From assembly GCA_947494565.1 (NCBI GenBank), contig CANLVG010000005.1:372001-436000 (forward strand): a stretch of DNA of 64,000 bases, read 5' to 3'. Both the position numbers and the translations under genes were made by a program. Origin of the DNA: an uncultured Flavobacteriaceae bacterium. GTDB lineage: Bacteria; Bacteroidota; Bacteroidia; Flavobacteriales; Flavobacteriaceae. Within the stretch, counting starts at the first letter, position 1. Each line of letters starts with the position of its first letter. Below the pieces are notes generated by a model. That model ran no database searches, was not told where the DNA came from, and saw only the letters and a program-made list of their open reading frames with translations. This document shows, one piece after another, positions 1 to 64,000 of this stretch.

Positions 1-2
1 GT

Positions 3-164
3 TTGGTACTGACCTTATTAGGTATTGGCGGGTTGATCTACGCAGCTGTTCTGTATGTGAATGGTACTGGTGACTTCAAAATATTGGCCGTGTATGGTGT
101 GCTTGGTGCAATTTTCTTCTTTTCGGGGATGGGCCTGATCAAACGCACAGGTACGTCGAGCTAA
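3..164 (+). CDS. C-terminal part of a small membrane protein (cut by window edge)
   Basis: An open frame enters from the left edge and ends at a TAA; its start is outside the window. The 53 visible residues form two hydrophobic stretches (about residues 1-18 and 27-43) separated by a short polar turn with the sequence YVNGTGDFK, and finish with the polar tail KRTGTSS. This is the pattern of a small two-helix inner-membrane protein. I do not recognise a named family and assign no function. It runs in the same direction as the acetyltransferase that begins 38 bases downstream. Confidence 0.55.
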   Translation: MVLTLLGIGGLIYAAVLYVNGTGDFKILAVYGVLGAIFFFSGMGLIKRTGTSS

Positions 165-202
165 GATGCAATTGCGATACGTTAATTTCAAAATCTGGAC
201 TC

Positions 203-712
203 GTGGAAATCCTGACATCTGATACGCACGACCTTGCCGTTATTTTTCGTCTTTATGGTTTGGCGACCGAGTATCAGAAACGCATATTTCCTGATAATAC
301 TTGGCCTGAGTTTAAAAAGAGTTTGATTGAAACGGAAATTAGCGAAGAGCGACAATTTAAGTTGGTCATCGAAGAGCAAATCGCCTGTGTTTGGGCTATT
401 GCCTTTGATGATCCGTATATTTGGGAAGAGCGGAATCGCGATCCTTCCCTTTATATTCATAGAATTGCTACCCACCCTGATTTTAGGGGGTTAGGCTTTG
501 TTTCCAAAATTGTCGATTGGGCTAAGGAGTATGCTTCTTCCCACGGAAAGAACTTCATTCGTATGGATACCTGTGGAAACAATCAAAAATTGATTGGATA
601 CTACACCAAGAGCGGATTTGACTTTTTAGGAATGGTTCGATTAAAACATACCGATGCGCTTCCAGCTCACTATCAAGATATGGATGTGTGTCTTTTTGAA
701 ATTGGACTTTAA
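203..712 (+). CDS. GNAT family N-acetyltransferase
   Basis: A 169-residue protein of the GNAT fold, which transfers an acetyl group from acetyl-CoA to an amine. The acetyl-CoA pyrophosphate-binding loop is the RGLGF segment at residues 95-99, following the strand IHRIATHPDF. The C-terminal part (YYTKSGFDFLG) is the typical last GNAT strand. The acceptor substrate cannot be told from sequence. The start is a GTG; no ATG precedes the conserved N-terminal region in frame. The stop codon overlaps by 4 bases the stop of a possible small gene on the other strand. Confidence 0.85.
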   Translation: MEILTSDTHDLAVIFRLYGLATEYQKRIFPDNTWPEFKKSLIETEISEERQFKLVIEEQIACVWAIAFDDPYIWEERNRDPSLYIHRIATHPDFRGLGFVSKIVDWAKEYASSHGKNFIRMDTCGNNQKLIGYYTKSGFDFLGMVRLKHTDALPAHYQDMDVCLFEIGL

Positions 713-870
713 AACAAGTCGAACGAAGATTTAATTATCTTGATTTTACGCAAGGTGGGCTGAGGTCGGTCAATCCTTTGGTAATCTGTTCTCAAGGGTT
801 TACCGTCTTTTACCTTGATCGCTCCAGTTCCGGAAAAGAAAATCATTAAGATGGGTTTTGGCGCTTTCAT
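709..870 (-). CDS. possible 53-residue hypothetical protein
   Basis: An ATG-started open frame on the minus strand encodes 53 residues. They begin with a hydrophobic stretch (MKAPKPILMIFFSGTGAIKV) and continue with a basic, proline-containing tail (RTDYQRIDRPQPTLRKIKII, then KSSFDLF). The composition looks like real protein rather than noise. It is convergent with the acetyltransferase gene, sharing a TTAA at the stops. Against it: no clear promoter, no family recognised, and a competing open frame of 62 codons (800-988 minus) covers the same DNA. The two frames could also be pieces of one frameshifted gene. Confidence 0.35.
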   Translation of the reverse strand: MKAPKPILMIFFSGTGAIKVKDGKPLRTDYQRIDRPQPTLRKIKIIKSSFDLF

Positions 871-979
871 GGCTTAGCGCAATAGCCGTCGCTTGACGAA
901 TCCCAAAACTGATGTACTGCTCATATGGCCCTTTCCCTTTATTCAGGGAATTTCCTATCTTTAGAAAAACAACAACATC

Positions 980-1570
980 ATGAAACATCTATTTTTGACC
1001 GCCCTCGCCTTATCAATATTCACAGCATGTGCACAGAAAGATAAGCCCGAGATTATGCCAAAGGAAATCCAAATAAAGACGGCCCTCTTACCGGCCCCGG
1101 ATGATAAGAAAGAGGGAGCCATGGTCTATGGCTACGATGAGGATGGCGAAGTTGTTGTTTTGCGTGAGGGAACCAATGATTTGGTATGCCTTGCGGACAA
1201 CCCCTATAATGACGGTATCAGTGTTTCCTGTTACTTTAAAGAATTGGATGGTTTTATGCACAGAGGTCGTGAGCTACGTAAAGAAGGTAAGGAAACCCCG
1301 GAAATCAGAAAAATACGGGGAGAGGAAGTGGCTTCTGGAAAATTGAAAATGCCCAAGGCGCCAAGTATGATGTATATCTTCTACGGAACGGAGGAAACCT
1401 ACGATAAAACTCAAGGTACCCTAGGTGATGGTCAGTTCAGATACGTCATTTATACACCTTTCGCCACTGCAGAGTCGACCGGACTGCCATTGAAGCCCCA
1501 TGCCAAGGGAATGCCGTGGTTAATGGATCCAGGTACGCACCGTGCGCACATTATGGTCGGGCCCAACTAA
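980..1570 (+). CDS. hypothetical lipoprotein
   Basis: A 196-residue exported protein. Residues 1-16 are a lipoprotein signal peptide and the lipobox SIFTAC puts the lipidated cysteine at residue 17. The rest is hydrophilic, with a tract DEDGEVVVLREGTNDLVCLA and a His/Pro-rich end (LPLKPHAKGMPWLMDPGTHR, then AHIMVGPN). I do not recognise the family. A likely promoter -7 box (TATCTTTA, one change from TAnnTTTG) lies at 956-963. The next gene starts 14 bases after the stop, so the two are probably cotranscribed. Confidence 0.7.
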   Translation: MKHLFLTALALSIFTACAQKDKPEIMPKEIQIKTALLPAPDDKKEGAMVYGYDEDGEVVVLREGTNDLVCLADNPYNDGISVSCYFKELDGFMHRGRELRKEGKETPEIRKIRGEEVASGKLKMPKAPSMMYIFYGTEETYDKTQGTLGDGQFRYVIYTPFATAESTGLPLKPHAKGMPWLMDPGTHRAHIMVGPN

Positions 1571-1584
1571 ATTCAAGTTGCGCA

Positions 1585-2844
1585 ATGGAAACCTATGCAA
1601 AAGCACTGTTGTACGCTATTCCATTTTTTATTCTTCTTTTGGCAGTAGAGATGCTTTATGGGTACTTTGTCAAAGACCAAAAGTATCGCGTGATGGATAC
1701 CGTTTCGAGTATTAGCTCGGGCTTTACCAATATTCTGAAAGACTCTTTAGGCCTTGGTCTGATTTTGGTGACCTACCCATATTTAGTCGAACATCTGGCT
1801 TTAATGGAACTAAAGGCAACCTGGCTGGTTTGGCTGGTGGCATTTTTGGTCATCGATTTTGCTGGCTATTGGAATCACCGTTTAAGCCATGAGGTAAATT
1901 TTTTCTGGAACCAACATGTAATTCATCATAGCAGTGAGGAGTTCAATCTCGCTTGTGCACTTCGACAGTCCATATCAAATTTGATCGGCTATTTTCCGTT
2001 GTTATTGATTCCCGCGGCATTGGTTGGTGTGCCCAATAAGGTTATCGCTATTTTGGCACCTATTCATCTTTTTGCCCAATTTTGGTACCACACACAACAT
2101 ATCGGTAAAATGGGTTGGTTGGAATATGTCATAATAACCCCATCACAACATCGAGTGCATCATGCCATAAACCCAGAGTATATCGATAAAAACTTAGGGC
2201 AGATTTTATGTGTATGGGATCGCTGGTTTGGTACGTTTCAAGAAGAACAAGATGATATTCCTCCTCAATATGGGGTTCTAAAACCTGCCAGAACATGGAA
2301 TCCGATACATATCAATTTTCAACACTTATGGCGTTTGCTAAAAGACGCTTGGCGTACAAAACAGCTGTGGGACAAGTTTCGAATCTGGTTTATGCCTACA
2401 GGTTGGCGACCTCCCGATGTTGCCGCAAAATTTCCCATAAAAATTATTGACGATGTGTATCATTTTCAACGGTATAGTACTCCTTCTTCAAAGGCATTGA
2501 ATGGCTATATGATCTTTCAATTGTTGAGCACTTTATTCCTTTTACTATTTATGTTCTATAACTATGCAACTATTGGTTTTAATGGACTGCTGCTTTTCGG
2601 TGCTTTTGTCTTTATCGGTATTTATGGTTATACGACCCTTATGGATCGAACATATTATGCGGTATATATTGAGGTATTTCGTGGCTTAGCCGGACTCCTA
2701 TTGATTTGGATGACCGAAGACTGGTTCGGTATCGATGCTTTTATACCATGGGGTAGCACGAGTATCGCCATCTATTTTGCCCTTACCATTTTTGGCAGTA
2801 TCTATTTCACCTTTTTTGAAAAAGCGCAGCTACAAAAGATTTGA
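1585..2844 (+). CDS. sterol desaturase / fatty acid hydroxylase family membrane protein
   Basis: A 419-residue integral membrane protein of the fatty acid hydroxylase superfamily, whose members use a di-iron centre bound by histidine clusters. The clusters are visible: HRLSH at 98-102, HVIHH at 111-115 and HRVHH at 189-193, with extra histidines at 161, 169 and 172. Hydrophobic helices precede and follow the cluster region, and about four more helices form a C-terminal membrane extension after residue 300. The start is the ATG 14 bases after the preceding lipoprotein gene; an upstream in-frame ATG at 1516 lies inside that gene and is less likely. The substrate (lipid, sterol-like or ether lipid) is not determinable. 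Confidence 0.85.
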   Translation: METYAKALLYAIPFFILLLAVEMLYGYFVKDQKYRVMDTVSSISSGFTNILKDSLGLGLILVTYPYLVEHLALMELKATWLVWLVAFLVIDFAGYWNHRLSHEVNFFWNQHVIHHSSEEFNLACALRQSISNLIGYFPLLLIPAALVGVPNKVIAILAPIHLFAQFWYHTQHIGKMGWLEYVIITPSQHRVHHAINPEYIDKNLGQILCVWDRWFGTFQEEQDDIPPQYGVLKPARTWNPIHINFQHLWRLLKDAWRTKQLWDKFRIWFMPTGWRPPDVAAKFPIKIIDDVYHFQRYSTPSSKALNGYMIFQLLSTLFLLLFMFYNYATIGFNGLLLFGAFVFIGIYGYTTLMDRTYYAVYIEVFRGLAGLLLIWMTEDWFGIDAFIPWGSTSIAIYFALTIFGSIYFTFFEKAQLQKI

Positions 2845-2955
2845 TTGTCTAAGCTTCGGTCCTTTTTCCGACAAAACCTTCCGTTTATCGATCAATTATA
2901 TGAAACGGGTCTGGCGGGCGTTAGGTTAAGACGCAATCGCAAAAACCAAACCCCC

Positions 2956-3552
2956 ATGACTAGAGCGGAACAGCTTTCCTTTTGCAGAGTATGCCTTCAT
3001 CAGAAGAAAGATTTGGAACAGGGAATACTATGTGGTCTTACTGATCGAATCGCTGATTTTGAAACATCGTGTGCATCTTTTGAAAGAGATACTGCAAAAA
3101 CGGAACGCCTCGCAGAAAGAAATGCTGCCTATGCGGTCGATTCCGATAAGGCAACACAGGGTCAACGACTCACTAACTATATCATCGATTATATATTTTT
3201 AATTGGTTTTGGTGCTTTGATCGGTGCCGCGCTCGGACTTCTACTCGGTTATTTCGCTCCCGAACATTTAGACATTTTGGATCAAGAAAATAGGCTTCTT
3301 GACTATTTCTACGGTTTTATTATCGGAACCGTATACTATAGCTTCTTTGAAGGATTCACCGGTAGGTCCATTGGCAAGTTTTTTACCAAGACTAAAGTAG
3401 TGACCGAAGCGGGCGAACGACCTGATTTTGGAACGATTTTTATTCGCTCTATGTGTAGGTACATTCCCTTTAATGCTTTTTCTTTTTTAGGTGCTGATGC
3501 TTCGGGCTGGCATGACCGATTCTCCAAGACGAAAGTAGTACCCATTGACTAG
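2956..3552 (+). CDS. RDD family membrane protein with N-terminal cysteine cluster
   Basis: A 198-residue protein. The N-terminal part carries four cysteines (CRVC near residue 10, then GILCGLTD and SCASF), a pattern resembling a small metal-binding knuckle. The C-terminal part is an RDD domain: QRLTNYIIDYIFLIGFGALI begins the first of several transmembrane helices, and GRSIGKFFTKTKVV is a typical RDD loop. RDD proteins are membrane proteins of mostly unknown function. I chose the ATG at 2956; the frame is open from a TTG at 2845, directly after the previous stop, which would add 37 basic residues. Confidence 0.75.
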   Translation: MTRAEQLSFCRVCLHQKKDLEQGILCGLTDRIADFETSCASFERDTAKTERLAERNAAYAVDSDKATQGQRLTNYIIDYIFLIGFGALIGAALGLLLGYFAPEHLDILDQENRLLDYFYGFIIGTVYYSFFEGFTGRSIGKFFTKTKVVTEAGERPDFGTIFIRSMCRYIPFNAFSFLGADASGWHDRFSKTKVVPID

Positions 3553-3561
3553 ATAGTGCTG

Positions 3562-3996
3562 ATGAAATTCATCACCGGTTTTTTTTCCTTAACGTTATTC
3601 CTACTAGGCCCGTTTTCCGTTCAGGCTCAGGAAAGAGCTTTAAAAACTGCTTTGATAGGAGGGCATACCTTCGGTGTGCAATTTATCTGGGATGGATATG
3701 GCGAGGCCATAATTACCGAAGATGAGCATGGTGTTTTGCACCTCAGTGGTACTCAATATTCCAAAGACAAAGAGGAATATGTGCTTTTAGAAGGTACGAT
3801 AACGATTATCGATGCACTCCATTTCAGGGTCAAGGGAAATCTCAAACTCTTCACGGAAGGGTGTTGCGGTCTATTAGATCGTGAAATAACGGGTACCTTT
3901 CGTAAGACTGGGAATCGAAAGTATTGGCGCTTAAAAGAACGAGACGAGCTATGCGATTCCTACACCTGTACTTACTATATGGATATTTTTGAATAG
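3562..3996 (+). CDS. hypothetical secreted protein
   Basis: A 144-residue protein with a cleavable signal peptide (MKFITGFFSLTLFLLGPFSV followed by QAQE). The mature part is predicted to be beta-rich, with alternating short strands, and has four cysteines near its end (EGCCGL, ELCDSYTC) that could form disulfides outside the cytoplasm. No family is recognised. A GTG two codons upstream (3556) is an alternative start. It follows the RDD gene by 9 bases, so the 1585-3996 genes probably form one transcript. Confidence 0.65.
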   Translation: MKFITGFFSLTLFLLGPFSVQAQERALKTALIGGHTFGVQFIWDGYGEAIITEDEHGVLHLSGTQYSKDKEEYVLLEGTITIIDALHFRVKGNLKLFTEGCCGLLDREITGTFRKTGNRKYWRLKERDELCDSYTCTYYMDIFE

Positions 3997-4000
3997 GGTA

Positions 4001-4030
4001 TTGATTTTTAGGTGAGCTTGGCTATGTTTG
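4001..4030 (+). promoter_or_regulatory. promoter of the creatininase-family gene
   Basis: TTG at 4001-4003, a 19-base spacer, and TATGTTTG at 4023-4030. This fits the Bacteroidota housekeeping promoter (TTTG, about 19 nt, TAnnTTTG) exactly in the -7 box. It sits just after the stop of the secreted-protein gene and 17 bases before the next ATG. Confidence 0.65.
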
Positions 4031-4046
4031 TATCTAAAATAAGCTT

Positions 4047-4808
4047 ATGCGACCATATATACTTGCTGAGACCAATTGGAAAGCTCTAAAGGATACCAAT
4101 TTTGATTTAGCCATTCTTCCTTGGGGGGCTACAGAAGCCCATAACTATCATCTGCCTTATGCCACCGATAATATTCAAGCGGATTATTTGGTAGCGGAAG
4201 CGGCAAGAATTGCCTATGAAAAGGGCGGTAAGGTCATTGTGTTACCCACGATTCCTTTCGGTGTGAATACGGGGCAATCCGATATTTATCTCGACATCAA
4301 TTTGAACCCCAGTACGCAGATGGCCATATTACATGATATTGCCACGGTGCTAGATCGTCAAGGTATACGAAAATTGCTCATCTTCAATGGGCATGGGGGT
4401 AATAATTTCAAACCCCTAGTACGCGAGATCGGACTAAGATTTCCGAAGTTGTTCATCAGTTTCTGTTTTTTTCCACAAGCGCTTGACAAAACGGATTACT
4501 TCGAGGAACTCGGGGATCACGCCGATGAGATGGAAACCAGTTTAATGCTCCACTTACGCCCAGATTTGGTGAGGTCTAGAGATGAATGGGGGCAGGGTAG
4601 CGCTAAGGAATTCAAAATAAAGGCCTTTACCGAGGGTTGGGCATGGGCGGAGCGCGAATGGTCGAAAGTCAGTCACGATACCGGCGTGGGTAATCCACTT
4701 AAGTCGTCAAAGGAGAAGGGAGAACTTTTTTTCAAGGATGTGACCCAGAAGATAGGGGCAATGATCTTGGAATTGTGCCAGGCGGATTTAAACGACCTTT
4801 ATGAGTAG
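4047..4808 (+). CDS. creatininase family amidohydrolase
   Basis: A 253-residue protein of the creatininase superfamily, metal-dependent amidohydrolases that open cyclic or linear amides. The metal-binding signature is present: LPWGATEAHNYHLPYATD at 24-41 supplies Glu30, His and Asp41, NGHGGN lies at 114-119, and HADEMETS at 158-165 supplies a further Glu. The family includes creatinine amidohydrolase and enzymes of riboflavin/F420-type and mycofactocin pathways, so the substrate cannot be named. It has its own promoter and is followed by an oppositely oriented operon, with a 39-base gap. Confidence 0.8.
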   Translation: MRPYILAETNWKALKDTNFDLAILPWGATEAHNYHLPYATDNIQADYLVAEAARIAYEKGGKVIVLPTIPFGVNTGQSDIYLDINLNPSTQMAILHDIATVLDRQGIRKLLIFNGHGGNNFKPLVREIGLRFPKLFISFCFFPQALDKTDYFEELGDHADEMETSLMLHLRPDLVRSRDEWGQGSAKEFKIKAFTEGWAWAEREWSKVSHDTGVGNPLKSSKEKGELFFKDVTQKIGAMILELCQADLNDLYE

Positions 4809-4847
4809 GCTTGTGTGTATTCAAAAACATACCCTTACCGCAAAAAA

Positions 4848-5117
4848 TCAATCTTTGGAGCCCTTGACCTCTTTTTCAACGAGCCGTATATAACGACGCA
4901 TGGCTTCTGTGCGGCCGACGTTCTTGGCCTGAATCAAGGCGTTTGCCTTGAAGGCATTAATAAGCGGTGTGGTACTGCCTGGATGGCTTTGGTTCTTTTT
5001 GGCTATTTTGTAGTATGCATATAACTTTAGTAGCAGATCTGCGGGCAAGGGTTTGGAATAGGAGTTCACATATGCTACGGCCTCAGAGAAATCAGTATGT
5101 AGTTTTTCATTCTTCAT
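4848..5117 (-). CDS. acyl-CoA-binding protein
   Basis: An 89-residue protein with the four-helix acyl-CoA-binding fold, which holds long-chain acyl-CoA esters in the cytoplasm. Diagnostic parts are PADLLLKLYAYYKIA (the usual LYxxYKQA motif) and the later INAFKAN and EAMRRYI segments that contact the nucleotide. Length matches the family (about 86-90). It is the last gene of the minus-strand operon, overlapping the end of psd by 11 bases, which suits a role in handling acyl chains for phospholipid synthesis. Confidence 0.88.
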   Translation of the reverse strand: MKNEKLHTDFSEAVAYVNSYSKPLPADLLLKLYAYYKIAKKNQSHPGSTTPLINAFKANALIQAKNVGRTEAMRRYIRLVEKEVKGSKD

Positions 5118-5781
5118 TGTCTTTTTTCTCTACCGTACTGGCAATACAGGTTTTAGCTCCTGTGACTTTCTGATTCAATTTTACGGTTACCGCACAGTCT
5201 AGTGGTAAAAATAAATCGACTCGAGAACCAAATTTGATGAAACCTGCGTCTTCCCCCTGCTGTACACTTTCTCCTTCTTCTGCATAATTAATGATTCTCC
5301 TGGCCATCGCTCCAGCAATCTGACGATACAGTATTTCACCGAACTTTGGGGTTCGAACGACTACAGTGGTCCGCTCGTTTTCAGTACTTGATTTTGGGTG
5401 CCAGGCCACTAAGTATTTTCCAGGGTGGTATTTGGAAAAGGTAATGATACCACTAGCAGGATAGCGCGTGACATGAACATTGGTGGGTGACATGAAAATA
5501 GATACCTGTCTTCTTCTATCTTTGAAGTATTCGGTTTCCTCCACTTCTTCGATTACAACTACTTTTCCATCGACTGGGGCCAATATTTCGTCAAAGTTCT
5601 TGATGACCGAGCGCTTTGGATTTCGAAAGAACTGTAGAATCGCCACTAGTATAAAAACACTGGCAATCTGCAACAGCCATCGTAGCCATGGGATATCTAT
5701 ATAGTATTGCGCGATAAGAACAATAACAACCACGGTAAAAAAAGTGGTTAATACGATGTTTTGGCCTTCTCTATGGAACAT
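5107..5781 (-). CDS. psd: phosphatidylserine decarboxylase, short bacterial type
   Basis: A 224-residue enzyme that converts phosphatidylserine to phosphatidylethanolamine at the inner membrane. Two hydrophobic helices lie at residues 10-50, followed by the conserved LAPVDGKVV and MSPTNVHVTRYPASG segments. The self-cleavage site that makes the pyruvoyl cofactor is Gly185-Ser186 within KFGSRVD, so the proenzyme would split into a large beta and a small alpha chain. It overlaps both cdsA (11 bases) and the acyl-CoA-binding protein gene, so translation is probably coupled. Confidence 0.93.
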   Translation of the reverse strand: MFHREGQNIVLTTFFTVVVIVLIAQYYIDIPWLRWLLQIASVFILVAILQFFRNPKRSVIKNFDEILAPVDGKVVVIEEVEETEYFKDRRRQVSIFMSPTNVHVTRYPASGIITFSKYHPGKYLVAWHPKSSTENERTTVVVRTPKFGEILYRQIAGAMARRIINYAEEGESVQQGEDAGFIKFGSRVDLFLPLDCAVTVKLNQKVTGAKTCIASTVEKKDNEE

Positions 5782-6583
5782 AGGTGAAAATATTTAGTGT
5801 TAGATAGGCAAATGGTGCTGCAAATATAAGGCTGTCCAGCCGATCTAGCATACCTCCGTGGCCGGGTAAAATAGCGCCACTGTCCTTTACTCCTGCCGAA
5901 CGTTTTAATTTTGATTCTATCAAATCCCCAAAACTACCGGCAATAACGATTACTGCGGCCATGACCAACCACTGCCAAGAATTGAGTATGGGTTCGTATT
6001 TCGATAACAAGTAAGCGGCTCCCATGCTGAAGACGAATCCACCAATAGTACCTTCCCACGTCTTTTTAGGTGAAACGGAGGGAAAGAGTTTTGTACGACC
6101 TATGCTCTTGCCTACCAAGTAAGCGAAAGAGTCGTTTATCCAGATCAATAGAAAAATACCGACAATCAAATATTTTGCAAAGGCATCGTTCTTATAGGGG
6201 ATCATTGTGAGAAAAATACAACCACCTCCAATATAGAAGAGCCCAACGATGAATTTCTTGAACCTATTGAACGACTTGTCTTTTTTGGAAAACAGATAGA
6301 AGAACAGCAGTGCGCTGTTTACTAATATGGTGATGACCATAAGGATAGTAATGGGAATACGGTCATACTCTTTCAAGAGATAGATAAAAACCCACCATAG
6401 GGTGAGGTAAGCTAAAAAAATATAGTATCCTCTTAAACCTGTCATACGCTTATATTCATAAAGACAAGCGAGGCCGAAAATCATAAATAAAAAGTCAAAG
6501 GCATCGGAACTTAAGAAAACAGCCGACAGAAGTAAGATTACATATACTGCTCCGGTAATGGCACGCCTTAAAATTTCACTCAT
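5771..6583 (-). CDS. cdsA: phosphatidate cytidylyltransferase (CDP-diglyceride synthase)
   Basis: A 270-residue integral membrane protein with about eight helices. It makes CDP-diacylglycerol from phosphatidic acid and CTP, the step that feeds phosphatidylserine synthesis and hence psd next door. The family signature is complete near the C-terminus: SKLKRSAGVKDSGAI followed by LPGHGGMLDRLDS; SPKKTWEGTIGG lies in an earlier cytoplasmic loop. I chose the ATG at 6583, one base after the preceding stop, rather than an in-frame ATG 17 codons upstream that overlaps the LUD gene. Confidence 0.93.
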   Translation of the reverse strand: MSEILRRAITGAVYVILLLSAVFLSSDAFDFLFMIFGLACLYEYKRMTGLRGYYIFLAYLTLWWVFIYLLKEYDRIPITILMVITILVNSALLFFYLFSKKDKSFNRFKKFIVGLFYIGGGCIFLTMIPYKNDAFAKYLIVGIFLLIWINDSFAYLVGKSIGRTKLFPSVSPKKTWEGTIGGFVFSMGAAYLLSKYEPILNSWQWLVMAAVIVIAGSFGDLIESKLKRSAGVKDSGAILPGHGGMLDRLDSLIFAAPFAYLTLNIFTYVP

Positions 6584-6584
6584 A

Positions 6585-7196
6585 TTATAGGTCTTCCAAA
6601 AACAAAAGATACAAATTTTTGGAGCTGCTTCCATAGGTCAAGAAATCGTCCGAGTTTTCCTCGTTGGCTTGAAAGTGCTTTAATGTGGTAATATTTGCCG
6701 GAATACTGTGGCCGTACATCTTTTTTATCTTCTTGAGGCCTTCACCGATTGATTCAACAAGTTGACTTGTGGTCGCAAAAACAATAACATTTGGAGGAAG
6801 CTCATATAGCTTCTGTTCTTTGAGTTGGTTAGAGCAGACTAAGATCGAACCATTTTGCGCGATGAGGTGTTCACAGGTGGTAAAAAAAACATCGCTTTGT
6901 TTGGCCGCATTTGTGAAGCCGATACCTTCTTTTGAAAATCGCTCCTTTAGGCGATCATCCATAATGAAAAACGGATGGTTCTGCCAACCGTTTTCATCTA
7001 CTATATTCTTCAGGGCTTCGGAAATTTCAGAGAAGGAATCACAGTAAAGAAATTTACCGCCGTTCTTTTTGAAGTGAATCGTAAATTTTTCGTCAATAGG
7101 AATATTAAGGTCTGGCATGTGAACGCCTCTTGTTTCCGCCGTTTCTTTGGAAACTTTTTTTTTGCCTCCCCCAAAAAGTTTATCGAATATCCCCAT
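6585..7196 (-). CDS. LUD domain protein (LutC/YkgG-like)
   Basis: A 203-residue protein of the LUD family, related to LutC of the lactate-utilisation complex. It opens with MGIFDKLFGGGKKK, a basic amphipathic start, and the core contains SDVFFTTCEHLIAQNGSIL and PPNVIVFATTSQLV, typical LUD strands. No LutA or LutB gene is nearby; instead it lies between ftsH and cdsA in an operon for membrane functions, so a lactate role is doubtful here. The real function in this setting is unknown. The gap to ftsH is 66 bases, and its stop abuts the cdsA start. Confidence 0.75.
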   Translation of the reverse strand: MGIFDKLFGGGKKKVSKETAETRGVHMPDLNIPIDEKFTIHFKKNGGKFLYCDSFSEISEALKNIVDENGWQNHPFFIMDDRLKERFSKEGIGFTNAAKQSDVFFTTCEHLIAQNGSILVCSNQLKEQKLYELPPNVIVFATTSQLVESIGEGLKKIKKMYGHSIPANITTLKHFQANEENSDDFLTYGSSSKNLYLLFLEDL

Positions 7197-7262
7197 TTAA
7201 ATAATTAAAACTTCGATTATGCTTCGTTACCTATACTAACGATACAGGTCGCTGTTTATTCT

Positions 7263-9251
7263 CTATTCTTCCAACGGCGCTTCTTCAGTTAAGTCTTCTG
7301 CCTTTTGTTCATTGATTTCATCGCCATTTACTTCCTCATCACCAAAAGGTCTTTTTCCAAAGATTTTTTCAAGATCTTCCTTGAAGATAACTTCTTTTTC
7401 AAGAAGTCTTTCTGCTAAGGTGGTCAGCTTGTCTTTGTGTTCTGTTAAAACCTGAATCGCTCTTTGGTATTGCTCTTCAATTATTTTGGAGATTTCCTCG
7501 TCGATTTTTTGAGCTGTCTCTTCGCTATATGGTTTTGAAAAACCGTAGGCATCCTGTCCTGAGGAATCATAATAAGTGAGATTGCCGATTGCATCATTCA
7601 GTCCGTAAACGGTTACCATAGCTCGTGCCTGCTTGGTTACTTTTTCCAAATCACTAAGGGCTCCCGTCGAAATTTTGTCGAAGATGACTTTTTCCGCTGC
7701 TCTACCGCCTAATGTTGCGCACATTTCATCGAGCATTTGTTCTGGGCGCACGATTAGGCGCTCTTCGGGGAGGTACCAGGCGGCGCCCAAAGACTGCCCT
7801 CTAGGTACAATGGTTACCTTGACTAAGGGAGCTGCATGTTCGAGCATCCAACTTGTTGTAGCATGGCCCGCTTCATGGTAGGCAATGGTCTTCTTCTCAC
7901 CAGGAGTAATTATTTTGTTCTTTTTCTCTAGTCCACCAACAATTCGGTCAACGGCATCTAGAAAATCCTGTTTTGTAACCGCTTTCTTTTCTTTTCTTGC
8001 GGCGATAAGAGCAGCTTCATTACAGACATTTGCAATATCAGCACCTGAGAATCCAGGTGTTTGCCTGGCCAAAAAGTCGAGATCTAGTTTTTCCGAGGTC
8101 TTAATAGGTCTAAGATGTACTTCGAAGATTTCCTTACGTTCGCGGATATCGGGGAGGTCTACGTAGATCTGTCTGTCAAAACGACCGGCACGCATAAGGG
8201 CCTTGTCCAATACATCGGCACGGTTTGTTGCGGCCAAAACAATGACGTTGGTATTGGTGCCGAAACCATCCATCTCGGTCAACAATTGGTTTAGGGTGTT
8301 TTCACGTTCATCATTCGAACCTGTGAAATTGTTTTTACCTCTTGCCCGCCCGATAGCGTCGATCTCATCAATGAAGATGATCGCAGGCGATTTGTCTTTA
8401 GCTTGTTTGAAAAGGTCACGTACCCTTGATGCTCCAACACCGACGAACATCTCAACGAAATCGGAACCTGAAAGCGAGAAAAATGGCACTTTCGCTTCTC
8501 CTGCAACTGCTTTTGCCAACAAGGTTTTACCGGTACCTGGAGGGCCTACCAATAGTGCACCTTTAGGAATTTTTCCACCCAATGAGGTGTATTTGTCCGG
8601 GTTTCTAAGGAACTCTACAATTTCTTCAACTTCTTCCTTAGCCCCCTCGAGTCCTGCAACGTCTTTGAATGAGGTGCGGGTATCCGTCTTCTCATCGAAT
8701 AGTTTCGCTTTTGATTTGCCGATATTGAAAATTTGACCTCCGGCACCGCCTCCGCCTCCGCCCGACATCCGTCGCATGAGGTAAATCCATATACCAATGA
8801 GCAAAGCAAAAGGTAATATTCCCAACAAGAGATCCATGAAATAATTGTTGTCGGTATCGTAGTCAACAATGGTGTCTAAATTGTTATCGGTCTTGCTCTT
8901 TTTGATTTCATTTTCAAAATTTTGAAGATCGCCATAGTCCAACACATATTGCGGGGTTGCCGCTGTGGTTGGGAACATAGGTTTTTCGGAAACCGACTTA
9001 TGTACATCTTTCTTCAATGCTTCTTCGGTCAAGTAAACTTTCGCTTGCCTGGCATTGGTGATGATCATTATTTTTTCAACATCCCCGTTTCTTAGATATT
9101 CCTGAAGCTCAGAGGTAGTCGTTTTTTCTTGGTTCGATAGGTTTCCGCTTCCAATAAACTGAAATCCTATGAGTACTACTGCAATTAATCCATAGATCCA
9201 CCAAGAACTGAACTTCGGTTTTTTAGGATTCGTATTATTATCTTTAGCCAT
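7263..9251 (-). CDS. ftsH: ATP-dependent zinc metalloprotease FtsH
   Basis: A 662-residue membrane-anchored AAA+ protease that extracts and degrades membrane and short-lived cytoplasmic proteins. It has an N-terminal helix (residues 15-32), a periplasmic domain and a second helix around 140-158, then a glycine-rich linker. The ATPase module has Walker A GPPGTGKT at 236-243, Walker B IIFIDEIDAIG and the second region of homology ending in AGRFDRQIYVDLP. The zinc site HEAGH is at 459-463. The acidic C-terminal tail is longer than in E. coli. It follows rsfS by 9 bases, a common flavobacterial pair. Confidence 0.97.
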   Translation of the reverse strand: MAKDNNTNPKKPKFSSWWIYGLIAVVLIGFQFIGSGNLSNQEKTTTSELQEYLRNGDVEKIMIITNARQAKVYLTEEALKKDVHKSVSEKPMFPTTAATPQYVLDYGDLQNFENEIKKSKTDNNLDTIVDYDTDNNYFMDLLLGILPFALLIGIWIYLMRRMSGGGGGGAGGQIFNIGKSKAKLFDEKTDTRTSFKDVAGLEGAKEEVEEIVEFLRNPDKYTSLGGKIPKGALLVGPPGTGKTLLAKAVAGEAKVPFFSLSGSDFVEMFVGVGASRVRDLFKQAKDKSPAIIFIDEIDAIGRARGKNNFTGSNDERENTLNQLLTEMDGFGTNTNVIVLAATNRADVLDKALMRAGRFDRQIYVDLPDIRERKEIFEVHLRPIKTSEKLDLDFLARQTPGFSGADIANVCNEAALIAARKEKKAVTKQDFLDAVDRIVGGLEKKNKIITPGEKKTIAYHEAGHATTSWMLEHAAPLVKVTIVPRGQSLGAAWYLPEERLIVRPEQMLDEMCATLGGRAAEKVIFDKISTGALSDLEKVTKQARAMVTVYGLNDAIGNLTYYDSSGQDAYGFSKPYSEETAQKIDEEISKIIEEQYQRAIQVLTEHKDKLTTLAERLLEKEVIFKEDLEKIFGKRPFGDEEVNGDEINEQKAEDLTEEAPLEE

Positions 9252-9260
9252 TATTTTTTT

Positions 9261-9638
9261 TTACTGATTAATGCTACTTGCTACTTCGGTAAACTTTGCG
9301 TCTCCCCAAAGTCCTTCTATATCGTAGAAATCCCTAATGTGTTTTTGGAAGACATGAACTACTACGTTAACATAGTCCATCAATACCCATTCGGCATTGT
9401 CTTGACCTTCTACATGCCAAGGTTTATCATGGATGGCTTTGCTAACTGTTTTTTGAATAGAACCTACTATGGCGTTTACCTGCGTATTTGAAGTACCATT
9501 ACAAATAATAAAGTAGTCACAGACGGTATTTTCAATCTCCCTCAAGTCGAGTAAAAGAATATCATGCCCCTTTACGTCTTCAATGCCTTGTAAAATTAGT
9601 GCAATCAACTCATCTGTGCTTGCTTTTTCTTTCTGCAT
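9261..9638 (-). CDS. rsfS: ribosomal silencing factor RsfS
   Basis: A 125-residue protein of the RsfS/Iojap family, which binds ribosomal protein uL14 on the large subunit and blocks subunit joining under poor nutrition. The core signature is visible: DILLLDLREIENTVCDYFII followed by CNGTSNTQVNAI, then PWHVEG, AEWVLMDYVNVVVHVF and the YDIEGLWGDA end. It is the first gene of the minus-strand operon running to 4848; a TAnnTTTG box lies 20 bases upstream of its ATG. Confidence 0.94.
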   Translation of the reverse strand: MQKEKASTDELIALILQGIEDVKGHDILLLDLREIENTVCDYFIICNGTSNTQVNAIVGSIQKTVSKAIHDKPWHVEGQDNAEWVLMDYVNVVVHVFQKHIRDFYDIEGLWGDAKFTEVASSINQ

Positions 9639-9657
9639 TCAAAAATTTTAATTTCTA

Positions 9658-9665
9658 CAAAGTTA
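9658..9665 (-). promoter_or_regulatory. -7 box upstream of rsfS-ftsH operon
   Basis: TAACTTTG on the minus strand, an exact TAnnTTTG match, 19 bases before the rsfS ATG. No good TTTG partner is found at the expected distance, so the call rests on one element. Confidence 0.4.
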
Positions 9666-9730
9666 TTATTTTTTGTTCTTTTAGCCCTAGTTTTCAATAA
9701 TAGATTCTACTTTAAACTTAAGGTTTGCGC

Positions 9731-10462
9731 ATGCACATAATCAAACTTGATGCCACCGATTCAACAAATAGCTATTTAAAAAATCTGATACGGCAGCATT
9801 CGTTGGTCGACTTCACATCCGTTATGACCGATCAACAACTAAACGGTAAAGGCCAAATGGGTGCCTCATGGGAGTCTGAACCCGGTAAAAACCTCACTTT
9901 TAGCACATTGAAAAAGTTTGATATGCTTGAGGTGTCCGATGCCTTCCTTCTAAGTATCTGTGCCTCCTTGGCTGTTGCCGATGTGTTAAAGCAATTTGCC
10001 ATACCGGATGTACATGTCAAGTGGCCAAACGACATTCTGTCAGGCAGGAACAAGATTTGCGGTATTTTGGTAGAAAACCTATTACTCGGCAAACGGATCA
10101 ACACCTCTATTTTTGGCATCGGCCTAAACGTGAACCAAACCGTATTTCATACAGTTTCAAACGCCACCTCAATGAAATTGTTGTTAGGTACTACTTTTAA
10201 TTTGGATGATGTTCATAGCCTGATCGTACATGAACTCAAGAAGCACCTGGCCAACATGGTCGCAGGCAAGTCATCTGTTTTGCGAATACGGTACGAGCAA
10301 CAGTTGTTTCGAAAAAACAGACCTTCGACATTCAAAGACCCTGATGGAAATTCATTTGTTGGTATTATTCGCGGTGTTTCCGAGGCCGGAAAACTGCGTA
10401 TTGAACAAGATAATGAGGCAATCAGAGAGTATGGTCTTAAGCAAGTTAAATTGCTCTATTAA
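9731..10462 (+). CDS. birA: biotin--[acetyl-CoA-carboxylase] ligase
   Basis: A 243-residue biotin protein ligase that activates biotin with ATP and attaches it to the carboxylase carrier protein. The start IIKLDATDSTNSYLKN, the NGKGQMGASW loop (the usual GRGRxGRxW biotinoyl-AMP loop, here with altered residues) and VKWPNDI are diagnostic. There is no N-terminal helix-turn-helix, so unlike E. coli BirA it should not be a repressor. The ATG at 9731 is preferred; a TTG two codons earlier is in frame. It ends overlapping the convergent START-like gene by 4 bases. Confidence 0.92.
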   Translation: MHIIKLDATDSTNSYLKNLIRQHSLVDFTSVMTDQQLNGKGQMGASWESEPGKNLTFSTLKKFDMLEVSDAFLLSICASLAVADVLKQFAIPDVHVKWPNDILSGRNKICGILVENLLLGKRINTSIFGIGLNVNQTVFHTVSNATSMKLLLGTTFNLDDVHSLIVHELKKHLANMVAGKSSVLRIRYEQQLFRKNRPSTFKDPDGNSFVGIIRGVSEAGKLRIEQDNEAIREYGLKQVKLLY

Positions 10463-10863
10463 GCGCTTTCCCCAATTTTAGATAGGTTATCGGAAAGGGT
10501 TCCCATAAAATTCGTAATCGGTGATTTGATCATCATGGCCATCATGGCATTGAACTCCCCTTCGAAACTCAATTTAACATCGGTTTGCGAATCGCCCTGA
10601 TCGATGATGTCCGCGGTAAGCGTAAAGGGTAGTTTATCGCTGGCCGCACCGAGCACCAGTTGACTGAATTCAGTTTGACCTTTTCTTTCCAACACGATTT
10701 GCGGCATCCCTTTCAACGCAAATAAAAATCGATCTTCCGATAATACCTCGAACTTTTCTATGTTGTCGGGCATCAATTTTTCGAAATTCCTTAAATCCGA
10801 TAAGAATTCGAAAACTTCTTTATCACCTCTGGTAATTCGCTTTTCTGGGGCTTCTATGAACAT
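10459..10863 (-). CDS. SRPBCC (START-like) family protein
   Basis: A 134-residue protein with the helix-grip SRPBCC layout: an N-terminal strand and helix (VFEFLSDLRNFEKLMPDNIE), a row of beta strands, and a long C-terminal helix (MMIKSPITNFMGTLSDNLSK). Such proteins bind hydrophobic ligands; the ligand here is unknown. It begins 3 bases after the pyrE stop, so it is translated from the pyrE transcript, and its stop overlaps that of birA on the other strand. Confidence 0.75.
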   Translation of the reverse strand: MFIEAPEKRITRGDKEVFEFLSDLRNFEKLMPDNIEKFEVLSEDRFLFALKGMPQIVLERKGQTEFSQLVLGAASDKLPFTLTADIIDQGDSQTDVKLSFEGEFNAMMAMMIKSPITNFMGTLSDNLSKIGESA

Positions 10864-10866
10864 GAA

Positions 10867-11508
10867 TTATTGTTTCCAAGCAGATGGATTTTCTCTCCAT
10901 TGCATTAATGTTTGTAATTGTTCTTCTTTGATATATCCGGTTTCCGATGCTAAATTGACCAGATGTTCGTAGTCACTTAGCGTGTACAGATCAAGATGCT
11001 CCTCCCCGAAATTTTTCTTCGCCACCTCAAAACCGTACGTAAAGATAGCGACCATCCCTTTGATATTGGCTCCGCTCGACTTTAAAGCCTTAACGGCATT
11101 GAGGCTACTCTTACCGGTACTAATCAAATCTTCGATGACCACCACATTTTGATCTACCTCTAAAATTCCCTCTATTTGATTTTGCCGGCCATGTGATTTT
11201 GCCTCTGGTCTAACATAAATAAAAGGAAGCCCCAGATACTCGGCCACCAGCATTCCTATTCCTATCGCACCGGTTGCTACACCCGCAATGACATCGGGTT
11301 TGCCGTATAAAGATTCAACTTGTTTGCCTATCTGTTCACGTACATAGGTGCGAATGGGCGGGTAGGATAGAATGATTCGATTATCACAATAAATGGGAGA
11401 ATTCCAGCCTGAAGCCCATGTAAACGGATTTTCCGGTTCCAATTTTATTGCATTAATTTGCAAGAGAAGCTCGGCTGTTTTTTTGGCAGTGTCTTTGTTC
11501 AAAATCAT
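10867..11508 (-). CDS. pyrE: orotate phosphoribosyltransferase
   Basis: A 213-residue enzyme joining orotate to PRPP to give orotidine monophosphate in pyrimidine synthesis. The PRPP-binding signature VVVIEDLISTGKSS and the preceding YVRPEAKSHGRQNQIEG loop, which carries catalytic lysine and histidine residues, are intact, as are FTWASGWNSPIYCDNR and GVATGAIGIG. The frame is open 35 codons upstream, but family comparison and the ATG at 11508 favour the shorter form. The start codons of pyrE and the divergent NUDIX gene lie 8 bases apart. Confidence 0.95.
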   Translation of the reverse strand: MILNKDTAKKTAELLLQINAIKLEPENPFTWASGWNSPIYCDNRIILSYPPIRTYVREQIGKQVESLYGKPDVIAGVATGAIGIGMLVAEYLGLPFIYVRPEAKSHGRQNQIEGILEVDQNVVVIEDLISTGKSSLNAVKALKSSGANIKGMVAIFTYGFEVAKKNFGEEHLDLYTLSDYEHLVNLASETGYIKEEQLQTLMQWRENPSAWKQ

Positions 11509-11512
11509 GACG

Positions 11513-11520
11513 CAAATGTA
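11513..11520 (-). promoter_or_regulatory. -7 box placing the pyrE transcription start at or next to its ATG
   Basis: TACATTTG on the minus strand, an exact TAnnTTTG match, ending 4 bases before the pyrE ATG. Initiation a few bases downstream of such a box would make a leaderless or nearly leaderless pyrE mRNA. The box lies inside the first codons of the divergent NUDIX gene. Confidence 0.5.
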
Positions 11521-12103
11521 TAAAGTTTTTGTCAATGAGTTGCCCCTCATTTTAACAAATAAACTCTCTGAAACAGCAAATAGTGAATACTTCCTACTCA
11601 ATGAAGCGGCCATTCAAGATGCCATTGATGCCTTGCGCAAAAAGAAGCTGCAAGTGGCCTACATCTATCACCCGAATCACGAGGAGATCTTAAAGAAGTT
11701 CACCAAGAAAATTCCGTTGGAAGTTGCGGCCGGCGGCGTGGTCACCAATAAAAAGGGTAAGGTACTGTTCATTTATCGGAATGATAAATGGGATTTACCC
11801 AAGGGTAAATTGGATAAAGGGGAAACTATAGAAGAATGTGCTTTGCGCGAAGTGGAGGAGGAAACAGGTGTCAAAAAACTGAAAATCGAGAATTTTTTAA
11901 AGACTACTTATCATGTTTTCAAAAGGAACGGTACCTACAAACTCAAAGAGGTGCATTGGTTTGCAATGAAAACATCTTATACCGGGAAATTGATAGGTCA
12001 AAAGAACGAGGGTATCGAGAAAGTAAAGTGGAAAGGTCCGGATAAAATCAAAAAAGCACTAGAGAATTCATATACCAACATCAAGATTCTTTTTGGACAT
12101 TGA
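11516..12103 (+). CDS. NUDIX hydrolase
   Basis: A 195-residue protein. The first about 70 residues form a flavobacterium-style N-terminal segment (MYKVFVNELPLILTNK onward) that is not part of the NUDIX fold. The NUDIX box is complete: GKLDKGETIEECALREVEEE continuing TGV matches Gx5Ex7REUxEExGU, which binds magnesium and cleaves a nucleoside diphosphate linked to another group. The substrate cannot be deduced. An ATG three codons upstream (11507) overlaps the pyrE start codon and is possible. It ends 16 bases from the convergent M14 peptidase gene. Confidence 0.87.
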   Translation: MYKVFVNELPLILTNKLSETANSEYFLLNEAAIQDAIDALRKKKLQVAYIYHPNHEEILKKFTKKIPLEVAAGGVVTNKKGKVLFIYRNDKWDLPKGKLDKGETIEECALREVEEETGVKKLKIENFLKTTYHVFKRNGTYKLKEVHWFAMKTSYTGKLIGQKNEGIEKVKWKGPDKIKKALENSYTNIKILFGH

Positions 12104-12119
12104 CCCCAAAGGGTCACAA

Positions 12120-13865
12120 TTACTTCTTCAATACGCGGTAAACAGGATACTGCATATGGGCTGGTTCATAGTTTTCCGATTTTTTAAACAACCAATTTAA
12201 TTGCGCATACCAATTGGTAGCAAATTCTGGGTCACTGGCCTTTTTCAATTCAAAGTATTCTTTCAGCTCTGGATCCTGTTCCAATAGGGCAACCGCGTTA
12301 TCTTCAAAAACGTAGGGAGAGAAACCTTCTTTTTGTTGTAAAATGGTATCGAAGAAATTCCAGTTGAAGAACGAATCGGCAGCTGATGGCTCTAAGGTTT
12401 CCAGCAAATAACGTATTGCATCTTGATTGGTGGGTATGACAATATCACCTTCCATAAATCGAACGCTTTTTTGTGTAGCCTTGACGGTGGTGTCGTAATG
12501 CGGATAATGTCCTTCATAGGGGTGAGTGCGGGTTTGGAAATCTTGAATTCGATAAGATTCAACATTTAAAACCGTATCACTTTCAAGGGGTATATAAGCC
12601 ACCTTGTTCATCTCCAATGCCTGCAAGGCTTTTGCCCAACCCTTTTTTAAGATGTAAAACTCCGGTATCAGTACCGAATCGGAAGGAACATAGTAATTCT
12701 GATACATGACTTCTTTTGTAAAAGGCCTGGAACGGTCATACTTTAATCTTGGGAGCCCAGTGACCTTACTTGTCAAGGTATCCGCTTCAAAACCCTTGAA
12801 ATTCAAAATTGAACTGCGGGTAGTGTCCACTTTCCACTTGATGGGGTAGTGGTCCCAAGTTTTATGCCGAGTAAGTGCCGTTTGTCGTAACTCTTTTATT
12901 TTGGTGCCATCGGCTTCAGAAATAGCGATTAGGGAATTCATTAATTGATAAGTGCCCTCTACCCTTTGTTTGTAGGGCTTCAGCATGTGCGTTTCGACCA
13001 TCATCCCCAAAGTGTTCCATAAAGTAGTATAGCCGGTAGAATACCTAGGGTGGTCGAAAAATTGTGAAAACCCCTGTTCAGGAACTTGATTGAAGACATT
13101 GACGTAAGGTGTGATATCCCAACTATCTTTCTCCAATGTATTTTCTAAGGCCGGCATCATTTCTGTGTGGAGGTATTGACCCAATTCACCCCCAAGCTTA
13201 TCATGCTGGGTAAAGAGATGGGTCAGGGTATATTGATAATCGGCACCATTGCTCACATGGTTGTCTATGAAAATATCAGGATTTACCAAATGGAAGATCT
13301 CAGCAAAGGTCTTTGCATTTTCGGTATCGGCCTTAATAAAGTCACGGTTGAGATCGTAATTTTGGGCATTTCCCCGAAAGCCATAGGATTTAGGGCCGTT
13401 TTGATTGGCTCTTGTTGTTCTGTTTCGGTTTAGGGCGCCGCCAATGTTGTATACGGGAATGGTCACCAAAACCGTATTTTTCGGCGCATTCAATTTTCCC
13501 GTAGCCAAGTCGCGGTAGATTAGCATGGTGGCGTCAATGCCGTCACTTTCACCGGGATGAATACCGTTATTGATAAGCATGATAATCTTATCCTTTCCTA
13601 TTTTTTGAAAATTGAAGTCCCCTTCGGAATTAAAGGTCACGACGTGCAATGGATACCCACTATCGGTATTTCCTATGGTCTGAATATTGATTTCCGGAAA
13701 CTCTTTTGCCAATTGAATATAAAAATCGATTACCTGAAGGTAGGTAGCGGTTTCCATTCCTTCCGAAAGTTCAAAATGGGTAGGAAAGCTCACCGTTTCA
13801 TCCGCCGGAGTTGATTCACAGGCCACTATGACAAAGAGCAAGAGAAACGCAACAATTGACTTCAT
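12120..13865 (-). CDS. M14 family zinc carboxypeptidase-like lipoprotein
   Basis: A 581-residue exported protein. A lipoprotein signal peptide ends at FVIVAC (Cys16). The N-terminal half is an M14 peptidase domain: NNGIHPGESDG supplies the first His and Glu zinc ligands, FIDNHVSNGADYQYT the third His, and MVETHML the likely catalytic Glu. M14 enzymes remove C-terminal residues or cut cell-wall peptides. The C-terminal half (after about residue 330) is an extension of unknown role seen in Bacteroidota members. It probably sits on the outer or inner membrane and feeds on peptides. Confidence 0.85.
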   Translation of the reverse strand: MKSIVAFLLLFVIVACESTPADETVSFPTHFELSEGMETATYLQVIDFYIQLAKEFPEINIQTIGNTDSGYPLHVVTFNSEGDFNFQKIGKDKIIMLINNGIHPGESDGIDATMLIYRDLATGKLNAPKNTVLVTIPVYNIGGALNRNRTTRANQNGPKSYGFRGNAQNYDLNRDFIKADTENAKTFAEIFHLVNPDIFIDNHVSNGADYQYTLTHLFTQHDKLGGELGQYLHTEMMPALENTLEKDSWDITPYVNVFNQVPEQGFSQFFDHPRYSTGYTTLWNTLGMMVETHMLKPYKQRVEGTYQLMNSLIAISEADGTKIKELRQTALTRHKTWDHYPIKWKVDTTRSSILNFKGFEADTLTSKVTGLPRLKYDRSRPFTKEVMYQNYYVPSDSVLIPEFYILKKGWAKALQALEMNKVAYIPLESDTVLNVESYRIQDFQTRTHPYEGHYPHYDTTVKATQKSVRFMEGDIVIPTNQDAIRYLLETLEPSAADSFFNWNFFDTILQQKEGFSPYVFEDNAVALLEQDPELKEYFELKKASDPEFATNWYAQLNWLFKKSENYEPAHMQYPVYRVLKK

Positions 13866-13960
13866 GATTTCTTTAGATTTTACACGATAATCGAGCTTTA
13901 AAAGGCCCGACGCTTGACTGCCCGTTTGCCAAGCGGGTGTCGATTTATAAATTTAGTTTG

Positions 13961-14012
13961 CCTTGAATCCCTAGCGAGCCCGCCATTATCAAGAGACGGG
14001 CTTGCTTCAAGG
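13961..14012 (-). repeat. nested inverted repeat downstream of the response regulator
   Basis: An outer arm pair (CCTTGAA at 13961-13967 with TTCAAGG at 14006-14012) encloses an inner pair (AGCCCG with CGGGCT). A second small inverted repeat with CCCG and CGGG arms lies at about 13906-13942. Both follow the end of the minus-strand regulator gene and could act as a terminator, but no clear T run follows, so the role is open. The rest of the 192-base gap shows nothing else. Confidence 0.4.
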
Positions 14013-14057
14013 TTGTTTGCCTCACGTAAAATTAGTCAAAAAGCTTGTGGTATGAAG

Positions 14058-14462
14058 TTAAGCGGCCGTAGTTATTTTCAGTAGATTTTCTCTACGGAGG
14101 GGCTTGTTGTTGAAGGTTATGGTGTGATGGGTGTTACTTGCGATTTTTTTCCATCGGTCACGATCGGTCTTGTCGATCGAAGAGGTCACGATATTGATTT
14201 TAATGCTTTGGGTTATAGGTAAGGAACTAAATTCGGTTAAAAACTGCCACCCATCCATAATCGGCATGTTGATATCCAAAAAAATTATTTTAGGAATCGG
14301 TTTAAGTGTATCGATTCTGCTTTTTATTTCATCGATGGCCAGTTTTCCGTTTCTAAAGGTATCTATACAAGGGCAGTCGACTATCGATTCCAACATCTTC
14401 TGTATTCCGAAAACGGTTATCGGATCATCATCAATGATGTATATAGAGTCAATTTTTTTCAC
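14058..14462 (-). CDS. CheY-like response regulator (receiver domain only)
   Basis: A 134-residue single receiver domain. The acidic pocket is Asp11-Asp13 (IIDDD), the phosphoacceptor is Asp63 in FLDINMP, the switch Thr/Ser is VTSS at 92-95, and the conserved lysine is Lys120 followed by proline (NNKPL). There is no output domain, so it signals by protein contact or phosphotransfer. Its start overlaps the end of the histidine kinase gene by 14 bases, making the kinase its probable partner. Confidence 0.9.
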   Translation of the reverse strand: MKKIDSIYIIDDDPITVFGIQKMLESIVDCPCIDTFRNGKLAIDEIKSRIDTLKPIPKIIFLDINMPIMDGWQFLTEFSSLPITQSIKINIVTSSIDKTDRDRWKKIASNTHHTITFNNKPLRRENLLKITTAA

Positions 14463-16299
14463 TAAAGTATATTTTGAATGTTGTACCCTGATCTACTTCG
14501 CTTTCGACCGAAACCTTGCCGTTCATGGCTTCAATTTGATTCTTGGTGATATATAAGCCTATGCCGCGAGCATCTACGGTATCATGAAATGTTTTATACA
14601 TTCCGAAAAGTTTGTCCCCGTATTTGTCAAGGTCAATACCCAGTCCGTTGTCTTGAATGCTAAGAACCGTATAGCCATTTTCGCTGACGGTACGAAGTGT
14701 GATTTCAGGTCTTCTATTGGGCGATTTATACTTTATAGCGTTGGTCAGAAAGTTCATCAAGATGCTTTCAAGATAGGCGGGAACAACATTTACAAAAACC
14801 TTGGAATCTATTTTATTGAACAGTTTGACATTATGCTTGGTAAGGTTCATTGCCAAGTTTTGCTTGACACTTCTGAGTGCTTTCGTTAGTTGAATGGGTT
14901 TTTTCTCTAGTCCTGATTTTGAACTGATGTCTACAACCTCGTTCAAATTGTCCAAGGTTTCCAAGAGATTGTCGGAAGCACTGGTCAGCATTCCCAATAT
15001 TTTTTGCTTTTCGATTTCGTCCTTCTCATGAGTCAGGAAATCTAATAGCATCGAAAAATTTGCGGAGTGAGATCTGAGGTCATGCGAAACTATGTGTGCG
15101 AAGTTGAGTAGTTTTTCATTCTGTTTCGATGTTACCGAAATCAATTTTTTTAGTTTCTCTTCCTTTTGTTTCAACTCTGTGATATCCATGCTTATTCCAA
15201 CGAGCCCATACGCACTGCCGTCGGTATTGATTAGTGGTATCTTTGAAGTCAAGAAAGCTGTTTTGCTACCGTCATTTTTGACATGCACCATTTCTTTTGA
15301 CAGTACCGGTTTGAGGTCGTGCATTACCCTCAAATCATCTTTTCGTGACTTTTTGGCCGTTTCTTTATCTAGAAACTCGAAGTCGTCCTTTCCCAGTATT
15401 TCGGACTCTTTGGTTACCCCACAGTACTTCATTTCGGATCTATTGACCAAGATTTTTCGAGATTCAAGATCTTTAATGAATACATTCAAGGGTAAATTGT
15501 CGATCAACGTTCTGAGGTGGTATTCATTTTCCCGAGTTTTGATTTCGGACAAGGTGAGTGAGTTGATGTTCTGAATGGTACCGATAAGACCGGTAAATTC
15601 CCCATTCTTATAGATGGGTTTTCCAGATACGATGACCCATATCTCATTGCCTTTGGCGGTAATCAATTGCAATTTGCTGCTCCAGGGAGTCTGGTTGATA
15701 ATTGCCCTTTGCACAGTCATGGCAATTGTATTTCGACTATGCCCTGATTTGTAGAAATTCGTTGCATCTTCAAGGGTAGGGCGATAATCAGGGGCCGTCT
15801 CGTGTATGATTTTCGTCATTTCGGACCAATACAACTCATCATCTTCCAAGCTGTATTCCCACAGGCCGATTTTAGCGATATCGGACATTTCTGTCGAAAG
15901 AATGTGAAGTTTATCGAGTTGCACCTCATTCTGCATCCGCTGGCTGGCTTTTTCACCTTGAACAATCCACCCGATAACATTCTCTTCATCATCATGCCAT
16001 GCGGTTTTTTCAAGTTCAAACCATTTTTCGCTACCAGTTTCATCAAGATAGCGCCCAACTCTGGGTAAACCAGGCTCCCCGCTCAAACACCTTTTCAAAA
16101 CCAACTGCCAATCTTCGGAGTGCGCACTAAAGAGATCTGTGAGCGACATTCCTATGCAAGAATCACCCATTGGTGAAAAGTCGCATATCCATTTGTCGGA
16201 TGCCAGTACAATAACCCCCTTCATGTTTATGAAAGTGATTGCCTGGGGCAATTGTTTAATAAGATAGTTATTGGTATAAAGTGTACTTCTCGCAAACAT
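14449..16299 (-). CDS. PAS-domain sensor histidine kinase
   Basis: A 616-residue kinase without clear transmembrane helices, so probably cytoplasmic. Three PAS/PAC-like modules cover roughly residues 10-125, 130-250 and 255-380 (the last ends YGLVGISMDITELKQKEEKL). The phosphorylated histidine is His406 in FAHIVSHDLRSH, and the ATP-binding domain has LMNFLTNAIKYKSP (N box) and SIQDNGLGID (G1) with RGIGLYITK (G2). The signal sensed is unknown. It overlaps the receiver gene that follows it, forming a two-component pair. Confidence 0.9.
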   Translation of the reverse strand: MFARSTLYTNNYLIKQLPQAITFINMKGVIVLASDKWICDFSPMGDSCIGMSLTDLFSAHSEDWQLVLKRCLSGEPGLPRVGRYLDETGSEKWFELEKTAWHDDEENVIGWIVQGEKASQRMQNEVQLDKLHILSTEMSDIAKIGLWEYSLEDDELYWSEMTKIIHETAPDYRPTLEDATNFYKSGHSRNTIAMTVQRAIINQTPWSSKLQLITAKGNEIWVIVSGKPIYKNGEFTGLIGTIQNINSLTLSEIKTRENEYHLRTLIDNLPLNVFIKDLESRKILVNRSEMKYCGVTKESEILGKDDFEFLDKETAKKSRKDDLRVMHDLKPVLSKEMVHVKNDGSKTAFLTSKIPLINTDGSAYGLVGISMDITELKQKEEKLKKLISVTSKQNEKLLNFAHIVSHDLRSHSANFSMLLDFLTHEKDEIEKQKILGMLTSASDNLLETLDNLNEVVDISSKSGLEKKPIQLTKALRSVKQNLAMNLTKHNVKLFNKIDSKVFVNVVPAYLESILMNFLTNAIKYKSPNRRPEITLRTVSENGYTVLSIQDNGLGIDLDKYGDKLFGMYKTFHDTVDARGIGLYITKNQIEAMNGKVSVESEVDQGTTFKIYFSEKN

Positions 16300-16449
16300 C
16301 TGTATAGATAATTTCTTACAAATTAGCTATAAATACCAAGTATAAAGAAAATTTTGTTGTGAATTGGAGAAATATAGTGGTGATCGCCTCAATTTTATTG
16401 GGGAAAACTATCAATTAAGCCAAAAAAGTAAGTAAAATCCTATATGGAT

Positions 16450-16905
16450 TTATTTTACCCTTACCGAATCGGGAACCAAACCGGTATAATCCCCTCCATT
16501 TCTGATGACATCTCTTACAATGGAAGAACTGATATAAGATTTGCCCGAGGAAGTCAGCAGAAACACCGTTTCGATTTCGGAAAGCTTACGATTTGTGTGC
16601 GCAATGGCCTTCTCAAACTCAAAGTCCGCAGGGTTCCTTAGACCTCGTAAAATGAAATTGGCATCGACTTCCTTACAAAAATCAACGGTGAGGCCTTGAT
16701 AGGTCAGTACCTTGATCTTGGGTTCGTCGTCAAAAGCTTTGGTTACAAACCCCATTCGTTGCTCTAAAGAAAACATATACTTTTTTTCGGCATTGACCCC
16801 AATGGCGATGATCAATTCGTCAAACAAGGTTATACCCCTTCTGATAATATCGGCGTGACCTAAGGTAAGTGGGTCGAATGAACCGGGAAAAATCGCTCTT
16901 CTCAT
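16450..16905 (-). CDS. coaD: pantetheine-phosphate adenylyltransferase
   Basis: A 151-residue nucleotidyltransferase that makes dephospho-CoA from 4'-phosphopantetheine and ATP, the next-to-last step of coenzyme A synthesis. The (T/H)xGH motif is in FPGSFDPLTLGH, ILRGLRNPADFEFE carries substrate-binding residues, and SSSIVRDV corresponds to the ISSTxxR motif. It starts 9 bases after ddl and is probably cotranscribed with it. The 150-base gap after it holds no feature I can support. Confidence 0.96.
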   Translation of the reverse strand: MRRAIFPGSFDPLTLGHADIIRRGITLFDELIIAIGVNAEKKYMFSLEQRMGFVTKAFDDEPKIKVLTYQGLTVDFCKEVDANFILRGLRNPADFEFEKAIAHTNRKLSEIETVFLLTSSGKSYISSSIVRDVIRNGGDYTGLVPDSVRVK

Positions 16906-16914
16906 CCTATAAAG

Positions 16915-17898
16915 TTAGGGGTTTTGGTTTAATGCTTCCTCAATGGCACTTTCAAACAATTGCGATAATGAAATGCCTGCTACCCCTGCTTGTTGTGGTA
17001 ATATACTCTGTTCGGTCAGCCCGGGCGTAGTGTTCATTTCAAGCATGAAAGGTTCATCACCCACAAAGATGAACTCACTTCTAGAGTATCCTGTCATTTT
17101 AAGCAGGTCATAGGCGCGTTTTGCTACTTCCGATACCTTTTCTTCGTGCGCTTTGGAAATTCTTGCAGGAGTGATTTCTTTTGATTTTCCCTCATATTTG
17201 GCTTCGTAATCGAAAAAATCATTTTCTGTAACAATCTCGGTAATGGGTAGAACTTTCGTCTTCCCTTTATATTTAATGACACCTACCGAAACTTCAATAC
17301 CATCTAAAAAGGATTCGATAATGATTTCATCATCCTCCTTATAGGCTTTTTCTATGGCATCAAGAAGCTTATCCTTTTCGTATACTTTTGATATGCCAAA
17401 ACTACTGCCGGCTTTATTGGCCTTGACAAAACAGGGGAGGCCCACTTTTTCTACGATCTCCTCTAGGCGAATCGTATCGCCCTCGTTGAGATAGTACGAC
17501 GTCGCCGATTGAATACCATAAGGCTTCAAGACACTTAAAAGATCCCTTTTATTAAAGGTTAGTGCCGATTGGTAGTAGTCACAGGATGTTTGAGGAATGT
17601 CGATCAAGCTAAAGTAAGCCTGCAACAAACCATCTTCTCCAGGGGTGCCATGAATTGCATTGAATACACAGTCGAATCGCAACGTATCCGATTTCAGGGA
17701 TACCGAAAAATCATGTCGATTGACAGGATGTTCTTGAGTATTCTCATCAACATAGACCCACTTATCCTTCAAAATGTGAATGCGGTACCCAATGTATTTC
17801 TCGCCATTCAGGTATTTGTGCACCACATTGCCACTCTTTAAAGAAATCATATACTCACTTGAGTAGCCGCCCATGATTATGGCAATCTTTTTTTTCAT
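16915..17898 (-). CDS. ddl: D-alanine--D-alanine ligase
   Basis: A 327-residue ATP-grasp enzyme making the D-Ala-D-Ala dipeptide for peptidoglycan. Visible elements: the N-terminal IIMGGYSSEYMISLKSG, FNAIHGTPGEDG, the ATP-grasp lysine region LPCFVKANKAGSSFGISKV, and the metal-binding end FMLEMNTTPGLTEQS. The ATG at 17898 (MKKKIAIIMGG) is the natural start; a longer frame begins nine codons upstream. Gene order with coaD and the divergent PASTA-rluA pair is typical of flavobacteria. Confidence 0.95.
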   Translation of the reverse strand: MKKKIAIIMGGYSSEYMISLKSGNVVHKYLNGEKYIGYRIHILKDKWVYVDENTQEHPVNRHDFSVSLKSDTLRFDCVFNAIHGTPGEDGLLQAYFSLIDIPQTSCDYYQSALTFNKRDLLSVLKPYGIQSATSYYLNEGDTIRLEEIVEKVGLPCFVKANKAGSSFGISKVYEKDKLLDAIEKAYKEDDEIIIESFLDGIEVSVGVIKYKGKTKVLPITEIVTENDFFDYEAKYEGKSKEITPARISKAHEEKVSEVAKRAYDLLKMTGYSRSEFIFVGDEPFMLEMNTTPGLTEQSILPQQAGVAGISLSQLFESAIEEALNQNP

Positions 17899-18041
17899 TC
17901 GTATCGGGTAAAAAGCTCTGAACACATCAAAGTAAAGAAAAAAAGAAGAGGGAATGTTTCAGATAAGGCTAATTTTTTTGCTGGATAAGGAACGCTCCCC
18001 AATAATTAGTTTAGTTCTACCGTTAGTACTAGGGCATTTCC

Positions 18042-18049
18042 TATATTTG
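18042..18049 (+). promoter_or_regulatory. -7 box for the PASTA-pseudouridine synthase genes
   Basis: TATATTTG, an exact TAnnTTTG match, 18 bases before the ATG of the PASTA gene, in the 169-base gap between it and the divergent ddl. No convincing TTTG element is found about 19 bases upstream. Confidence 0.4.
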
Positions 18050-18067
18050 TCCTGTTAATACAACAGC

Positions 18068-18655
18068 ATGCGGAATTTCTTTAAATTTCTTACGAGTAAA
18101 ACCTTTTTGATACAGCTTGGGTTGGCTCTTGTGGCCTCCATCGTATTGGTTTTTGTGCTTTTGAGCTGGTTAAAGAGCACTACAAATCATGGGGATTTTG
18201 TTGAAGTACCCGATTTTTCGAAAATGTCGGTGATGGATATGCGAAAGGCCATCGAGGATGCAGACCTGCGGTACGAAGTGTTGGATTCGGCAAATTACAA
18301 TCCTGATTACCCGAGATTCTCCATTATAGATCAAAACCCGAAGGCAGGAAATAAGGTGAAGCAAAACCGAAAGATTTACTTTACCGTTAACCCTTCAGGG
18401 TATAAGAAAGTGACTGTACCCAATGTCATTCAAGTTACCCAACGGAATGCAGCCTCTATGCTTAGAGCGGTTGGTTTGGATATTCAGCGAACGACGTACA
18501 TTGATCAAATTGGGAAGGATATGGTCTATTACATCAAATACAAGGGTAAACAGATAAAACCTGGTGATAAATTACCCAAGACTTCGAAAGTGGAGCTGGT
18601 CTGCGGCAATGGGAATATCGGAGAGCGGGCACAGGTCAAGGCAGATTCAGAATAA
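18068..18655 (+). CDS. PASTA domain membrane protein
   Basis: A 195-residue protein with one transmembrane helix (residues 13-37) and an extracytoplasmic part built of two PASTA repeats (about 43-112: VEVPDFSKMSVMDMRKAIED; and 113-183: VTVPNVIQVTQRNAASMLRA). PASTA domains bind peptidoglycan fragments, usually on Ser/Thr kinases or penicillin-binding proteins; here there is no catalytic domain. It lies next to ddl on the other strand and 2 bases before the pseudouridine synthase gene, so a cell-wall sensing or anchoring role is an inference. Confidence 0.85.
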   Translation: MRNFFKFLTSKTFLIQLGLALVASIVLVFVLLSWLKSTTNHGDFVEVPDFSKMSVMDMRKAIEDADLRYEVLDSANYNPDYPRFSIIDQNPKAGNKVKQNRKIYFTVNPSGYKKVTVPNVIQVTQRNAASMLRAVGLDIQRTTYIDQIGKDMVYYIKYKGKQIKPGDKLPKTSKVELVCGNGNIGERAQVKADSE

Positions 18656-18657
18656 TT

Positions 18658-19683
18658 ATGGGACCTGAAAATAGTCCTGAACTTCAAGAGGACGAACTTT
18701 TCGAGCATCACAAATTTGTTGCTGCCAAGGGACAAGAACCTTTGCGGGTGGATAAATTTCTAATGAACTTTATTGAGCACGCTACACGGAATAAAATTCA
18801 AAAGGCCGCCAAAGACGGACATATTTGGGTAAATGGGGCAACTGTCAAGCAAAATTATAAGGTCAAAGCGGGTGATGAAGTAAAGGTGCTTTTCGAGCAT
18901 CCCCCTCATGAGTTTCTATTAGTGCCCGAGGCCATTCCCTTAGATATTGTTTATGAAGACGAAGTACTGTTAGTGGTCAATAAACCTGCGGGCATGGTGG
19001 TGCACCCTGGCCACGGTAACTACTCAGGTACCCTTATCAACGCCTTACTTCATCATACTGATAACCTGCCGACGAACAGTAATGAACGACCAGGTCTGGT
19101 GCATCGAATTGATAAAGACACGTCTGGACTCCTCCTTGTCGCGAAGACCGAAGATGCCATGACCCATTTGGCAAAACAGTTTTTTGACAAGACTTCAGAA
19201 CGGGAATATGTAGCTTTGGTCTGGGGAAATCTTGAAGATGACGAAGGCACGATTACCGGCGCTATCGGTAGGCATCCAAAGAATAGATTGCAAATGCATG
19301 TGTTTCCTGAAGGTGAAACCGGTAAAGAGGCCGTAACACACTTCAAGGTTTTGGAGCGATTGGGCTATGTGACCTTGGTCTCCTGTAAATTGGAGACCGG
19401 TAGAACCCATCAAATACGGGTGCATATGAAATATATCGGTCACACCCTTTTTAATGATGCCCGATACGGAGGCGAAAAGATTTTGAAAGGCACTACATTT
19501 ACCAAGTACAGACAGTTTGTTGAAAATGCCTTTAAAATTCTCCCGAGGCAAGCCTTGCATGCCAAGACCTTGGGTTTCGTACATCCTATAAGTGGCGAAA
19601 TGATGCGTTTTGATTCTGAAATTCCGGACGATATGTCGAACTGTATCGAAAAATGGCGACAGTACTCAAAGCATAGCCAGTGA
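18658..19683 (+). CDS. RluA-family 23S rRNA pseudouridine synthase
   Basis: A 341-residue enzyme with an N-terminal S4 RNA-binding domain (LRVDKFLMNFIEHATRNKIQ) and an RluA-type catalytic domain. The catalytic aspartate lies in GLVHRIDKDTSGLLLVAKT, and GRTHQIRVHMKYIGHTL is the matching downstream motif. The architecture with S4 fits RluD, which modifies helix 69 of 23S rRNA, but RluC-like targets cannot be excluded. It is translated directly after the PASTA gene (2-base gap). Confidence 0.92.
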   Translation: MGPENSPELQEDELFEHHKFVAAKGQEPLRVDKFLMNFIEHATRNKIQKAAKDGHIWVNGATVKQNYKVKAGDEVKVLFEHPPHEFLLVPEAIPLDIVYEDEVLLVVNKPAGMVVHPGHGNYSGTLINALLHHTDNLPTNSNERPGLVHRIDKDTSGLLLVAKTEDAMTHLAKQFFDKTSEREYVALVWGNLEDDEGTITGAIGRHPKNRLQMHVFPEGETGKEAVTHFKVLERLGYVTLVSCKLETGRTHQIRVHMKYIGHTLFNDARYGGEKILKGTTFTKYRQFVENAFKILPRQALHAKTLGFVHPISGEMMRFDSEIPDDMSNCIEKWRQYSKHSQ

Positions 19684-19778
19684 GGTATAGTTTATGTTGA
19701 TAGTAGCATCAAAAACTCGTTTTTTACTTTATAGGATTTAAATGAAATTGCAACTACTTTTACACTAAAATAGAGGAA

Positions 19779-20540
19779 ATGAAAATCGTAATCTCTCCGG
19801 CAAAATCATTGGATTTCGAAACGAAGTTACCCATAGAACGGTATTCACAACCGTGCTTTTTGCAACATTCAGAAAAGCTAAATAAAGTTTTGATCAAGAA
19901 AAAGCCCAAGGCCCTTTCCAAGCTAATGGGGATATCAGATAACCTGGCGCAGCTCAACTGGCAACGTAACCAAGACTTTTCTACACCATTTACTTCCGAT
20001 AATGCCCGCCCAGCGGTTTATGCGTTTAATGGTGATGTTTACCAAGGGCTGGACGCCTATTCCTTAACGGAGCAAAAAATGGATAAACTACAGCATACGT
20101 TGCGGATCCTCTCGGGCCTGTATGGCATTTTGAAACCTCTAGATTTGATTCAGCCCTACCGCTTGGAAATGGGGACATCACTTAAAATCGGACGGAAAAA
20201 GAACCTTTACGAATTTTGGAAGAAGGAGATAACTACCCAATTAAACTCAGAATTGGAGGATGATGAGCTTTTCATAAACCTTGCCAGCAATGAATATTTC
20301 GGTGCTGTCGATGTCAAGATGTTAAAAGTTCCGGTAATATCGCCTGTTTTCAAAGACTGGAAAAACGACAAACTGAAAGTCATCAGTTTCTTCGCGAAGA
20401 AGGCTAGGGGGTCTATGGTGCGTTATATCATCGATACCGATGCCAAGACCTTGGAGGATATTAAAGGTTTTAACTACGATGATTACATATACAGTAAAGA
20501 GCATACACTGAAGGAGACCGAACCTGTCTTTATCCGATAG
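19779..20540 (+). CDS. yaaA: peroxide stress protein YaaA
   Basis: A 253-residue member of the YaaA/DUF328 family. The start [18 protein letters not shown] is nearly diagnostic, followed by [18 protein letters not shown] and the [20 protein letters not shown] signature, then RLEMGT and the C-terminal [16 protein letters not shown]. In E. coli YaaA lowers free iron during peroxide stress; the biochemical activity is poorly defined. It stands alone between the pseudouridine synthase and a lipoprotein gene. Confidence 0.93.
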
Positions 20541-20594
20541 AATATTTTTAGAAAGTATACGTTTTATAGGTAGTGCTTCAAAAAGTCGGTGCTT

Positions 20595-20957
20595 ATGAAA
20601 TTGATTATCTCATTTACCATTTTATGTACGGTTATTCTTTTTTCCTGTACTGATCGTGATGATAATTTAGAGGGCGTTCAGATTCGCGTTCAAAATACCA
20701 CAGAAACAACTTTCAGTGAAGTAGTCATTGATAGTTTGCTCTTTCAGGATTTGCAACCTGAAGAAATCGCATTCTATCAAAAATACGATAGCCTCGTTCT
20801 TCCCAGAAGTGTTGCCTTGAAAACGGACTCCCTTGATTTTAGTATTGCGGTCGATACGATGTTAGAATTGGACTCTGTCAAATTGCACCTTTTTACGTAT
20901 CGCATTAAAAGGTCATTGGAAGATGAAACGTTGGAAATCGAAATATTGAAAGACTGA
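20595..20957 (+). CDS. hypothetical lipoprotein
   Basis: A 120-residue exported protein; the lipobox VILFSC places the lipidated cysteine at about residue 18, followed by an acidic linker (TDRDDN). The remainder has a periodic strand pattern suggesting a small beta sandwich. No family recognised. The ATG is preferred over a GTG two codons earlier. Its stop is immediately adjacent, with no gap, to the convergent THX gene. Confidence 0.65.
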   Translation: MKLIISFTILCTVILFSCTDRDDNLEGVQIRVQNTTETTFSEVVIDSLLFQDLQPEEIAFYQKYDSLVLPRSVALKTDSLDFSIAVDTMLELDSVKLHLFTYRIKRSLEDETLEIEILKD

Positions 20958-21086
20958 TTATTTTTTCTTTCTACCGCTTACTTTTTCTTCTACACTGATT
21001 CTTTTCTTGATTTTACGCGGTCTTCTTACCCCAAAAGTTCCATTTGATATTTTTCCTCTTCGAGACTTTTTATCTCCTTTTCCCAT
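20958..21086 (-). CDS. 30S ribosomal protein THX
   Basis: A 42-residue, extremely basic protein whose start MGKGDKKSRRGKISNGTFG and following GVRRPRKIKKR match the THX family (bTHX), a small peptide in the head of the 30S subunit first known from Thermus and common in Bacteroidota. It was below the usual length cut-off for gene calling and is easily missed. The C-terminal tail SVEEKVSGRKKK is an extension beyond the Thermus peptide. It converges on a lipoprotein gene with zero spacing. Confidence 0.85.
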   Translation of the reverse strand: MGKGDKKSRRGKISNGTFGVRRPRKIKKRISVEEKVSGRKKK

Positions 21087-21256
21087 AAGAAAGTAAATTT
21101 ATCGGTGTTCTCGAAAAAATCGAGTACCCTTTAGTTGTGATATCTATGTAAGTTACTGAATTGTAGTCGAAAAACAATTGCTGTACACTTAATGATTATT
21201 GGTGTTTTTGACAATATGATAGGTTGAAAACAACATGAAGTTCTTATTTTCGGACT

Positions 21257-21979
21257 ATGTATTATTACCTGATCATTGCTTTGCAAGTATATTGTGCGTA
21301 TCACTGCTATACCAATAGAAACAACTACTATTGGTATTTCGCCATTATTTTCTTGCCACTCATTGGCTGTCTGGCATATTTGTTTATCAACGTTGTTCGT
21401 GCCAGTGAGGTCAATGCGGTACAAGATACCATCATATCGGCAATTAATCCGAGCAAGAAGATTACCGAGTTGGAGAAGAAATTCAGGTTTTCAGAGACCT
21501 TTGAGAATCAAGTTGCTTTGGCGGATGCGTACCTCGAAGCGGGTCATTATGACAAAGCGATCGAGCACTATGAGGCTTCGTTAAAAGATGTTTTTCAGAA
21601 TGATTTTTATACGCTTGCCCAACTCACCGAGGCCTACTATTGCTCTTCACGATTTAATGAGGCGGTCGCTTGTGCGGAAAAAATTAGGGAGTTCCCGAAA
21701 TTCAAAAAATCACGGGCAGCTTTTTTATACGCTTTAGCCATGGAAAAGATCGGTCATACAGAAGAAGCGGAAAATTTCCTGGAGGGATTCAATGCACCTT
21801 ACAGTAGATATCAAGAACGATTAGAGTTGTCGAAGTTTTATATTCGGCATACCAAGATGAAAGAGGCCAAGGTAATTCTTCAAGAAATAGTCTTTGAATC
21901 GGAAAGGATGTCAAAATCGAGTTTTCGACAAAATCGACAACTGATCCAGAAAGCCAAAGAATTGTTGACCACCCTTTGA
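21257..21979 (+). CDS. membrane-anchored TPR protein
   Basis: A 240-residue protein. Residues 1-50 form two short membrane segments with a Tyr/Asn-rich loop (YTNRNNYYWYFAIIFLPLIG), similar to the N-terminal anchor of phospholipase-D-like proteins. The rest consists of helical tetratricopeptide repeats (for example VALADAYLEAGHYDKAIEHY and LYALAMEKIGHTEEAENFL), which hold protein partners. No enzymatic motif. The following glycosylase-fold gene starts 2 bases after the stop, so the two are one unit. Confidence 0.75.
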   Translation: MYYYLIIALQVYCAYHCYTNRNNYYWYFAIIFLPLIGCLAYLFINVVRASEVNAVQDTIISAINPSKKITELEKKFRFSETFENQVALADAYLEAGHYDKAIEHYEASLKDVFQNDFYTLAQLTEAYYCSSRFNEAVACAEKIREFPKFKKSRAAFLYALAMEKIGHTEEAENFLEGFNAPYSRYQERLELSKFYIRHTKMKEAKVILQEIVFESERMSKSSFRQNRQLIQKAKELLTTL

Positions 21980-21981
21980 GT

Positions 21982-22674
21982 ATGTTCGTTCACACCCACC
22001 CTTATGAACCCTTTTTATTTAAGGAAGCTACCAAGTTGATCGTAGGTACCTTACCGCCACCCAGATTTACCACAGGGGAACTGAAGCCTGAAGACGTCGA
22101 TTTCTGCTACGGTAGTAAAAATGGACAGTTATGGCCCATTTTAGATCGTATTTTCAATCTAAACCTTGTATATGAAACCACAGCTTTTGCTACACGACAG
22201 CGAACGGAGTTCTTATTGAGCCATAAAATTGGGGTTTGTGATATTGTGGAAAGTGCTATGCGTGACAAAATCGATGCTTCAGATTTGGGAATGAAAGATG
22301 CCAAACTTCGAAACATTATTGCTTATTTGAAGGACTTCAATAATATCGACACCATTTTATTCATGGGCGGCAATAGTAAAAATGGTCCGGAATATTTCTT
22401 TAGAAGACATCTTAAGGAACACGACCTCACCTTGAAGGTCGTTTCAAACATAGTGCCGAGAATCCATCAGTTTGAATTGCCCTTCAATACTACGCCAGGT
22501 TTGGATAATGGGAATATTCGAACCATACGAACCGTTTCCCTGACCGCTCCTTCGGGAGCAGCAAATAGGGCCGTCGGTAGTATGGATCTGTATAAAAAAA
22601 TGAAGAATGAAAACCCAAATTTTACTACTGTTGACTTTCGAGTGATGCAATACCGCCCTTTTTTTCAGTCATGA
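21982..22674 (+). CDS. uracil-DNA glycosylase superfamily protein
   Basis: A 230-residue protein with the uracil-DNA glycosylase fold. LIVGTLPPPRF occupies the place of the first active-site motif, and SLTAPSGAANRAVGSMDLY that of the second (base-binding loop). The strand TILFMGGNSKNG lies between them. Family members remove uracil or other damaged bases; this subgroup is poorly studied and substrate specificity is unknown. The ATG is preferred to a TTG two codons upstream. A terminator-like hairpin follows at 22722. Confidence 0.7.
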   Translation: MFVHTHPYEPFLFKEATKLIVGTLPPPRFTTGELKPEDVDFCYGSKNGQLWPILDRIFNLNLVYETTAFATRQRTEFLLSHKIGVCDIVESAMRDKIDASDLGMKDAKLRNIIAYLKDFNNIDTILFMGGNSKNGPEYFFRRHLKEHDLTLKVVSNIVPRIHQFELPFNTTPGLDNGNIRTIRTVSLTAPSGAANRAVGSMDLYKKMKNENPNFTTVDFRVMQYRPFFQS

Positions 22675-22995
22675 GGTAGTGAGGTTTTGATTTTGAATTA
22701 CGGAAAGGTCAAGATAAACTAAAAAGAGCCCAACCTTTGCGGATTGAGCTCTTTTACGAGAACACTATATGAAAATGAAAAAATTTACTTCTTTATTACA
22801 TGATAAAACTACCACCTTCGGCTTGTGTTTCGAAAATATTGTTGTGAACTGTGTTGGTTTTGTGGTGTAGGCTGTCTATTTTGTGATTTCAAGTGATATG
22901 CCATTCAAAGATTCTCATATATTGGCGATATTTAGGCTTGAAAAAGCGTTTCCTATATTGGAGCGCATTAAAAAGAGTTTAATTTGTAATTACCT
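22675..22995. other. 321-base gene-free interval before ppc
   Basis: It contains the hairpin at 22722-22755 and two very short frames: a 33-codon plus-strand frame from 22769 (MKMKKFTSLLHDKTTTFGLC start) and a 31-codon minus-strand frame starting at about 22899 (MAYHLKSQNRQPTPQ start) just after an ATCTTTG box. Neither can be supported as a gene. A TTG with TATATTGG just before ppc may be its weak promoter. Confidence 0.4.
22722..22755. terminator. bidirectional rho-independent terminator
   Basis: AAAAGAGC pairs with GCTCTTTT, plus an inner CAA/TTG pair, around a 10-base loop. The plus strand ends in TTTT and the minus strand in TTTTT, so it could stop the glycosylase-fold transcript or an unknown minus-strand transcript. 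Confidence 0.7.
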
Positions 22996-25545
22996 ATGCT
23001 GCAACAATCGGAAAGACTGGAAGTATTCAAAAAATCGGTTAACAATAAGTTTAATATTTACAACAGCCTTTTTCTCAACTTACCCTATCGAAATATTGAG
23101 AATGTAGGTATGCTGATTCCACTGCTACTTGACCGGTGCCAAAAAGGACTCAAATCAGGACATAGCCCCCAACAGATATTGGATGATTTTTTCGAAAACT
23201 ATTCCCACATTGAATCGGAGCAGGAACGTATCGACTTCATGTTCAAAATTGTGCAGTATGTGGAGCGTCAAGTGGTGTTGTACGATAGTGTGGAAGATGC
23301 CGCTTTCCCAGAGCTGCATCAACACAGCACAACACTCTCCATACGCGACTATATTCAACTTATCGAGAAGAATAAGAATTGGGAGAAGATTTCGGAAAAA
23401 CTATCTACGTTCAGCGCCCGAATCGTATTGACGGCACACCCTACTCAGTTCTATACGCCTGCTGTACTGGAGATTATGGGGAATTTGAGATCTCTCATTG
23501 TAGAAAATAGAATAGATGAAATAGACATTGCATTGCAACAATTGGGTCTTACCTCTTTGATCAACGCTAAAAAACCCACGCCGCTAGACGAGGCAAAGAA
23601 CATCATTTTTATTCTTAGAAATGTATATTATGACGCGGTCGGTGATCTCTATAGTTATATCAAAGAGAATATCGGCAAAGACAATTTTTCAAATCATAAT
23701 ATCGTCAAACTCGGATTTTGGCCTGGAGGTGATCGTGATGGGAATCCTTACGTAACGGCATCGATAACAAAAGACGTGGCCGATGAATTGCGTTTGACTT
23801 TGATGAAATGCTATTATAATGATTTGAAGGCACTGCTGCCCAAATTATCCTTTAAAGGTTTGCAAACACTCTTATTTGATTTAAGGGGCAAGCTTTATAC
23901 GACCATGTTCGATGCCAGTAAAGTGATTTCATACGAGGAAATTTTAAATACCCTTTTAGAAATCAGGTCGATTCTTGTCACCAATTATCATAGCCTTTAC
24001 CTCAAAGATCTAGATTGCCTGATAGACAAGGTCAAAATATTCAAAACCCATTTCGCTACTCTTGACATACGGCAAGACCACAGCAAGCATAAGCTAGTGG
24101 TTCAAGAGATTCTCAAAAAGAACGGAAATATAAAGGAAGATCTTGATGAATTGACCGAAAAGCAACTGATCGACCTCCTCTTAAAATCGGATATCAAGGC
24201 ACTAGCTGCGGATTACAAAGAAGAGATTGTCAAAGACACCATTAAGAATATCCGTCAGTTAAAGACCATTCAAAATAAAAATGGGGAAGAGGGTTGCAAT
24301 AGATATATCATAAGTAATTCGGAAGATATTTTTTCCGTTCTTTTCGTTTTTGGACTGTTTCGCTGGTGCGGTTGGAATACCGATGCGATTAGCTTTGACA
24401 TCGTTCCTTTATTTGAGACCATGAAAGGCATGGAAAGTTCGGAAGATACTATGCAACGTCTTTTCGATTTAAAAATGTACCGTGACCATTTGAGTCGTAG
24501 GAAAGATATGCACACCATTATGCTAGGGTTCTCGGATGGAACTAAAGATGGCGGATACCTCAAAGCGAATTGGAATATTCTAAAAACCAAGGAAACCCTA
24601 TCCAAGGTCTGTAAAAAGAATAAGATCAAGGCGATATTTTTTGATGGCCGAGGTGGGCCACCAGCACGTGGTGGGGGTAAAACGCATCGTTTTTACGCCG
24701 CGCAGACCAAGGACATCGCCAATAACGAAATTCAGTTGACCATTCAGGGTCAGACCATTACCAGTACGTATGGTACTAAAGAGCAATTTCGTTATAACTG
24801 TGAACAGCTTTTGACCGCAGGCCTCTCGAATAACCTATTCGGAAAGGAAAATGTAATTTCCAGAGATGATCGAAGACTTATGGAAGAGCTGGCCGAATTG
24901 AGTTTTGAGAAGTACGATGCCCTGAAGCATCACGAAAAATTCATGTCCTATCTAGAGAATATGAGTACCTTAAAGTACTATACCAAAGCCAACATCGGTA
25001 GTAGGCCTGGTAAAAGGGGAAATAAGGCCAAACTCGAATTGACCGACCTAAGGGCAATTTCCTTTGTGGGGTCATGGAGTCAATTGAAGCAAAATGTTCC
25101 CGGTTACTTTGGTATCGGTACCGCAATTCAAACCCTGAAGGAAAAAGGAAAATTGAAAGACCTTAGGAGAATGTTCAAGGAGGTGCCATTCTTCAAGGCT
25201 TTGATGCTCAACAGTATGATGTCACTATCAAAGTGTTACTTTGAATTGACGAGCTATATGGAGGAGGATCCTGAATACGGGGAGTTTTGGAAAATTCTCC
25301 ATGCGGAATACCAATTGTCAAAGAAAATGCTACTTATGATTTCCAATATGGATATTTTAATGGAAAGAGAGGCTGTATCCCGTGAGTCCATAAAAATACG
25401 TGAGAATATCGTATTGCCGCTCCTGGTCATTCAACAGTACGCCTTACAGAAAATAGGACAAAAAGCAGACTTGAAGGAACTTTACGAGAAAATAGTCACC
25501 AGATCATTATATGGTAATATAAATGCCAGCCGTAACTCGGCCTAG
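22996..25545 (+). CDS. ppc: phosphoenolpyruvate carboxylase
   Basis: An 849-residue enzyme that carboxylates phosphoenolpyruvate to oxaloacetate, refilling the citric acid cycle. Signature elements are present: LTAHPTQFYTP with the catalytic histidine, FWPGGDRDGNPYVTA, and FFDGRGGPPARGGGKTHRFY with the catalytic arginine loop. Length is slightly below that of the E. coli enzyme (883), as is usual in Bacteroidota. It stands alone with gaps of 321 and 115 bases on either side. Confidence 0.96.
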   Translation: MLQQSERLEVFKKSVNNKFNIYNSLFLNLPYRNIENVGMLIPLLLDRCQKGLKSGHSPQQILDDFFENYSHIESEQERIDFMFKIVQYVERQVVLYDSVEDAAFPELHQHSTTLSIRDYIQLIEKNKNWEKISEKLSTFSARIVLTAHPTQFYTPAVLEIMGNLRSLIVENRIDEIDIALQQLGLTSLINAKKPTPLDEAKNIIFILRNVYYDAVGDLYSYIKENIGKDNFSNHNIVKLGFWPGGDRDGNPYVTASITKDVADELRLTLMKCYYNDLKALLPKLSFKGLQTLLFDLRGKLYTTMFDASKVISYEEILNTLLEIRSILVTNYHSLYLKDLDCLIDKVKIFKTHFATLDIRQDHSKHKLVVQEILKKNGNIKEDLDELTEKQLIDLLLKSDIKALAADYKEEIVKDTIKNIRQLKTIQNKNGEEGCNRYIISNSEDIFSVLFVFGLFRWCGWNTDAISFDIVPLFETMKGMESSEDTMQRLFDLKMYRDHLSRRKDMHTIMLGFSDGTKDGGYLKANWNILKTKETLSKVCKKNKIKAIFFDGRGGPPARGGGKTHRFYAAQTKDIANNEIQLTIQGQTITSTYGTKEQFRYNCEQLLTAGLSNNLFGKENVISRDDRRLMEELAELSFEKYDALKHHEKFMSYLENMSTLKYYTKANIGSRPGKRGNKAKLELTDLRAISFVGSWSQLKQNVPGYFGIGTAIQTLKEKGKLKDLRRMFKEVPFFKALMLNSMMSLSKCYFELTSYMEEDPEYGEFWKILHAEYQLSKKMLLMISNMDILMEREAVSRESIKIRENIVLPLLVIQQYALQKIGQKADLKELYEKIVTRSLYGNINASRNSA

Positions 25546-25660
25546 CCTGAAAAATATTTGCGAATAGATCGAGTTTTGGAAATTTATTTGGTACTGTTTT
25601 TGTGGGTATTTTATCATCTATAGCGTGAGTTAAATTACAAATCCAAACGTATCGAAAATT

Positions 25661-26311
25661 ATGAAAACTAAAATTTCCATTATTATTTTTTTGATGGGGA
25701 CTTTGTTTGCCGTCTTACATGCGCAAAGCAAAGCTTCCAAAAGAGTTCAGGTAAAAGGCACGGTTCTCGACGCCGAAGGTTTTCCTGTAAATAAGGGCTA
25801 TGTTTTCGTTGATTCATTAAAAACAGGCTTCCGTACCAATAAAAGGGGGGAGTACAAGCTTAGAATTCCGGCAGAATCCAATCTCATCAGCATTTTCTCT
25901 AAAGAAAAAGGGATGCAGAGCGCGGTTTACAACGGAGAAGAAAGTGTTGATATTACGTTTCCTAAAATCACCAATATGATGACCGAGAAGGAACTGACTG
26001 CATTGGGATACGTATTTGACACCGACGTATTTCGAAATAATGGAAAGAACGATTATTCCGAATACAATAATATTTTCCAGATAATCCGAGAAAAGTTTAC
26101 CGGGGTCACCATCATCGATAATTCCTTATACATTAGAGGATTTATTGGCGGAGATCAAACTCCCTTGTACATTGTTGATGGTAACTACGTGAGCGGTATC
26201 GGCAATATCAATGTTGATGAATTAAAATCGATCGAACTTTTGAAAGGGGAAGATACTGCCTTGTACGGGGCGAGGGGCGCTCCAGGGGTATTTATTATCA
26301 CATTGAAATAG
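25661..26311 (+). CDS. TonB-receptor plug-domain protein without a barrel
   Basis: A 216-residue exported protein: signal peptide (1-21, ending LHAQ), a carboxypeptidase-regulatory-like beta domain (about 28-100, VKGTVLDAEGFPVNKGYVFV), and a plug domain (about 125-216) like that of SusC-type receptors, with LYIRGF, PLYIVDGNYV, INVDELKSIELLKGEDTALY and GARGAPGVFIITLK. It stops where a 22-strand beta barrel would start. The following DNA does not continue the barrel in any frame, so it is a complete stand-alone plug protein or an old truncation. Function unknown. Confidence 0.8.
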   Translation: MKTKISIIIFLMGTLFAVLHAQSKASKRVQVKGTVLDAEGFPVNKGYVFVDSLKTGFRTNKRGEYKLRIPAESNLISIFSKEKGMQSAVYNGEESVDITFPKITNMMTEKELTALGYVFDTDVFRNNGKNDYSEYNNIFQIIREKFTGVTIIDNSLYIRGFIGGDQTPLYIVDGNYVSGIGNINVDELKSIELLKGEDTALYGARGAPGVFIITLK

Positions 26312-26316
26312 GGTTC

Positions 26317-27276
26317 TTAATTCTCGAATACCTTGAATTCCGCACCCATACCGTAATTTTGGTGTCCTGACTGTATTAGTTTCGATTTCGAATTGTAACT
26401 TTTATCGAAAATCTGCCACTTTTTATTATTCAAGAAGACACGTCGTACAAAGGTATGTTCTAAGGGAAGTGCATTGGTGAAGGGAAGCAGCGGTCGAAAT
26501 GAAGTGGAGATTTTCTGTATTCCGCGGGCGGTTTTAATTTCTCGATATTGTTTGGTCTGTGCCAAGCGACCTTTAGAATTTTCATAACCCAATACTTGAA
26601 GGGATACAAAAATTCCGTTCTCAGGTATATAAATAAATTCATCCTTAACATCGAGTTCAAAAACCTTGTCTTCGTTTTCATCTATGGAGAACACCATATT
26701 TTCGTAGCCGATTGGCTGACCAGGAAGTCCCCCTTGATTTTTATAAAAATTAACCCGAAAAATAGTCGCGAACTTACCTTTACCCTTGGTTTTATATTTT
26801 GTTTCCGCATTTATGGGAAGTAGGAGTTTTGAAATTTGAGAGGGTTTATCCTCATGGCGCTCGAATAACACGGCCACCTCACTTTCAACGGTCGGAAGCC
26901 ATGAGGCAAATATATCTCCGTGGGTTTTCGGCTTTTGCTTTCGAACCTTGAATTTACCTTGTTTGGGTGCCGAAACCACTACCTCGTTCAATTGTGAAAC
27001 TTCGGGTTTGAGCAAAACATCTTTGGGCAGCGCTTTGGTCAATACCATTTTTTCGGCATAACCCATTGCAGAGATGAACAAAGTGTCTACATCTTTGTAG
27101 TTCTCTTTTGCAAATACAAACCTGCCTTCTTCATCGGCGAAATTTCCAAGACCGTTGCCGAATGATATGGTCGAAAAGGAAATAACCTCTTTGTTGATAC
27201 TATCGCGAACAGTAATCTGCTGTCCGTTAGTTTGAAAGGTAAGGGATAAAAATAAGATGATGATTATATAGCGCAT
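26317..27276 (-). CDS. carboxypeptidase-like regulatory domain protein
   Basis: A 319-residue exported protein with a signal peptide ending TNGQQ (about residue 18) and a CarboxypepD_reg-like domain (ITVRDSINKEVISFSTISFG onward, to about residue 90). The remainder, about 200 residues, is a beta-rich region with conserved-looking GLPGQPIGYENMVF, a type often found after these domains in flavobacteria with no known function. It lies 37 bases downstream of the M20 peptidase gene on the same strand and is probably in its operon. Confidence 0.7.
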   Translation of the reverse strand: MRYIIIILFLSLTFQTNGQQITVRDSINKEVISFSTISFGNGLGNFADEEGRFVFAKENYKDVDTLFISAMGYAEKMVLTKALPKDVLLKPEVSQLNEVVVSAPKQGKFKVRKQKPKTHGDIFASWLPTVESEVAVLFERHEDKPSQISKLLLPINAETKYKTKGKGKFATIFRVNFYKNQGGLPGQPIGYENMVFSIDENEDKVFELDVKDEFIYIPENGIFVSLQVLGYENSKGRLAQTKQYREIKTARGIQKISTSFRPLLPFTNALPLEHTFVRRVFLNNKKWQIFDKSYNSKSKLIQSGHQNYGMGAEFKVFEN

Positions 27277-27313
27277 ATGCTACTTAAACGTCACAAAAGC
27301 GCGTATAGTGCGA

Positions 27314-28810
27314 CTACTGCATTTTTGTGCTTAACAATCCATAGAAAACCCGAATGCCATAGGCAATTTGACCAATTCTCAAATTTTCATTGGGGCTATG
27401 TTGATTGTTATCCGGATTCACCATAGGAACAATAAAAGCGGGAATTTTCAATTCATTGATAAACGGTGAAATTGGTACGGTACCTCCCATAATCCGAATT
27501 TGAACCACATCTTCATTTAGAGTGGTTTTCAAGGTATTCACCAGAAAGTCACCATACGGATTGGTCAAATCGGTTCGAAAAGCATCGGTCACATTACCTT
27601 CTGTAATCGTCATGATTTTGTCATGGGCCATACGCTGCGCTCTTGTCGGAACGGTATCCATAATATGAAAGCCCTGTTTTTTGATATGGGTTTTGACCAA
27701 ATCTTTTAGTTTTCTTCCGTCACTTTCAGGGACTAATCTCAAATCAAGTTCCGCTGTGGCGGATTCAGGTACGATGGTCCGGGCCTGATCGCCAATCCAT
27801 CCTGATCCCAAGCCTCGAATGTTCAACGAAGGGTATTGCAGGGCCTCTTGATAAAAAGTGCCTACTTTCTCCGGGGTTTTGATTGCCAGGTTGGTATTGA
27901 TCGTGGTGGCATCGTCGGGTACACTTTTCAAAACGGACATGGCATTTTCATCCAAGGTGATTCCATCATAATATCCCTCGATGCGAACGCGCCCATCGGC
28001 GTCTTTCATTGTTGCTAGAACTTGGGCCAACTGAAAGCCTGGATTCGGGGCATAGTTGCCATAATGACCGCTGTGCTGTGGTTTCACCGGACCGTGGGTT
28101 GTTAGAGAAAGGGTAGTAATGCCGCGACAACCATAAATTATGGTCGGCTTTCCCGATACATGAACCGGCCCGTCGTTAATGACCAAAAAATCGGCCTCTA
28201 GTAACTCTCTATAGGTTTTCACGGCCTTTGGAAGGGGTTTACTGCTCCTTTCTTCCTCACTATCCAATATCACCTTGATATTGAATGGAATTTCGACCTC
28301 GTTTTCATTTAATAAATCGATTGTATTCAAGAACATGACAATCGGGCCTTTGTCGTCCGATGTAGAACGGCCGAACAATCGCCAATCATAATCAATATCC
28401 TCGTTTAGGTCTTCAAAAGCCTGATTCTTCCAATTGTCACCTTCCGGCGATTTTAATACCACTTCGTACGGATCGGGTTGATTCCATTTGCTGGGATCAA
28501 CAGATTGTCCGTCAAGATGCATGTAAAACAGAATAGTCGGCTTACTATCCACCATCGGTAGAGATGCAAAGAATAAGGATTCTCCTTCGGTGGCAAGAAT
28601 AGAGGAATTGAATCCTCGAGCATTAAAAGTCTTTTCAAGCCAAGTGAGATTGCGATTGATGTCGGCATGGTCTAAGGCGTCATTCGGAATTTTCACAAAA
28701 CTGCGAATCTCGTTTATGGCCTGACGAACTTGCCGTTTTAGTTGTGCATCTTCTTGCGACGAAGCGCTAAAGGCAGCGAGGCATAACGCCAAGAGAAATA
28801 TTTTTTTCAT
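27314..28810 (-). CDS. M20 family metallopeptidase (dipeptidase-like)
   Basis: A 498-residue exported zinc peptidase with a signal peptide ending in FSASSQE (about residue 19). Metal and catalytic residues are recognisable: LFYMHLDGQSVD (His and Asp), LFGRSTSDDKGP (bridging Asp), ILDSEEERSSK (catalytic and metal Glu) and the late INDGPV and PDNNQHSPNENL (final His). A dimerisation domain interrupts the catalytic one around 225-340. It probably cleaves dipeptides or small peptides in the periplasm. Confidence 0.88.
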   Translation of the reverse strand: MKKIFLLALCLAAFSASSQEDAQLKRQVRQAINEIRSFVKIPNDALDHADINRNLTWLEKTFNARGFNSSILATEGESLFFASLPMVDSKPTILFYMHLDGQSVDPSKWNQPDPYEVVLKSPEGDNWKNQAFEDLNEDIDYDWRLFGRSTSDDKGPIVMFLNTIDLLNENEVEIPFNIKVILDSEEERSSKPLPKAVKTYRELLEADFLVINDGPVHVSGKPTIIYGCRGITTLSLTTHGPVKPQHSGHYGNYAPNPGFQLAQVLATMKDADGRVRIEGYYDGITLDENAMSVLKSVPDDATTINTNLAIKTPEKVGTFYQEALQYPSLNIRGLGSGWIGDQARTIVPESATAELDLRLVPESDGRKLKDLVKTHIKKQGFHIMDTVPTRAQRMAHDKIMTITEGNVTDAFRTDLTNPYGDFLVNTLKTTLNEDVVQIRIMGGTVPISPFINELKIPAFIVPMVNPDNNQHSPNENLRIGQIAYGIRVFYGLLSTKMQ

Positions 28811-28896
28811 TTAAATGATAGTTCAAATTTCCAAGGTTAAAAGTAAGGATAAATGAAGGATTACATTTGATTTTTCGAAGGTTGTTTGAAGTACCA

Positions 28897-28905
28897 CCCC
28901 CCCCC
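28897..28905. repeat. run of nine C residues
   Basis: A homopolymer of nine C (minus strand G) in the gap between the M20 peptidase start and the end of the giant protein gene. Such runs can vary in length, but this one lies in no gene; it is about 90 bases upstream of the peptidase start and could affect its promoter. Confidence 0.6.
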
Positions 28906-28970
28906 TTGAGAGTGCGGCAGTCTATTTTTTATCGAACCGTCTCTATAGTATGTTCGTCTATTATCCTTAA

Positions 28971-29005
28971 AAAAGGAGCCCTGATGTTTACTCAGGGCTT
29001 CTTTT
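28971..29005 (-). terminator. terminator of the 1802-residue protein gene
   Basis: An almost perfect 14-base-pair stem (AGCCCTGA/TCAGGGCT core extended by AAAAGG/CTTTT arms with one wobble) with loop TGTTTAC. Read on the minus strand it begins 3 bases after the stop codon and ends in TTTTTT. Confidence 0.85.
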
Positions 29006-29007
29006 GA

Positions 29008-32000
29008 TTAATATCTAATTATAAATGAACGGGTCTCTGTGCCAATTAGGGTTTGGAACAGGAGGTAGTAATATCCCTCTGGATAGCCATAAAAGGACAA
29101 GGTTACTTCTTCCCCGTGGTTTTGATCAAAAAATTGGGTTCCCAGAAACTGATTGTTTTGATTGAAATGTTGAATTTCGACGGCCATACCCATATAATCG
29201 GATAGGTCAACAGTTAGGTTCCCCGAAGTAGGATTCGGATATATGCTAAGGTTTGGCGATGGCGGCGTCACCGTTATTATTGAACTCCCTTGATAACCGC
29301 CGTCATTTGTGATTGCCGTGACATCGATTTCCCCTGCACTTATTGCGGTTACCAGCCCTGTATTTGTATCGATTGTGGCAATATTCGGATTATTGGAAAA
29401 CCAACTCACCGATTGGTCGGTTGCATTGCTCGGCTCGACTAATGCCAATAGTTGAAAGGTCTCGCCCACTTCCAAAGATATGCTGGAAGGAGTTGCAAAC
29501 ACATTATAAACCCGTATTGGTGCTGCCGTTCCGGTAACCTTAATAACAACACTTGCTTGATAACTTCCATCAGTTGAAACTGCCGTAATATCGATTTCAC
29601 CTCCACTTATGGCAGTAACTAGCCCGGTATTGGGGTCTACGGTTACAATCTCCGGGTTGTTGGAGAACCAACTCACCGATTGATCGGTTGCATTCGCTGG
29701 TTCGACCGTTGCCGTTAACTGAAAAGTTTCCCCGACGTTTAATTCAACCAGTGATTCCGCTATCAGAACATTATAGACATTTACAATGGCCGTCAAGTCC
29801 GTAACTGTAATAGTCGTGCTCGCCTGATAACCCCCGTCTGTTGAAATCGCTGTAACATCAATTGCTCCCTCACCTACGGCGGTGACAAGGCCTGTATTTG
29901 GATTAATGGTCGCAACCGCTAAATTATTTGAAAACCAACTTACAGATTGATCGGTGGCATTTGCCGGTTCAACAATTGCCGATAGTTGAATGGTTTCACC
30001 GACTTCTAAATCTACTGATGTTGGCGTAACTATTACATTGTACACCGGAATAGGTATTGTTGACTCTTCTACATTAACTATGGAAATAGCCTGGAAGCCA
30101 CCATCTTGAGTTGTGGCGAGCACAAATGTTTGCCCTACACCGGTGGCGATAATCGTTCCGGTTTGGTCTATTGTGGCCACGGTAGGATCGTTGGTGCTCC
30201 AGCTTACCTCTTGATTTTCGGCATCGACTGGTTGAACATTTGCCGTTACCAAAAATGTTTGCCCCACATTCATATTTACCGTTTCGGGAGAAACGGTGAC
30301 TCCAGTGACCGCAACTGCCGTTCTTTGGACGGTAATGTTGCTTGTGGCCTGAAAGTTTCCGTCTGTAGTGGTGACGGTAATCGTCGCTATACCCTGAACT
30401 ATTGCTGTAACTAATCCATTCGTGTTTACCGTGGCGATATTAGTATCGCTTGAGGACCAATTTACGGAGGTATCATTTGCATTCGCGGGCACCACTGTCG
30501 CCGTAAGTTGTTGCGTATTACCTTCGAATAGCGTGACCACGTTCGGTGCGATAGTTACTCCTGTAGCATTGATTACAGCTCTTTCTACCGTGATGATCGA
30601 AGAAGCTTGGAAATTGCCATCGGTAGTTGTTGCTGTAAGGGTCGCTGTACCTTGTGCGATGGCATTTACGAATCCGTTGGAATCCACTGTAGCAATGCTA
30701 GTATCACTTGAGGACCAACTTACCGAGGTATCATCGGCATCCGTAGGCACCACTGTTGCCATAAGTTGTTGCGTGTTGCCTTCGATTAAGGTAACGGTAT
30801 CAGGCGTAACGGTTACGCTGGTGACTGGTATCGGATCGACGCAAATAGATGTCACCTTGAAATCATCGATTCCAGCTTCAATAATGTCACCTATGGTTGG
30901 GCCATCTGATGCTGAAACCCTGACAATTAAATTCGATCCGCTTGGAATATTGGCCATGGCCTCTGTCCATTGTGCGCTCATCTGAATGTCTCCATATGAG
31001 GCCAATGGAGTATACGTTGCACCTCCGTTTAAGGAGTATTCGAGCAAGAAATAATCCCCAGAATCATCTCCGGCATCGCGTTGTCCAAAAAAGTACCAAA
31101 TGGATAATGTAGAATCGTCTTGAATGTTATAAACGGGTGATGTGGCAGTCGTTACCCCTCCATCGACATCGCTTACCCCAGCTGATGAATTCGTTGCAGT
31201 GAAAAAGGCATTACTTCCCTCTAGACTATGATCATCCTCCGGTTGGGTTTGTATCCCGGATGTTGTTTGTGCTGTAGGGTTTGCAATAACGAATGTTCCT
31301 GTCTGCGCTGTTCCAGAGGTAATCCAGTTTGTGCCCGAACCATTTTCAAAGTCGATAGAAACCGATTCGGTACCCTGACATGGACAAGGATTAGCGCAAG
31401 ACCCGCCACAATCGATTCCGGTTTCATCGCCATTTTGTATGCCATCAGTACAAGTCGGTTCTGGTTGGTTTTCCACTATCTGAAGAAATTGGTTGATTTC
31501 AGGATTGAAAACTTCATCTACTGCCCCTGAAGGCCATCTGACCACTACACGATCTACCTCGGTATTTACGCCAATGCCGAAATGTTGTGTGAATGAATTG
31601 ACGAGGCCATACCCTTCTCCTGAACGGACATCCCGAATTTGTATGCCCCAGGCACCGTATATTTCGACACGGGCCCCTATGCCATTGATATTACTTTGGG
31701 TTCCCTTGAGTTGAATGTTCAGAAAGTTGTTCGAATTACCTTGGTTTAGCCAAATACGGTCTCGAGTAGATGTTGGTGAGTTCAATCCACTTGCATAACC
31801 TGCGTAAATATCCAAGAACCCATCATGGTTTAAATCGCCCACAGAGAAAGATTGTATTTGATTTGAATTAAATGGGTTTGCTGCATTCTGAAAGGTGCCA
31901 TTTCCATTATTGTAAAAGATGTAGTGATTATCACCGGAAACCATCAAATCTAAGTGTCCATCATTGTTGAAGTCTCTGAAGAACCCTTGAATACCATAAA

Positions 32001-34416
32001 AATCCTGTGGGGACAATGTGGGCAATAATCCACTTCCGGCCGTGACTTCAGTGAAAGTTCCATTGCCGTTATTCCGCATGAGGTTGGGCCCGGTACCATG
32101 ATTAATGACAATTGCATCTAGATCACCATCATTATCAATATCTCCAAAATCCGTTAACCAGGTTTGATCTCCAATTTTAAGATTGGCTTGTGCGGCTACT
32201 TCTGTAAAATTATTATTTCCATCATTTTGCCAGAGCATATTGATTCGCCTAGGGTCACTACTACTAGTAACTCCTCCTCGGCATTTTGAAATATAAAGAT
32301 CTAGATCACGATCGTTGTCGTAATCGACCCACATGCTGGCATAATTTCCCGAATTATCGCTGGTCGGCGTTGTTGCCGTACGGATCATATTCGCATTGAA
32401 TGAAAAAGTTCCGTTTTGATTGTTTTGATAGGCCCTTGATTCGGCATCATCATGGCAGGCAAAAATATCGGCCCAACCGTCATTGTTAATATCCGCAAAA
32501 TTGCTTCCTTGAATAAAAATATTCGAATTCTGAAGGGTGCTCATTGAGAATGAATTGTTTCCATTGTTGTTTTTGATGAGTTTGATATTATCGTAAGCGC
32601 CACCTGAGATGATATCATTGTACCCATTTTGATCGTAGTCCGCAATGGCCGTACTCCATTGATTTCTAGTGCTCACTTGCCCAAAATTGTAACTGTTGAA
32701 TACTTGTCCGGCCCCATTCTGATATTGAATACGCAGATTTTTGGCCGAATTGAATTGAACAATATCGTCTTTGCCATCACCGTTCATGTCGATGACGCCC
32801 ATGGGTAAACCGCTATAGTTGTTTTGCCCGATTAGGCTGGTACCATCGGTAAAAGCGACGGTATTAGTGCCGGGGTTGGCATTGTTGACAATAATGGTAA
32901 TCGTTTCTTGATCAGACCCAAGTCCATTACTAACGGTCAACGTAGCTGTATAGGAACCAGGACTCTGGTATATGTGATTTGTAAAAGCTCCTTGGCCCGT
33001 AGTACCATCTCCGAAAGTCCAGGCATAAGTGAGCGTGCTTCCATTGGGATCAGTACTATCCGAAGCATCGAATGAAACGTTTAATGGGGCCGGTCCATAG
33101 GTTGTTGAGGCGGAAATCATTGCGACCGGTAGATTTGAAGTGGTTGGTATCAAACTGTTGATCCAATCGGCGATAAGTTGAACGCCTTCGGTATCGACCA
33201 CATCTTTTGCCAAAGGAGGCATTGCTATTCCTGTTTGGGTAGAGTTCATTCTAAAATGGGCCATGGAATTGGAAACGTCTTGTGGGATAATTACTTTGGG
33301 GTCATTAAGACCTTCATCATAAATCACATCTCCGTAAATAAGGTTCTGGTTTTCCAATGGCGTTGTATAGCGCGCATCGAACATGGCGATATTATCGACT
33401 TGCGGATTATGGCAACTGGAACAATTGACATCGAGATAGCCTCGTGCCCTATCTTCTAGTGAGGCGCTGAGGTCATCCTTGGCAGAAACGGCCATGTAAT
33501 TGGTTACATTATTCGGTGTGATGTTTTCCGTGATGATACCAAGTTCACTGAAGTTTACTAATTGGTTCATAGCGATACCGGAACTTGGATATACAATTGA
33601 CTTGTTCAAGTTTCTCGTTTTTGGCCCTAAAACACTTCCATTTTGAGGAAAGTGACAAGAAGCACATTCGTTTCTACTAGGATAATGCCATGATTGTACA
33701 ACTCCGTTTACGACGATGTCTTCATCAATAGATGCATTCAGTAGTATCGCATCGGTCTGCGCGGCGTTCCATTTATAGGTCAGGTAATAGTATACATCAT
33801 CGTCTCCTTTCACTTCAAAACGCGTTTCCAATCGGTTTCCGGGAAACTCAAAGTGCTTGATAAGTACGGCTCCTTTTGGAAAGTCCCAGGCATTGTCAGG
33901 GGAAAATTGAATTTGTTCCGCAGCCGTGTTGTGCGTGCCGTCATTCGGTATGGCCATCCATCTTTTCTTGTCGGCCCCATCGGACCAAAACGGTTCGATC
34001 ATGTCATACGGAATAAGTCCCGGACTTGGTTCCAACGTAATCAAATTTGCAAAAGCTCCTGTTTGCGATAATAGGGTAGGAACCGCATTGTTGCCTACGG
34101 GTGTTGTTGTGGGAAGGTTGTTGTTCAAGAATTTTCCAATCGCTACCGCATTTATTGCTGGTGCAAAAAGGTTTTGTGTGGTTGCCTCACTGAATTTCGC
34201 GAGGTGATCCTTTTGGATGTCGATGGAGAAATCATTGGATTCTAAGGTGATAGGCGCTTCCAAAAAAGTTCCCGAGATGCGATTTTCACTATTCGAAAGA
34301 GCTAAAAGCTCATAATCGGAGGTGTATACTCCGTTGTTTTCAGTCCGGAAGAAATACAATAGGCCTATTGCCGTAGCAAACGTCAATAAGGCAACAAAAG
34401 ATTGCTTATTTGTCAT
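29008..34416 (-). CDS. giant secreted multidomain di-haem protein with T9SS sorting tail
   Basis: An 1802-residue surface or secreted protein. A signal or anchor helix (7-24) is followed by a c-type cytochrome-like region with two haem motifs, CASCH at 251-255 and CSSCH at 332-336, resembling SO2930-type di-haem proteins. Then come a PKD domain (about 430-515), FG-GAP/VCBS repeats with DxDxDG-like calcium loops (about 520-880), an ASPIC/UnbV domain (about 905-975), a cysteine cluster CTDGIQNGDETGIDCGG (about 990-1010), a lectin-like beta domain (about 1015-1190) and six bacterial Ig-like (Big_2) domains. The last 84 residues (from NLSIYPNPTSGNLTVDL) are a type A sorting domain for type IX secretion. 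Substrate and role are unknown; adhesion with electron-transfer or oxidation is a guess. Confidence 0.87.
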   Translation of the reverse strand: MTNKQSFVALLTFATAIGLLYFFRTENNGVYTSDYELLALSNSENRISGTFLEAPITLESNDFSIDIQKDHLAKFSEATTQNLFAPAINAVAIGKFLNNNLPTTTPVGNNAVPTLLSQTGAFANLITLEPSPGLIPYDMIEPFWSDGADKKRWMAIPNDGTHNTAAEQIQFSPDNAWDFPKGAVLIKHFEFPGNRLETRFEVKGDDDVYYYLTYKWNAAQTDAILLNASIDEDIVVNGVVQSWHYPSRNECASCHFPQNGSVLGPKTRNLNKSIVYPSSGIAMNQLVNFSELGIITENITPNNVTNYMAVSAKDDLSASLEDRARGYLDVNCSSCHNPQVDNIAMFDARYTTPLENQNLIYGDVIYDEGLNDPKVIIPQDVSNSMAHFRMNSTQTGIAMPPLAKDVVDTEGVQLIADWINSLIPTTSNLPVAMISASTTYGPAPLNVSFDASDSTDPNGSTLTYAWTFGDGTTGQGAFTNHIYQSPGSYTATLTVSNGLGSDQETITIIVNNANPGTNTVAFTDGTSLIGQNNYSGLPMGVIDMNGDGKDDIVQFNSAKNLRIQYQNGAGQVFNSYNFGQVSTRNQWSTAIADYDQNGYNDIISGGAYDNIKLIKNNNGNNSFSMSTLQNSNIFIQGSNFADINNDGWADIFACHDDAESRAYQNNQNGTFSFNANMIRTATTPTSDNSGNYASMWVDYDNDRDLDLYISKCRGGVTSSSDPRRINMLWQNDGNNNFTEVAAQANLKIGDQTWLTDFGDIDNDGDLDAIVINHGTGPNLMRNNGNGTFTEVTAGSGLLPTLSPQDFYGIQGFFRDFNNDGHLDLMVSGDNHYIFYNNGNGTFQNAANPFNSNQIQSFSVGDLNHDGFLDIYAGYASGLNSPTSTRDRIWLNQGNSNNFLNIQLKGTQSNINGIGARVEIYGAWGIQIRDVRSGEGYGLVNSFTQHFGIGVNTEVDRVVVRWPSGAVDEVFNPEINQFLQIVENQPEPTCTDGIQNGDETGIDCGGSCANPCPCQGTESVSIDFENGSGTNWITSGTAQTGTFVIANPTAQTTSGIQTQPEDDHSLEGSNAFFTATNSSAGVSDVDGGVTTATSPVYNIQDDSTLSIWYFFGQRDAGDDSGDYFLLEYSLNGGATYTPLASYGDIQMSAQWTEAMANIPSGSNLIVRVSASDGPTIGDIIEAGIDDFKVTSICVDPIPVTSVTVTPDTVTLIEGNTQQLMATVVPTDADDTSVSWSSSDTSIATVDSNGFVNAIAQGTATLTATTTDGNFQASSIITVERAVINATGVTIAPNVVTLFEGNTQQLTATVVPANANDTSVNWSSSDTNIATVNTNGLVTAIVQGIATITVTTTDGNFQATSNITVQRTAVAVTGVTVSPETVNMNVGQTFLVTANVQPVDAENQEVSWSTNDPTVATIDQTGTIIATGVGQTFVLATTQDGGFQAISIVNVEESTIPIPVYNVIVTPTSVDLEVGETIQLSAIVEPANATDQSVSWFSNNLAVATINPNTGLVTAVGEGAIDVTAISTDGGYQASTTITVTDLTAIVNVYNVLIAESLVELNVGETFQLTATVEPANATDQSVSWFSNNPEIVTVDPNTGLVTAISGGEIDITAVSTDGSYQASVVIKVTGTAAPIRVYNVFATPSSISLEVGETFQLLALVEPSNATDQSVSWFSNNPNIATIDTNTGLVTAISAGEIDVTAITNDGGYQGSSIITVTPPSPNLSIYPNPTSGNLTVDLSDYMGMAVEIQHFNQNNQFLGTQFFDQNHGEEVTLSFYGYPEGYYYLLFQTLIGTETRSFIIRY
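29265..30835 (-). repeat. six tandem Big_2 (Ig-like) coding repeats
   Basis: Each unit is about 86-90 codons. Units share a core like VGETFQLTATVEPANATDQS, then VSWFSNN, a GLVTAI turn and an STDGGYQAS end. Units 4-6 (29265-30050) are most alike, units 1-2 (30310-30835) form a second similar pair with EGNTQQL, and unit 3 is the most diverged. This suggests two separate duplication rounds. Confidence 0.8.
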
Positions 34417-34963
34417 TTTGGTTTGGTTTTAAATTGGCCGGTTAGCGTGCCAGAATTGAATCGGGGTTTTTGAAATCCGATTCTGATGGTAATTAGTTTA
34501 AATCATTGAACAACATGTTATCAAATGAAGGACGCTATTGATATGATTTACATGCCGTTTTTGGAAAGTGAAAAGCTAGAAACACTCTAGCAGAGTAAGT
34601 TCAAATCATATGATTCTAAGTTTAGTTTTATTGTATTGTTAGTGTTTACGGCGCAAGATCGGTAAAGTGCATGGCTGGGTATTAAAACACAATCCGATTT
34701 TCGATGAACTGTCATTTTTATGGATAGATGGACAAAATCCTAAGGTTTCTTAGGGGAGAGGAAATCAGAATAACGGTTTTTTTAACCTTTCAACGATTAC
34801 AGAAATCGTGGATTTAAAGACTTGAGGTTTTGACAGCGCATGGTAGTGATAAGAGTTTATACTCTGCGATAGAGGCCCATGAAGAGCAAAGAAAGGGGCA
34901 TAGCCAGCTGAAATTTCAAAGCAATAAAACGATATTCTTTAACTTACAGCACTGTTTCTGGTG
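34417..34963. other. 547-base gene-free interval
   Basis: No open frame of believable composition on either strand. It contains a 7-base perfect inverted repeat (GAATCGG at 34458-34464 with CCGATTC at 34477-34483) about 40 bases upstream of the giant gene's start, where it could influence that gene. A 21-codon frame starting MKDAIDMIYMPFLES lies in the middle but has no support. I see no terminator hairpin of trpA with a T run. Confidence 0.5.
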
Positions 34964-35728
34964 CTAACGTATATTTGAAACAAAGGCTGAAATAGAATCT
35001 ACGCCATTTGCTGTCAAATGTTGGATGAAAGCTGATCCGATAATGGCGCCCTTAGCTTGTTTGGTCGCTTGTTGAAAGGTTACGGCGTCTTTGATCCCAA
35101 AACCCACGATTTGAGGATTTTTTAAATTCATTTGACCGATGCGTTCAAAATAATCGGTTTGCGTATCCCCAAAACCTGATTTTGAACCGGTAACACTTGC
35201 CGAGCTTACCATATAGATAAAACCAGTAGAGGAGCTATCTATTTGCCTAACTCTTTCCGTACTGGTCTGAGGAGTAATTAAAAAGATATTGATAAGTCCA
35301 TATGCGGTGAAAATAGCTTCATAGTCCTTTTTGTACACATCTAGCGGCAAATCTGGCATAATGATTCCATCGATACCGATATCATGACATTTTTTACAGA
35401 ACGCCTCAACCCCATATTGTAACATCGGATTGAAATACCCCATTACGATCAAAGGAATGGAAACGCTTTTTCGAATGTTCTTCAATTGTTCGAACAGCCG
35501 TTCGGTGGTCATGCCATTTTTCAAGGCCACAGTAGAGCTCTCTTGAATGGTAGGGCCGTCTGCCAAGGGGTCACTGAAAGGCAAGCCTATCTCGATCATA
35601 TCGACACCACTACGTTCTAAATCTTGAATGATTTGAACCGTATCATCTAGTGCTGGGTAGCCTGCGGTGAAGTATATGGAAAGCAGTTTTTTATTTCCCT
35701 GTAGTTTTTGATTTATTCTGTTCATCAT
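34964..35728 (-). CDS. trpA: tryptophan synthase alpha chain
   Basis: A 254-residue TIM-barrel subunit that splits indole-3-glycerol phosphate to indole and glyceraldehyde 3-phosphate. The catalytic Glu lies in [20 protein letters not shown], whose Asp is the second catalytic residue, and GFGIKD near the C-terminus binds phosphate. It overlaps the trpB stop by 4 bases (ATGA) and is the last gene of the operon. Confidence 0.97.
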
Positions 35729-36909
35729 GCGAGCTTGAAATAGTCTATATATGTATTTAAATCCTTATCACCACGACCAGATAAGCTGATAACGATCACA
35801 TCATCGGCTTCGAATTTTTTATGTTGAAAAATGGCAAAGGCATGTCCGGTTTCAATGGCGGGAATGATACCTTCCAATTGTGATAGTTCCAAACCAGCAG
35901 TCATGGCTTCATCATCGGTGGCAGAATAGAATTCCGCTCGGCCAGATTGATATAAATGGGAATGCATTGGCCCAACTCCAGGATAATCCAATCCTGCAGA
36001 AATAGAATAAGGTTCTGTTATTTGTCCGTCCGTAGTTTGCATCAACATGGTCTTACAGCCGTGTATGATACCCACTTTACCCAGTGCGGAAGTTGCGGCA
36101 CTTTCCCCGGTCTCGATTCCTTTTCCGGCAGCCTCTACGGCGATGATCCCAACTTCTTCCTCATCTAGAAAATGGTAGTAGGTACCTGCCGCATTACTTC
36201 CCCCTCCAATACAAGCGACTACATAATCAGGGTTTTCCCGTCCTTCTTTTTCTTTCAATTGCCACTTGATTTCCTCCGAAATGACAGACTGGAAACGGGT
36301 TACCATATCGGGGTAGGGGTGCGGGCCGATGGCCGATCCAATGATATAATGGGTGTCTACCGGATTGTTGATCCAGTCGCGAATGGCCTCATTTGTAGCA
36401 TCTTTTAAGGTACGACTTCCAGATAAGGCAGGACGCACCTCGGCGCCCAACATTTTCATTCGCGCTACATTTGGGGCTTGACGAGCAATGTCTATTTCAC
36501 CCATATATACAACACATTCAATGCCCATTAAAGCACAAACCGTGGCCGTAGCCACCCCGTGTTGACCTGCACCCGTTTCTGCAATAATTCTGGTTTTTCC
36601 CAACTTCTTTGCCATCAAAATCTGTCCGATTGTGTTGTTGACTTTATGGGCCCCCGTGTGGTTTAGGTCCTCACGTTTCAAGTAAATTTTGCACCCATGT
36701 TTTTCGGAAAGGCGTTTGGCATAATAGAGTGGTGAAGGCCGCCCTACGTAATCTTTGAGAAGTTGATGGAATTCTTTTTGAAAAGAATCGGCATACATGA
36801 ACTCCAAATACTTTTGACGTAACTCTTCAACATTAGGGTAGAGCATTTCAGGAATAAAAGCCCCTCCGAACTCCCCGTAATATCCTCTTTCATCTGCGTG
36901 ATATCTCAT
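35725..36909 (-). CDS. trpB: tryptophan synthase beta chain
   Basis: A 394-residue pyridoxal-phosphate enzyme that joins indole and serine. The cofactor lysine is in [10 protein letters not shown], the phosphate loop in [10 protein letters not shown], and [13 protein letters not shown] is the indole/serine region. The N-terminal [20 protein letters not shown] is typical. It is coupled to trpA by a 4-base overlap and separated from trpF by 45 bases. Confidence 0.98.
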
Positions 36910-36954
36910 AATTTTCAGTATTCAGTAAATAATTATTGATGATCAGTTGCCTGT

Positions 36955-37650
36955 TTATCGTGCTTTAGTGTTATTTGTCTGTATTGCTTTTTGTAAGGTT
37001 TTCAGTTCTTCAATATTTTTTAATCCGGGTTCGGTCTCGAATTTGCTATTGACATCGATAGCGTGGCAAAACCGGGCCTCAGGACGTTTCATGAATTCCT
37101 TGATGGATATCATCTCCTCTAAACCTATACCGCCGCTCAAAAAATAAGGTTTGGTAGAGGGGTATCTTTGCAAAACTTCCCAATTGAAGGTGTATCCATT
37201 TCCTCCTGGAAGTTTTCCCTTGGTGTCGAACAGGTAGTAATCACAGACATCCTCAAAATGGTTTAATTTACCAAAGTCAAAGTCATCTTGTATCGAAAAC
37301 ACTTTTACGATTTTTAGTTGCGGTATCGCTTTCTTCAGTTCGTCACAAAATGCCGGTGTTTCACTTCCGTGCAATTGGGCGTACAATAATCCATAGGTTT
37401 TTGTTTTTTCGGCGATTTCCAAAATTGTGGCGTCGACAAAGACTCCGACTTTTTTTATGCTATGTGGAATAGAGGGCATTTCTCCCTCAAAATAACGTCG
37501 CGAAGGTTCCCAGAAGATAAAACCTAAGTAATCTGGCTTCAAGGCCGCTACTTCTCCAGTATTTTTATTCATGCCGCAAACCTTTAACTTCAGGGAAACA
37601 GTACCTTCGTTAAGGGACGTCGCGTCTTTATTTGAATAATAATAGTCCAC
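36955..37650 (-). CDS. trpF: phosphoribosylanthranilate isomerase
   Basis: A 231-residue TIM-barrel enzyme that converts phosphoribosylanthranilate to its ribulose form. The catalytic cysteine is in LKVCGM, the general acid Asp in GVFVDAT, and the phosphate-binding loops FLSGGIGLEE and AIDVNSKFE are intact. The start is uncertain: no ATG precedes LKVCGM. The only suitable codon is the GTG at 37650, two bases after the trpC stop, which adds a 22-residue leader (MDYYYSNKDATSLNEGTVSL) not usual for TrpF. Confidence 0.93.
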   Translation of the reverse strand: MDYYYSNKDATSLNEGTVSLKLKVCGMNKNTGEVAALKPDYLGFIFWEPSRRYFEGEMPSIPHSIKKVGVFVDATILEIAEKTKTYGLLYAQLHGSETPAFCDELKKAIPQLKIVKVFSIQDDFDFGKLNHFEDVCDYYLFDTKGKLPGGNGYTFNWEVLQRYPSTKPYFLSGGIGLEEMISIKEFMKRPEARFCHAIDVNSKFETEPGLKNIEELKTLQKAIQTNNTKAR

Positions 37651-37652
37651 CG

Positions 37653-38435
37653 TTAGTCTAAATTTTGAATGAACGCCGCTGCACTTTCCGCAGGGTTTTT
37701 GGTTTTCATGAAATTTTCTCCAATGAGAAACCCTTCGTATCCAAAGGGTTTTAAATCTTGAATGGCATTAATTGAACTGATACCGCTCTCCGAAACTTTG
37801 ACAAAATCCGTAGGAATCATATCCGCCAATGACTTACTGGTTTGCAAACTCACCTCGAAAGTTTTCAGATCACGGTTGTTCACCCCCAACATATCCAAAC
37901 TGGGCATTATCGATTTATGTAACTCGGCTTCATTATGCACTTCTAAGAGGACTTCTAAGTCCAAACTTTTGGCAAGCTCCGAAAACACCTTGATTTCTTC
38001 CCTTGACAATACTGCCGCAATGAGCAGAATGACATCGGCACCATGGGCTTTGGCCTCCACTAGTTGATACTCATTAACAATAAACTCTTTTCGTAGCAAG
38101 GGAATATTCACAGCCGCCCTGGCCAGCACTAAATCTTCTAATGAACCTCCAAAGTATTTGATATCGGTCAGCACGCTCATACCACAAACACCTGCCTTTT
38201 GATATCCTTTAGCGACCTGAGCCACGTTAGTAAGCTGACTGATGGTTCCTTTTGAGGGGGAACGTCTTTTGTGCTCGGCAATAATTCCGGAAGTGCTATT
38301 TCGTAATGCTTTTACCAAAGAATGGGTGTTCCTTTCAAATAAAACGGAAGCCTCCAATTGCTTTGTTGGAATAATCGATTTTTTCAACGCGACCTCTTTG
38401 CGTTTGTCCGCTATGATTTTATCTAAAATGTTCAT
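37653..38435 (-). CDS. trpC: indole-3-glycerol phosphate synthase
   Basis: A 260-residue TIM-barrel enzyme closing the indole ring. Diagnostic are IIAEHKRRSPSKGTI (catalytic Lys), PLLRKEFIVNEYQ, GVNNRDLKTFEV and VSESGIS. It is a separate protein from TrpF, unlike the fused form of E. coli. It lies 35 bases after trpD and 2 bases before the trpF start. Confidence 0.97.
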   Translation of the reverse strand: MNILDKIIADKRKEVALKKSIIPTKQLEASVLFERNTHSLVKALRNSTSGIIAEHKRRSPSKGTISQLTNVAQVAKGYQKAGVCGMSVLTDIKYFGGSLEDLVLARAAVNIPLLRKEFIVNEYQLVEAKAHGADVILLIAAVLSREEIKVFSELAKSLDLEVLLEVHNEAELHKSIMPSLDMLGVNNRDLKTFEVSLQTSKSLADMIPTDFVKVSESGISSINAIQDLKPFGYEGFLIGENFMKTKNPAESAAAFIQNLD

Positions 38436-38470
38436 TTCTCTACTTTACGCACCTTTTTAGTATAGGGCAA

Positions 38471-39463
38471 TCAGTTACTCAACTCTTGTAATTTCCGCAA
38501 GGCTTTTAACCCGCTTCCGTTCAACAAAGATTCCTTTGCTTTTTCGAACCCTTCTTTCACGCTTATATTTTCGACCGTTGCAATGGCGACACCGGCATTG
38601 GCGCAGACAACATTGTTCTGGGCTTCGGTACCTTTCGCCTGCAAAACATCCAGAAATATCTGGGCCGATCCTTCAATGCTCTCACCCCCTATAATATCGA
38701 TTTGTCGAATGGGGGAAATCCCAAAATCGGCCGGGGTCAACATGCCTTCCGATTGGTTTGAAATGGTTTTTGTATTTCCGGTCAGAGAGATTTCGTCATA
38801 ACCATCCAAGGCATGCAGTACGGTAAAATTCTTGTCGGTATTTTGATAGAGGTATCCGTACATACGGGCCAGTTCCAAGTTGAAAACCCCTACCATTTGA
38901 TTCTTTGGAAAGGCAGGATTCACCATAGGTCCCAACATATTGAAAAAGGTTTTTACGCCAAGCTCCCTTCGAATGGGGGCGACATTTTTCATGGCAGGAT
39001 GAAAGAGAGGGGCGTGCAAAACGCAAATTCCGGCTTCGTCGATGGATTTCTCTAAGAAGTCCGCCTCATTACTGAATTTGATACCCAAAAACTCCATCAC
39101 GTTGCTACTTCCACATTTTGAGGAAACCCCATAATTGCCGTGTTTGGTCACTTTCACTCCGGCCCCTGCCGTTACAAAGGATGCCAAGGTTGAAATATTG
39201 AAGGTGTCTTTTCCGTCACCTCCCGTACCGCAAAGGTCTATGGGATTATAGGCGGAAAGATCAACGGCTAAGCACAGTTCTAAAAGCGCATCGCGGAAAC
39301 CCTCTAATTCTTCTATGGTAATACTGCGCATCATATAAACGGTCAAGAAGGCCGCAATTTGACTGGTGTTGTATTCGCCTTTGGCAATATTCACCAAAAT
39401 TTGTTTCGCATCTTCTTTCGAGAGGATGTCGTGATTGATCAGTTTGTTGAGTGTTTCTTTCAT
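38471..39463 (-). CDS. trpD: anthranilate phosphoribosyltransferase
   Basis: A 330-residue enzyme that adds phosphoribose from PRPP to anthranilate. The PRPP loop is in DLCGTGGDGKDTFNIST, with VTKHGNYGVSSKCGSSNVME and the following anthranilate-binding region. I chose the ATG at 39463 (MKETLNKLINHDILSKEDAK), ten codons inside the longest frame. TrpD is not fused to TrpG here. The gap to trpG is 88 bases. Confidence 0.97.
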   Translation of the reverse strand: MKETLNKLINHDILSKEDAKQILVNIAKGEYNTSQIAAFLTVYMMRSITIEELEGFRDALLELCLAVDLSAYNPIDLCGTGGDGKDTFNISTLASFVTAGAGVKVTKHGNYGVSSKCGSSNVMEFLGIKFSNEADFLEKSIDEAGICVLHAPLFHPAMKNVAPIRRELGVKTFFNMLGPMVNPAFPKNQMVGVFNLELARMYGYLYQNTDKNFTVLHALDGYDEISLTGNTKTISNQSEGMLTPADFGISPIRQIDIIGGESIEGSAQIFLDVLQAKGTEAQNNVVCANAGVAIATVENISVKEGFEKAKESLLNGSGLKALRKLQELSN

Positions 39464-39551
39464 CACTAGAAATTTTATGTTCCATTCTTGCAATGGAAAA
39501 TGCCTTTATCTTACAGGAAGACCCTTGCCTATAATTGAGCACCAAATCAAT

Positions 39552-40115
39552 TTAATTCTTCAACCAATTCTCCAGAATCTTTTTTCCTTCAGGTGTTAAA
39601 ACCGATTCTGGGTGAAATTGAACTGCACACACGTCATATTCTTTATGTCGCAAAGACATGACCTGTCCGTTTTTATCAAAAGAAGTCGCCTCAAGCATTT
39701 CAGGTAGTTCTGGATGAACCACCCATGAGTGGTACCGACCGACCTCGATTTCCTTAGGTATTCCTTCAAATAATTTATCTTCTTTCGCAATCGTTATTTT
39801 TGTGGCGATGCCATGATATACCTCATCCAAATTAATCAGTGAGCCACCAAATACCTCTGCTATGGCCTGTTGCCCAAGGCATACACCGAATATACTCTTC
39901 CGAGGCGCATATTTGTTAATAATCGCCTTCAAGAGCCCCGCTTCCTCAGGTATTCCTGGTCCTGGCGAGAGTACGATTTTATCAAATGCATCGACTTCAT
40001 CAAGGGTTAGTTGGTCATTGCGTTTCACGATAACTTCACAATCCAGATCTTCGAGATAATGCACGAGATTGTAGGTAAAACTATCGTAATTGTCTATAAC
40101 AAGTATCTTCTTCAT
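39552..40115 (-). CDS. trpG: anthranilate synthase glutamine amidotransferase subunit
   Basis: A 187-residue class I glutamine amidotransferase delivering ammonia to TrpE. The catalytic cysteine is in GVCLGQQAIAEVFGG, the His-Glu pair in AVQFHPESVLT, and ILVIDNYDSFTYNLVHYL is the typical start. It begins one base after the trpE stop. As in many bacteria it might also serve 4-amino-4-deoxychorismate synthase. Confidence 0.96.
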   Translation of the reverse strand: MKKILVIDNYDSFTYNLVHYLEDLDCEVIVKRNDQLTLDEVDAFDKIVLSPGPGIPEEAGLLKAIINKYAPRKSIFGVCLGQQAIAEVFGGSLINLDEVYHGIATKITIAKEDKLFEGIPKEIEVGRYHSWVVHPELPEMLEATSFDKNGQVMSLRHKEYDVCAVQFHPESVLTPEGKKILENWLKN

Positions 40116-40116
40116 C

Positions 40117-41514
40117 TTAAATCGTTTCTGCAATTTCAAGAGCTTTGGTCAATGCCCCCAGTTTGTTATAGGTCTCCTGCAATTCGTCTTCGGCATTTGA
40201 TGCGGCCACCAGACCTGCGCCAGCTTGGTAATGGAGCTCATGGTTTTTGCTCAGAAAAGTTCGAATCATTATCGCATGATTGAAATTTCCACTAAAATCC
40301 ATAAAGCCGATTGCGCCACCATAATATCCACGACTTGTTTTTTCATACTTTTCGATTAGTTGCATTGCCATATGCTTAGGTGCTCCGCTCAACGTTCCTG
40401 CCGGAAATGTATCCGCGACCACCTTCATCGTTGCAATATCCTTTTTCTTTTTGCCGGTCACTTTTGACACTAAGTGAATCACATGAGAGAAGAATTGTAC
40501 TTCGCGATAGTTGGCCACTTCTACCATATTGCCATTTCGGCTCAGATCGTTTCTGGCTAGATCGACCAACATCACATGTTCACTATTTTCCTTATCGTCT
40601 TCGGTAAGTTGTTTGGCTAGAATAGCATCTTGTTCATCATTACCGGTGCGCTTAAAAGTTCCGGCGATAGGGTGAATTTCCGCCTTACCGTTTTGAACGA
40701 TCAGTTGTGCCTCGGGAGAACTTCCAAATATTTTAAAATCCCCGTAATCAAAATAGAATAGATAAGGTGAAGGGTTCACCGAGCGCAGGGCTCTGTATAC
40801 GTTGAATTCATCTCCTTTGAAACCTTGTGAGAATCGTCGCGATAAAACCAATTGAAACACGTCGCCACGCTGACAATGCTTTTTGGCCAATTCCACATGC
40901 TCTTTGTATTCTTCATCCCTTAAGTTGGAGGATACTGTTCCGTCCATGGTAAAATTGTAGGACGCAAAGTTCTTGACATTTAGAATCTGTTCGATTTCCG
41001 GAATATTGTTTTCCGATTCAAAGCAATGTGCAAAGATATAGGCTTCGTTCTTGAAGTGATTGATGGCAATGATGTTCTGGTACACCGCATAATAGATATC
41101 CGGAATTTGAATGGTACCCTCCTTTTTTTCAAGCGCCACGCTTTCATAATACCGAACCGCATCATAGGCCATATAGCCAAATAGCCCATTATTTATGAAC
41201 TTAAAATCACTTTTTCCTGTATCAAAACGTTGACTGAAATCATGAATCACTTGTACCACGTCGGTTTGCGGGTCGATCTTTATTTCGTCTGACGAACCAT
41301 CGGGAAACTGTCGGGATATTATCTCATTCTCCACCTTAAAAGAGGCAATGGGATTACAGCAGATATACGAAAAACTGTTATCGTTGGCATGGTAGTCACT
41401 ACTTTCCAAAAGGATGCTATTCGGAAATCGATCTCTAATCTTCAGATAGACACTTACAGGAGTGATGGTGTCCGCTAATATTTTTCGGTAATGTGATTGT
41501 AATTTGTATTTCAT
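40117..41514 (-). CDS. trpE: anthranilate synthase component I
   Basis: A 465-residue chorismate-utilising enzyme, first gene of the operon. The chorismate-binding core shows FQLVLSRRFSQGF, FGSSPEAQLIV, HPIAGTFKRTG, VMLVDLARNDLSRNG and TFPAGTLSGAPKHMAMQLIE. The N-terminal half would carry the tryptophan feedback site; the region with LLESSDYHANDNSFSYI matches the LLES motif of this site. The ATG lies 10 bases after the attenuator hairpin's T run. Confidence 0.97.
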   Translation of the reverse strand: MKYKLQSHYRKILADTITPVSVYLKIRDRFPNSILLESSDYHANDNSFSYICCNPIASFKVENEIISRQFPDGSSDEIKIDPQTDVVQVIHDFSQRFDTGKSDFKFINNGLFGYMAYDAVRYYESVALEKKEGTIQIPDIYYAVYQNIIAINHFKNEAYIFAHCFESENNIPEIEQILNVKNFASYNFTMDGTVSSNLRDEEYKEHVELAKKHCQRGDVFQLVLSRRFSQGFKGDEFNVYRALRSVNPSPYLFYFDYGDFKIFGSSPEAQLIVQNGKAEIHPIAGTFKRTGNDEQDAILAKQLTEDDKENSEHVMLVDLARNDLSRNGNMVEVANYREVQFFSHVIHLVSKVTGKKKKDIATMKVVADTFPAGTLSGAPKHMAMQLIEKYEKTSRGYYGGAIGFMDFSGNFNHAIMIRTFLSKNHELHYQAGAGLVAASNAEDELQETYNKLGALTKALEIAETI

Positions 41515-41523
41515 CTGATGCTA

Positions 41524-41559
41524 TAAAAAGAGTAAGGCTTGTCGTGATGACAAGCCTTA
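41524..41559 (-). terminator. trp attenuator (terminator hairpin before trpE)
   Basis: Perfect 10-11 base-pair stem on the minus strand, AAGGCTTGTC (41558-41549) with GACAAGCCTT (41543-41534), loop of five, followed by a CTTTTT run at 41531-41526. It lies between the leader peptide and trpE. Upstream, the Trp-codon stretch (minus strand of 41612-41620) can pair with the segment at 41572-41580 (nine pairs including wobbles), giving an alternative fold as expected for attenuation. Confidence 0.85.
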
Positions 41560-41586
41560 TATAGTTTTACTACAATGATGCTTAGC

Positions 41587-41643
41587 TCACGATAACTTTC
41601 GAGAGTTAGACCACCACCATGTATTATTTCGTAATTCAATCAT
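41587..41643 (-). CDS. trpL: trp operon leader peptide
   Basis: An 18-residue frame, MIELRNNTWWWSNSRKLS, with three consecutive Trp codons (TGG TGG TGG). It lies 28 bases upstream of a terminator hairpin that precedes trpE, and directly behind a strong promoter. A run of Trp codons in a peptide this short, in this position, is the classic mark of a tryptophan attenuation leader: ribosomes stalling at the codons when Trp-tRNA is scarce would free the downstream segment and prevent termination. Its ATG is only about 7 bases from the end of the -7 box, so translation is probably leaderless. Confidence 0.88.
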   Translation of the reverse strand: MIELRNNTWWWSNSRKLS

Positions 41644-41650
41644 TATGTGT

Positions 41651-41682
41651 CAAATATAGAAATCATTTTTTTTGCCTACAAA
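41651..41682 (-). promoter_or_regulatory. trp operon promoter
   Basis: TTTG (minus strand of 41679-41682), a 20-base spacer, and TATATTTG (minus strand of 41651-41658), a full Bacteroidota consensus promoter. The expected transcription start is within a few bases of the leader-peptide ATG. Confidence 0.75.
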
Positions 41683-41793
41683 TGAAATGCCGATAAAAAG
41701 AAATCCGATGTCATGATGATTATTTTAATAGGTACGGCATCAGGCTATAATTTGAAGTTCTAAGGTCTTCGGTCGTCCCTATTTTCAAGAATC

Positions 41794-41825
41794 AAAAAAC
41801 CCCGCGCTTCAGATGAAACACGGGG
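41794..41825 (-). terminator. terminator of the MarR-YceI unit
   Basis: On the minus strand CCCCGTG pairs with CGCGGGG (one wobble) followed by TTTTTT, 26 bases after the YceI stop. A strong GC stem plus T run. Confidence 0.85.
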
Positions 41826-41850
41826 CCGCTTAACTGTGAGGTCAAGTCTA

Positions 41851-42429
41851 CTAAAATTCTAAATCCACAACAAGATCGAACTCATCATAGATAGTTTTGT
41901 CTCCAAGGTTTTCAAAGAAACTACCAGAACCATACTTGACATCGTATTCTGCTCTGTCAACTTTCAAAGTGGCGGTCGCTTTACTTCCATATACGGATAC
42001 ATCAAAGGTAATAGGTTTAGTAATACCTTTTATAGTCAGGTCTCCGGTAACCTCGTACGAGTTCTTTCCAGAAGCCTTCACATTGGTGAAAACCAATTTG
42101 GAAGTTGGGTGATTGGCAACCCCGAAGAAATCGTCAGATTTCAGATGCCCCTCCAGCTTTCCTTTGTATTCACCTTCTAGATCGGTAGAAATCAAGGTAG
42201 GCATGTCGACCACGAATTCCCCACCGGTCAATTTATCGCCATCAAACAGCAATGCGCCCGATTTCAAATCGACGGTACCAGTATGGGATCCGGTAACTTT
42301 GTACGCCTTCCACGTCACTTTGCTTGTTTCAGAATTTACTTCCTTTTTTTCACCCTCAACAGGTGTAGTTGCCGTTGCTGTTGCTCCGAATACTATAGCT
42401 AATGCTAAACTTAAAACTGTCTTTTTCAT
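41851..42429 (-). CDS. YceI family periplasmic lipid-binding protein
   Basis: A 192-residue exported protein with a signal peptide (MKKTVLSLALAIVFGATATA) and a YceI lipocalin-like barrel. Typical parts are SKVTWKAYKVTGSHTGTVDL at the first strand, GGEFVVDMPTLISTD and LKSDDFFGVANHPTSKLVFT. YceI proteins bind isoprenoid-like lipids in the periplasm. It follows a MarR regulator by 37 bases and ends in a strong terminator, so it is the likely main target of that regulator. Confidence 0.92.
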   Translation of the reverse strand: MKKTVLSLALAIVFGATATATTPVEGEKKEVNSETSKVTWKAYKVTGSHTGTVDLKSGALLFDGDKLTGGEFVVDMPTLISTDLEGEYKGKLEGHLKSDDFFGVANHPTSKLVFTNVKASGKNSYEVTGDLTIKGITKPITFDVSVYGSKATATLKVDRAEYDVKYGSGSFFENLGDKTIYDEFDLVVDLEF

Positions 42430-42466
42430 GTTTGTAACTTAAATGTAATTAATTATTTGTGTTTAT

Positions 42467-42913
42467 TTAAAATTTATTGAACAATGCGTTCAGTTGTTCC
42501 AGTTCTTTTTTGGAGATGTTCTTCAAAATAGCCTTTTCCGCAATCGCCATGGCTACATCCATTTTCTTCAATACCTTATCTCCCTCTTCGGTAATATTAA
42601 TTTCTACTTTTCTACGGTTTGATGGGCAAACGATTCTATTGACATACCCTTTTAAAATTAATTTGTCTACCAAACGAGTGGTATTGCTCATTTTTGTGAC
42701 CATTCGTTCGTTCAAGGTAGAAAGATGGGCGGGTTTCCCGTTTTGTCCCCTTAAGATGCGTAACACATTAAACTGCTGTAACGAGACGTCAAAGGGCTTC
42801 AATACACCTGAAATAGTCTCATTGATCTTGTTGTTGACCAACATGAAGTGAATAATGGTCCTGCTCTCTAGCGGAATCTTTTTTTCGGTTTGTATGGTTT
42901 CTTCAACATTCAT
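42467..42913 (-). CDS. MarR family transcriptional regulator
   Basis: A 148-residue winged-helix regulator. The DNA-binding part is the region around LSTLNERMVTKMSNTTRLVDKLIL with the wing VNRIVCPSNRRKVEINITEEG; N- and C-terminal helices make the dimer. The small molecule or redox signal is unknown; one cysteine lies in the wing. It is the first gene of a two-gene unit with YceI, and palindromes resembling MarR operators overlap its own promoter, suggesting self-repression. Confidence 0.9.
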   Translation of the reverse strand: MNVEETIQTEKKIPLESRTIIHFMLVNNKINETISGVLKPFDVSLQQFNVLRILRGQNGKPAHLSTLNERMVTKMSNTTRLVDKLILKGYVNRIVCPSNRRKVEINITEEGDKVLKKMDVAMAIAEKAILKNISKKELEQLNALFNKF

Positions 42914-42914
42914 G

Positions 42915-42943
42915 TTGTTACAATAATTGTATATACAAATGTA
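42915..42943 (-). promoter_or_regulatory. MarR promoter with palindromic operator candidate
   Basis: A perfect 12-base palindrome TTGTATATACAA (42927-42938) and, next to it, TTGTTACAA (42915-42923). The minus-strand -7 box TACATTTG (42936-42943) overlaps the first palindrome. MarR operators typically have TTG and CAA ends, so self-repression by binding here is an inference. Confidence 0.5.
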
Positions 42944-43023
42944 TGTCGATTTTCTTTCTCACCAAATACAAAAGGTCTAATCTTTTGTTAATTTTTTAGG
43001 AAGGATATATGATCGAAAAGAAG

Positions 43024-43031
43024 TATTTTTG
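43024..43031 (+). promoter_or_regulatory. -7 box for the rhodanese gene
   Basis: TATTTTTG, exact TAnnTTTG, 17 bases before the ATG. No TTTG at the expected distance upstream. Confidence 0.35.
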
Positions 43032-43048
43032 AAAGCAAAGATTCAGTT

Positions 43049-43360
43049 ATGGCAGATTTATCACAAGAAGAGTGGGCAGAGCAATTGCAGAATGATGATA
43101 ACGCGTTCATCTTGGATGTTCGAACGGACGATGAGGTGGAAGAAGGGTATATTCCCAATGCGAAGCAAATAGATATTTATTTAGGGCAAGGTTTCATCGA
43201 CGAGCTTCAGAAATTAGATGCTTCAAAAAATTACTACGTGTATTGCCGAAGCGGTAACCGAAGTGGTCAGGCCTGCGCTATCATGAACAGTATCGGGATT
43301 GAGAATACTTTTAATCTAGAAGGTGGTTTTATGAATTGGACAGGAGAGGTGGTCGAGTAA
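43049..43360 (+). CDS. rhodanese-like domain protein
   Basis: A 103-residue single rhodanese domain. FILDVRTDDEVEEGYIPNAK is the substrate-framing strand, and the active-site loop YCRSGNRSGQA holds the catalytic cysteine. It could carry sulfane sulfur as a persulfide on that cysteine; the loop of six residues after Cys suits sulfur rather than phosphate chemistry. Cytoplasmic, no signal peptide. Partner unknown. Confidence 0.9.
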   Translation: MADLSQEEWAEQLQNDDNAFILDVRTDDEVEEGYIPNAKQIDIYLGQGFIDELQKLDASKNYYVYCRSGNRSGQACAIMNSIGIENTFNLEGGFMNWTGEVVE

Positions 43361-43431
43361 TTTTTATACAGTTTTTTCTTACTTTTAGTGTTTTTCAATT
43401 ATTTTAGCACGAAACACAAACCTCCTTTTTC

Positions 43432-44715
43432 GTGCGAGAAGATTTGCTTCATTTCTTATGGAAGTATAATAAACTGACCCCATCTGATTTATATACGACC
43501 TGTTCCGAATCTATTTCAATTGGCGATACAGGCACTCACAATCATTTGTCAGGACCTGATTTTTTCAATGCAAAAATCCATATTGACGGCCAACTTTGGG
43601 CAGGTAATGTGGAAATCCATGTAAAAGCTTCGGATTGGTATGCCCACCACCACGAAGAAGATCCGAAGTATGAAAATGTAATCTTGCACGTGGTCTGGGA
43701 AGAAGACACTGTGGTCTTTAGGAAAAATGGGACTGTTATCCCCACGCTTGAATTGAAAAACGTGGTTTCTCCAAAATTCGTAGAGGTCTATCAAGAGCTT
43801 TTGGACAAACAGAAACATTCCTTCATCAATTGTGAGGCCGATATGTTGGAGGTCGACTCGTTTATTTTTGAGCATTGGTTAGAACGATTGTATTTCGAAC
43901 GTTTGGAACACAAGTCCGAAACCATTTCTAAATTGCTTGAGAATTCCAAAAACGATTGGGAGCAAGTGCTCTTTACCTTACTTCTGAAAAGTTTCGGATC
44001 GAAAATCAATAGCGACGCTTTTTTGACGCTAGCCGATCACTTGGAATTTTCCATTGTTCGCAAAGTAGGGCATAGTGTGGATCAGCTGGAGAGTTTGCTA
44101 TTCGGAATGTCACATTTGTTAGAAGATGAAAACATTGTTGATTTATACTATCTACGATTGAAACGGGATTTTGAATTTTTAAAACGAAAATTCAAGTTGG
44201 ATAATGAAGGTGTTCTCAAACCTGAATTTTTCAAATTGCGTCCAGCCAATTTTCCAACGCTCCGCCTGTCGCAGTTTGCCAATTTATATGGTAAGCAAGG
44301 CAGTCTTTTTGAAAAAGTAATCAAAGCTACCGATTTAAATATGTTGTATTCGGTTTTTGAAAGCTCGGCGACCGCTTATTGGAACGATCATTATGTTTTT
44401 GGTAAGTCATCCAAGGAAAAGGCGAAAAAGTTGACCAAGCCCTTTATTGATTTACTGATCATCAACACGGTCTTGCCATTGAAGTTTTGTTATTCTCGGC
44501 ATTTAGGCAAAGCTTCTGCGGGCGAAATACTGCACATTATCACCCAGATCAAAGCGGAACAGAATGCTATAATCAAAGGTTATGATGGTTTAGGGGTAAC
44601 GATCGAAACCGCTATGCAAACTCAGGCACTACTACAATTATATCAAGAGTATTGTACCGCGAATAAATGTTTGGATTGCGCCATAGGCAGTACGATATTA
44701 CATAGAAATGTGTAA
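43432..44715 (+). CDS. DUF2851 family protein
   Basis: A 427-residue protein of the DUF2851 family, widespread in Bacteroidota with no known function. The N-terminal region DLLHFLWKYNKL, the LSGPDFFNAKIHIDGQLWAG strand with NVEIH, and the C-terminal cysteine-containing end EYCTANKCLDCAIG are typical. The GTG start is chosen because it gives the expected N-terminus; no ATG is available. It is followed in 8 bases by the PspC-like gene, a usual flavobacterial neighbour. Confidence 0.88.
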   Translation: MREDLLHFLWKYNKLTPSDLYTTCSESISIGDTGTHNHLSGPDFFNAKIHIDGQLWAGNVEIHVKASDWYAHHHEEDPKYENVILHVVWEEDTVVFRKNGTVIPTLELKNVVSPKFVEVYQELLDKQKHSFINCEADMLEVDSFIFEHWLERLYFERLEHKSETISKLLENSKNDWEQVLFTLLLKSFGSKINSDAFLTLADHLEFSIVRKVGHSVDQLESLLFGMSHLLEDENIVDLYYLRLKRDFEFLKRKFKLDNEGVLKPEFFKLRPANFPTLRLSQFANLYGKQGSLFEKVIKATDLNMLYSVFESSATAYWNDHYVFGKSSKEKAKKLTKPFIDLLIINTVLPLKFCYSRHLGKASAGEILHIITQIKAEQNAIIKGYDGLGVTIETAMQTQALLQLYQEYCTANKCLDCAIGSTILHRNV

Positions 44716-44723
44716 TTTTAGGC

Positions 44724-44951
44724 ATGAATTTTTTCTATTCTATTCTGTATTATTTTCAGAAACGTGGTTTTGAAGTTTGTCGGCGAATAGCTGAAAGATT
44801 GGGCATTCGTGCTCGAGTAGTGAGAACATCATTTATTTATCTTACGTTTGTGACAGTGGGCTTTGGTTTTGCACTCTATTTGTTTTTGGCTTTTTGGCTA
44901 AAGATAAAGGACTTGGTGTACACCAAAAGAACCTCGGTTTTTGACCTCTAA
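44724..44951 (+). CDS. PspC domain protein
   Basis: A 75-residue membrane protein. A basic amphipathic part (FEVCRRIAERLGIRARVVRT) is followed by one long hydrophobic helix (SFIYLTFVTVGFGFALYLFL), the layout of a PspC domain from the phage-shock system. No other phage-shock genes are nearby. It lies between DUF2851 and the potassium channel with gaps of 8 and 2 bases, so it is cotranscribed with both. Confidence 0.78.
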   Translation: MNFFYSILYYFQKRGFEVCRRIAERLGIRARVVRTSFIYLTFVTVGFGFALYLFLAFWLKIKDLVYTKRTSVFDL

Positions 44952-44953
44952 AT

Positions 44954-45976
44954 ATGATTAAACTTTCTCGTTCCAAGCTGTATCTGGCCCTGTCCTTGAC
45001 CCTTGCGGTGGTCCTATGTGGTACAATCGGTTATCGTTATATTTCCGATTATACATGGATCGATGCGCTCTACATGACCATCATAACAATGGCCACGGTC
45101 GGGTTTAAGGAGGTTCATCCCTTAGACGATACCTCAAAGATTTTTACGGTATTCTTAATTGTGGCAAGTGTGTTTATTTTAGGGTTTGCCATTTCAGTGC
45201 TTACCGAGTATATTTTGGGAAGGAATTCCATGCAACTTTTAAAAAAAAAGAGGGTGAAAAATAGAATCAAGAATTTATCCGAACATGTAATTGTTTGTGG
45301 GTTCGGAAGAAATGGGATGCAAGCAGCAGAACGCCTAAAAGCCTACAAAAGACCTTTTGTCGTTATAGAGCGTAATCGTGATATCATTGAACGTTATGAA
45401 GCGGATATACTTTTTGTTGAAGGTGACGCCAATGATGATGATGTATTAAAAGAAGCCGGTATTGACCACGCGCAATATTTGATTGTGGCCCTACCCGATG
45501 ATGCGGCGAATCTTTTCGTTGTGCTCTCCGCGCGTCAATTGAATCAGAAACTTTTTATCATCAGTCGTGCTTCTTTGGTCACCTCACAAAAGAAATTACA
45601 ACTTGCCGGAGCCAATAAAGTGATTATGCCTGATAAAATCGGAGGTGATCATATGGCATCGCTGGTAGTCATGCCCGACCTTATAACATTTATGGATAAA
45701 CTTTCCACAGAAGGGGAACATACCACGAATCTAGAAGAAGTGCCTATTGAGGACTTTTCAGATCAGATGGAGTGCAATTCACTGCGCGATCTTGACCTTA
45801 GGCGAAGAACAGGTTGTACGATTATTGGATATATTGCACCCGACGGAGACTATATTATTAACCCCGAGGCCGATATGGAACTTGAGCCGAAAAGTAAGGT
45901 CATCGTTCTCGGACGTCCTGAACAGATTAGAAAGTTGAACGAAATGTTCCATATTGACGGCGGCATTTCAAGTTAA
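44954..45976 (+). CDS. potassium channel with RCK (TrkA-N/TrkA-C) domains
   Basis: A 340-residue ion-channel subunit: helix 1 (residues 8-30), a pore loop, helix 2 (about 60-85), then a cytoplasmic RCK module with the nucleotide-binding strand HVIVCGFGRNGMQAAERL and a TrkA-C domain at the end (DGDYIINPEADMELEPKSKV). The selectivity filter reads ATVGFKE rather than the usual TVGYGD, so ion preference may differ. Gating by NAD or another ligand of the RCK domain is likely. Confidence 0.85.
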   Translation: MIKLSRSKLYLALSLTLAVVLCGTIGYRYISDYTWIDALYMTIITMATVGFKEVHPLDDTSKIFTVFLIVASVFILGFAISVLTEYILGRNSMQLLKKKRVKNRIKNLSEHVIVCGFGRNGMQAAERLKAYKRPFVVIERNRDIIERYEADILFVEGDANDDDVLKEAGIDHAQYLIVALPDDAANLFVVLSARQLNQKLFIISRASLVTSQKKLQLAGANKVIMPDKIGGDHMASLVVMPDLITFMDKLSTEGEHTTNLEEVPIEDFSDQMECNSLRDLDLRRRTGCTIIGYIAPDGDYIINPEADMELEPKSKVIVLGRPEQIRKLNEMFHIDGGISS

Positions 45977-46060
45977 TTTAACCCTATTGCTTGATTGTGA
46001 TGCTTATTTTTAGGATATTGTCCACGACTAATTAAAAAATATACCAAACAAACCCAAATT

Positions 46061-47680
46061 ATGAAGTATAGACTTCTTGCCCTAATTTCTTTATTCTTAC
46101 CAATTTTAAGTACCGCTCAAGAGACCGTTGAGAAAGGTCTTGATGAGAGAGTCAATGATGCATTCATGCCGTTTGCCGTTTGGTGGGAAAACACGGTACT
46201 AACCCCAATCAGCATTGGCGGGTACGATTTGCCTATTGTTCTTATTTTACTGGTTTTGGGCGCCACGTTCTTCACAGTATATTTCAAAGTTCCCGGCATA
46301 TCGAAGTTTGGTTTGGCCATAAATACGGTACGAGGAAAATATGATGAAATGGACCATCACGGAGTAGAGAAATCAGATGTCAATATTGTTGATGGTGATT
46401 TGGTCGATACTATTGCGGATGAGAGCAAGGAAGGAGAAGTAAGCCATTTTCAAGCGTTGGCCACCGCGGTTTCCGGAACCGTCGGTCTTGGTAATATTGC
46501 AGGTGTGGCCGTAGCGATAGCTTTAGGAGGTCCTGGGGCTACATTTTGGATGATAGTCTGTGGCTTGATCGGAATGTCGACCAAGTTTGTGGAATGTACT
46601 TTAGGTGTGAAGTATAGGGATGTGGGTAGCGACGGTACCGTATACGGCGGCCCCATGTACTACATGTCAAGGGGTTTGAACGAAAAAGGTTTGAAAGGTC
46701 TCGGCAAGGTTTTAGGGGTCATTTTTGCCATATTATGTGTTGGTGCCTCTTTTGGCGGGGGTAACGCTTTTCAATCGAATCAGGCCGCTGTACAGTTGAC
46801 CTCGATGTTTGGCTGGGAAGGCGGTGCTACTGGCGTTATTATTGGTGTGGTCATGGCAATTTTAGTGGGTATCGTAATTATTGGAGGAATCAAAAAAATC
46901 GCCAGTGTTACGGAGAAAATCGTGCCTTTCATGGCAGGTATCTATGTTCTCGCCTCCCTAGTGATCATATTTGCTAATATTAAATATGTTGGAGACGCTT
47001 TCGGAATGATATTCTCTGGCGCCTTTACGCCTGAAGCCGGTCTGGGCGGTATTGTTGGGGTAATCATTGTAGGTTTTCAAAGAGCGGCATTCTCTAACGA
47101 GGCCGGTGCGGGTTCTGCTGCTATTGCCCATTCAGCAGTTAAAACCAAGTACCCTGCCAGTGAAGGAGTAGTAGCACTTCTAGAACCTTTTATAGATACG
47201 GTTGTCATTTGTACAATGACCGCTTTGGTCATTATTTTCTTTAATATGGACGCAGGAGCGTTTGATTATGGAAATGCTGTCGGTAGTACGGTACTTCTAA
47301 ATGATTCACAAACATATGTTGGAGGGGTAGATTTGACATCAATGGCCTACGACTCGGTGATACCAGGTTTTAGATATGTATTGACGATAGCGATTATTAT
47401 GTTTGCCTTCTCCACTATGATTTCATGGTCGTATTATGGGCTCCAATCTTGGAAATATCTATTTGGAAGGGGAAAAACCATGGATACGGTCTATAAGGTC
47501 TTGTTTTTACTTTTCGTAGTCATCGGAGCGGCGGCCACTTTGGATGCGGTAATCAAATTTTCCGACGCCATGATATTGGCCCTGGTCTTTCCGAACATGA
47601 TAGGACTGCTATTTTTGTTCCCAAGAGTACGGGAAGAACTCAACAAGTACCTGTCGGATATAAAAGCCAACTTCAAATAA
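46061..47680 (+). CDS. alanine/sodium symporter family transporter (AgcS)
   Basis: A 539-residue membrane transporter of the alanine or glycine:cation symporter family, importing an amino acid with Na+. Signature stretches: ATAVSGTVGLGNIAGVAVAI, GGPGATFWMIVCGLIGMSTK and AAFSNEAGAGSAAIAHSAVK. It has an N-terminal signal-like segment (LLALISLFLPILSTAQE) before the first transport helix and a hydrophilic insert (about 90-125) typical of Bacteroidota members. Substrate could be alanine, glycine or another small amino acid. Confidence 0.9.
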   Translation: MKYRLLALISLFLPILSTAQETVEKGLDERVNDAFMPFAVWWENTVLTPISIGGYDLPIVLILLVLGATFFTVYFKVPGISKFGLAINTVRGKYDEMDHHGVEKSDVNIVDGDLVDTIADESKEGEVSHFQALATAVSGTVGLGNIAGVAVAIALGGPGATFWMIVCGLIGMSTKFVECTLGVKYRDVGSDGTVYGGPMYYMSRGLNEKGLKGLGKVLGVIFAILCVGASFGGGNAFQSNQAAVQLTSMFGWEGGATGVIIGVVMAILVGIVIIGGIKKIASVTEKIVPFMAGIYVLASLVIIFANIKYVGDAFGMIFSGAFTPEAGLGGIVGVIIVGFQRAAFSNEAGAGSAAIAHSAVKTKYPASEGVVALLEPFIDTVVICTMTALVIIFFNMDAGAFDYGNAVGSTVLLNDSQTYVGGVDLTSMAYDSVIPGFRYVLTIAIIMFAFSTMISWSYYGLQSWKYLFGRGKTMDTVYKVLFLLFVVIGAAATLDAVIKFSDAMILALVFPNMIGLLFLFPRVREELNKYLSDIKANFK

Positions 47681-47687
47681 TAACAAG

Positions 47688-48611
47688 TTGAAGGGTTTTA
47701 AATCTCGCTTTAAGCCTTTCTGGAAGTTGGTCGGTTTCAATAGACAAGAACGTAGTGGAATTTTCTTTTTGCTCCTACTCATAGTTCTGTTGCAGGTCGG
47801 GTACGTTTTGATGGATTCTTTTTATCAACCAAATGGACCGACCATTTTTTCAGAGAATATTCGGCTTCAGACCGGCATAGATGCTTTGAAGGAAAAGGCG
47901 GAAATGGAAGATGCTCCAAAAATGTATCCGTTTAACCCCAATTTTATAACCGACCATAAAGGCTATGTCTTAGGTATGAGTATTTCCGAAATTGATAGGC
48001 TCCATGAATTTAGGGCGCAGCACAAATTCGTGAACACCCCGGAAGATTTTCAAAAAGTCACTCAGATTTCCGATTCCCTGTTGATGGTTATCACGCCCTT
48101 TTTCAAGTTTCCCGATTGGACAAAAAAAGCAAGGAGGGTACCAGTGGAAACAAGCGATTCGAAATTCTTGGAAAAACCATTGGTTTCTGAAAAAAGACCT
48201 CCTAAGAACTTTCCGTTGCACGATTTGAACGCCGTCACCGCCAACGAACTGAGGGCTATAAGTGGAATCGGTGAGGTGCTCTCAAAGAGAATTGTGAAAT
48301 TCAGGAATCGATTAGGTGGTTTTTTAGTAGAAGAACAATTATATGATGTGTATGGTTTGCCACCAGAGGTAACAAAAAAAGTCTTAAGAAAATATAAAGT
48401 GTTTAACGCACCCGAAGTTACCAAGATCAATATCAATACAGCTACAGTAGCGCAAATAGCTTCCATAACCTATATACGATTTGACTTGGCGGAGGAAATC
48501 GTACGCTACCGAGAAGCCAATGGGCCATTTTCAAACTTAAACGAACTGTTAAATATTGACCGTTTTCCAGCGGAAAAGATCTCTAGAATAGCCTTATATT
48601 TGTCGCTTTAA
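47688..48611 (+). CDS. helix-hairpin-helix (ComEA-like) membrane protein
   Basis: A 307-residue protein with one N-terminal transmembrane helix (about 23-43) and helix-hairpin-helix motifs in its extracytoplasmic part, for example LNAVTANELRAISGIGEVLS and ININTATVAQIASITYIRFD. These motifs bind DNA backbone, as in the competence protein ComEA. A role in DNA uptake is possible but unproven. The start is a TTG (KGFKSRFKPFWKLVG follows), 7 bases after the transporter stop; no ATG is available upstream of the helix. Confidence 0.78.
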   Translation: MKGFKSRFKPFWKLVGFNRQERSGIFFLLLLIVLLQVGYVLMDSFYQPNGPTIFSENIRLQTGIDALKEKAEMEDAPKMYPFNPNFITDHKGYVLGMSISEIDRLHEFRAQHKFVNTPEDFQKVTQISDSLLMVITPFFKFPDWTKKARRVPVETSDSKFLEKPLVSEKRPPKNFPLHDLNAVTANELRAISGIGEVLSKRIVKFRNRLGGFLVEEQLYDVYGLPPEVTKKVLRKYKVFNAPEVTKININTATVAQIASITYIRFDLAEEIVRYREANGPFSNLNELLNIDRFPAEKISRIALYLSL

Positions 48612-48621
48612 ATTGATTGCT

Positions 48622-49791
48622 ATGCAAAGTATGTACTTCACTGAAGAACATCATCTCTTCAGGGAAAGTCTCCAGAACTTTTTACAAAAAGAAGTAGTGC
48701 CCCATATCGACGATTGGGAAACTACAGGTATCATAGATCGCTCCATTTGGAAAAAATTCGGAGAAATGGGCTTTCTCGGCTTGGCGACTCCAGAAGATCA
48801 TGGTGGAATGGGGTTGGATTTGTTCTACACCGTCATTCTGCTTGAGGAACTGCAAAAAATCAATTCCGGAGGATTTGCCGCTGCCGTATGGGCCCACGTC
48901 TATTTGGCAATGACACACCTGAACAAGAATGCCAACGCACTTCAGAAGGAGGCTTACTTGAGGCCTAGCGTACTTGGAGAGAAACTAGGTTGCCTCGGGG
49001 TTACCGAACCTTTTGGAGGTAGTGACGTAGCCGCCATGAGAACTACAGCTACTAGAAAAGGTGAGGTATATGTCCTCAACGGTTCGAAGACCTTTATCAC
49101 CAACGGGGTGTACGGAGACTATATCATCTTGGCGGCTAAAACAGATGCTACTGCGGGTAACAAAGGCATTAGTCTGTTCATCGTCGATTTGAAAAGCGAA
49201 GGGGTCACCGCGAACAAATTGAATAAGCTAGGGTGGCGAGCTTCGGATACGGCCGAGCTGGCATTCGACAATGTGCAGGTTCCTGCCGATAATTTAATGG
49301 GAGAGGAAGGAAAGGGCTTCGGTTTCATCATGGAAGCTTTTGCCCTAGAACGTTTGATTATGGGGGTTAATGCCCATGCCAGGGCCGAATATGCGTTGGA
49401 CTACGTGTTGGACTATATGTCGGAACGGGAAACCTTTGGCAAACCGATTAACCAATATCAGGCGTTGCGCCATCGTATTGTCGACTTACATGCTGATATG
49501 GATATGTGTAAACAATATAACTACGGTGTAGTCTATAAAATGGATAAGGGTGAATACGTGGTTCGTGAAGCGACGATATCCAAATTGAAGTCGACAAAAA
49601 TGGCGGATGACGTCGCCCATGAGTGCCTACAGTTTCTTGGGGGTTATGGGTATATAGAAGACTATCCTATGGCTCGTCTTTTTAGAGATAGTAGATTGGG
49701 GCCTATTGGTGGTGGAACCTCAGAGATTCTTCGTGAGATCGTTGCCAAGATCATCATTGATAAGAAAGAGTACAAGGCCCCTAAAGGATAG
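48622..49791 (+). CDS. acyl-CoA dehydrogenase
   Basis: A 389-residue flavoprotein that makes the first double bond in acyl-CoA breakdown. GCLGVTEPFGGSDVAAM and VLNGSKTFITNGVYGDYIIL are the flavin and substrate signatures, and DYVLDYMSERETFGKPINQY is the helical end. The usual catalytic Glu of the medium-chain type (YEGT) is replaced by IGGGTSE, while ALERLIMG carries a Glu on the helix used by isovaleryl- and long-chain-type enzymes, so the substrate is probably branched or long. A TTG three codons upstream is an alternative start. Confidence 0.92.
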   Translation: MQSMYFTEEHHLFRESLQNFLQKEVVPHIDDWETTGIIDRSIWKKFGEMGFLGLATPEDHGGMGLDLFYTVILLEELQKINSGGFAAAVWAHVYLAMTHLNKNANALQKEAYLRPSVLGEKLGCLGVTEPFGGSDVAAMRTTATRKGEVYVLNGSKTFITNGVYGDYIILAAKTDATAGNKGISLFIVDLKSEGVTANKLNKLGWRASDTAELAFDNVQVPADNLMGEEGKGFGFIMEAFALERLIMGVNAHARAEYALDYVLDYMSERETFGKPINQYQALRHRIVDLHADMDMCKQYNYGVVYKMDKGEYVVREATISKLKSTKMADDVAHECLQFLGGYGYIEDYPMARLFRDSRLGPIGGGTSEILREIVAKIIIDKKEYKAPKG

Positions 49792-49833
49792 ACCGGTAGG
49801 GCCTGAAAATAGTTTTTTGCACATTTATGCATA

Positions 49834-49868
49834 TTTGGTTGCGAGTTGTAAATTAGTTTATATCTTTG
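49834..49868 (+). promoter_or_regulatory. rpsU promoter
   Basis: TTG at 49839-49841, exactly 19 bases, then TATCTTTG at 49861-49868, a full Bacteroidota consensus. TTTG at 49834-49837 is a second possible upstream element. Transcription should start near 49873. Confidence 0.75.
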
Positions 49869-49887
49869 CAGCCCTAATCATTAAAGA

Positions 49888-49895
49888 AAGGAGGT
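49888..49895 (+). promoter_or_regulatory. strong Shine-Dalgarno site of rpsU
   Basis: AAGGAGGT, an eight-base complement to the 3' end of 16S rRNA, ends 8 bases before the ATG. Most genes in this window have no such site. In flavobacteria the anti-Shine-Dalgarno is masked by bS21 itself, so this site is expected to respond to ribosomes lacking bS21. Confidence 0.85.
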
Positions 49896-49903
49896 TGTAG
49901 CCC

Positions 49904-50098
49904 ATGTTGATAATACCGATTAAAGAAGGAGAAAACATAGATAGAGCTTTAAAGCGTTTTAAGCGAAAGTTCGATAAAACAGGTACAATGCGCCAATTGC
50001 GCAAACGCCAACAATTTACGAAGCCTTCTGTAGCTCGACGAGCACAAATACAAAAAGCCCAGTACATTCAAGGTCTTAAAGACCAAGAGGAAATCTAG
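49904..50098 (+). CDS. rpsU: 30S ribosomal protein bS21
   Basis: A 64-residue basic protein of the 30S platform. The core IPIKEGENIDRALKRFKRKF and the arginine-rich RQLRKRQQFTKPSVARR are diagnostic. In Bacteroidota bS21 helps bury the 3' tail of 16S rRNA, which explains why these bacteria rarely use Shine-Dalgarno sequences; the gene itself carries a strong one, allowing self-control. It is framed by its own promoter and terminator. Confidence 0.97.
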   Translation: MLIIPIKEGENIDRALKRFKRKFDKTGTMRQLRKRQQFTKPSVARRAQIQKAQYIQGLKDQEEI

Positions 50099-50118
50099 TA
50101 CTGAACAAATATGAGATT

Positions 50119-50146
50119 AAAATCCCGCATTTAGCGGGATTTTTTT
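50119..50146 (+). terminator. rpsU terminator
   Basis: AAATCCCGC pairs with GCGGGATTT around the loop ATTTA, followed by TTTTT; located 21 bases after the rpsU stop. A textbook intrinsic terminator. Confidence 0.92.
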
Positions 50147-50222
50147 GTCTCCAACTTTAGTGCTGATAACCGCCTGACCGCTTGGTCTTCAAACGAGGCC
50201 TCAGAATGCCTTAAAACTTTCA

Positions 50223-50230
50223 TAACTTTG
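50223..50230 (+). promoter_or_regulatory. -7 box for the Xer-type recombinase gene
   Basis: TAACTTTG, exact TAnnTTTG, ending 4 bases before the ATG. Initiation just downstream would yield a leaderless mRNA. Confidence 0.5.
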
Positions 50231-50234
50231 TGAT

Positions 50235-51125
50235 ATGTCGGTAAAAGCTTTTTTAGCCTACGTATCATTAGAAAAGAATTATTCTTCCCATACCGTAAAG
50301 GCTTACGGTAACGACATTGGTGATTTCAAAAGGTTTTGTAAGGAGACCTATGATATCTCCAATATCGAAGCGGTTTCGTACTCGCAAATCAGGAGTTGGA
50401 TCGTAAGTTTGGTGAACGACTCCATTTCAAACCGCACCGTCAATCGAAAAATAGCCTCTTTAAAAGCTTACTACAAGTTTCTGCAACGCGTCGGTGATAT
50501 AGAGGTAAATCCGTTGGCGAAGCACAAGGCCTTGAAAACTTCGAAAAAAATGGAAGTACCCTTTTCCGAGGCCGAAATGAGTGCGCTTTTAAAACAAATT
50601 TCCTTTAAAGAAGGATTTGAGGGAATAAGGGATCAGTTGATGATCGAGCTCCTATACACCTCAGGTATTAGGAGAGCCGAACTGATCGATTTGCAATTGG
50701 TCGACCTCAATCTACGCGGGGGTACGATAAAGGTGCTGGGAAAGCGAAATAAAGAGCGTATCATTCCTCTTTTGGGGGGCATTACCGACTTGTTCGTACA
50801 ATACTTGATCGCCCGTGATGAACTCGAAAGCATTGTGGATGACGACTATGTGTTTTTGTCAAAAAGCGGTCATAAAATATACGAAACCCTTGTCTACAGA
50901 GTTATTAATAAGTATCTTAGTGAGGTATCGCAAAAAGCAAAAAGGAGCCCTCATATTCTAAGGCATACTTTTGCAACCCACCTGCTCAATAAAGGAGCGG
51001 ATTTGAATTCCGTGAAGGAATTATTAGGTCATTCAAGTTTGGCTTCTACTCAGGTATATACCCATAATAGTATTGCCGAGCTTAAGAAAGTGCATTTGGC
51101 TTCACATCCCAGAAATAAAAAATAG
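50235..51125 (+). CDS. Xer-type tyrosine recombinase
   Basis: A 296-residue site-specific recombinase. The N-terminal SAM-like domain (FLAYVSLEKNYSSHTVKAYG) is followed by a catalytic domain with the first Arg in YTSGIRRAELIDL, Lys in VLGKRNKERIIPL, HILRHTFATH (His, Arg), LLGHSS (His) and the nucleophile Tyr275 in STQVYTH. Length and setting between rpsU and hpf match the chromosomal XerC/XerD of flavobacteria, which resolve chromosome dimers at dif. It is not evidence of a mobile element. No dif site was recognised in the window. Confidence 0.9.
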   Translation: MSVKAFLAYVSLEKNYSSHTVKAYGNDIGDFKRFCKETYDISNIEAVSYSQIRSWIVSLVNDSISNRTVNRKIASLKAYYKFLQRVGDIEVNPLAKHKALKTSKKMEVPFSEAEMSALLKQISFKEGFEGIRDQLMIELLYTSGIRRAELIDLQLVDLNLRGGTIKVLGKRNKERIIPLLGGITDLFVQYLIARDELESIVDDDYVFLSKSGHKIYETLVYRVINKYLSEVSQKAKRSPHILRHTFATHLLNKGADLNSVKELLGHSSLASTQVYTHNSIAELKKVHLASHPRNKK

Positions 51126-51166
51126 TGCACTACTAAACAGTTATTTAACCTTTAAATCATTAGCTT

Positions 51167-51469
51167 ATGAAAGTAAATGCTCAATCTGTAAATTTTAATG
51201 CGGATGCAACGCTTATACAATTTGTCGAAAACCGATTGAATAAGTTAGAAACTTTTTATAATAAAGTGGTCAGTTCCGATGTCTATCTCAAGGTTGAGAA
51301 CACTAGTTCCAAAGAGAATAAAATAGTGGAAATCAAATTACATATCCCCAAGGATAAATTCATGGTGAAAAAGCAGTGTAAAACTTTTGAGGAAGCGGTC
51401 GATTCGGCCTGTAACACACTGGAAAGAAAACTGATAAAAAGGAAAGAAAAAATGAGGGTGTATGCCTGA
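51167..51469 (+). CDS. hpf: ribosome hibernation-promoting factor (short HPF / RaiA)
   Basis: A 100-residue protein of the HPF/YfiA family, which binds the decoding region of the 30S subunit in starved cells. Typical are FNADATLIQFVENRLNKLET at the start and KNKIVEIKLHIP-like central strands with the basic end LERKLIKRKEKMRVY. It lacks the C-terminal dimerisation domain of long HPF. It follows the recombinase gene by 41 bases and may share its transcript. Confidence 0.92.
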   Translation: MKVNAQSVNFNADATLIQFVENRLNKLETFYNKVVSSDVYLKVENTSSKENKIVEIKLHIPKDKFMVKKQCKTFEEAVDSACNTLERKLIKRKEKMRVYA

Positions 51470-51490
51470 TTAAAATTTTCCATATTTTGT

Positions 51491-51520
51491 TTTGATTAAA
51501 CAAATAAATATATACATTTG
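51491..51520 (+). promoter_or_regulatory. promoter of the tRNA-tuf cluster
   Basis: TTTG at 51491-51494, 18 bases, then TACATTTG at 51513-51520: a full consensus. It lies 51 bases before the first tRNA. Confidence 0.75.
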
Positions 51521-51521
51521 C

Positions 51522-51548
51522 AGTCCGTTAGAAATAGCGGACTTTTTT
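51522..51548 (+). terminator. GAAA-capped hairpin with T run at the start of the tRNA transcript
   Basis: AGTCCGTTA pairs with TAGCGGACT (one wobble) around a GAAA tetraloop, followed by a run of six T. It is a textbook terminator, but it begins about 2 bases after the -7 box of the tRNA promoter. It may end the hpf transcript, attenuate the tRNA transcript, or make a tiny RNA. Confidence 0.75.
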
Positions 51549-51570
51549 ATGCGTAAAAAAGGGTAAAAAG

Positions 51571-51644
51571 GCCGATGTAGCTCAGCTGGCTAGAGCAGCT
51601 GATTTGTAATCAGCAGGTCGTGGGTTCGAGTCCCTCTATCGGCT
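51571..51644 (+). tRNA. tRNA-Thr (anticodon TGT)
   Basis: Seventy-four bases folding into a cloverleaf: acceptor arms GCCGATG and TATCGGC, anticodon loop centred on TGT between CTGAT and ATCAG, and a T-loop GGTTCGAGTCC. The discriminator is T and CCA is not encoded. First RNA of the thr-tyr-gly-thr-tuf cluster. Confidence 0.97.
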
Positions 51645-51796
51645 CAAAATGTGGAATTATTTTAAATGGTTTTGCAGATTGAAATTTTGAAATGGTCAAG
51701 GGACGCGAAGTTTATGCCGAGCGTAGACGAGATGAGTTCCTGTGCCGATTCAAAAATGGAAATAAGTTCATTAAAATAGTGAAGTATAATAAAGAA

Positions 51797-51878
<82 letters not shown>

Positions 51879-51917
51879 CATCTTTTAGGAAATTCCAATT
51901 TGGAATTTATAAGAATT

Positions 51918-51990
51918 GCGGGAGTAGCTCAGTTGGTAGAGCGTCAGCCTTCCAAGCTGAATGTCGCCGGTTCGAACCCGGTCTCCCGCT
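51918..51990 (+). tRNA. tRNA-Gly (anticodon TCC)
   Basis: Seventy-three bases, acceptor arms GCGGGAG and CTCCCGC, anticodon loop CTTCCAA giving TCC, T-loop GGTTCGAACCC. Discriminator T, no CCA. It starts 39 bases after tRNA-Tyr. The 201-base spacer after it contains a 7-base-pair hairpin (52020-52040). Confidence 0.97.
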
Positions 51991-52191
51991 CTAAAAAGGC
52001 TCTTTAGATATCGAAGTTGAAGTGTTTTAGTTGAACACTTTCGTTTTGATTTGTGAAGAAGAATAGGGTGAGAAGTCTGTGCTGAGCGCAGCCGAGGTAA
52101 ATTCAGGGGTCTCGCTCAAATACTGAGTAAGCGTTTGCGGTTTAGTGTCGGTCGAGATAGCTTTAAACCTTGAACCTGAAACCCCAAAAAG

Positions 52192-52263
52192 GCCGACGTA
52201 GCTCAGGGGTAGAGCGTTTCCTTGGTAAGGAAGAGGTCACGGGTTCAATTCCCGTCGTTGGCT
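52192..52263 (+). tRNA. tRNA-Thr (anticodon GGT)
   Basis: Seventy-two bases, acceptor arms GCCGACG and CGTTGGC, anticodon GGT in the loop TTGGTAA, T-loop GGTTCAATTCC. Discriminator T, no CCA. Immediately upstream of tuf. Confidence 0.97.
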
Positions 52264-52325
52264 CTATTAGTTGACAAATTTGTACACACACACTAATATA
52301 AACATAAGATTAAAATTCATTAAAA

Positions 52326-53513
52326 ATGGCAAAGGAAACTTTTGATCGTTCCAAACCGCACTTAAATATTGGTACCATTGGACACGTCGATCACGGAAAA
52401 ACTACATTGACTGCTGCTATCACCGAAGTATTGGCGAACGCAGGATTATCTGAAAAGAGAAGCTTCGATTCTATCGATAACGCTCCTGAAGAAAAAGAAA
52501 GAGGTATCACTATCAACACTTCGCACGTTGAATATCAAACTGCGAATCGTCACTATGCCCACGTTGATTGTCCTGGTCACGCGGATTATGTGAAGAACAT
52601 GGTTACTGGTGCTGCTCAAATGGATGGAGCTATCCTTGTTGTAGCTGCGACTGATGGTCCTATGCCACAAACTCGTGAGCACATCCTTTTAGGACGTCAG
52701 GTAGGTATCCCAAGAATCGTTGTTTTTATGAACAAGGTGGATATGGTTGATGATGAAGAGCTTTTAGAGCTTGTTGAAATGGAAATCAGAGAGTTGCTTT
52801 CTTTCTACGAATATGATGGTGACAATGGTCCCGTAATCGCTGGTTCTGCATTAGGTGCTTTGAACGGTGAGCAAAAATGGGTCGATACCGTAATGGAATT
52901 GATGACTGCTGTTGATGATTGGATCGAGCTTCCAAAAAGAGATGTTGAAAAAGATTTCTTGATGCCTGTTGAAGACGTATTTACGATTACCGGTCGTGGT
53001 ACTGTTGCTACTGGTCGTATTGAAACCGGAGTTGCCAATACTGGTGATGCCGTTGATATTATCGGTATGGGTGCAGAGAAATTGTCTTCTACAATTACAG
53101 GGGTTGAAATGTTCCGTAAGATATTGGATAGAGGTGAAGCTGGTGATAATGTTGGTATCCTTTTGAGAGGTATCGAAAAATCTGATATCAAAAGGGGAAT
53201 GGTAATCTGTAAGCCGGGTTCTGTTAAGCCACACGCTAAATTTGAAGCTGAGGTTTATATCCTTAAGAAAGAAGAAGGTGGTCGTCACACACCATTTCAC
53301 AATAACTATCGTCCTCAGTTCTACGTCAGAACCACTGATGTAACTGGTACGATCAATCTTCCTTCAGGAGTTGAAATGGTTATGCCTGGTGATAACCTTA
53401 CCATTACTGTTGATTTGCTTTCTCCAATTGCATTGAGCGAAGGACTTCGTTTTGCGATCCGAGAGGGTGGTAGAACAGTAGGTGCAGGTCAGGTAACTAA
53501 GATTTTAGACTAA
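52326..53513 (+). CDS. tuf: translation elongation factor Tu
   Basis: A 395-residue GTPase that brings aminoacyl-tRNA to the ribosome. G1 is GHVDHGKTT near residue 19, the switch I region has [11 protein letters not shown]3 is [12 protein letters not shown], and G4 is NKVD. Domains 2 and 3 follow, ending [14 protein letters not shown]. Codon use is strongly biased as expected for a highly expressed gene. It is cotranscribed with the four tRNAs upstream. Confidence 0.98.
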
Positions 53514-53533
53514 AAATCTTTAGAAGTTATTTA

Positions 53534-53576
53534 CACATTAAGGGTGTCCGCCAACAGGCGGATACCTTTAAATGTG
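53534..53576 (+). terminator. long hairpin between tuf and tRNA-Trp
   Basis: Arms CACATTAAGG...TGTCCGCC and GGCGGATA...CCTT...AATGTG form a stem of nearly 20 pairs with a one-base bulge and loop AACA. Little T follows. It may be a partial terminator or an RNA-processing signal that separates tuf from the downstream RNA. Confidence 0.6.
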
Positions 53577-53583
53577 AATAAAA

Positions 53584-53656
53584 ACGGGTGTAGCTCAGTT
53601 GGTAGAGCACTGGTCTCCAAAACCAGGTGTCGGGAGTTCGAGTCTCTCCTCCCGTG
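53584..53656 (+). tRNA. tRNA-Trp (anticodon CCA)
   Basis: Seventy-three bases with anticodon CCA in the loop between CTGGT and ACCAG and discriminator G, the identity base of bacterial tRNA-Trp. Acceptor arms ACGGGTG and CTCCCGT contain a T-T mismatch at pair 6-67. No encoded CCA. The tRNA-Trp, secE, nusG order is common in bacteria. Confidence 0.96.
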
Positions 53657-53695
53657 CGAAACGAGTTTAACGACCTTTCACAAGAGAAGTCCACT

Positions 53696-53726
53696 CGAAA
53701 TAATAAGGCCGCGGCTTTATTTTTCG
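53696..53726 (+). terminator. hairpin after tRNA-Trp
   Basis: AATAAGGC pairs with GCTTTATT (one wobble), extended by CGAAA and TTTCG; a TTTATTTTT tract is part of its 3' arm. It could limit read-through into secE or serve as a processing site. Confidence 0.5.
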
Positions 53727-53794
53727 TGTCTTAGAAATTAAGAATGACTTTTGGATTAGTTCGCCATTGACGTAAAGGGTAAAAAAGAAACAAC

Positions 53795-54100
53795 ATGTTG
53801 ACCTATATAAAAGAATCGATTGAAGAGTTGCGCAACCACGTAACCTTGCCGACCAAGGCTGAATCTTCTAACCTTATGGTTGTTGTGGCGGTTTTCTCCA
53901 TATTGTTCGCTCTGGCGACATGGGGGGTTGATGAGTATTTTTCGGATTTGATTGCAGGCAATTTATTTTCTGCGAAGACGTACTCGGATTATTTAGAAGC
54001 TGGATTCGGCGGCGTATTGCGCTTACTGTGGTATGCTATACTAACGGTAGGTCTTGTTTTAGGAGTATCTTCATTTACAAGTAAGAATAAAAACCAATAG
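53795..54100 (+). CDS. secE: preprotein translocase subunit SecE with C-terminal extension
   Basis: A 101-residue protein. The first about 60 residues are a normal SecE: an amphipathic helix (YIKESIEELRNHVTLPTKAE) and a transmembrane helix ending in ALATWGVDEYFSDL. The last about 40 residues add a second hydrophobic helix (LRLLWYAILTVGLVLGVSSF) and a polar end, absent from the usual 60-65-residue form. It stabilises SecY in the inner membrane. It lies 2 bases before nusG. Confidence 0.88.
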   Translation: MLTYIKESIEELRNHVTLPTKAESSNLMVVVAVFSILFALATWGVDEYFSDLIAGNLFSAKTYSDYLEAGFGGVLRLLWYAILTVGLVLGVSSFTSKNKNQ

Positions 54101-54102
54101 GC

Positions 54103-54654
54103 ATGTCCGAAGTACTGGAAAAAAAATGGTATGTGGTAAGGGCTGTTAGCGGTCAAGAAAACAAAATCAAAGGCTACATCGAAAGTGAGGTCACTAGACT
54201 CGGGTTTGGTGATTATCTAGAAGATGTTTTAGTCCCCACTGAAAAGGTAGTGCAGATTCGAAATGGAAAAAAAATCAATAAAGAACGGGTTTATTTTCCT
54301 GGATATATCATGATCAAAGCCAATTTAGGTGGTGAAATGATTCATATTATACGGTCGATTACCAATGTAATCGGTTTTTTAGGGGAAACCAAAGGAGGCG
54401 ACCCCGTTCCACTTCGGAAGTCCGAGGTGAACAGAATGCTCGGTAAAGTTGATGAATTGGCCGTGAATACCGATAGTGTGGCCATACCTTTCGTGTTTGG
54501 TGAAACGGTAAAAGTTATTGATGGCCCGTTTAATGGTTTTAACGGTACTGTCGAAAAAATAAATGAGGAAAAACGCAAACTTGAGGTCATGGTGAAGATT
54601 TTCGGAAGAAAAACGCCTTTGGAATTGAGTTACATGCAAGTAGAAAAGATTTAA
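54103..54654 (+). CDS. nusG: transcription termination/antitermination protein NusG
   Basis: A 183-residue factor linking RNA polymerase to the ribosome or Rho. The N-terminal domain begins WYVVRAVSGQENKIKGYIE with the later YFPGYIMIKANL, and the C-terminal KOW domain is GETVKVIDGPFNGFNGTVEK. It is directly after secE and 65 bases before rplK. Confidence 0.97.
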   Translation: MSEVLEKKWYVVRAVSGQENKIKGYIESEVTRLGFGDYLEDVLVPTEKVVQIRNGKKINKERVYFPGYIMIKANLGGEMIHIIRSITNVIGFLGETKGGDPVPLRKSEVNRMLGKVDELAVNTDSVAIPFVFGETVKVIDGPFNGFNGTVEKINEEKRKLEVMVKIFGRKTPLELSYMQVEKI

Positions 54655-54719
54655 AGTAATTGTTACATATATAAAATTGTGTTGCTTCCACTAACACGAT
54701 TTCAATTTAATTTTAAACA

Positions 54720-55157
54720 ATGGCAAAAGAAGTAGGTAAAGTAGTTAAACTACAAGTTAGGGGAGGTGCAGCGAATCCATCGCCACCGGTCGGACCCGCC
54801 TTAGGTGCTGCCGGCGTTAACATCATGGAGTTCTGTAAGCAGTTCAATGCGCGTACACAGGACAAACCCGGAAAGGTTTTACCAGTTGTTATCACCGTCT
54901 ATAAAGACAAGTCGTTCGACTTTGTCGTAAAAACACCACCGGCGGCCGTTCAGTTGATGGAAGCAGCTAAGATTAAGAAAGGATCTGGCGAACCTAACCG
55001 TGTGAAATTAGGTAGTGTCACTTGGGATCAGATTAAGACCATCGCAGAAGATAAAATGGTAGACTTGAATGCGTTTACTGTAGAGTCTGCAATGAGTATG
55101 ATCGCGGGAACGGCACGTTCAATGGGTATGAAGGTTGCTGGAAAACGACCTTTTTAA
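54720..55157 (+). CDS. rplK: 50S ribosomal protein uL11
   Basis: A 145-residue protein of the GTPase-associated centre. Diagnostic: [20 protein letters not shown], the proline-rich hinge, and the RNA-binding end [10 protein letters not shown]. Co-directional with rplA, which starts 22 bases later. The 65-base gap upstream may hold the site for L1-type feedback control, but I could not identify it. Confidence 0.97.
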
Positions 55158-55179
55158 ATCTTAAAAAGCAATTTTAAAA

Positions 55180-55869
55180 ATGGCAAAATTAACAAAGAAG
55201 CAAAAAGAAGCTCGTGCTAAAATAGAGAAAGACAAGCTCTATTCCGTTGACGAAGCCTCGGCTTTGGTAAAAGAAATCACCAATACAAAATTCGATTCAT
55301 CTATTGAATTGGCGGTGCGTTTGGGTGTTGATCCACGTAAAGCGAATCAAATGGTCCGTGGGGTGGTGACACTTCCACATGGTACAGGTAAAGATGTGAA
55401 GGTTTTGGCGTTGGTTACTCCTGATAAAGAAGCAGATGCTAAAGAAGCCGGAGCCGATTATGTTGGCTTGGATGAGTATCTGGATAAAATCAAGGGAGGT
55501 TGGACCGATGTTGATGTTATTATCACGATGCCTAGCGTAATGGGTAAATTGGGCCCCTTAGGTCGTATTTTAGGACCAAGAGGTTTGATGCCGAACCCGA
55601 AGACGGGTACAGTGACCATGGATGTGGCGAAAGCCGTAACTGATGTTAAAGGTGGTAAGATTGATTTCAAGGTTGATAAAACCGGTATCGTACATGCTGC
55701 AATAGGAAAGGCATCTTTTACCGCTGACAAAATTGCGGGTAACGCAAAAGAGTTGTTGGAGACTTTGAATAAATTAAGGCCTACGGCGGCAAAAGGGGTG
55801 TATATGAAAAGCATCTTCATGTCCAGTACCATGAGTCCTAGTGTTCAATTAGATCCTAAGACAGTTTAA
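55180..55869 (+). CDS. rplA: 50S ribosomal protein uL1
   Basis: A 229-residue protein of the L1 stalk. [20 protein letters not shown] and the family signature [20 protein letters not shown] are complete. In many bacteria L1 represses its own operon by binding the leader RNA. It is 25 bases before rplJ. Confidence 0.98.
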
Positions 55870-55894
55870 CTAACTGGTAGTAAAAATTTTTAGT

Positions 55895-56413
55895 ATGACA
55901 AGAGAAGAAAAAGCAAACGTAATACAGGATTTGACTACGGAGTTAGCGGATAACTCTACCATTTACTTGGCGGATATATCCGGATTGGATGCCAAAACAA
56001 CCTCTGATTTAAGAAGAGCTTGTTTTAAGGCTGATATCAAACTGTCCGTAGTGAAAAACACCTTGCTTGCAAAAGCAATGGAAGCTTCTGAAAGAGAATT
56101 CGGTGAACTTCCCGAAGTGCTGAAAGGCAATACTTCACTGATGTTTTCCGAGGTTGGAAATGCTCCGGCAAAACTGATCAAGAATTTCAGGAAAAAGGCG
56201 GATAAACCCTTATTGAAAGGCGCATTCGTCGAAGAGGCGGTTTATATTGGTGATGAAAATCTAGATGCTCTAGTTAGTATTAAGTCCAAGGAAGAAATGA
56301 TTGGTGAAATAATCGGACTGTTACAGTCTCCGGCCAAGAACGTTATTTCTGGACTTAAATCCGGTGGAGGTAAAATCGCTGGTATCTTGAAGACATTATC
56401 AGAAAGAGAATAG
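55895..56413 (+). CDS. rplJ: 50S ribosomal protein uL10
   Basis: A 172-residue stalk base protein. The N-terminal domain (YLADISGLDAKTTSDLRRAC, VVKNTLLAKA) binds 23S rRNA and the C-terminal helix (ISGLKSGGGKIAGILKTLSE) carries L7/L12 dimers. It is 48 bases before rplL. Confidence 0.96.
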   Translation: MTREEKANVIQDLTTELADNSTIYLADISGLDAKTTSDLRRACFKADIKLSVVKNTLLAKAMEASEREFGELPEVLKGNTSLMFSEVGNAPAKLIKNFRKKADKPLLKGAFVEEAVYIGDENLDALVSIKSKEEMIGEIIGLLQSPAKNVISGLKSGGGKIAGILKTLSERE

Positions 56414-56461
56414 TACGCACTAAACTAATTATATTTTAAAATTTTATTAAACGATAGAAAA

Positions 56462-56842
56462 ATGGCAGATTTAAAAGATTTCGCAGAACAGTTGGTTAAC
56501 TTGACCGTAAAAGAGGTTAACGAGTTGGCTGATATATTAAAAGAAGAATACGGCATTGAACCTGCAGCTGCAGCTGTAGCTGTTGCCGCTGGAGGCGCTG
56601 GAGCCGATGGTGGTGAGGCCGCTGAGGAAAAATCGGAATTCGATGTTATCCTCAAAGCAGCAGGAGGTTCTAAATTAGCCGTGGTTAAGTTGGTTAAGGA
56701 ATTGACCGGCTTAGGATTGAAAGATGCTAAAGACATCGTTGATAGTGCACCAAAGGCCGTTAAGGAAGGTGTGGCTAAAGACGAAGCTGAAGGAATCAAG
56801 AAATCATTGGAAGAAGCAGGAGCAGAAGTTGAGCTTAAATAA
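56462..56842 (+). CDS. rplL: 50S ribosomal protein bL12
   Basis: A 126-residue stalk protein. An N-terminal dimerisation part ([20 protein letters not shown]), an alanine/glycine-rich hinge ([17 protein letters not shown]) and the C-terminal factor-binding domain ([20 protein letters not shown]) are all present. A strong terminator-like hairpin follows before rpoB. Confidence 0.97.
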
Positions 56843-56864
56843 TAGCAGCAACCATAACGCTTTC

Positions 56865-56911
56865 GGTTTAGGTCTTTTCTCGCTTTCGCGGGGCTAGACC
56901 TAAGCCTTTTT
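56865..56911 (+). terminator. terminator/attenuator between rplL and rpoB
   Basis: GGTTTAGGTCT (56865-56875) pairs with AGACCTAAGCC (56896-56906), 11 pairs with one wobble, around a 20-base loop; TTTTT follows. It is well placed to lower rpoBC transcription relative to the ribosomal protein genes, as the known rplL-rpoB attenuator does in E. coli. Confidence 0.85.
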
Positions 56912-56980
56912 ATAGATACCGCGTATATAAAGCCGTATACGACCCATTTTTAGTATTCACGATCAAAATACTGTCCATAG

Positions 56981-59900
56981 ATGTTCACAAACACTACTGA
57001 AAGAATTAATTTCGCATCCGCTAAGAACACGCCGGAATACCCGGATTTCTTGGACATTCAGATTAAATCGTTTCAAGATTTTTTCCAACTTGAGACAAAA
57101 TCCGATGAGAGGAGCGATGAAGGTCTATACAATACCTTCCAAGAAAACTTCCCTATTACCGATACCAGAAACCAGTTTGTACTTGAGTTTCTCGATTATT
57201 TTATAGATCCGCCAAGATATTCCATTCAAGAGTGTATTGAGCGTGGACTAACCTATAGCGTGCCTTTGAAGGCACGACTCAAGTTGTACTGTACCGATCC
57301 AGAGCATGAAGATTTTGAGACCATCGTACAAGACGTTTATTTAGGAACCATTCCATATATGACCCCATCGGGTACATTTGTGATAAATGGTGCGGAACGT
57401 GTTGTGGTTTCTCAGTTACATAGATCGCCAGGAGTATTCTTTGGGCAATCGTTTCATGCCAATGGAACCAAATTGTATTCTGCAAGGGTAATACCTTTTA
57501 AAGGGTCTTGGATAGAATTTGCGACGGATATCAATAGCGTGATGTACGCGTACATTGATCGAAAGAAAAAGTTGCCTGTTACTACCTTGTTCCGTGCAAT
57601 CGGTTTTGAAAGGGATAAGGATATTTTGGAGATTTTCGACCTCTCGGAAGAGGTGAAAGTATCTAAAGCAGGACTGAAAAAAGTATTGGGCCGCAAATTG
57701 GCCGCAAGAGTGTTGAACACTTGGCATGAAGATTTCGTTGACGAGGATACCGGTGAAGTGGTATCGATCGAACGTAACGAAATCGTGTTGGATCGTGACA
57801 CCGTTCTAGAAAAAGAACATATCGAAGAAATATTGGAAGCAGATGCAAAGACCATTCTTCTCCATAAAGAGAATAATGCTCAGTCTGACTACGCGATCAT
57901 ACACAATACACTTCAAAAAGATCCTACGAACTCTGAGAAAGAGGCCGTAGAACATATTTACAGACAGTTGCGTAATGCCGAGCCACCCGATGAGGAGACC
58001 GCTCGAGGCATTATCGACAAATTGTTCTTCTCAGACCAGCGATACAACCTTGGGGAAGTGGGTCGTTACAGAATGAACAAAAAGTTGCAGTTGGATATTG
58101 GAATGGACAAGCAGGTCTTGACCAAAGAGGATATCATTACGATCATCAAGTATCTAATCGAGTTGATTAACTCAAAAGCGGAGATTGATGATATCGATCA
58201 CTTGTCCAACAGACGTGTACGTACTGTGGGGGAACAATTGTCCTCTCAATTCGGAGTGGGTCTTGCACGAATGGCTAGAACTATTCGCGAGCGAATGAAT
58301 GTTCGTGACAATGAAGTTTTTACACCGATCGATTTGATTAATGCGAAGACCTTATCTTCCGTAATTAACTCATTTTTTGGTACGAATCAACTTTCTCAAT
58401 TTATGGATCAGACCAATCCATTGGCTGAAATCACCCATAAAAGAAGGCTATCCGCACTTGGGCCAGGAGGTCTTTCAAGAGAAAGAGCAGGTTTTGAAGT
58501 ACGTGATGTACACTATACGCACTATGGTAGACTATGTCCTATAGAAACTCCGGAAGGTCCAAACATCGGTTTGATTTCTTCTTTGGCGGTTTTTGCCAAG
58601 GTAAATCCGATGGGCTTCTTGGAAACGCCCTATCGTAAAGTAGATAGTACCAAGGTCAATACCAAAGAGTATGTATACCTAAGTGCGGAGGAAGAAGAGG
58701 GAATGAAAATCGCCCAGGCGAATATCCCCTTGAAAGACAATGGACAAATTGACTCTGACAAAGTAATTGCGCGTGAAGAAGGTGACTTTCCTGTGGTCGA
58801 TCCATCTGAGATCAACTATACTGATGTCGCGCCTAACCAAATCGCTTCGATTTCTGCGTCATTGATTCCGTTTTTAGAACATGATGATGCAAACCGTGCG
58901 TTGATGGGCTCGAACATGATGCGCCAGGCAGTTCCGTTATTGAAACCGCAGTCACCGATTGTCGGTACAGGTTTGGAACGTCAAGTAGCCTCTGATTCAA
59001 GAGTATTGATCAATGCTGAAGGTGATGGCGTCATCGAATATGTTGATGCACAGAAAATAACGATTAAATACAAGAGAACCGATACCGAACGTCTCATCAG
59101 TTTCGATGACGATTCTAAATCGTACAATTTGGTGAAGTTCAGAAAAACGAATCAAGGTACGAGCATCAATTTGAAGCCTATTGTCAAGAAGGGCGATAAG
59201 GTCAAAAAAGGTCAAGTGCTTTGTGAAGGGTATGCTACCGAGAAAGGAGAGCTAGCATTAGGTAGAAACCTAACAGTGGCCTTCATGCCTTGGAAAGGAT
59301 ATAACTTTGAGGATGCAATTGTTATTTCGGAAAAAGTAGTTCGCGAAGATATCTTCACCTCTATACATGTTGATGAGTATTCGCTCGAGGTGCGTGATAC
59401 CAAGCTTGGTGCTGAAGAATTGACCCATGATATCCCTAACGTTTCTGAAGAAGCGACAAAGGATCTCGATGAGAATGGTATGATCCGTATTGGAGCGGAA
59501 GTAAAACCTGGAGACATTCTAATTGGAAAGATTACCCCGAAAGGAGAATCGGATCCGACTCCTGAAGAAAAACTACTTCGAGCAATTTTTGGTGACAAGG
59601 CAGGTGACGTAAAAGATGCTTCCTTGAAAGCTTCTCCATCTTTACGTGGAGTGGTGATCGAAAAGAAATTGTTCTCACGTTCTATTAAAGATAAGCGCAA
59701 GCGTTCTGAAGACAAAGAAGCCATCAACGCTTTGGAGTTGGAATACGAGGTGAAATTTGAGCAGTTGAAAGATGTGTTGATCGAAAAATTGTTCTCATTG
59801 ATCAATGGCAAAACATCACAAGGCGTATTGAACGATCTGGGTGAAGAAGTTTTGCCGAAGGGAAAGAAGTACACCATGAAGATGTTGAATGCTGTTGACG

Positions 59901-60790
59901 ATTTCGCACACTTAGTGGGTGGAAGTTGGACCACGGATAAGGACACTAACACCATGGTAGCTGACCTATTACATAATTACAAGATCAAACTGAACGACCT
60001 TCAAGGTAACCTAAGAAGAGACAAGTTTACGATTTCTGTAGGTGATGAACTCCCTGCAGGAATTATGAAGCTTGCTAAAGTTTATGTGGCTAAGAAGCGA
60101 AAGCTGAAAGTCGGGGATAAAATGGCAGGTCGTCATGGAAATAAAGGTATTGTCTCAAGAATCGTGCGTCAAGAAGACATGCCATTCTTGGAAGATGGTA
60201 CTCCGGTCGATATCGTATTGAATCCGTTGGGTGTACCTTCCCGTATGAACATCGGTCAGATTTACGAAACTGTATTGGGCTGGGCTGGCTTGAAATTAGG
60301 TAAGAAATTCGGAACGCCGATTTTCGATGGGGCCACCTTGGACGAGATCAATGGTTATACCGATGAAGCGGGTATTCCAAGATTCGGTCATACCTATCTA
60401 TACGATGGTGGAACCGGTCAACGATTCGATCAGCCTGCAACGGTAGGAGTGATTTACATGTTAAAATTAGGCCATATGGTCGATGATAAAATGCATGCAC
60501 GTTCTATCGGACCATACTCATTGATTACACAACAACCTTTGGGCGGTAAAGCCCAGTTTGGAGGTCAGCGTTTCGGTGAGATGGAGGTATGGGCACTTGA
60601 AGCCTATGGTGCATCCGCTACCTTGCGGGAAATATTGACTGTGAAATCCGATGACGTTATTGGTAGGGCAAAGACTTACGAATCAATCGTCAAAGGAGAG
60701 ACCATGCCAGAACCAGGGTTACCTGAATCTTTCAATGTACTGATGCATGAACTTAAGGGATTAGGTTTGGACATCCGTTTGGAAGAATAA
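56981..60790 (+). CDS. rpoB: DNA-directed RNA polymerase beta subunit
   Basis: A 1269-residue subunit. The rifampicin-site region is seen in [19 protein letters not shown] with [20 protein letters not shown], followed by [20 protein letters not shown]. The C-terminal [17 protein letters not shown] and lobes shared with other Bacteroidota are present. Residues in the rifampicin pocket look like the normal susceptible form (QF, DQ, H, R and S at the usual places). It is followed after 39 bases by rpoC. Confidence 0.98.
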
Positions 60791-60829
60791 TTTTAGAACA
60801 CACATAATAATATAGTAGCATAGTAGATT

Positions 60830-63800
60830 ATGGCTAGAATACACGATAATACACCACAAAAAAGGTTTGATAAGATTTCGATTGGTTTGGCCTCTCCTGA
60901 AGCAATTCTGGCAGAGTCAAGGGGTGAAGTCCTGAAGCCTGAAACCATTAACTATAGAACGCACAAACCTGAGCGTGACGGTCTTTTCTGCGAGCGTATT
61001 TTTGGTCCTGTAAAGGATTATGAATGTGCCTGTGGTAAGTACAAACGTATTCGCTATCGCGGTATCGTTTGTGACCGATGTGGAGTAGAGGTAACAGAGA
61101 AAAAAGTTCGTAGAGACCGTGTGGGGCATATCAATTTGGTGGTTCCAGTGGCTCATATTTGGTACTTCCGTTCGTTGCCGAACAAAATAGGATACCTCTT
61201 GGGACTTCCTTCCAAGAAATTGGACATGATTATCTATTACGAGAGATATGTGGTAATCCAACCGGGTATTGCAAAAGGCCCTGAAGGAGAGGAAATCAAC
61301 AAAATGGATTTCTTGACCGAGGAGGAGTACTTGAACATTGTTGAAGAGCTTCCACAAGAAAATCAGTACTTAGACGATACCGACCCCAATAAGTTCATTG
61401 CTAAAATGGGTGCGGAGTGTTTGATCGATATATTGTCTAGAATCGATTTGAAAGAACTGTCCTTCAGTCTAAGACATAAGGCCAATACGGAAACTTCAAA
61501 GCAACGTAAGACCGAAGCCCTGAAACGACTGCAGGTAGTCGAGGCGCTTCGCGAATCGCAGGAGAATAGAGAGAATAACCCTGAATGGATGATCATGAAG
61601 GTAGTTCCGGTTATTCCACCAGAACTGCGTCCTTTGGTGCCATTGGATGGTGGCCGTTTCGCCACCTCTGATCTGAACGATTTGTATAGAAGGGTGATCA
61701 TTCGAAACAACCGTCTAAAACGATTGGTCGAGATCAAAGCACCGGAGGTTATTCTTAGAAATGAGAAACGTATGCTTCAAGAAGCGGTCGATTCTCTTTT
61801 TGATAATACACGTAAAGCTTCGGCGGTCAAGACCGAGTCGAATAGGCCTTTAAAATCACTTTCCGATTCACTGAAAGGAAAGCAAGGACGTTTCCGTCAA
61901 AACCTTTTGGGTAAACGTGTGGATTATTCTGCTCGTTCGGTTATTGTCGTGGGTCCAGAAATGAAGTTGTTCGAATGTGGTCTACCTAAGGATATGGCTG
62001 CGGAATTATACAAGCCTTTCGTCATACGTAAGTTGATTGAAAGGGGTATTGTAAAAACCGTGAAGTCCGCGAAGAAAATTATCGATAAAAAAGAACCCGT
62101 TGTTTGGGATATTCTTGAAAATGTACTTAAAGGTCACCCTGTGCTATTGAATAGGGCCCCAACACTTCACCGTTTGGGTATTCAGGCTTTTCAGCCCAAA
62201 CTTATAGAAGGTAAGGCGATTCGACTACACCCATTGGTATGTACAGCCTTTAATGCCGATTTCGATGGGGATCAGATGGCGGTACACCTTCCTTTAGGTC
62301 CTGAAGCAATTTTGGAAGCACAACTTTTGATGTTGGCTTCCCATAATATTTTGAATCCGGCTAACGGTTCTCCGATTACGGTTCCATCTCAGGATATGGT
62401 CTTGGGTCTTTACTATATGACCAAAGAAAGAAAGTCTACTCCAGAGGTTCCTATTAAAGGAGAAGGCCTAACTTTTTATTCGGCCGAAGAGGTTGAGATA
62501 GCCTTTAACGAAGGAATGGTAAGCCTTAACGCGGGAATTAAGGTTCGTGCGAAGGATTTCAATGAAGCAGGGGAATTGGTATACCAAATCATACCGACAA
62601 CGGTCGGTAGAGTGCTCTTTAACATGGAGGTGCCGGAAGCGGCTGGGTATATCAATGATGTATTGAACAAAAAATCCTTGAGGGATATTATCGGTAAGAT
62701 CTTGGCAGTGACGAACGTCCCTACCACAGCTGATTTCTTGGATAAGATAAAAACAATGGGGTATGATTTCGCCTTCAAAGGTGGTCTTTCCTTTAGTTTA
62801 GGCGATATTATCATTCCTCAAGAGAAGCATGAGATGATTGCTGATGCCAACGGTCAGGTTGACGGTATTATGGCCAATTATAATATGGGTCTTATTACCA
62901 ATAATGAACGTTACAATCAGGTCATCGATGTTTGGACCTCTACGAATGCCATGTTGACCGAGTTGGCAATGAAGCGTATTCGTGAAGACCAACAGGGGTT
63001 CAACTCGGTATATATGATGCTTGATTCAGGCGCGAGGGGTTCGAAAGAGCAGATTCGCCAGTTGACGGGTATGCGAGGATTGATGGCGAAACCTAAAAAA
63101 TCGACTGCAGGTGGTGGAGAAATCATCGAAAACCCGATTCTTTCTAACTTTAAAGAAGGTCTTTCGATTTTGGAGTATTTTATTTCCACTCACGGTGCGC
63201 GTAAAGGATTGGCCGATACCGCTCTAAAAACGGCGGATGCAGGTTACTTGACACGACGTTTGGTCGATGTTTCACAAGATGTGATCATCAATATCGAAGA
63301 TTGTGAAACCTTAAGAGGTGTCGAGGTCGAAGCGTTGAAAAAGAATGAAGAAGTCGTTGAGACACTAGGAGAACGAATTTTAGGACGTGTTTCATTACAT
63401 GATGTTTATGACCCGATCAGCGAGGAATTGCTTTTGACTGCAGGTCAGGAAATCATGGAAGGTGATGTCAAGAAAATCGAAGTTTCTCCTATCGAGCGGG
63501 TAGAAGTTCGTTCGGCATTGACATGCGAAGCTCCTAAAGGTATCTGCGCCAAGTGTTATGGCCGAAATCTTTCTACCAATAAAATGGTACAAAGGGGTGA
63601 AGCTGTTGGAGTAGTTGCAGCGCAGTCTATTGGTGAACCTGGTACACAGCTTACGTTACGTACCTTCCACGTAGGGGGTATTGCCGGTAACATTTCCGAA
63701 GATAACAAGCTGGAAGCCAAGTTTGGTGGTGTTGCGGAAATCGAGGATTTGAGAACGGTGACCGGAGAAGATGGCGATGGAGGTAAAGCGACAATAGTCA

Positions 63801-64000
63801 TTTCAAGAACATCTGAATTGAAAATCGTCGATGCCAAAACAGGGATCACGCTCAGTACGAATAATATTCCGTATGGTTCTTCATTGTTCATAGAGAACGG
63901 TGCCAAGGTCGCCAAAGGTGATGTAATTTGTTCTTGGGATCCTTATAACGGTGTTATCGTATCAGAATTCACAGGTAAGATTGCCTATGAGAATATTGAT
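60830..64000 (+). CDS. rpoC: DNA-directed RNA polymerase beta' subunit, N-terminal 1057 codons (cut by window edge)
   Basis: The frame begins ATGGCTAGAATACACG and stays open to the window end. The zinc-finger cysteines lie in [11 protein letters not shown] and [11 protein letters not shown] near residues 65-85, the clamp region follows, and the magnesium site [14 protein letters not shown] with its three aspartates is intact. A second zinc site begins around [16 protein letters not shown], and [16 protein letters not shown] (trigger-loop region) follows. The gene would continue about 370 codons beyond the window. Confidence 0.98.

Follow-up and report, generated by a model that had tools for sequence, protein, structure and literature searches.

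The window, that is, the whole 64,000-nt stretch of DNA analysed here, carries 5′ of trpE an element that we identify with high confidence as a ribosome-mediated transcription attenuator of the trp genes and as a close, sub-threshold match to the Rfam family RF01692. A preliminary description of this DNA had proposed tryptophan attenuation by ribosome stalling. The parts of the element, their order, spacing, conservation and covariation, as read from the sequence, argue for that proposal, as does a switch that appears in folding models.

Organization of the trpE leader region

The trp cluster has the order trpEGDCFBA and lies entirely on the minus strand, from 41514 down to 34964, with gene names read from the translations. 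trpE (40117..41514, start 41514) is the first gene of the controlled cluster and is followed by trpG, trpD, trpC, trpF, trpB and trpA, in that order (34964..40139). A promoter, an 18-codon frame with three consecutive Trp codons and a terminator, proposed earlier to stand in series 5′ of trpE, were all located there, on the minus strand. The promoter is of the Bacteroidetes type and comprises a −33-like element, TTTG (41679..41682), and, after a 20-nt spacer, a −7 box of the TAnnTTTG type, TATATTTG (41651..41658). The leader frame, MIELRNNTWWWSNSRKLS plus a TGA stop (41587..41643, ATG at 41643), has its three Trp codons, the proposed sensor, at codons 9–11 (41611..41619) and ends 72 nt 5′ of trpE. 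The terminator hairpin (41533..41559), previously put at 10–11 bp with a T run, has 11 pairs, five of them G–C, and a loop of five bases (AUCAC); its stem lies 18 nt 5′ of trpE and is followed by a U-rich tail, CTCTTTTTAT (41523..41532). A terminator scan of 1.2 kb on both strands returned three sites against 0.7 expected from shuffles, two of which are the trpE-leader hairpin itself, one per strand. A further terminator-like hairpin on the minus strand (41798..41827), 3′ of the upstream frame at 41851–42429, would insulate the trp transcript from that frame.

The −7 box recurs in front of related leaders. After removal of duplicate leader sequences, 204 of 229 distinct leaders had a TAnnTTTG box at most 45 nt 5′ of the leader ATG, against 8 of 229 control windows. 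The gap between box and AUG was 4–8 nt in 111 leaders, 9–13 in 22, 14–22 in 66 and 28–33 in 5, and the remaining 25 had no box; in the window it is 7 nt. Mapping of 5′ ends in F. psychrophilum, as given in the available text of PMC9723704, places the box at −12 to −5, so the window leader is predicted to begin with 2–3 untranslated bases. The preliminary description had likewise put the leader ATG almost at the predicted transcript start, which fits the published spacing from −7 box to start and the arrangement seen in many relatives. Judged from the gaps, an AUG near the 5′ end appears to be frequent among these leaders, most of those from the window's genus included, yet far from universal. 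Transcripts that begin this near to the start codon are few in these bacteria: the same text counts 5.5% of F. psychrophilum transcripts as leaderless, and more than 10 nt separate transcript start and start codon in 87% of cases reported for F. johnsoniae, in the part of that work available. RNA-seq and reporter plasmids exist for F. johnsoniae, according to the available text of PMC6847099. The layout with AUG close to the box also occurs before hisG and ilvD of the window's own genome. A leader AUG at or within a few bases of the 5′ end might be a selected trait, with leaderless-like initiation at the 5′ end, independent of a Shine–Dalgarno site, loading the sensing ribosome early and tightening the coupling for attenuation; we offer this tentatively and consider it rather doubtful.

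The hisG and ilvD leaders have features of their own. Upstream of hisG (L290, on C11), a His leader, MKNKNTHHHLSTGCQAR, starts 7 nt past a TACTTTTA box and is followed by a terminator; with a ribosome at the last His codon, modelling gives an antiterminator-like fold of −17.0 kcal/mol. Upstream of ilvD (L291, reverse strand of C1), a branched-chain leader, MKINKVVVNVLLIVP, starts 5 nt past TATCATTG and precedes a strong terminator, 3′ of which lies a TATATTTG box that could bypass the terminator.

Trp-codon leaders among relatives

TrpE relatives were found in 14 of 14 genus and 148 of 149 family genomes (E 1e-3), where some of the weaker matches are distant homologues and not trpE, in 53 of 98 order and 21 of 60 class genomes (E 1e-100), and in 52 of 61 phylum genomes (E 1e-60). 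Upstream DNA came from part of the matched genomes, as the loci returned plus 80 further stretches. Named contigs with TrpE were represented by the best 80 of 585, the closest among these 80 being Maribacter and other Flavobacteriaceae. Genome loci and named contigs partly overlap (L004 and L059 cover one and the same piece of a contig), and the counts below are therefore of loci, not of independent species.

To count as a leader, a frame had to start with ATG, span no more than 40 codons, contain consecutive Trp codons and lie within 350 nt of trpE, at loci with at least 350 nt of upstream DNA. Leaders with WWW or more were present at 145 of 186 genome loci and 71 of 80 named-contig loci; with WW or more, the counts rose to 166 of 186 and 72 of 80. 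Chance produced no WWW leader in 5,340 dinucleotide shuffles or on 267 reverse strands, and WW-or-more leaders in 32 shuffles and on two reverse strands; leaders with WW only are less certain than those with WWW because of these 32. Extending the search to 700 nt gave an in-frame WW-or-more leader at 251 of 270 loci, with a terminator detected by the scan in 239 of those 251. (The second copy of the window locus, L139, is among the 267 but not the 270.) The preliminary description had named conservation of the Trp codons and the hairpin in relatives as the check on its reading, and both are kept. Among the 19 loci without a leader by this rule, three have too little upstream DNA (L051, L194 and L198), two have WWW but no in-frame ATG (L221 and L245) and three have interrupted Trp codons (L160, L192 and L197); in the other 11, no Trp-codon leader was seen within 700 nt.

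Trp leaders are present in loci from the window's family, order, class and phylum. Four loci that share only the phylum with the window (L156, L163, L164 and L165) have longer leaders of a different type before trpE, for example MRHVAYHSAHYYGWWWFTPAVVGRARA, and WWW leaders thus exist outside the window's class. Two 0.6-Mb genomes of the same order (L281 and L282) have trpE with no Trp-codon leader found upstream, as though the control had been lost in reduced genomes.

Close to the window, the position of the sensor varies little. A leader was picked at 120 of 121 close loci. Its Trp run begins at codon 9 in 112 of them and at codon 8 in 6; the remaining two (L042 and L045) are wrong frames chosen by the automatic picker. 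For the analyses of close loci, L136 (WW only) and L051 (contig cut) were left out, and removal of duplicates gave 109 loci. The terminator scan overlooked L045, L120 and L138 of 119 close loci, in whose DNA the hairpin is visible.

At eight loci (L088, L090, L094, L114, L118, L132, L006 and L126), an insert of 332–467 nt separates terminator and trpE, with a remnant in L003. It holds a small frame, YVYIISNKK..GTIYIGYTND, apparently broken in L118, L132 and L003, which we take to be GIY-YIG-like. The overall range of inserts between terminator and trpE in some relatives is 264–467 nt.

These distances bear on the idea that the leader frame serves solely to enhance translation of trpE or to allow ribosomes to reinitiate there. 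For short leader frames of many phyla, Bacteroidetes included, such reinitiation is proposed in the available text of PMC4833913; however, the Bacteroidetes peak given there is 11–14 nt against 72 nt from the window's leader stop to trpE, and a terminator, together with the insert of 264–467 nt in some relatives, stands in between. We find this account barely conceivable.

Control could also lie elsewhere, with the leader incidental. In other bacteria, TrpR, TRAP and T-box systems control trp genes. Precedent of that kind is all that speaks for a TrpR-like repressor, a TRAP-like RNA-binding protein or a T-box acting on the window's cluster. The genome has no match to TrpR (PF01371), which was found in 2 of 14 named control genomes (E. 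coli and B. subtilis), and none to TRAP (PF02081), found in 1 of the 14 (B. subtilis); no T-box reached the gathering score within the window. Such control is extremely improbable here, and a regulator of another, unfamiliar kind could conceivably act on the trp genes.

Competing RNA structures and ribosome position

In a fold of the window from leader ATG to terminator, the Trp codons pair with the linker in a hairpin (1:2; 41568..41623, minus strand) of −15.1 kcal/mol that encloses segment 2, and the RF01692 alignment has the same pairing of Trp codons with linker. The preliminary description had let the Trp-codon RNA pair with a stretch just before the terminator; fold and alignment agree with it on the pairing, but its role would be that of a protector and not of an antiterminator. 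The antiterminator, which that description did not name, is 2:3. In it, segment 2 (UCGUGA, 41592–41587), which overlaps the last codon and the stop of the leader, pairs with UCACGA (41547–41542), drawn from the terminator loop and the adjoining bases of its 3′ arm and contained in segment 3, the apical half of the terminator (GCUUGUCAUCACGA, 41542..41555, minus strand). Extended by UAAGC:GCUUG with the 5′ arm, this antiterminator reaches −15.9 kcal/mol while the 3′ arm is still incomplete. With a ribosome at the Trp codons of the window, the 2:3 pair probability is 0.83–1.0.

Segment 2 is kept as RNA and not as peptide. The word CGUGA occurs in 109 of 109 deduplicated close WWW loci, preceded by U in 101, and lies 19 nt after the last Trp codon in 100 and 20 nt in 9, that is, in two reading frames. 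Where the leader frame ends early (L035 and L137), the word remains, outside the frame. It is this frame-independent spacing, together with retention beyond early stops, that argues for the RNA.

In TnaC, a peptide in the ribosome tunnel senses free tryptophan, and the leader peptide could do the same in place of a ribosome awaiting charged tRNA-Trp. An Asn before and an Asn and an Arg after the Trp run do recur in many leader peptides; codons 13–15 lie within the 1:2 structure, though, and RNA pairing can explain their conservation. Residues 2–6 show almost no constraint, and the stretch after the Trp run differs from clade to clade (NNLRQTS, SFRNLHS and SSQNENVVR). The leaders of L220, L224 and L035 stop two to four codons past the run, and a sensor of starvation would require just such a series of Trp codons. 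We consider tunnel sensing very improbable.

Covariation was scored on an alignment of 36 out of 39 reference loci (L256, L258 and L264 were left out, and L245 has no terminator entry). The terminator had 10 cells with changes in both partners, where shuffles gave 2.6. For 2:3, 91.3% of cells were paired, compared with 90.2% in shuffles and at most 58.4% when slid, and 3 cells changed on both sides; 2:3 covariation on this alignment is weak because the pairing barely varies within the family. The five CGUGA pairs are kept in 109, 109, 109, 109 and 108 of the 109 close loci, and so near-invariant they say little on covariation. In more distant leaders, paired changes between segment 2 and the apex were noted by eye, in L254 (UGUCGCAAU/AUUGCGACA), L262 (UCGCGA/UCGCGA), L275 (GCGAG/CUCGC), L267 (GGAUUCAG/CUGAAUCC) and L193 (UGAACAG/CUGUUCA). 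Across 71 distinct apices, pairing with their own segment 2 scored 15.3, against 12.1 with swapped partners (signed-rank P = 1.5e-9, not corrected for kinship), and 38 apices were at or below 5% of shuffles. The 33 that missed this level include 10 from the window's family, the window's own among them (0.055, narrowly), and 8 from family f2 of the same order (L149, L182 and L185–L190), in which segment 2–apex pairing as sought scores no better than chance. On sequence grounds, terminator and mutually exclusive antiterminator are both conserved, with 2:3 weak within the family alone.

We then folded 229 distinct leaders codon by codon, using the RNA free of the ribosome (from 14 nt past the start of the A-site codon) up to the terminator apex. 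The mean antiterminator probability was 0.95 when the last Trp codon was in the A-site and 0.91–0.96 from three codons before that codon to three after it, then fell to 0.26 four codons past it and to 0.10 at the stop. Across the same walk, the window went from 0.997–1.0 down to 0.003. In these models, ribosome position decides the structure, with a sharp switch 3–5 codons beyond the last Trp codon. Footprints of 11–16 nt moved the drop by about one codon (77 leaders). Shuffling the linkers of these 77 leaders lowered the antiterminator probability at the last Trp codon from 0.94 to 0.47, and values above 0.9 there were found in 71 of 77 leaders against 74 of 385 linker shuffles.

With no ribosome, the antiterminator probability is 0.61 on average (229 leaders) and 0.993 in the window. 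The model thus does not predict, at equilibrium, that an untranslated leader would terminate, and the protector role of 1:2 consequently rests on the order of folding. Once the window's terminator is complete, the terminator fold wins in each state tried; the switch must therefore be kinetic. The E. coli trp attenuator, which works through alternative hairpins, is accepted as a kinetic switch.

From these elements we infer where transcription starts, that the leader is translated, that the ribosome stalls and how the genes respond to tryptophan, as follows. RNA polymerase would start a few bases before the leader AUG, at which a ribosome would start without a Shine–Dalgarno site. When charged tRNA-Trp is scarce, the ribosome would stall at codons 9–11, leaving segment 2 (UCGUGA) free to pair with the apical part of the emerging terminator (GCUUG...UCACGA); with segment 2 paired, the terminator could not nucleate and trpEGDCFBA would be transcribed. 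When charged tRNA-Trp is available, the ribosome would reach the UGA, itself within segment 2, and cover that segment, and the terminator would form 18 nt 5′ of trpE.

The terminator arms are conserved beyond what a plain terminator needs: GGCUUGUC/GACAAGCC are almost invariant in the 109 loci, except at one U/C position. A released leader RNA that additionally acts in trans would account for this, and the Sinorhizobium trp leader RNA reportedly acts in trans. The Sinorhizobium trp leader peptide does so as well, according to the available text of PMC7298713. However, the same bases serve 2:3, 3:4 and the UAAGC:GCUUG extension of the antiterminator, and we regard an additional role in trans as very improbable. 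The core hairpin pattern has a single copy in the window's genome, which speaks neither for nor against a trans target. A terminator shared by several operons of the genome had been considered as well and was rejected, since the core pattern occurs once.

Relation to described attenuators

As expected of ribosome-mediated attenuation, the leader holds a short frame that includes codons for the amino acid under control. It resembles the E. coli trp attenuator (RF00513, Trp_leader) in its short Trp-codon frame and the U-rich terminator before trpE, and differs from it in its three Trp codons, in the AUG near the predicted 5′ end and in a stop inside segment 2. In a search with RF00513, the window was not listed at E values up to 10, whereas the E. 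coli trpL control scored 93.1 bits.

Leaderless short-frame attenuators of mycobacteria, with a polycysteine frame, are said to have been described by Canestrari and colleagues in 2020. They share with the window a regulatory frame that begins at the transcript's 5′ end or close to it, but the frame is polycysteine and the phylum different.

The nearest described relative is RF01692 (Bacteroid-trp), a leader RNA family of this phylum (Weinberg et al. 2010, available text of PMC2864571). An undescribed leader family had been considered, the default Rfam scan being blank at the leader, and was dropped when a permissive scan gave RF01692. The match is full-length (41663–41549, minus strand) at 41.2 bits and E 8e-4, below the gathering score of 49 bits, and the window is accordingly not a formal member. 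Both lie 5′ of trpE and have a Trp-codon frame, pairing of Trp codons with the linker and the terminator 5′ arm AAGGCUUGUC. In the window's match, that pairing and AAGGCUUGUC at the 3′ end are present, with six positions marked non-standard, and the element precedes trp genes in a bacterium of the phylum Bacteroidetes. In location, pairing and kinship, the leader is of the same kind as RF01692. Among 20 loci given to the model (19 trpE loci and the hisG locus L290), eight reached the gathering score, all 5′ of trpE; L004, from the same genus, was not among them. The model ends at the terminator 5′ arm and so has neither the whole terminator nor the 2:3 antiterminator, both of which the window has. 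With this cut-off and a model ending before the terminator loop, default annotation will miss such leaders: the cut-off passes over close relatives of the family's own members, and the model lacks the half that switches.

The preliminary description had found a complete attenuator in a flavobacterium notable. That view is understandable but out of date: RF01692 was catalogued for the phylum in 2010, nearly all family loci sampled here have leaders, and leader-peptide attenuation has been reported in Flavobacterium (available text of PMC9723704). In the available part of Naville and Gautheret 2010 (PMC2965389), the authors were aware of no leader-peptide system shown outside Proteobacteria and Actinobacteria before theirs. 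A comparative survey of attenuation, Lopatovskaya et al. 2010, is cited in the available text of PMC4833913. For F. psychrophilum, of the same bacterial family as the window, the available text of PMC9723704 gives strong clues for leader-peptide attenuation 5′ of amino-acid operons; its main text names the hisG and pheA elements as conserved, and 'trp' is absent from that main text. An experimental test of a Bacteroidetes trp leader was not among the literature matches listed, most subscription journals lying outside the search. The present analysis adds the antiterminator and its covariation, a spacing that does not depend on the reading frame, the distribution among relatives and the predicted near-5′ AUG.

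Attenuation by stalling requires close coupling of transcription and translation. The trp leader, conserved and sharply tuned, suggests that in Bacteroidota such coupling operates on leaders that lack Shine–Dalgarno sites, and it is a ready reporter for testing coupling in this phylum.
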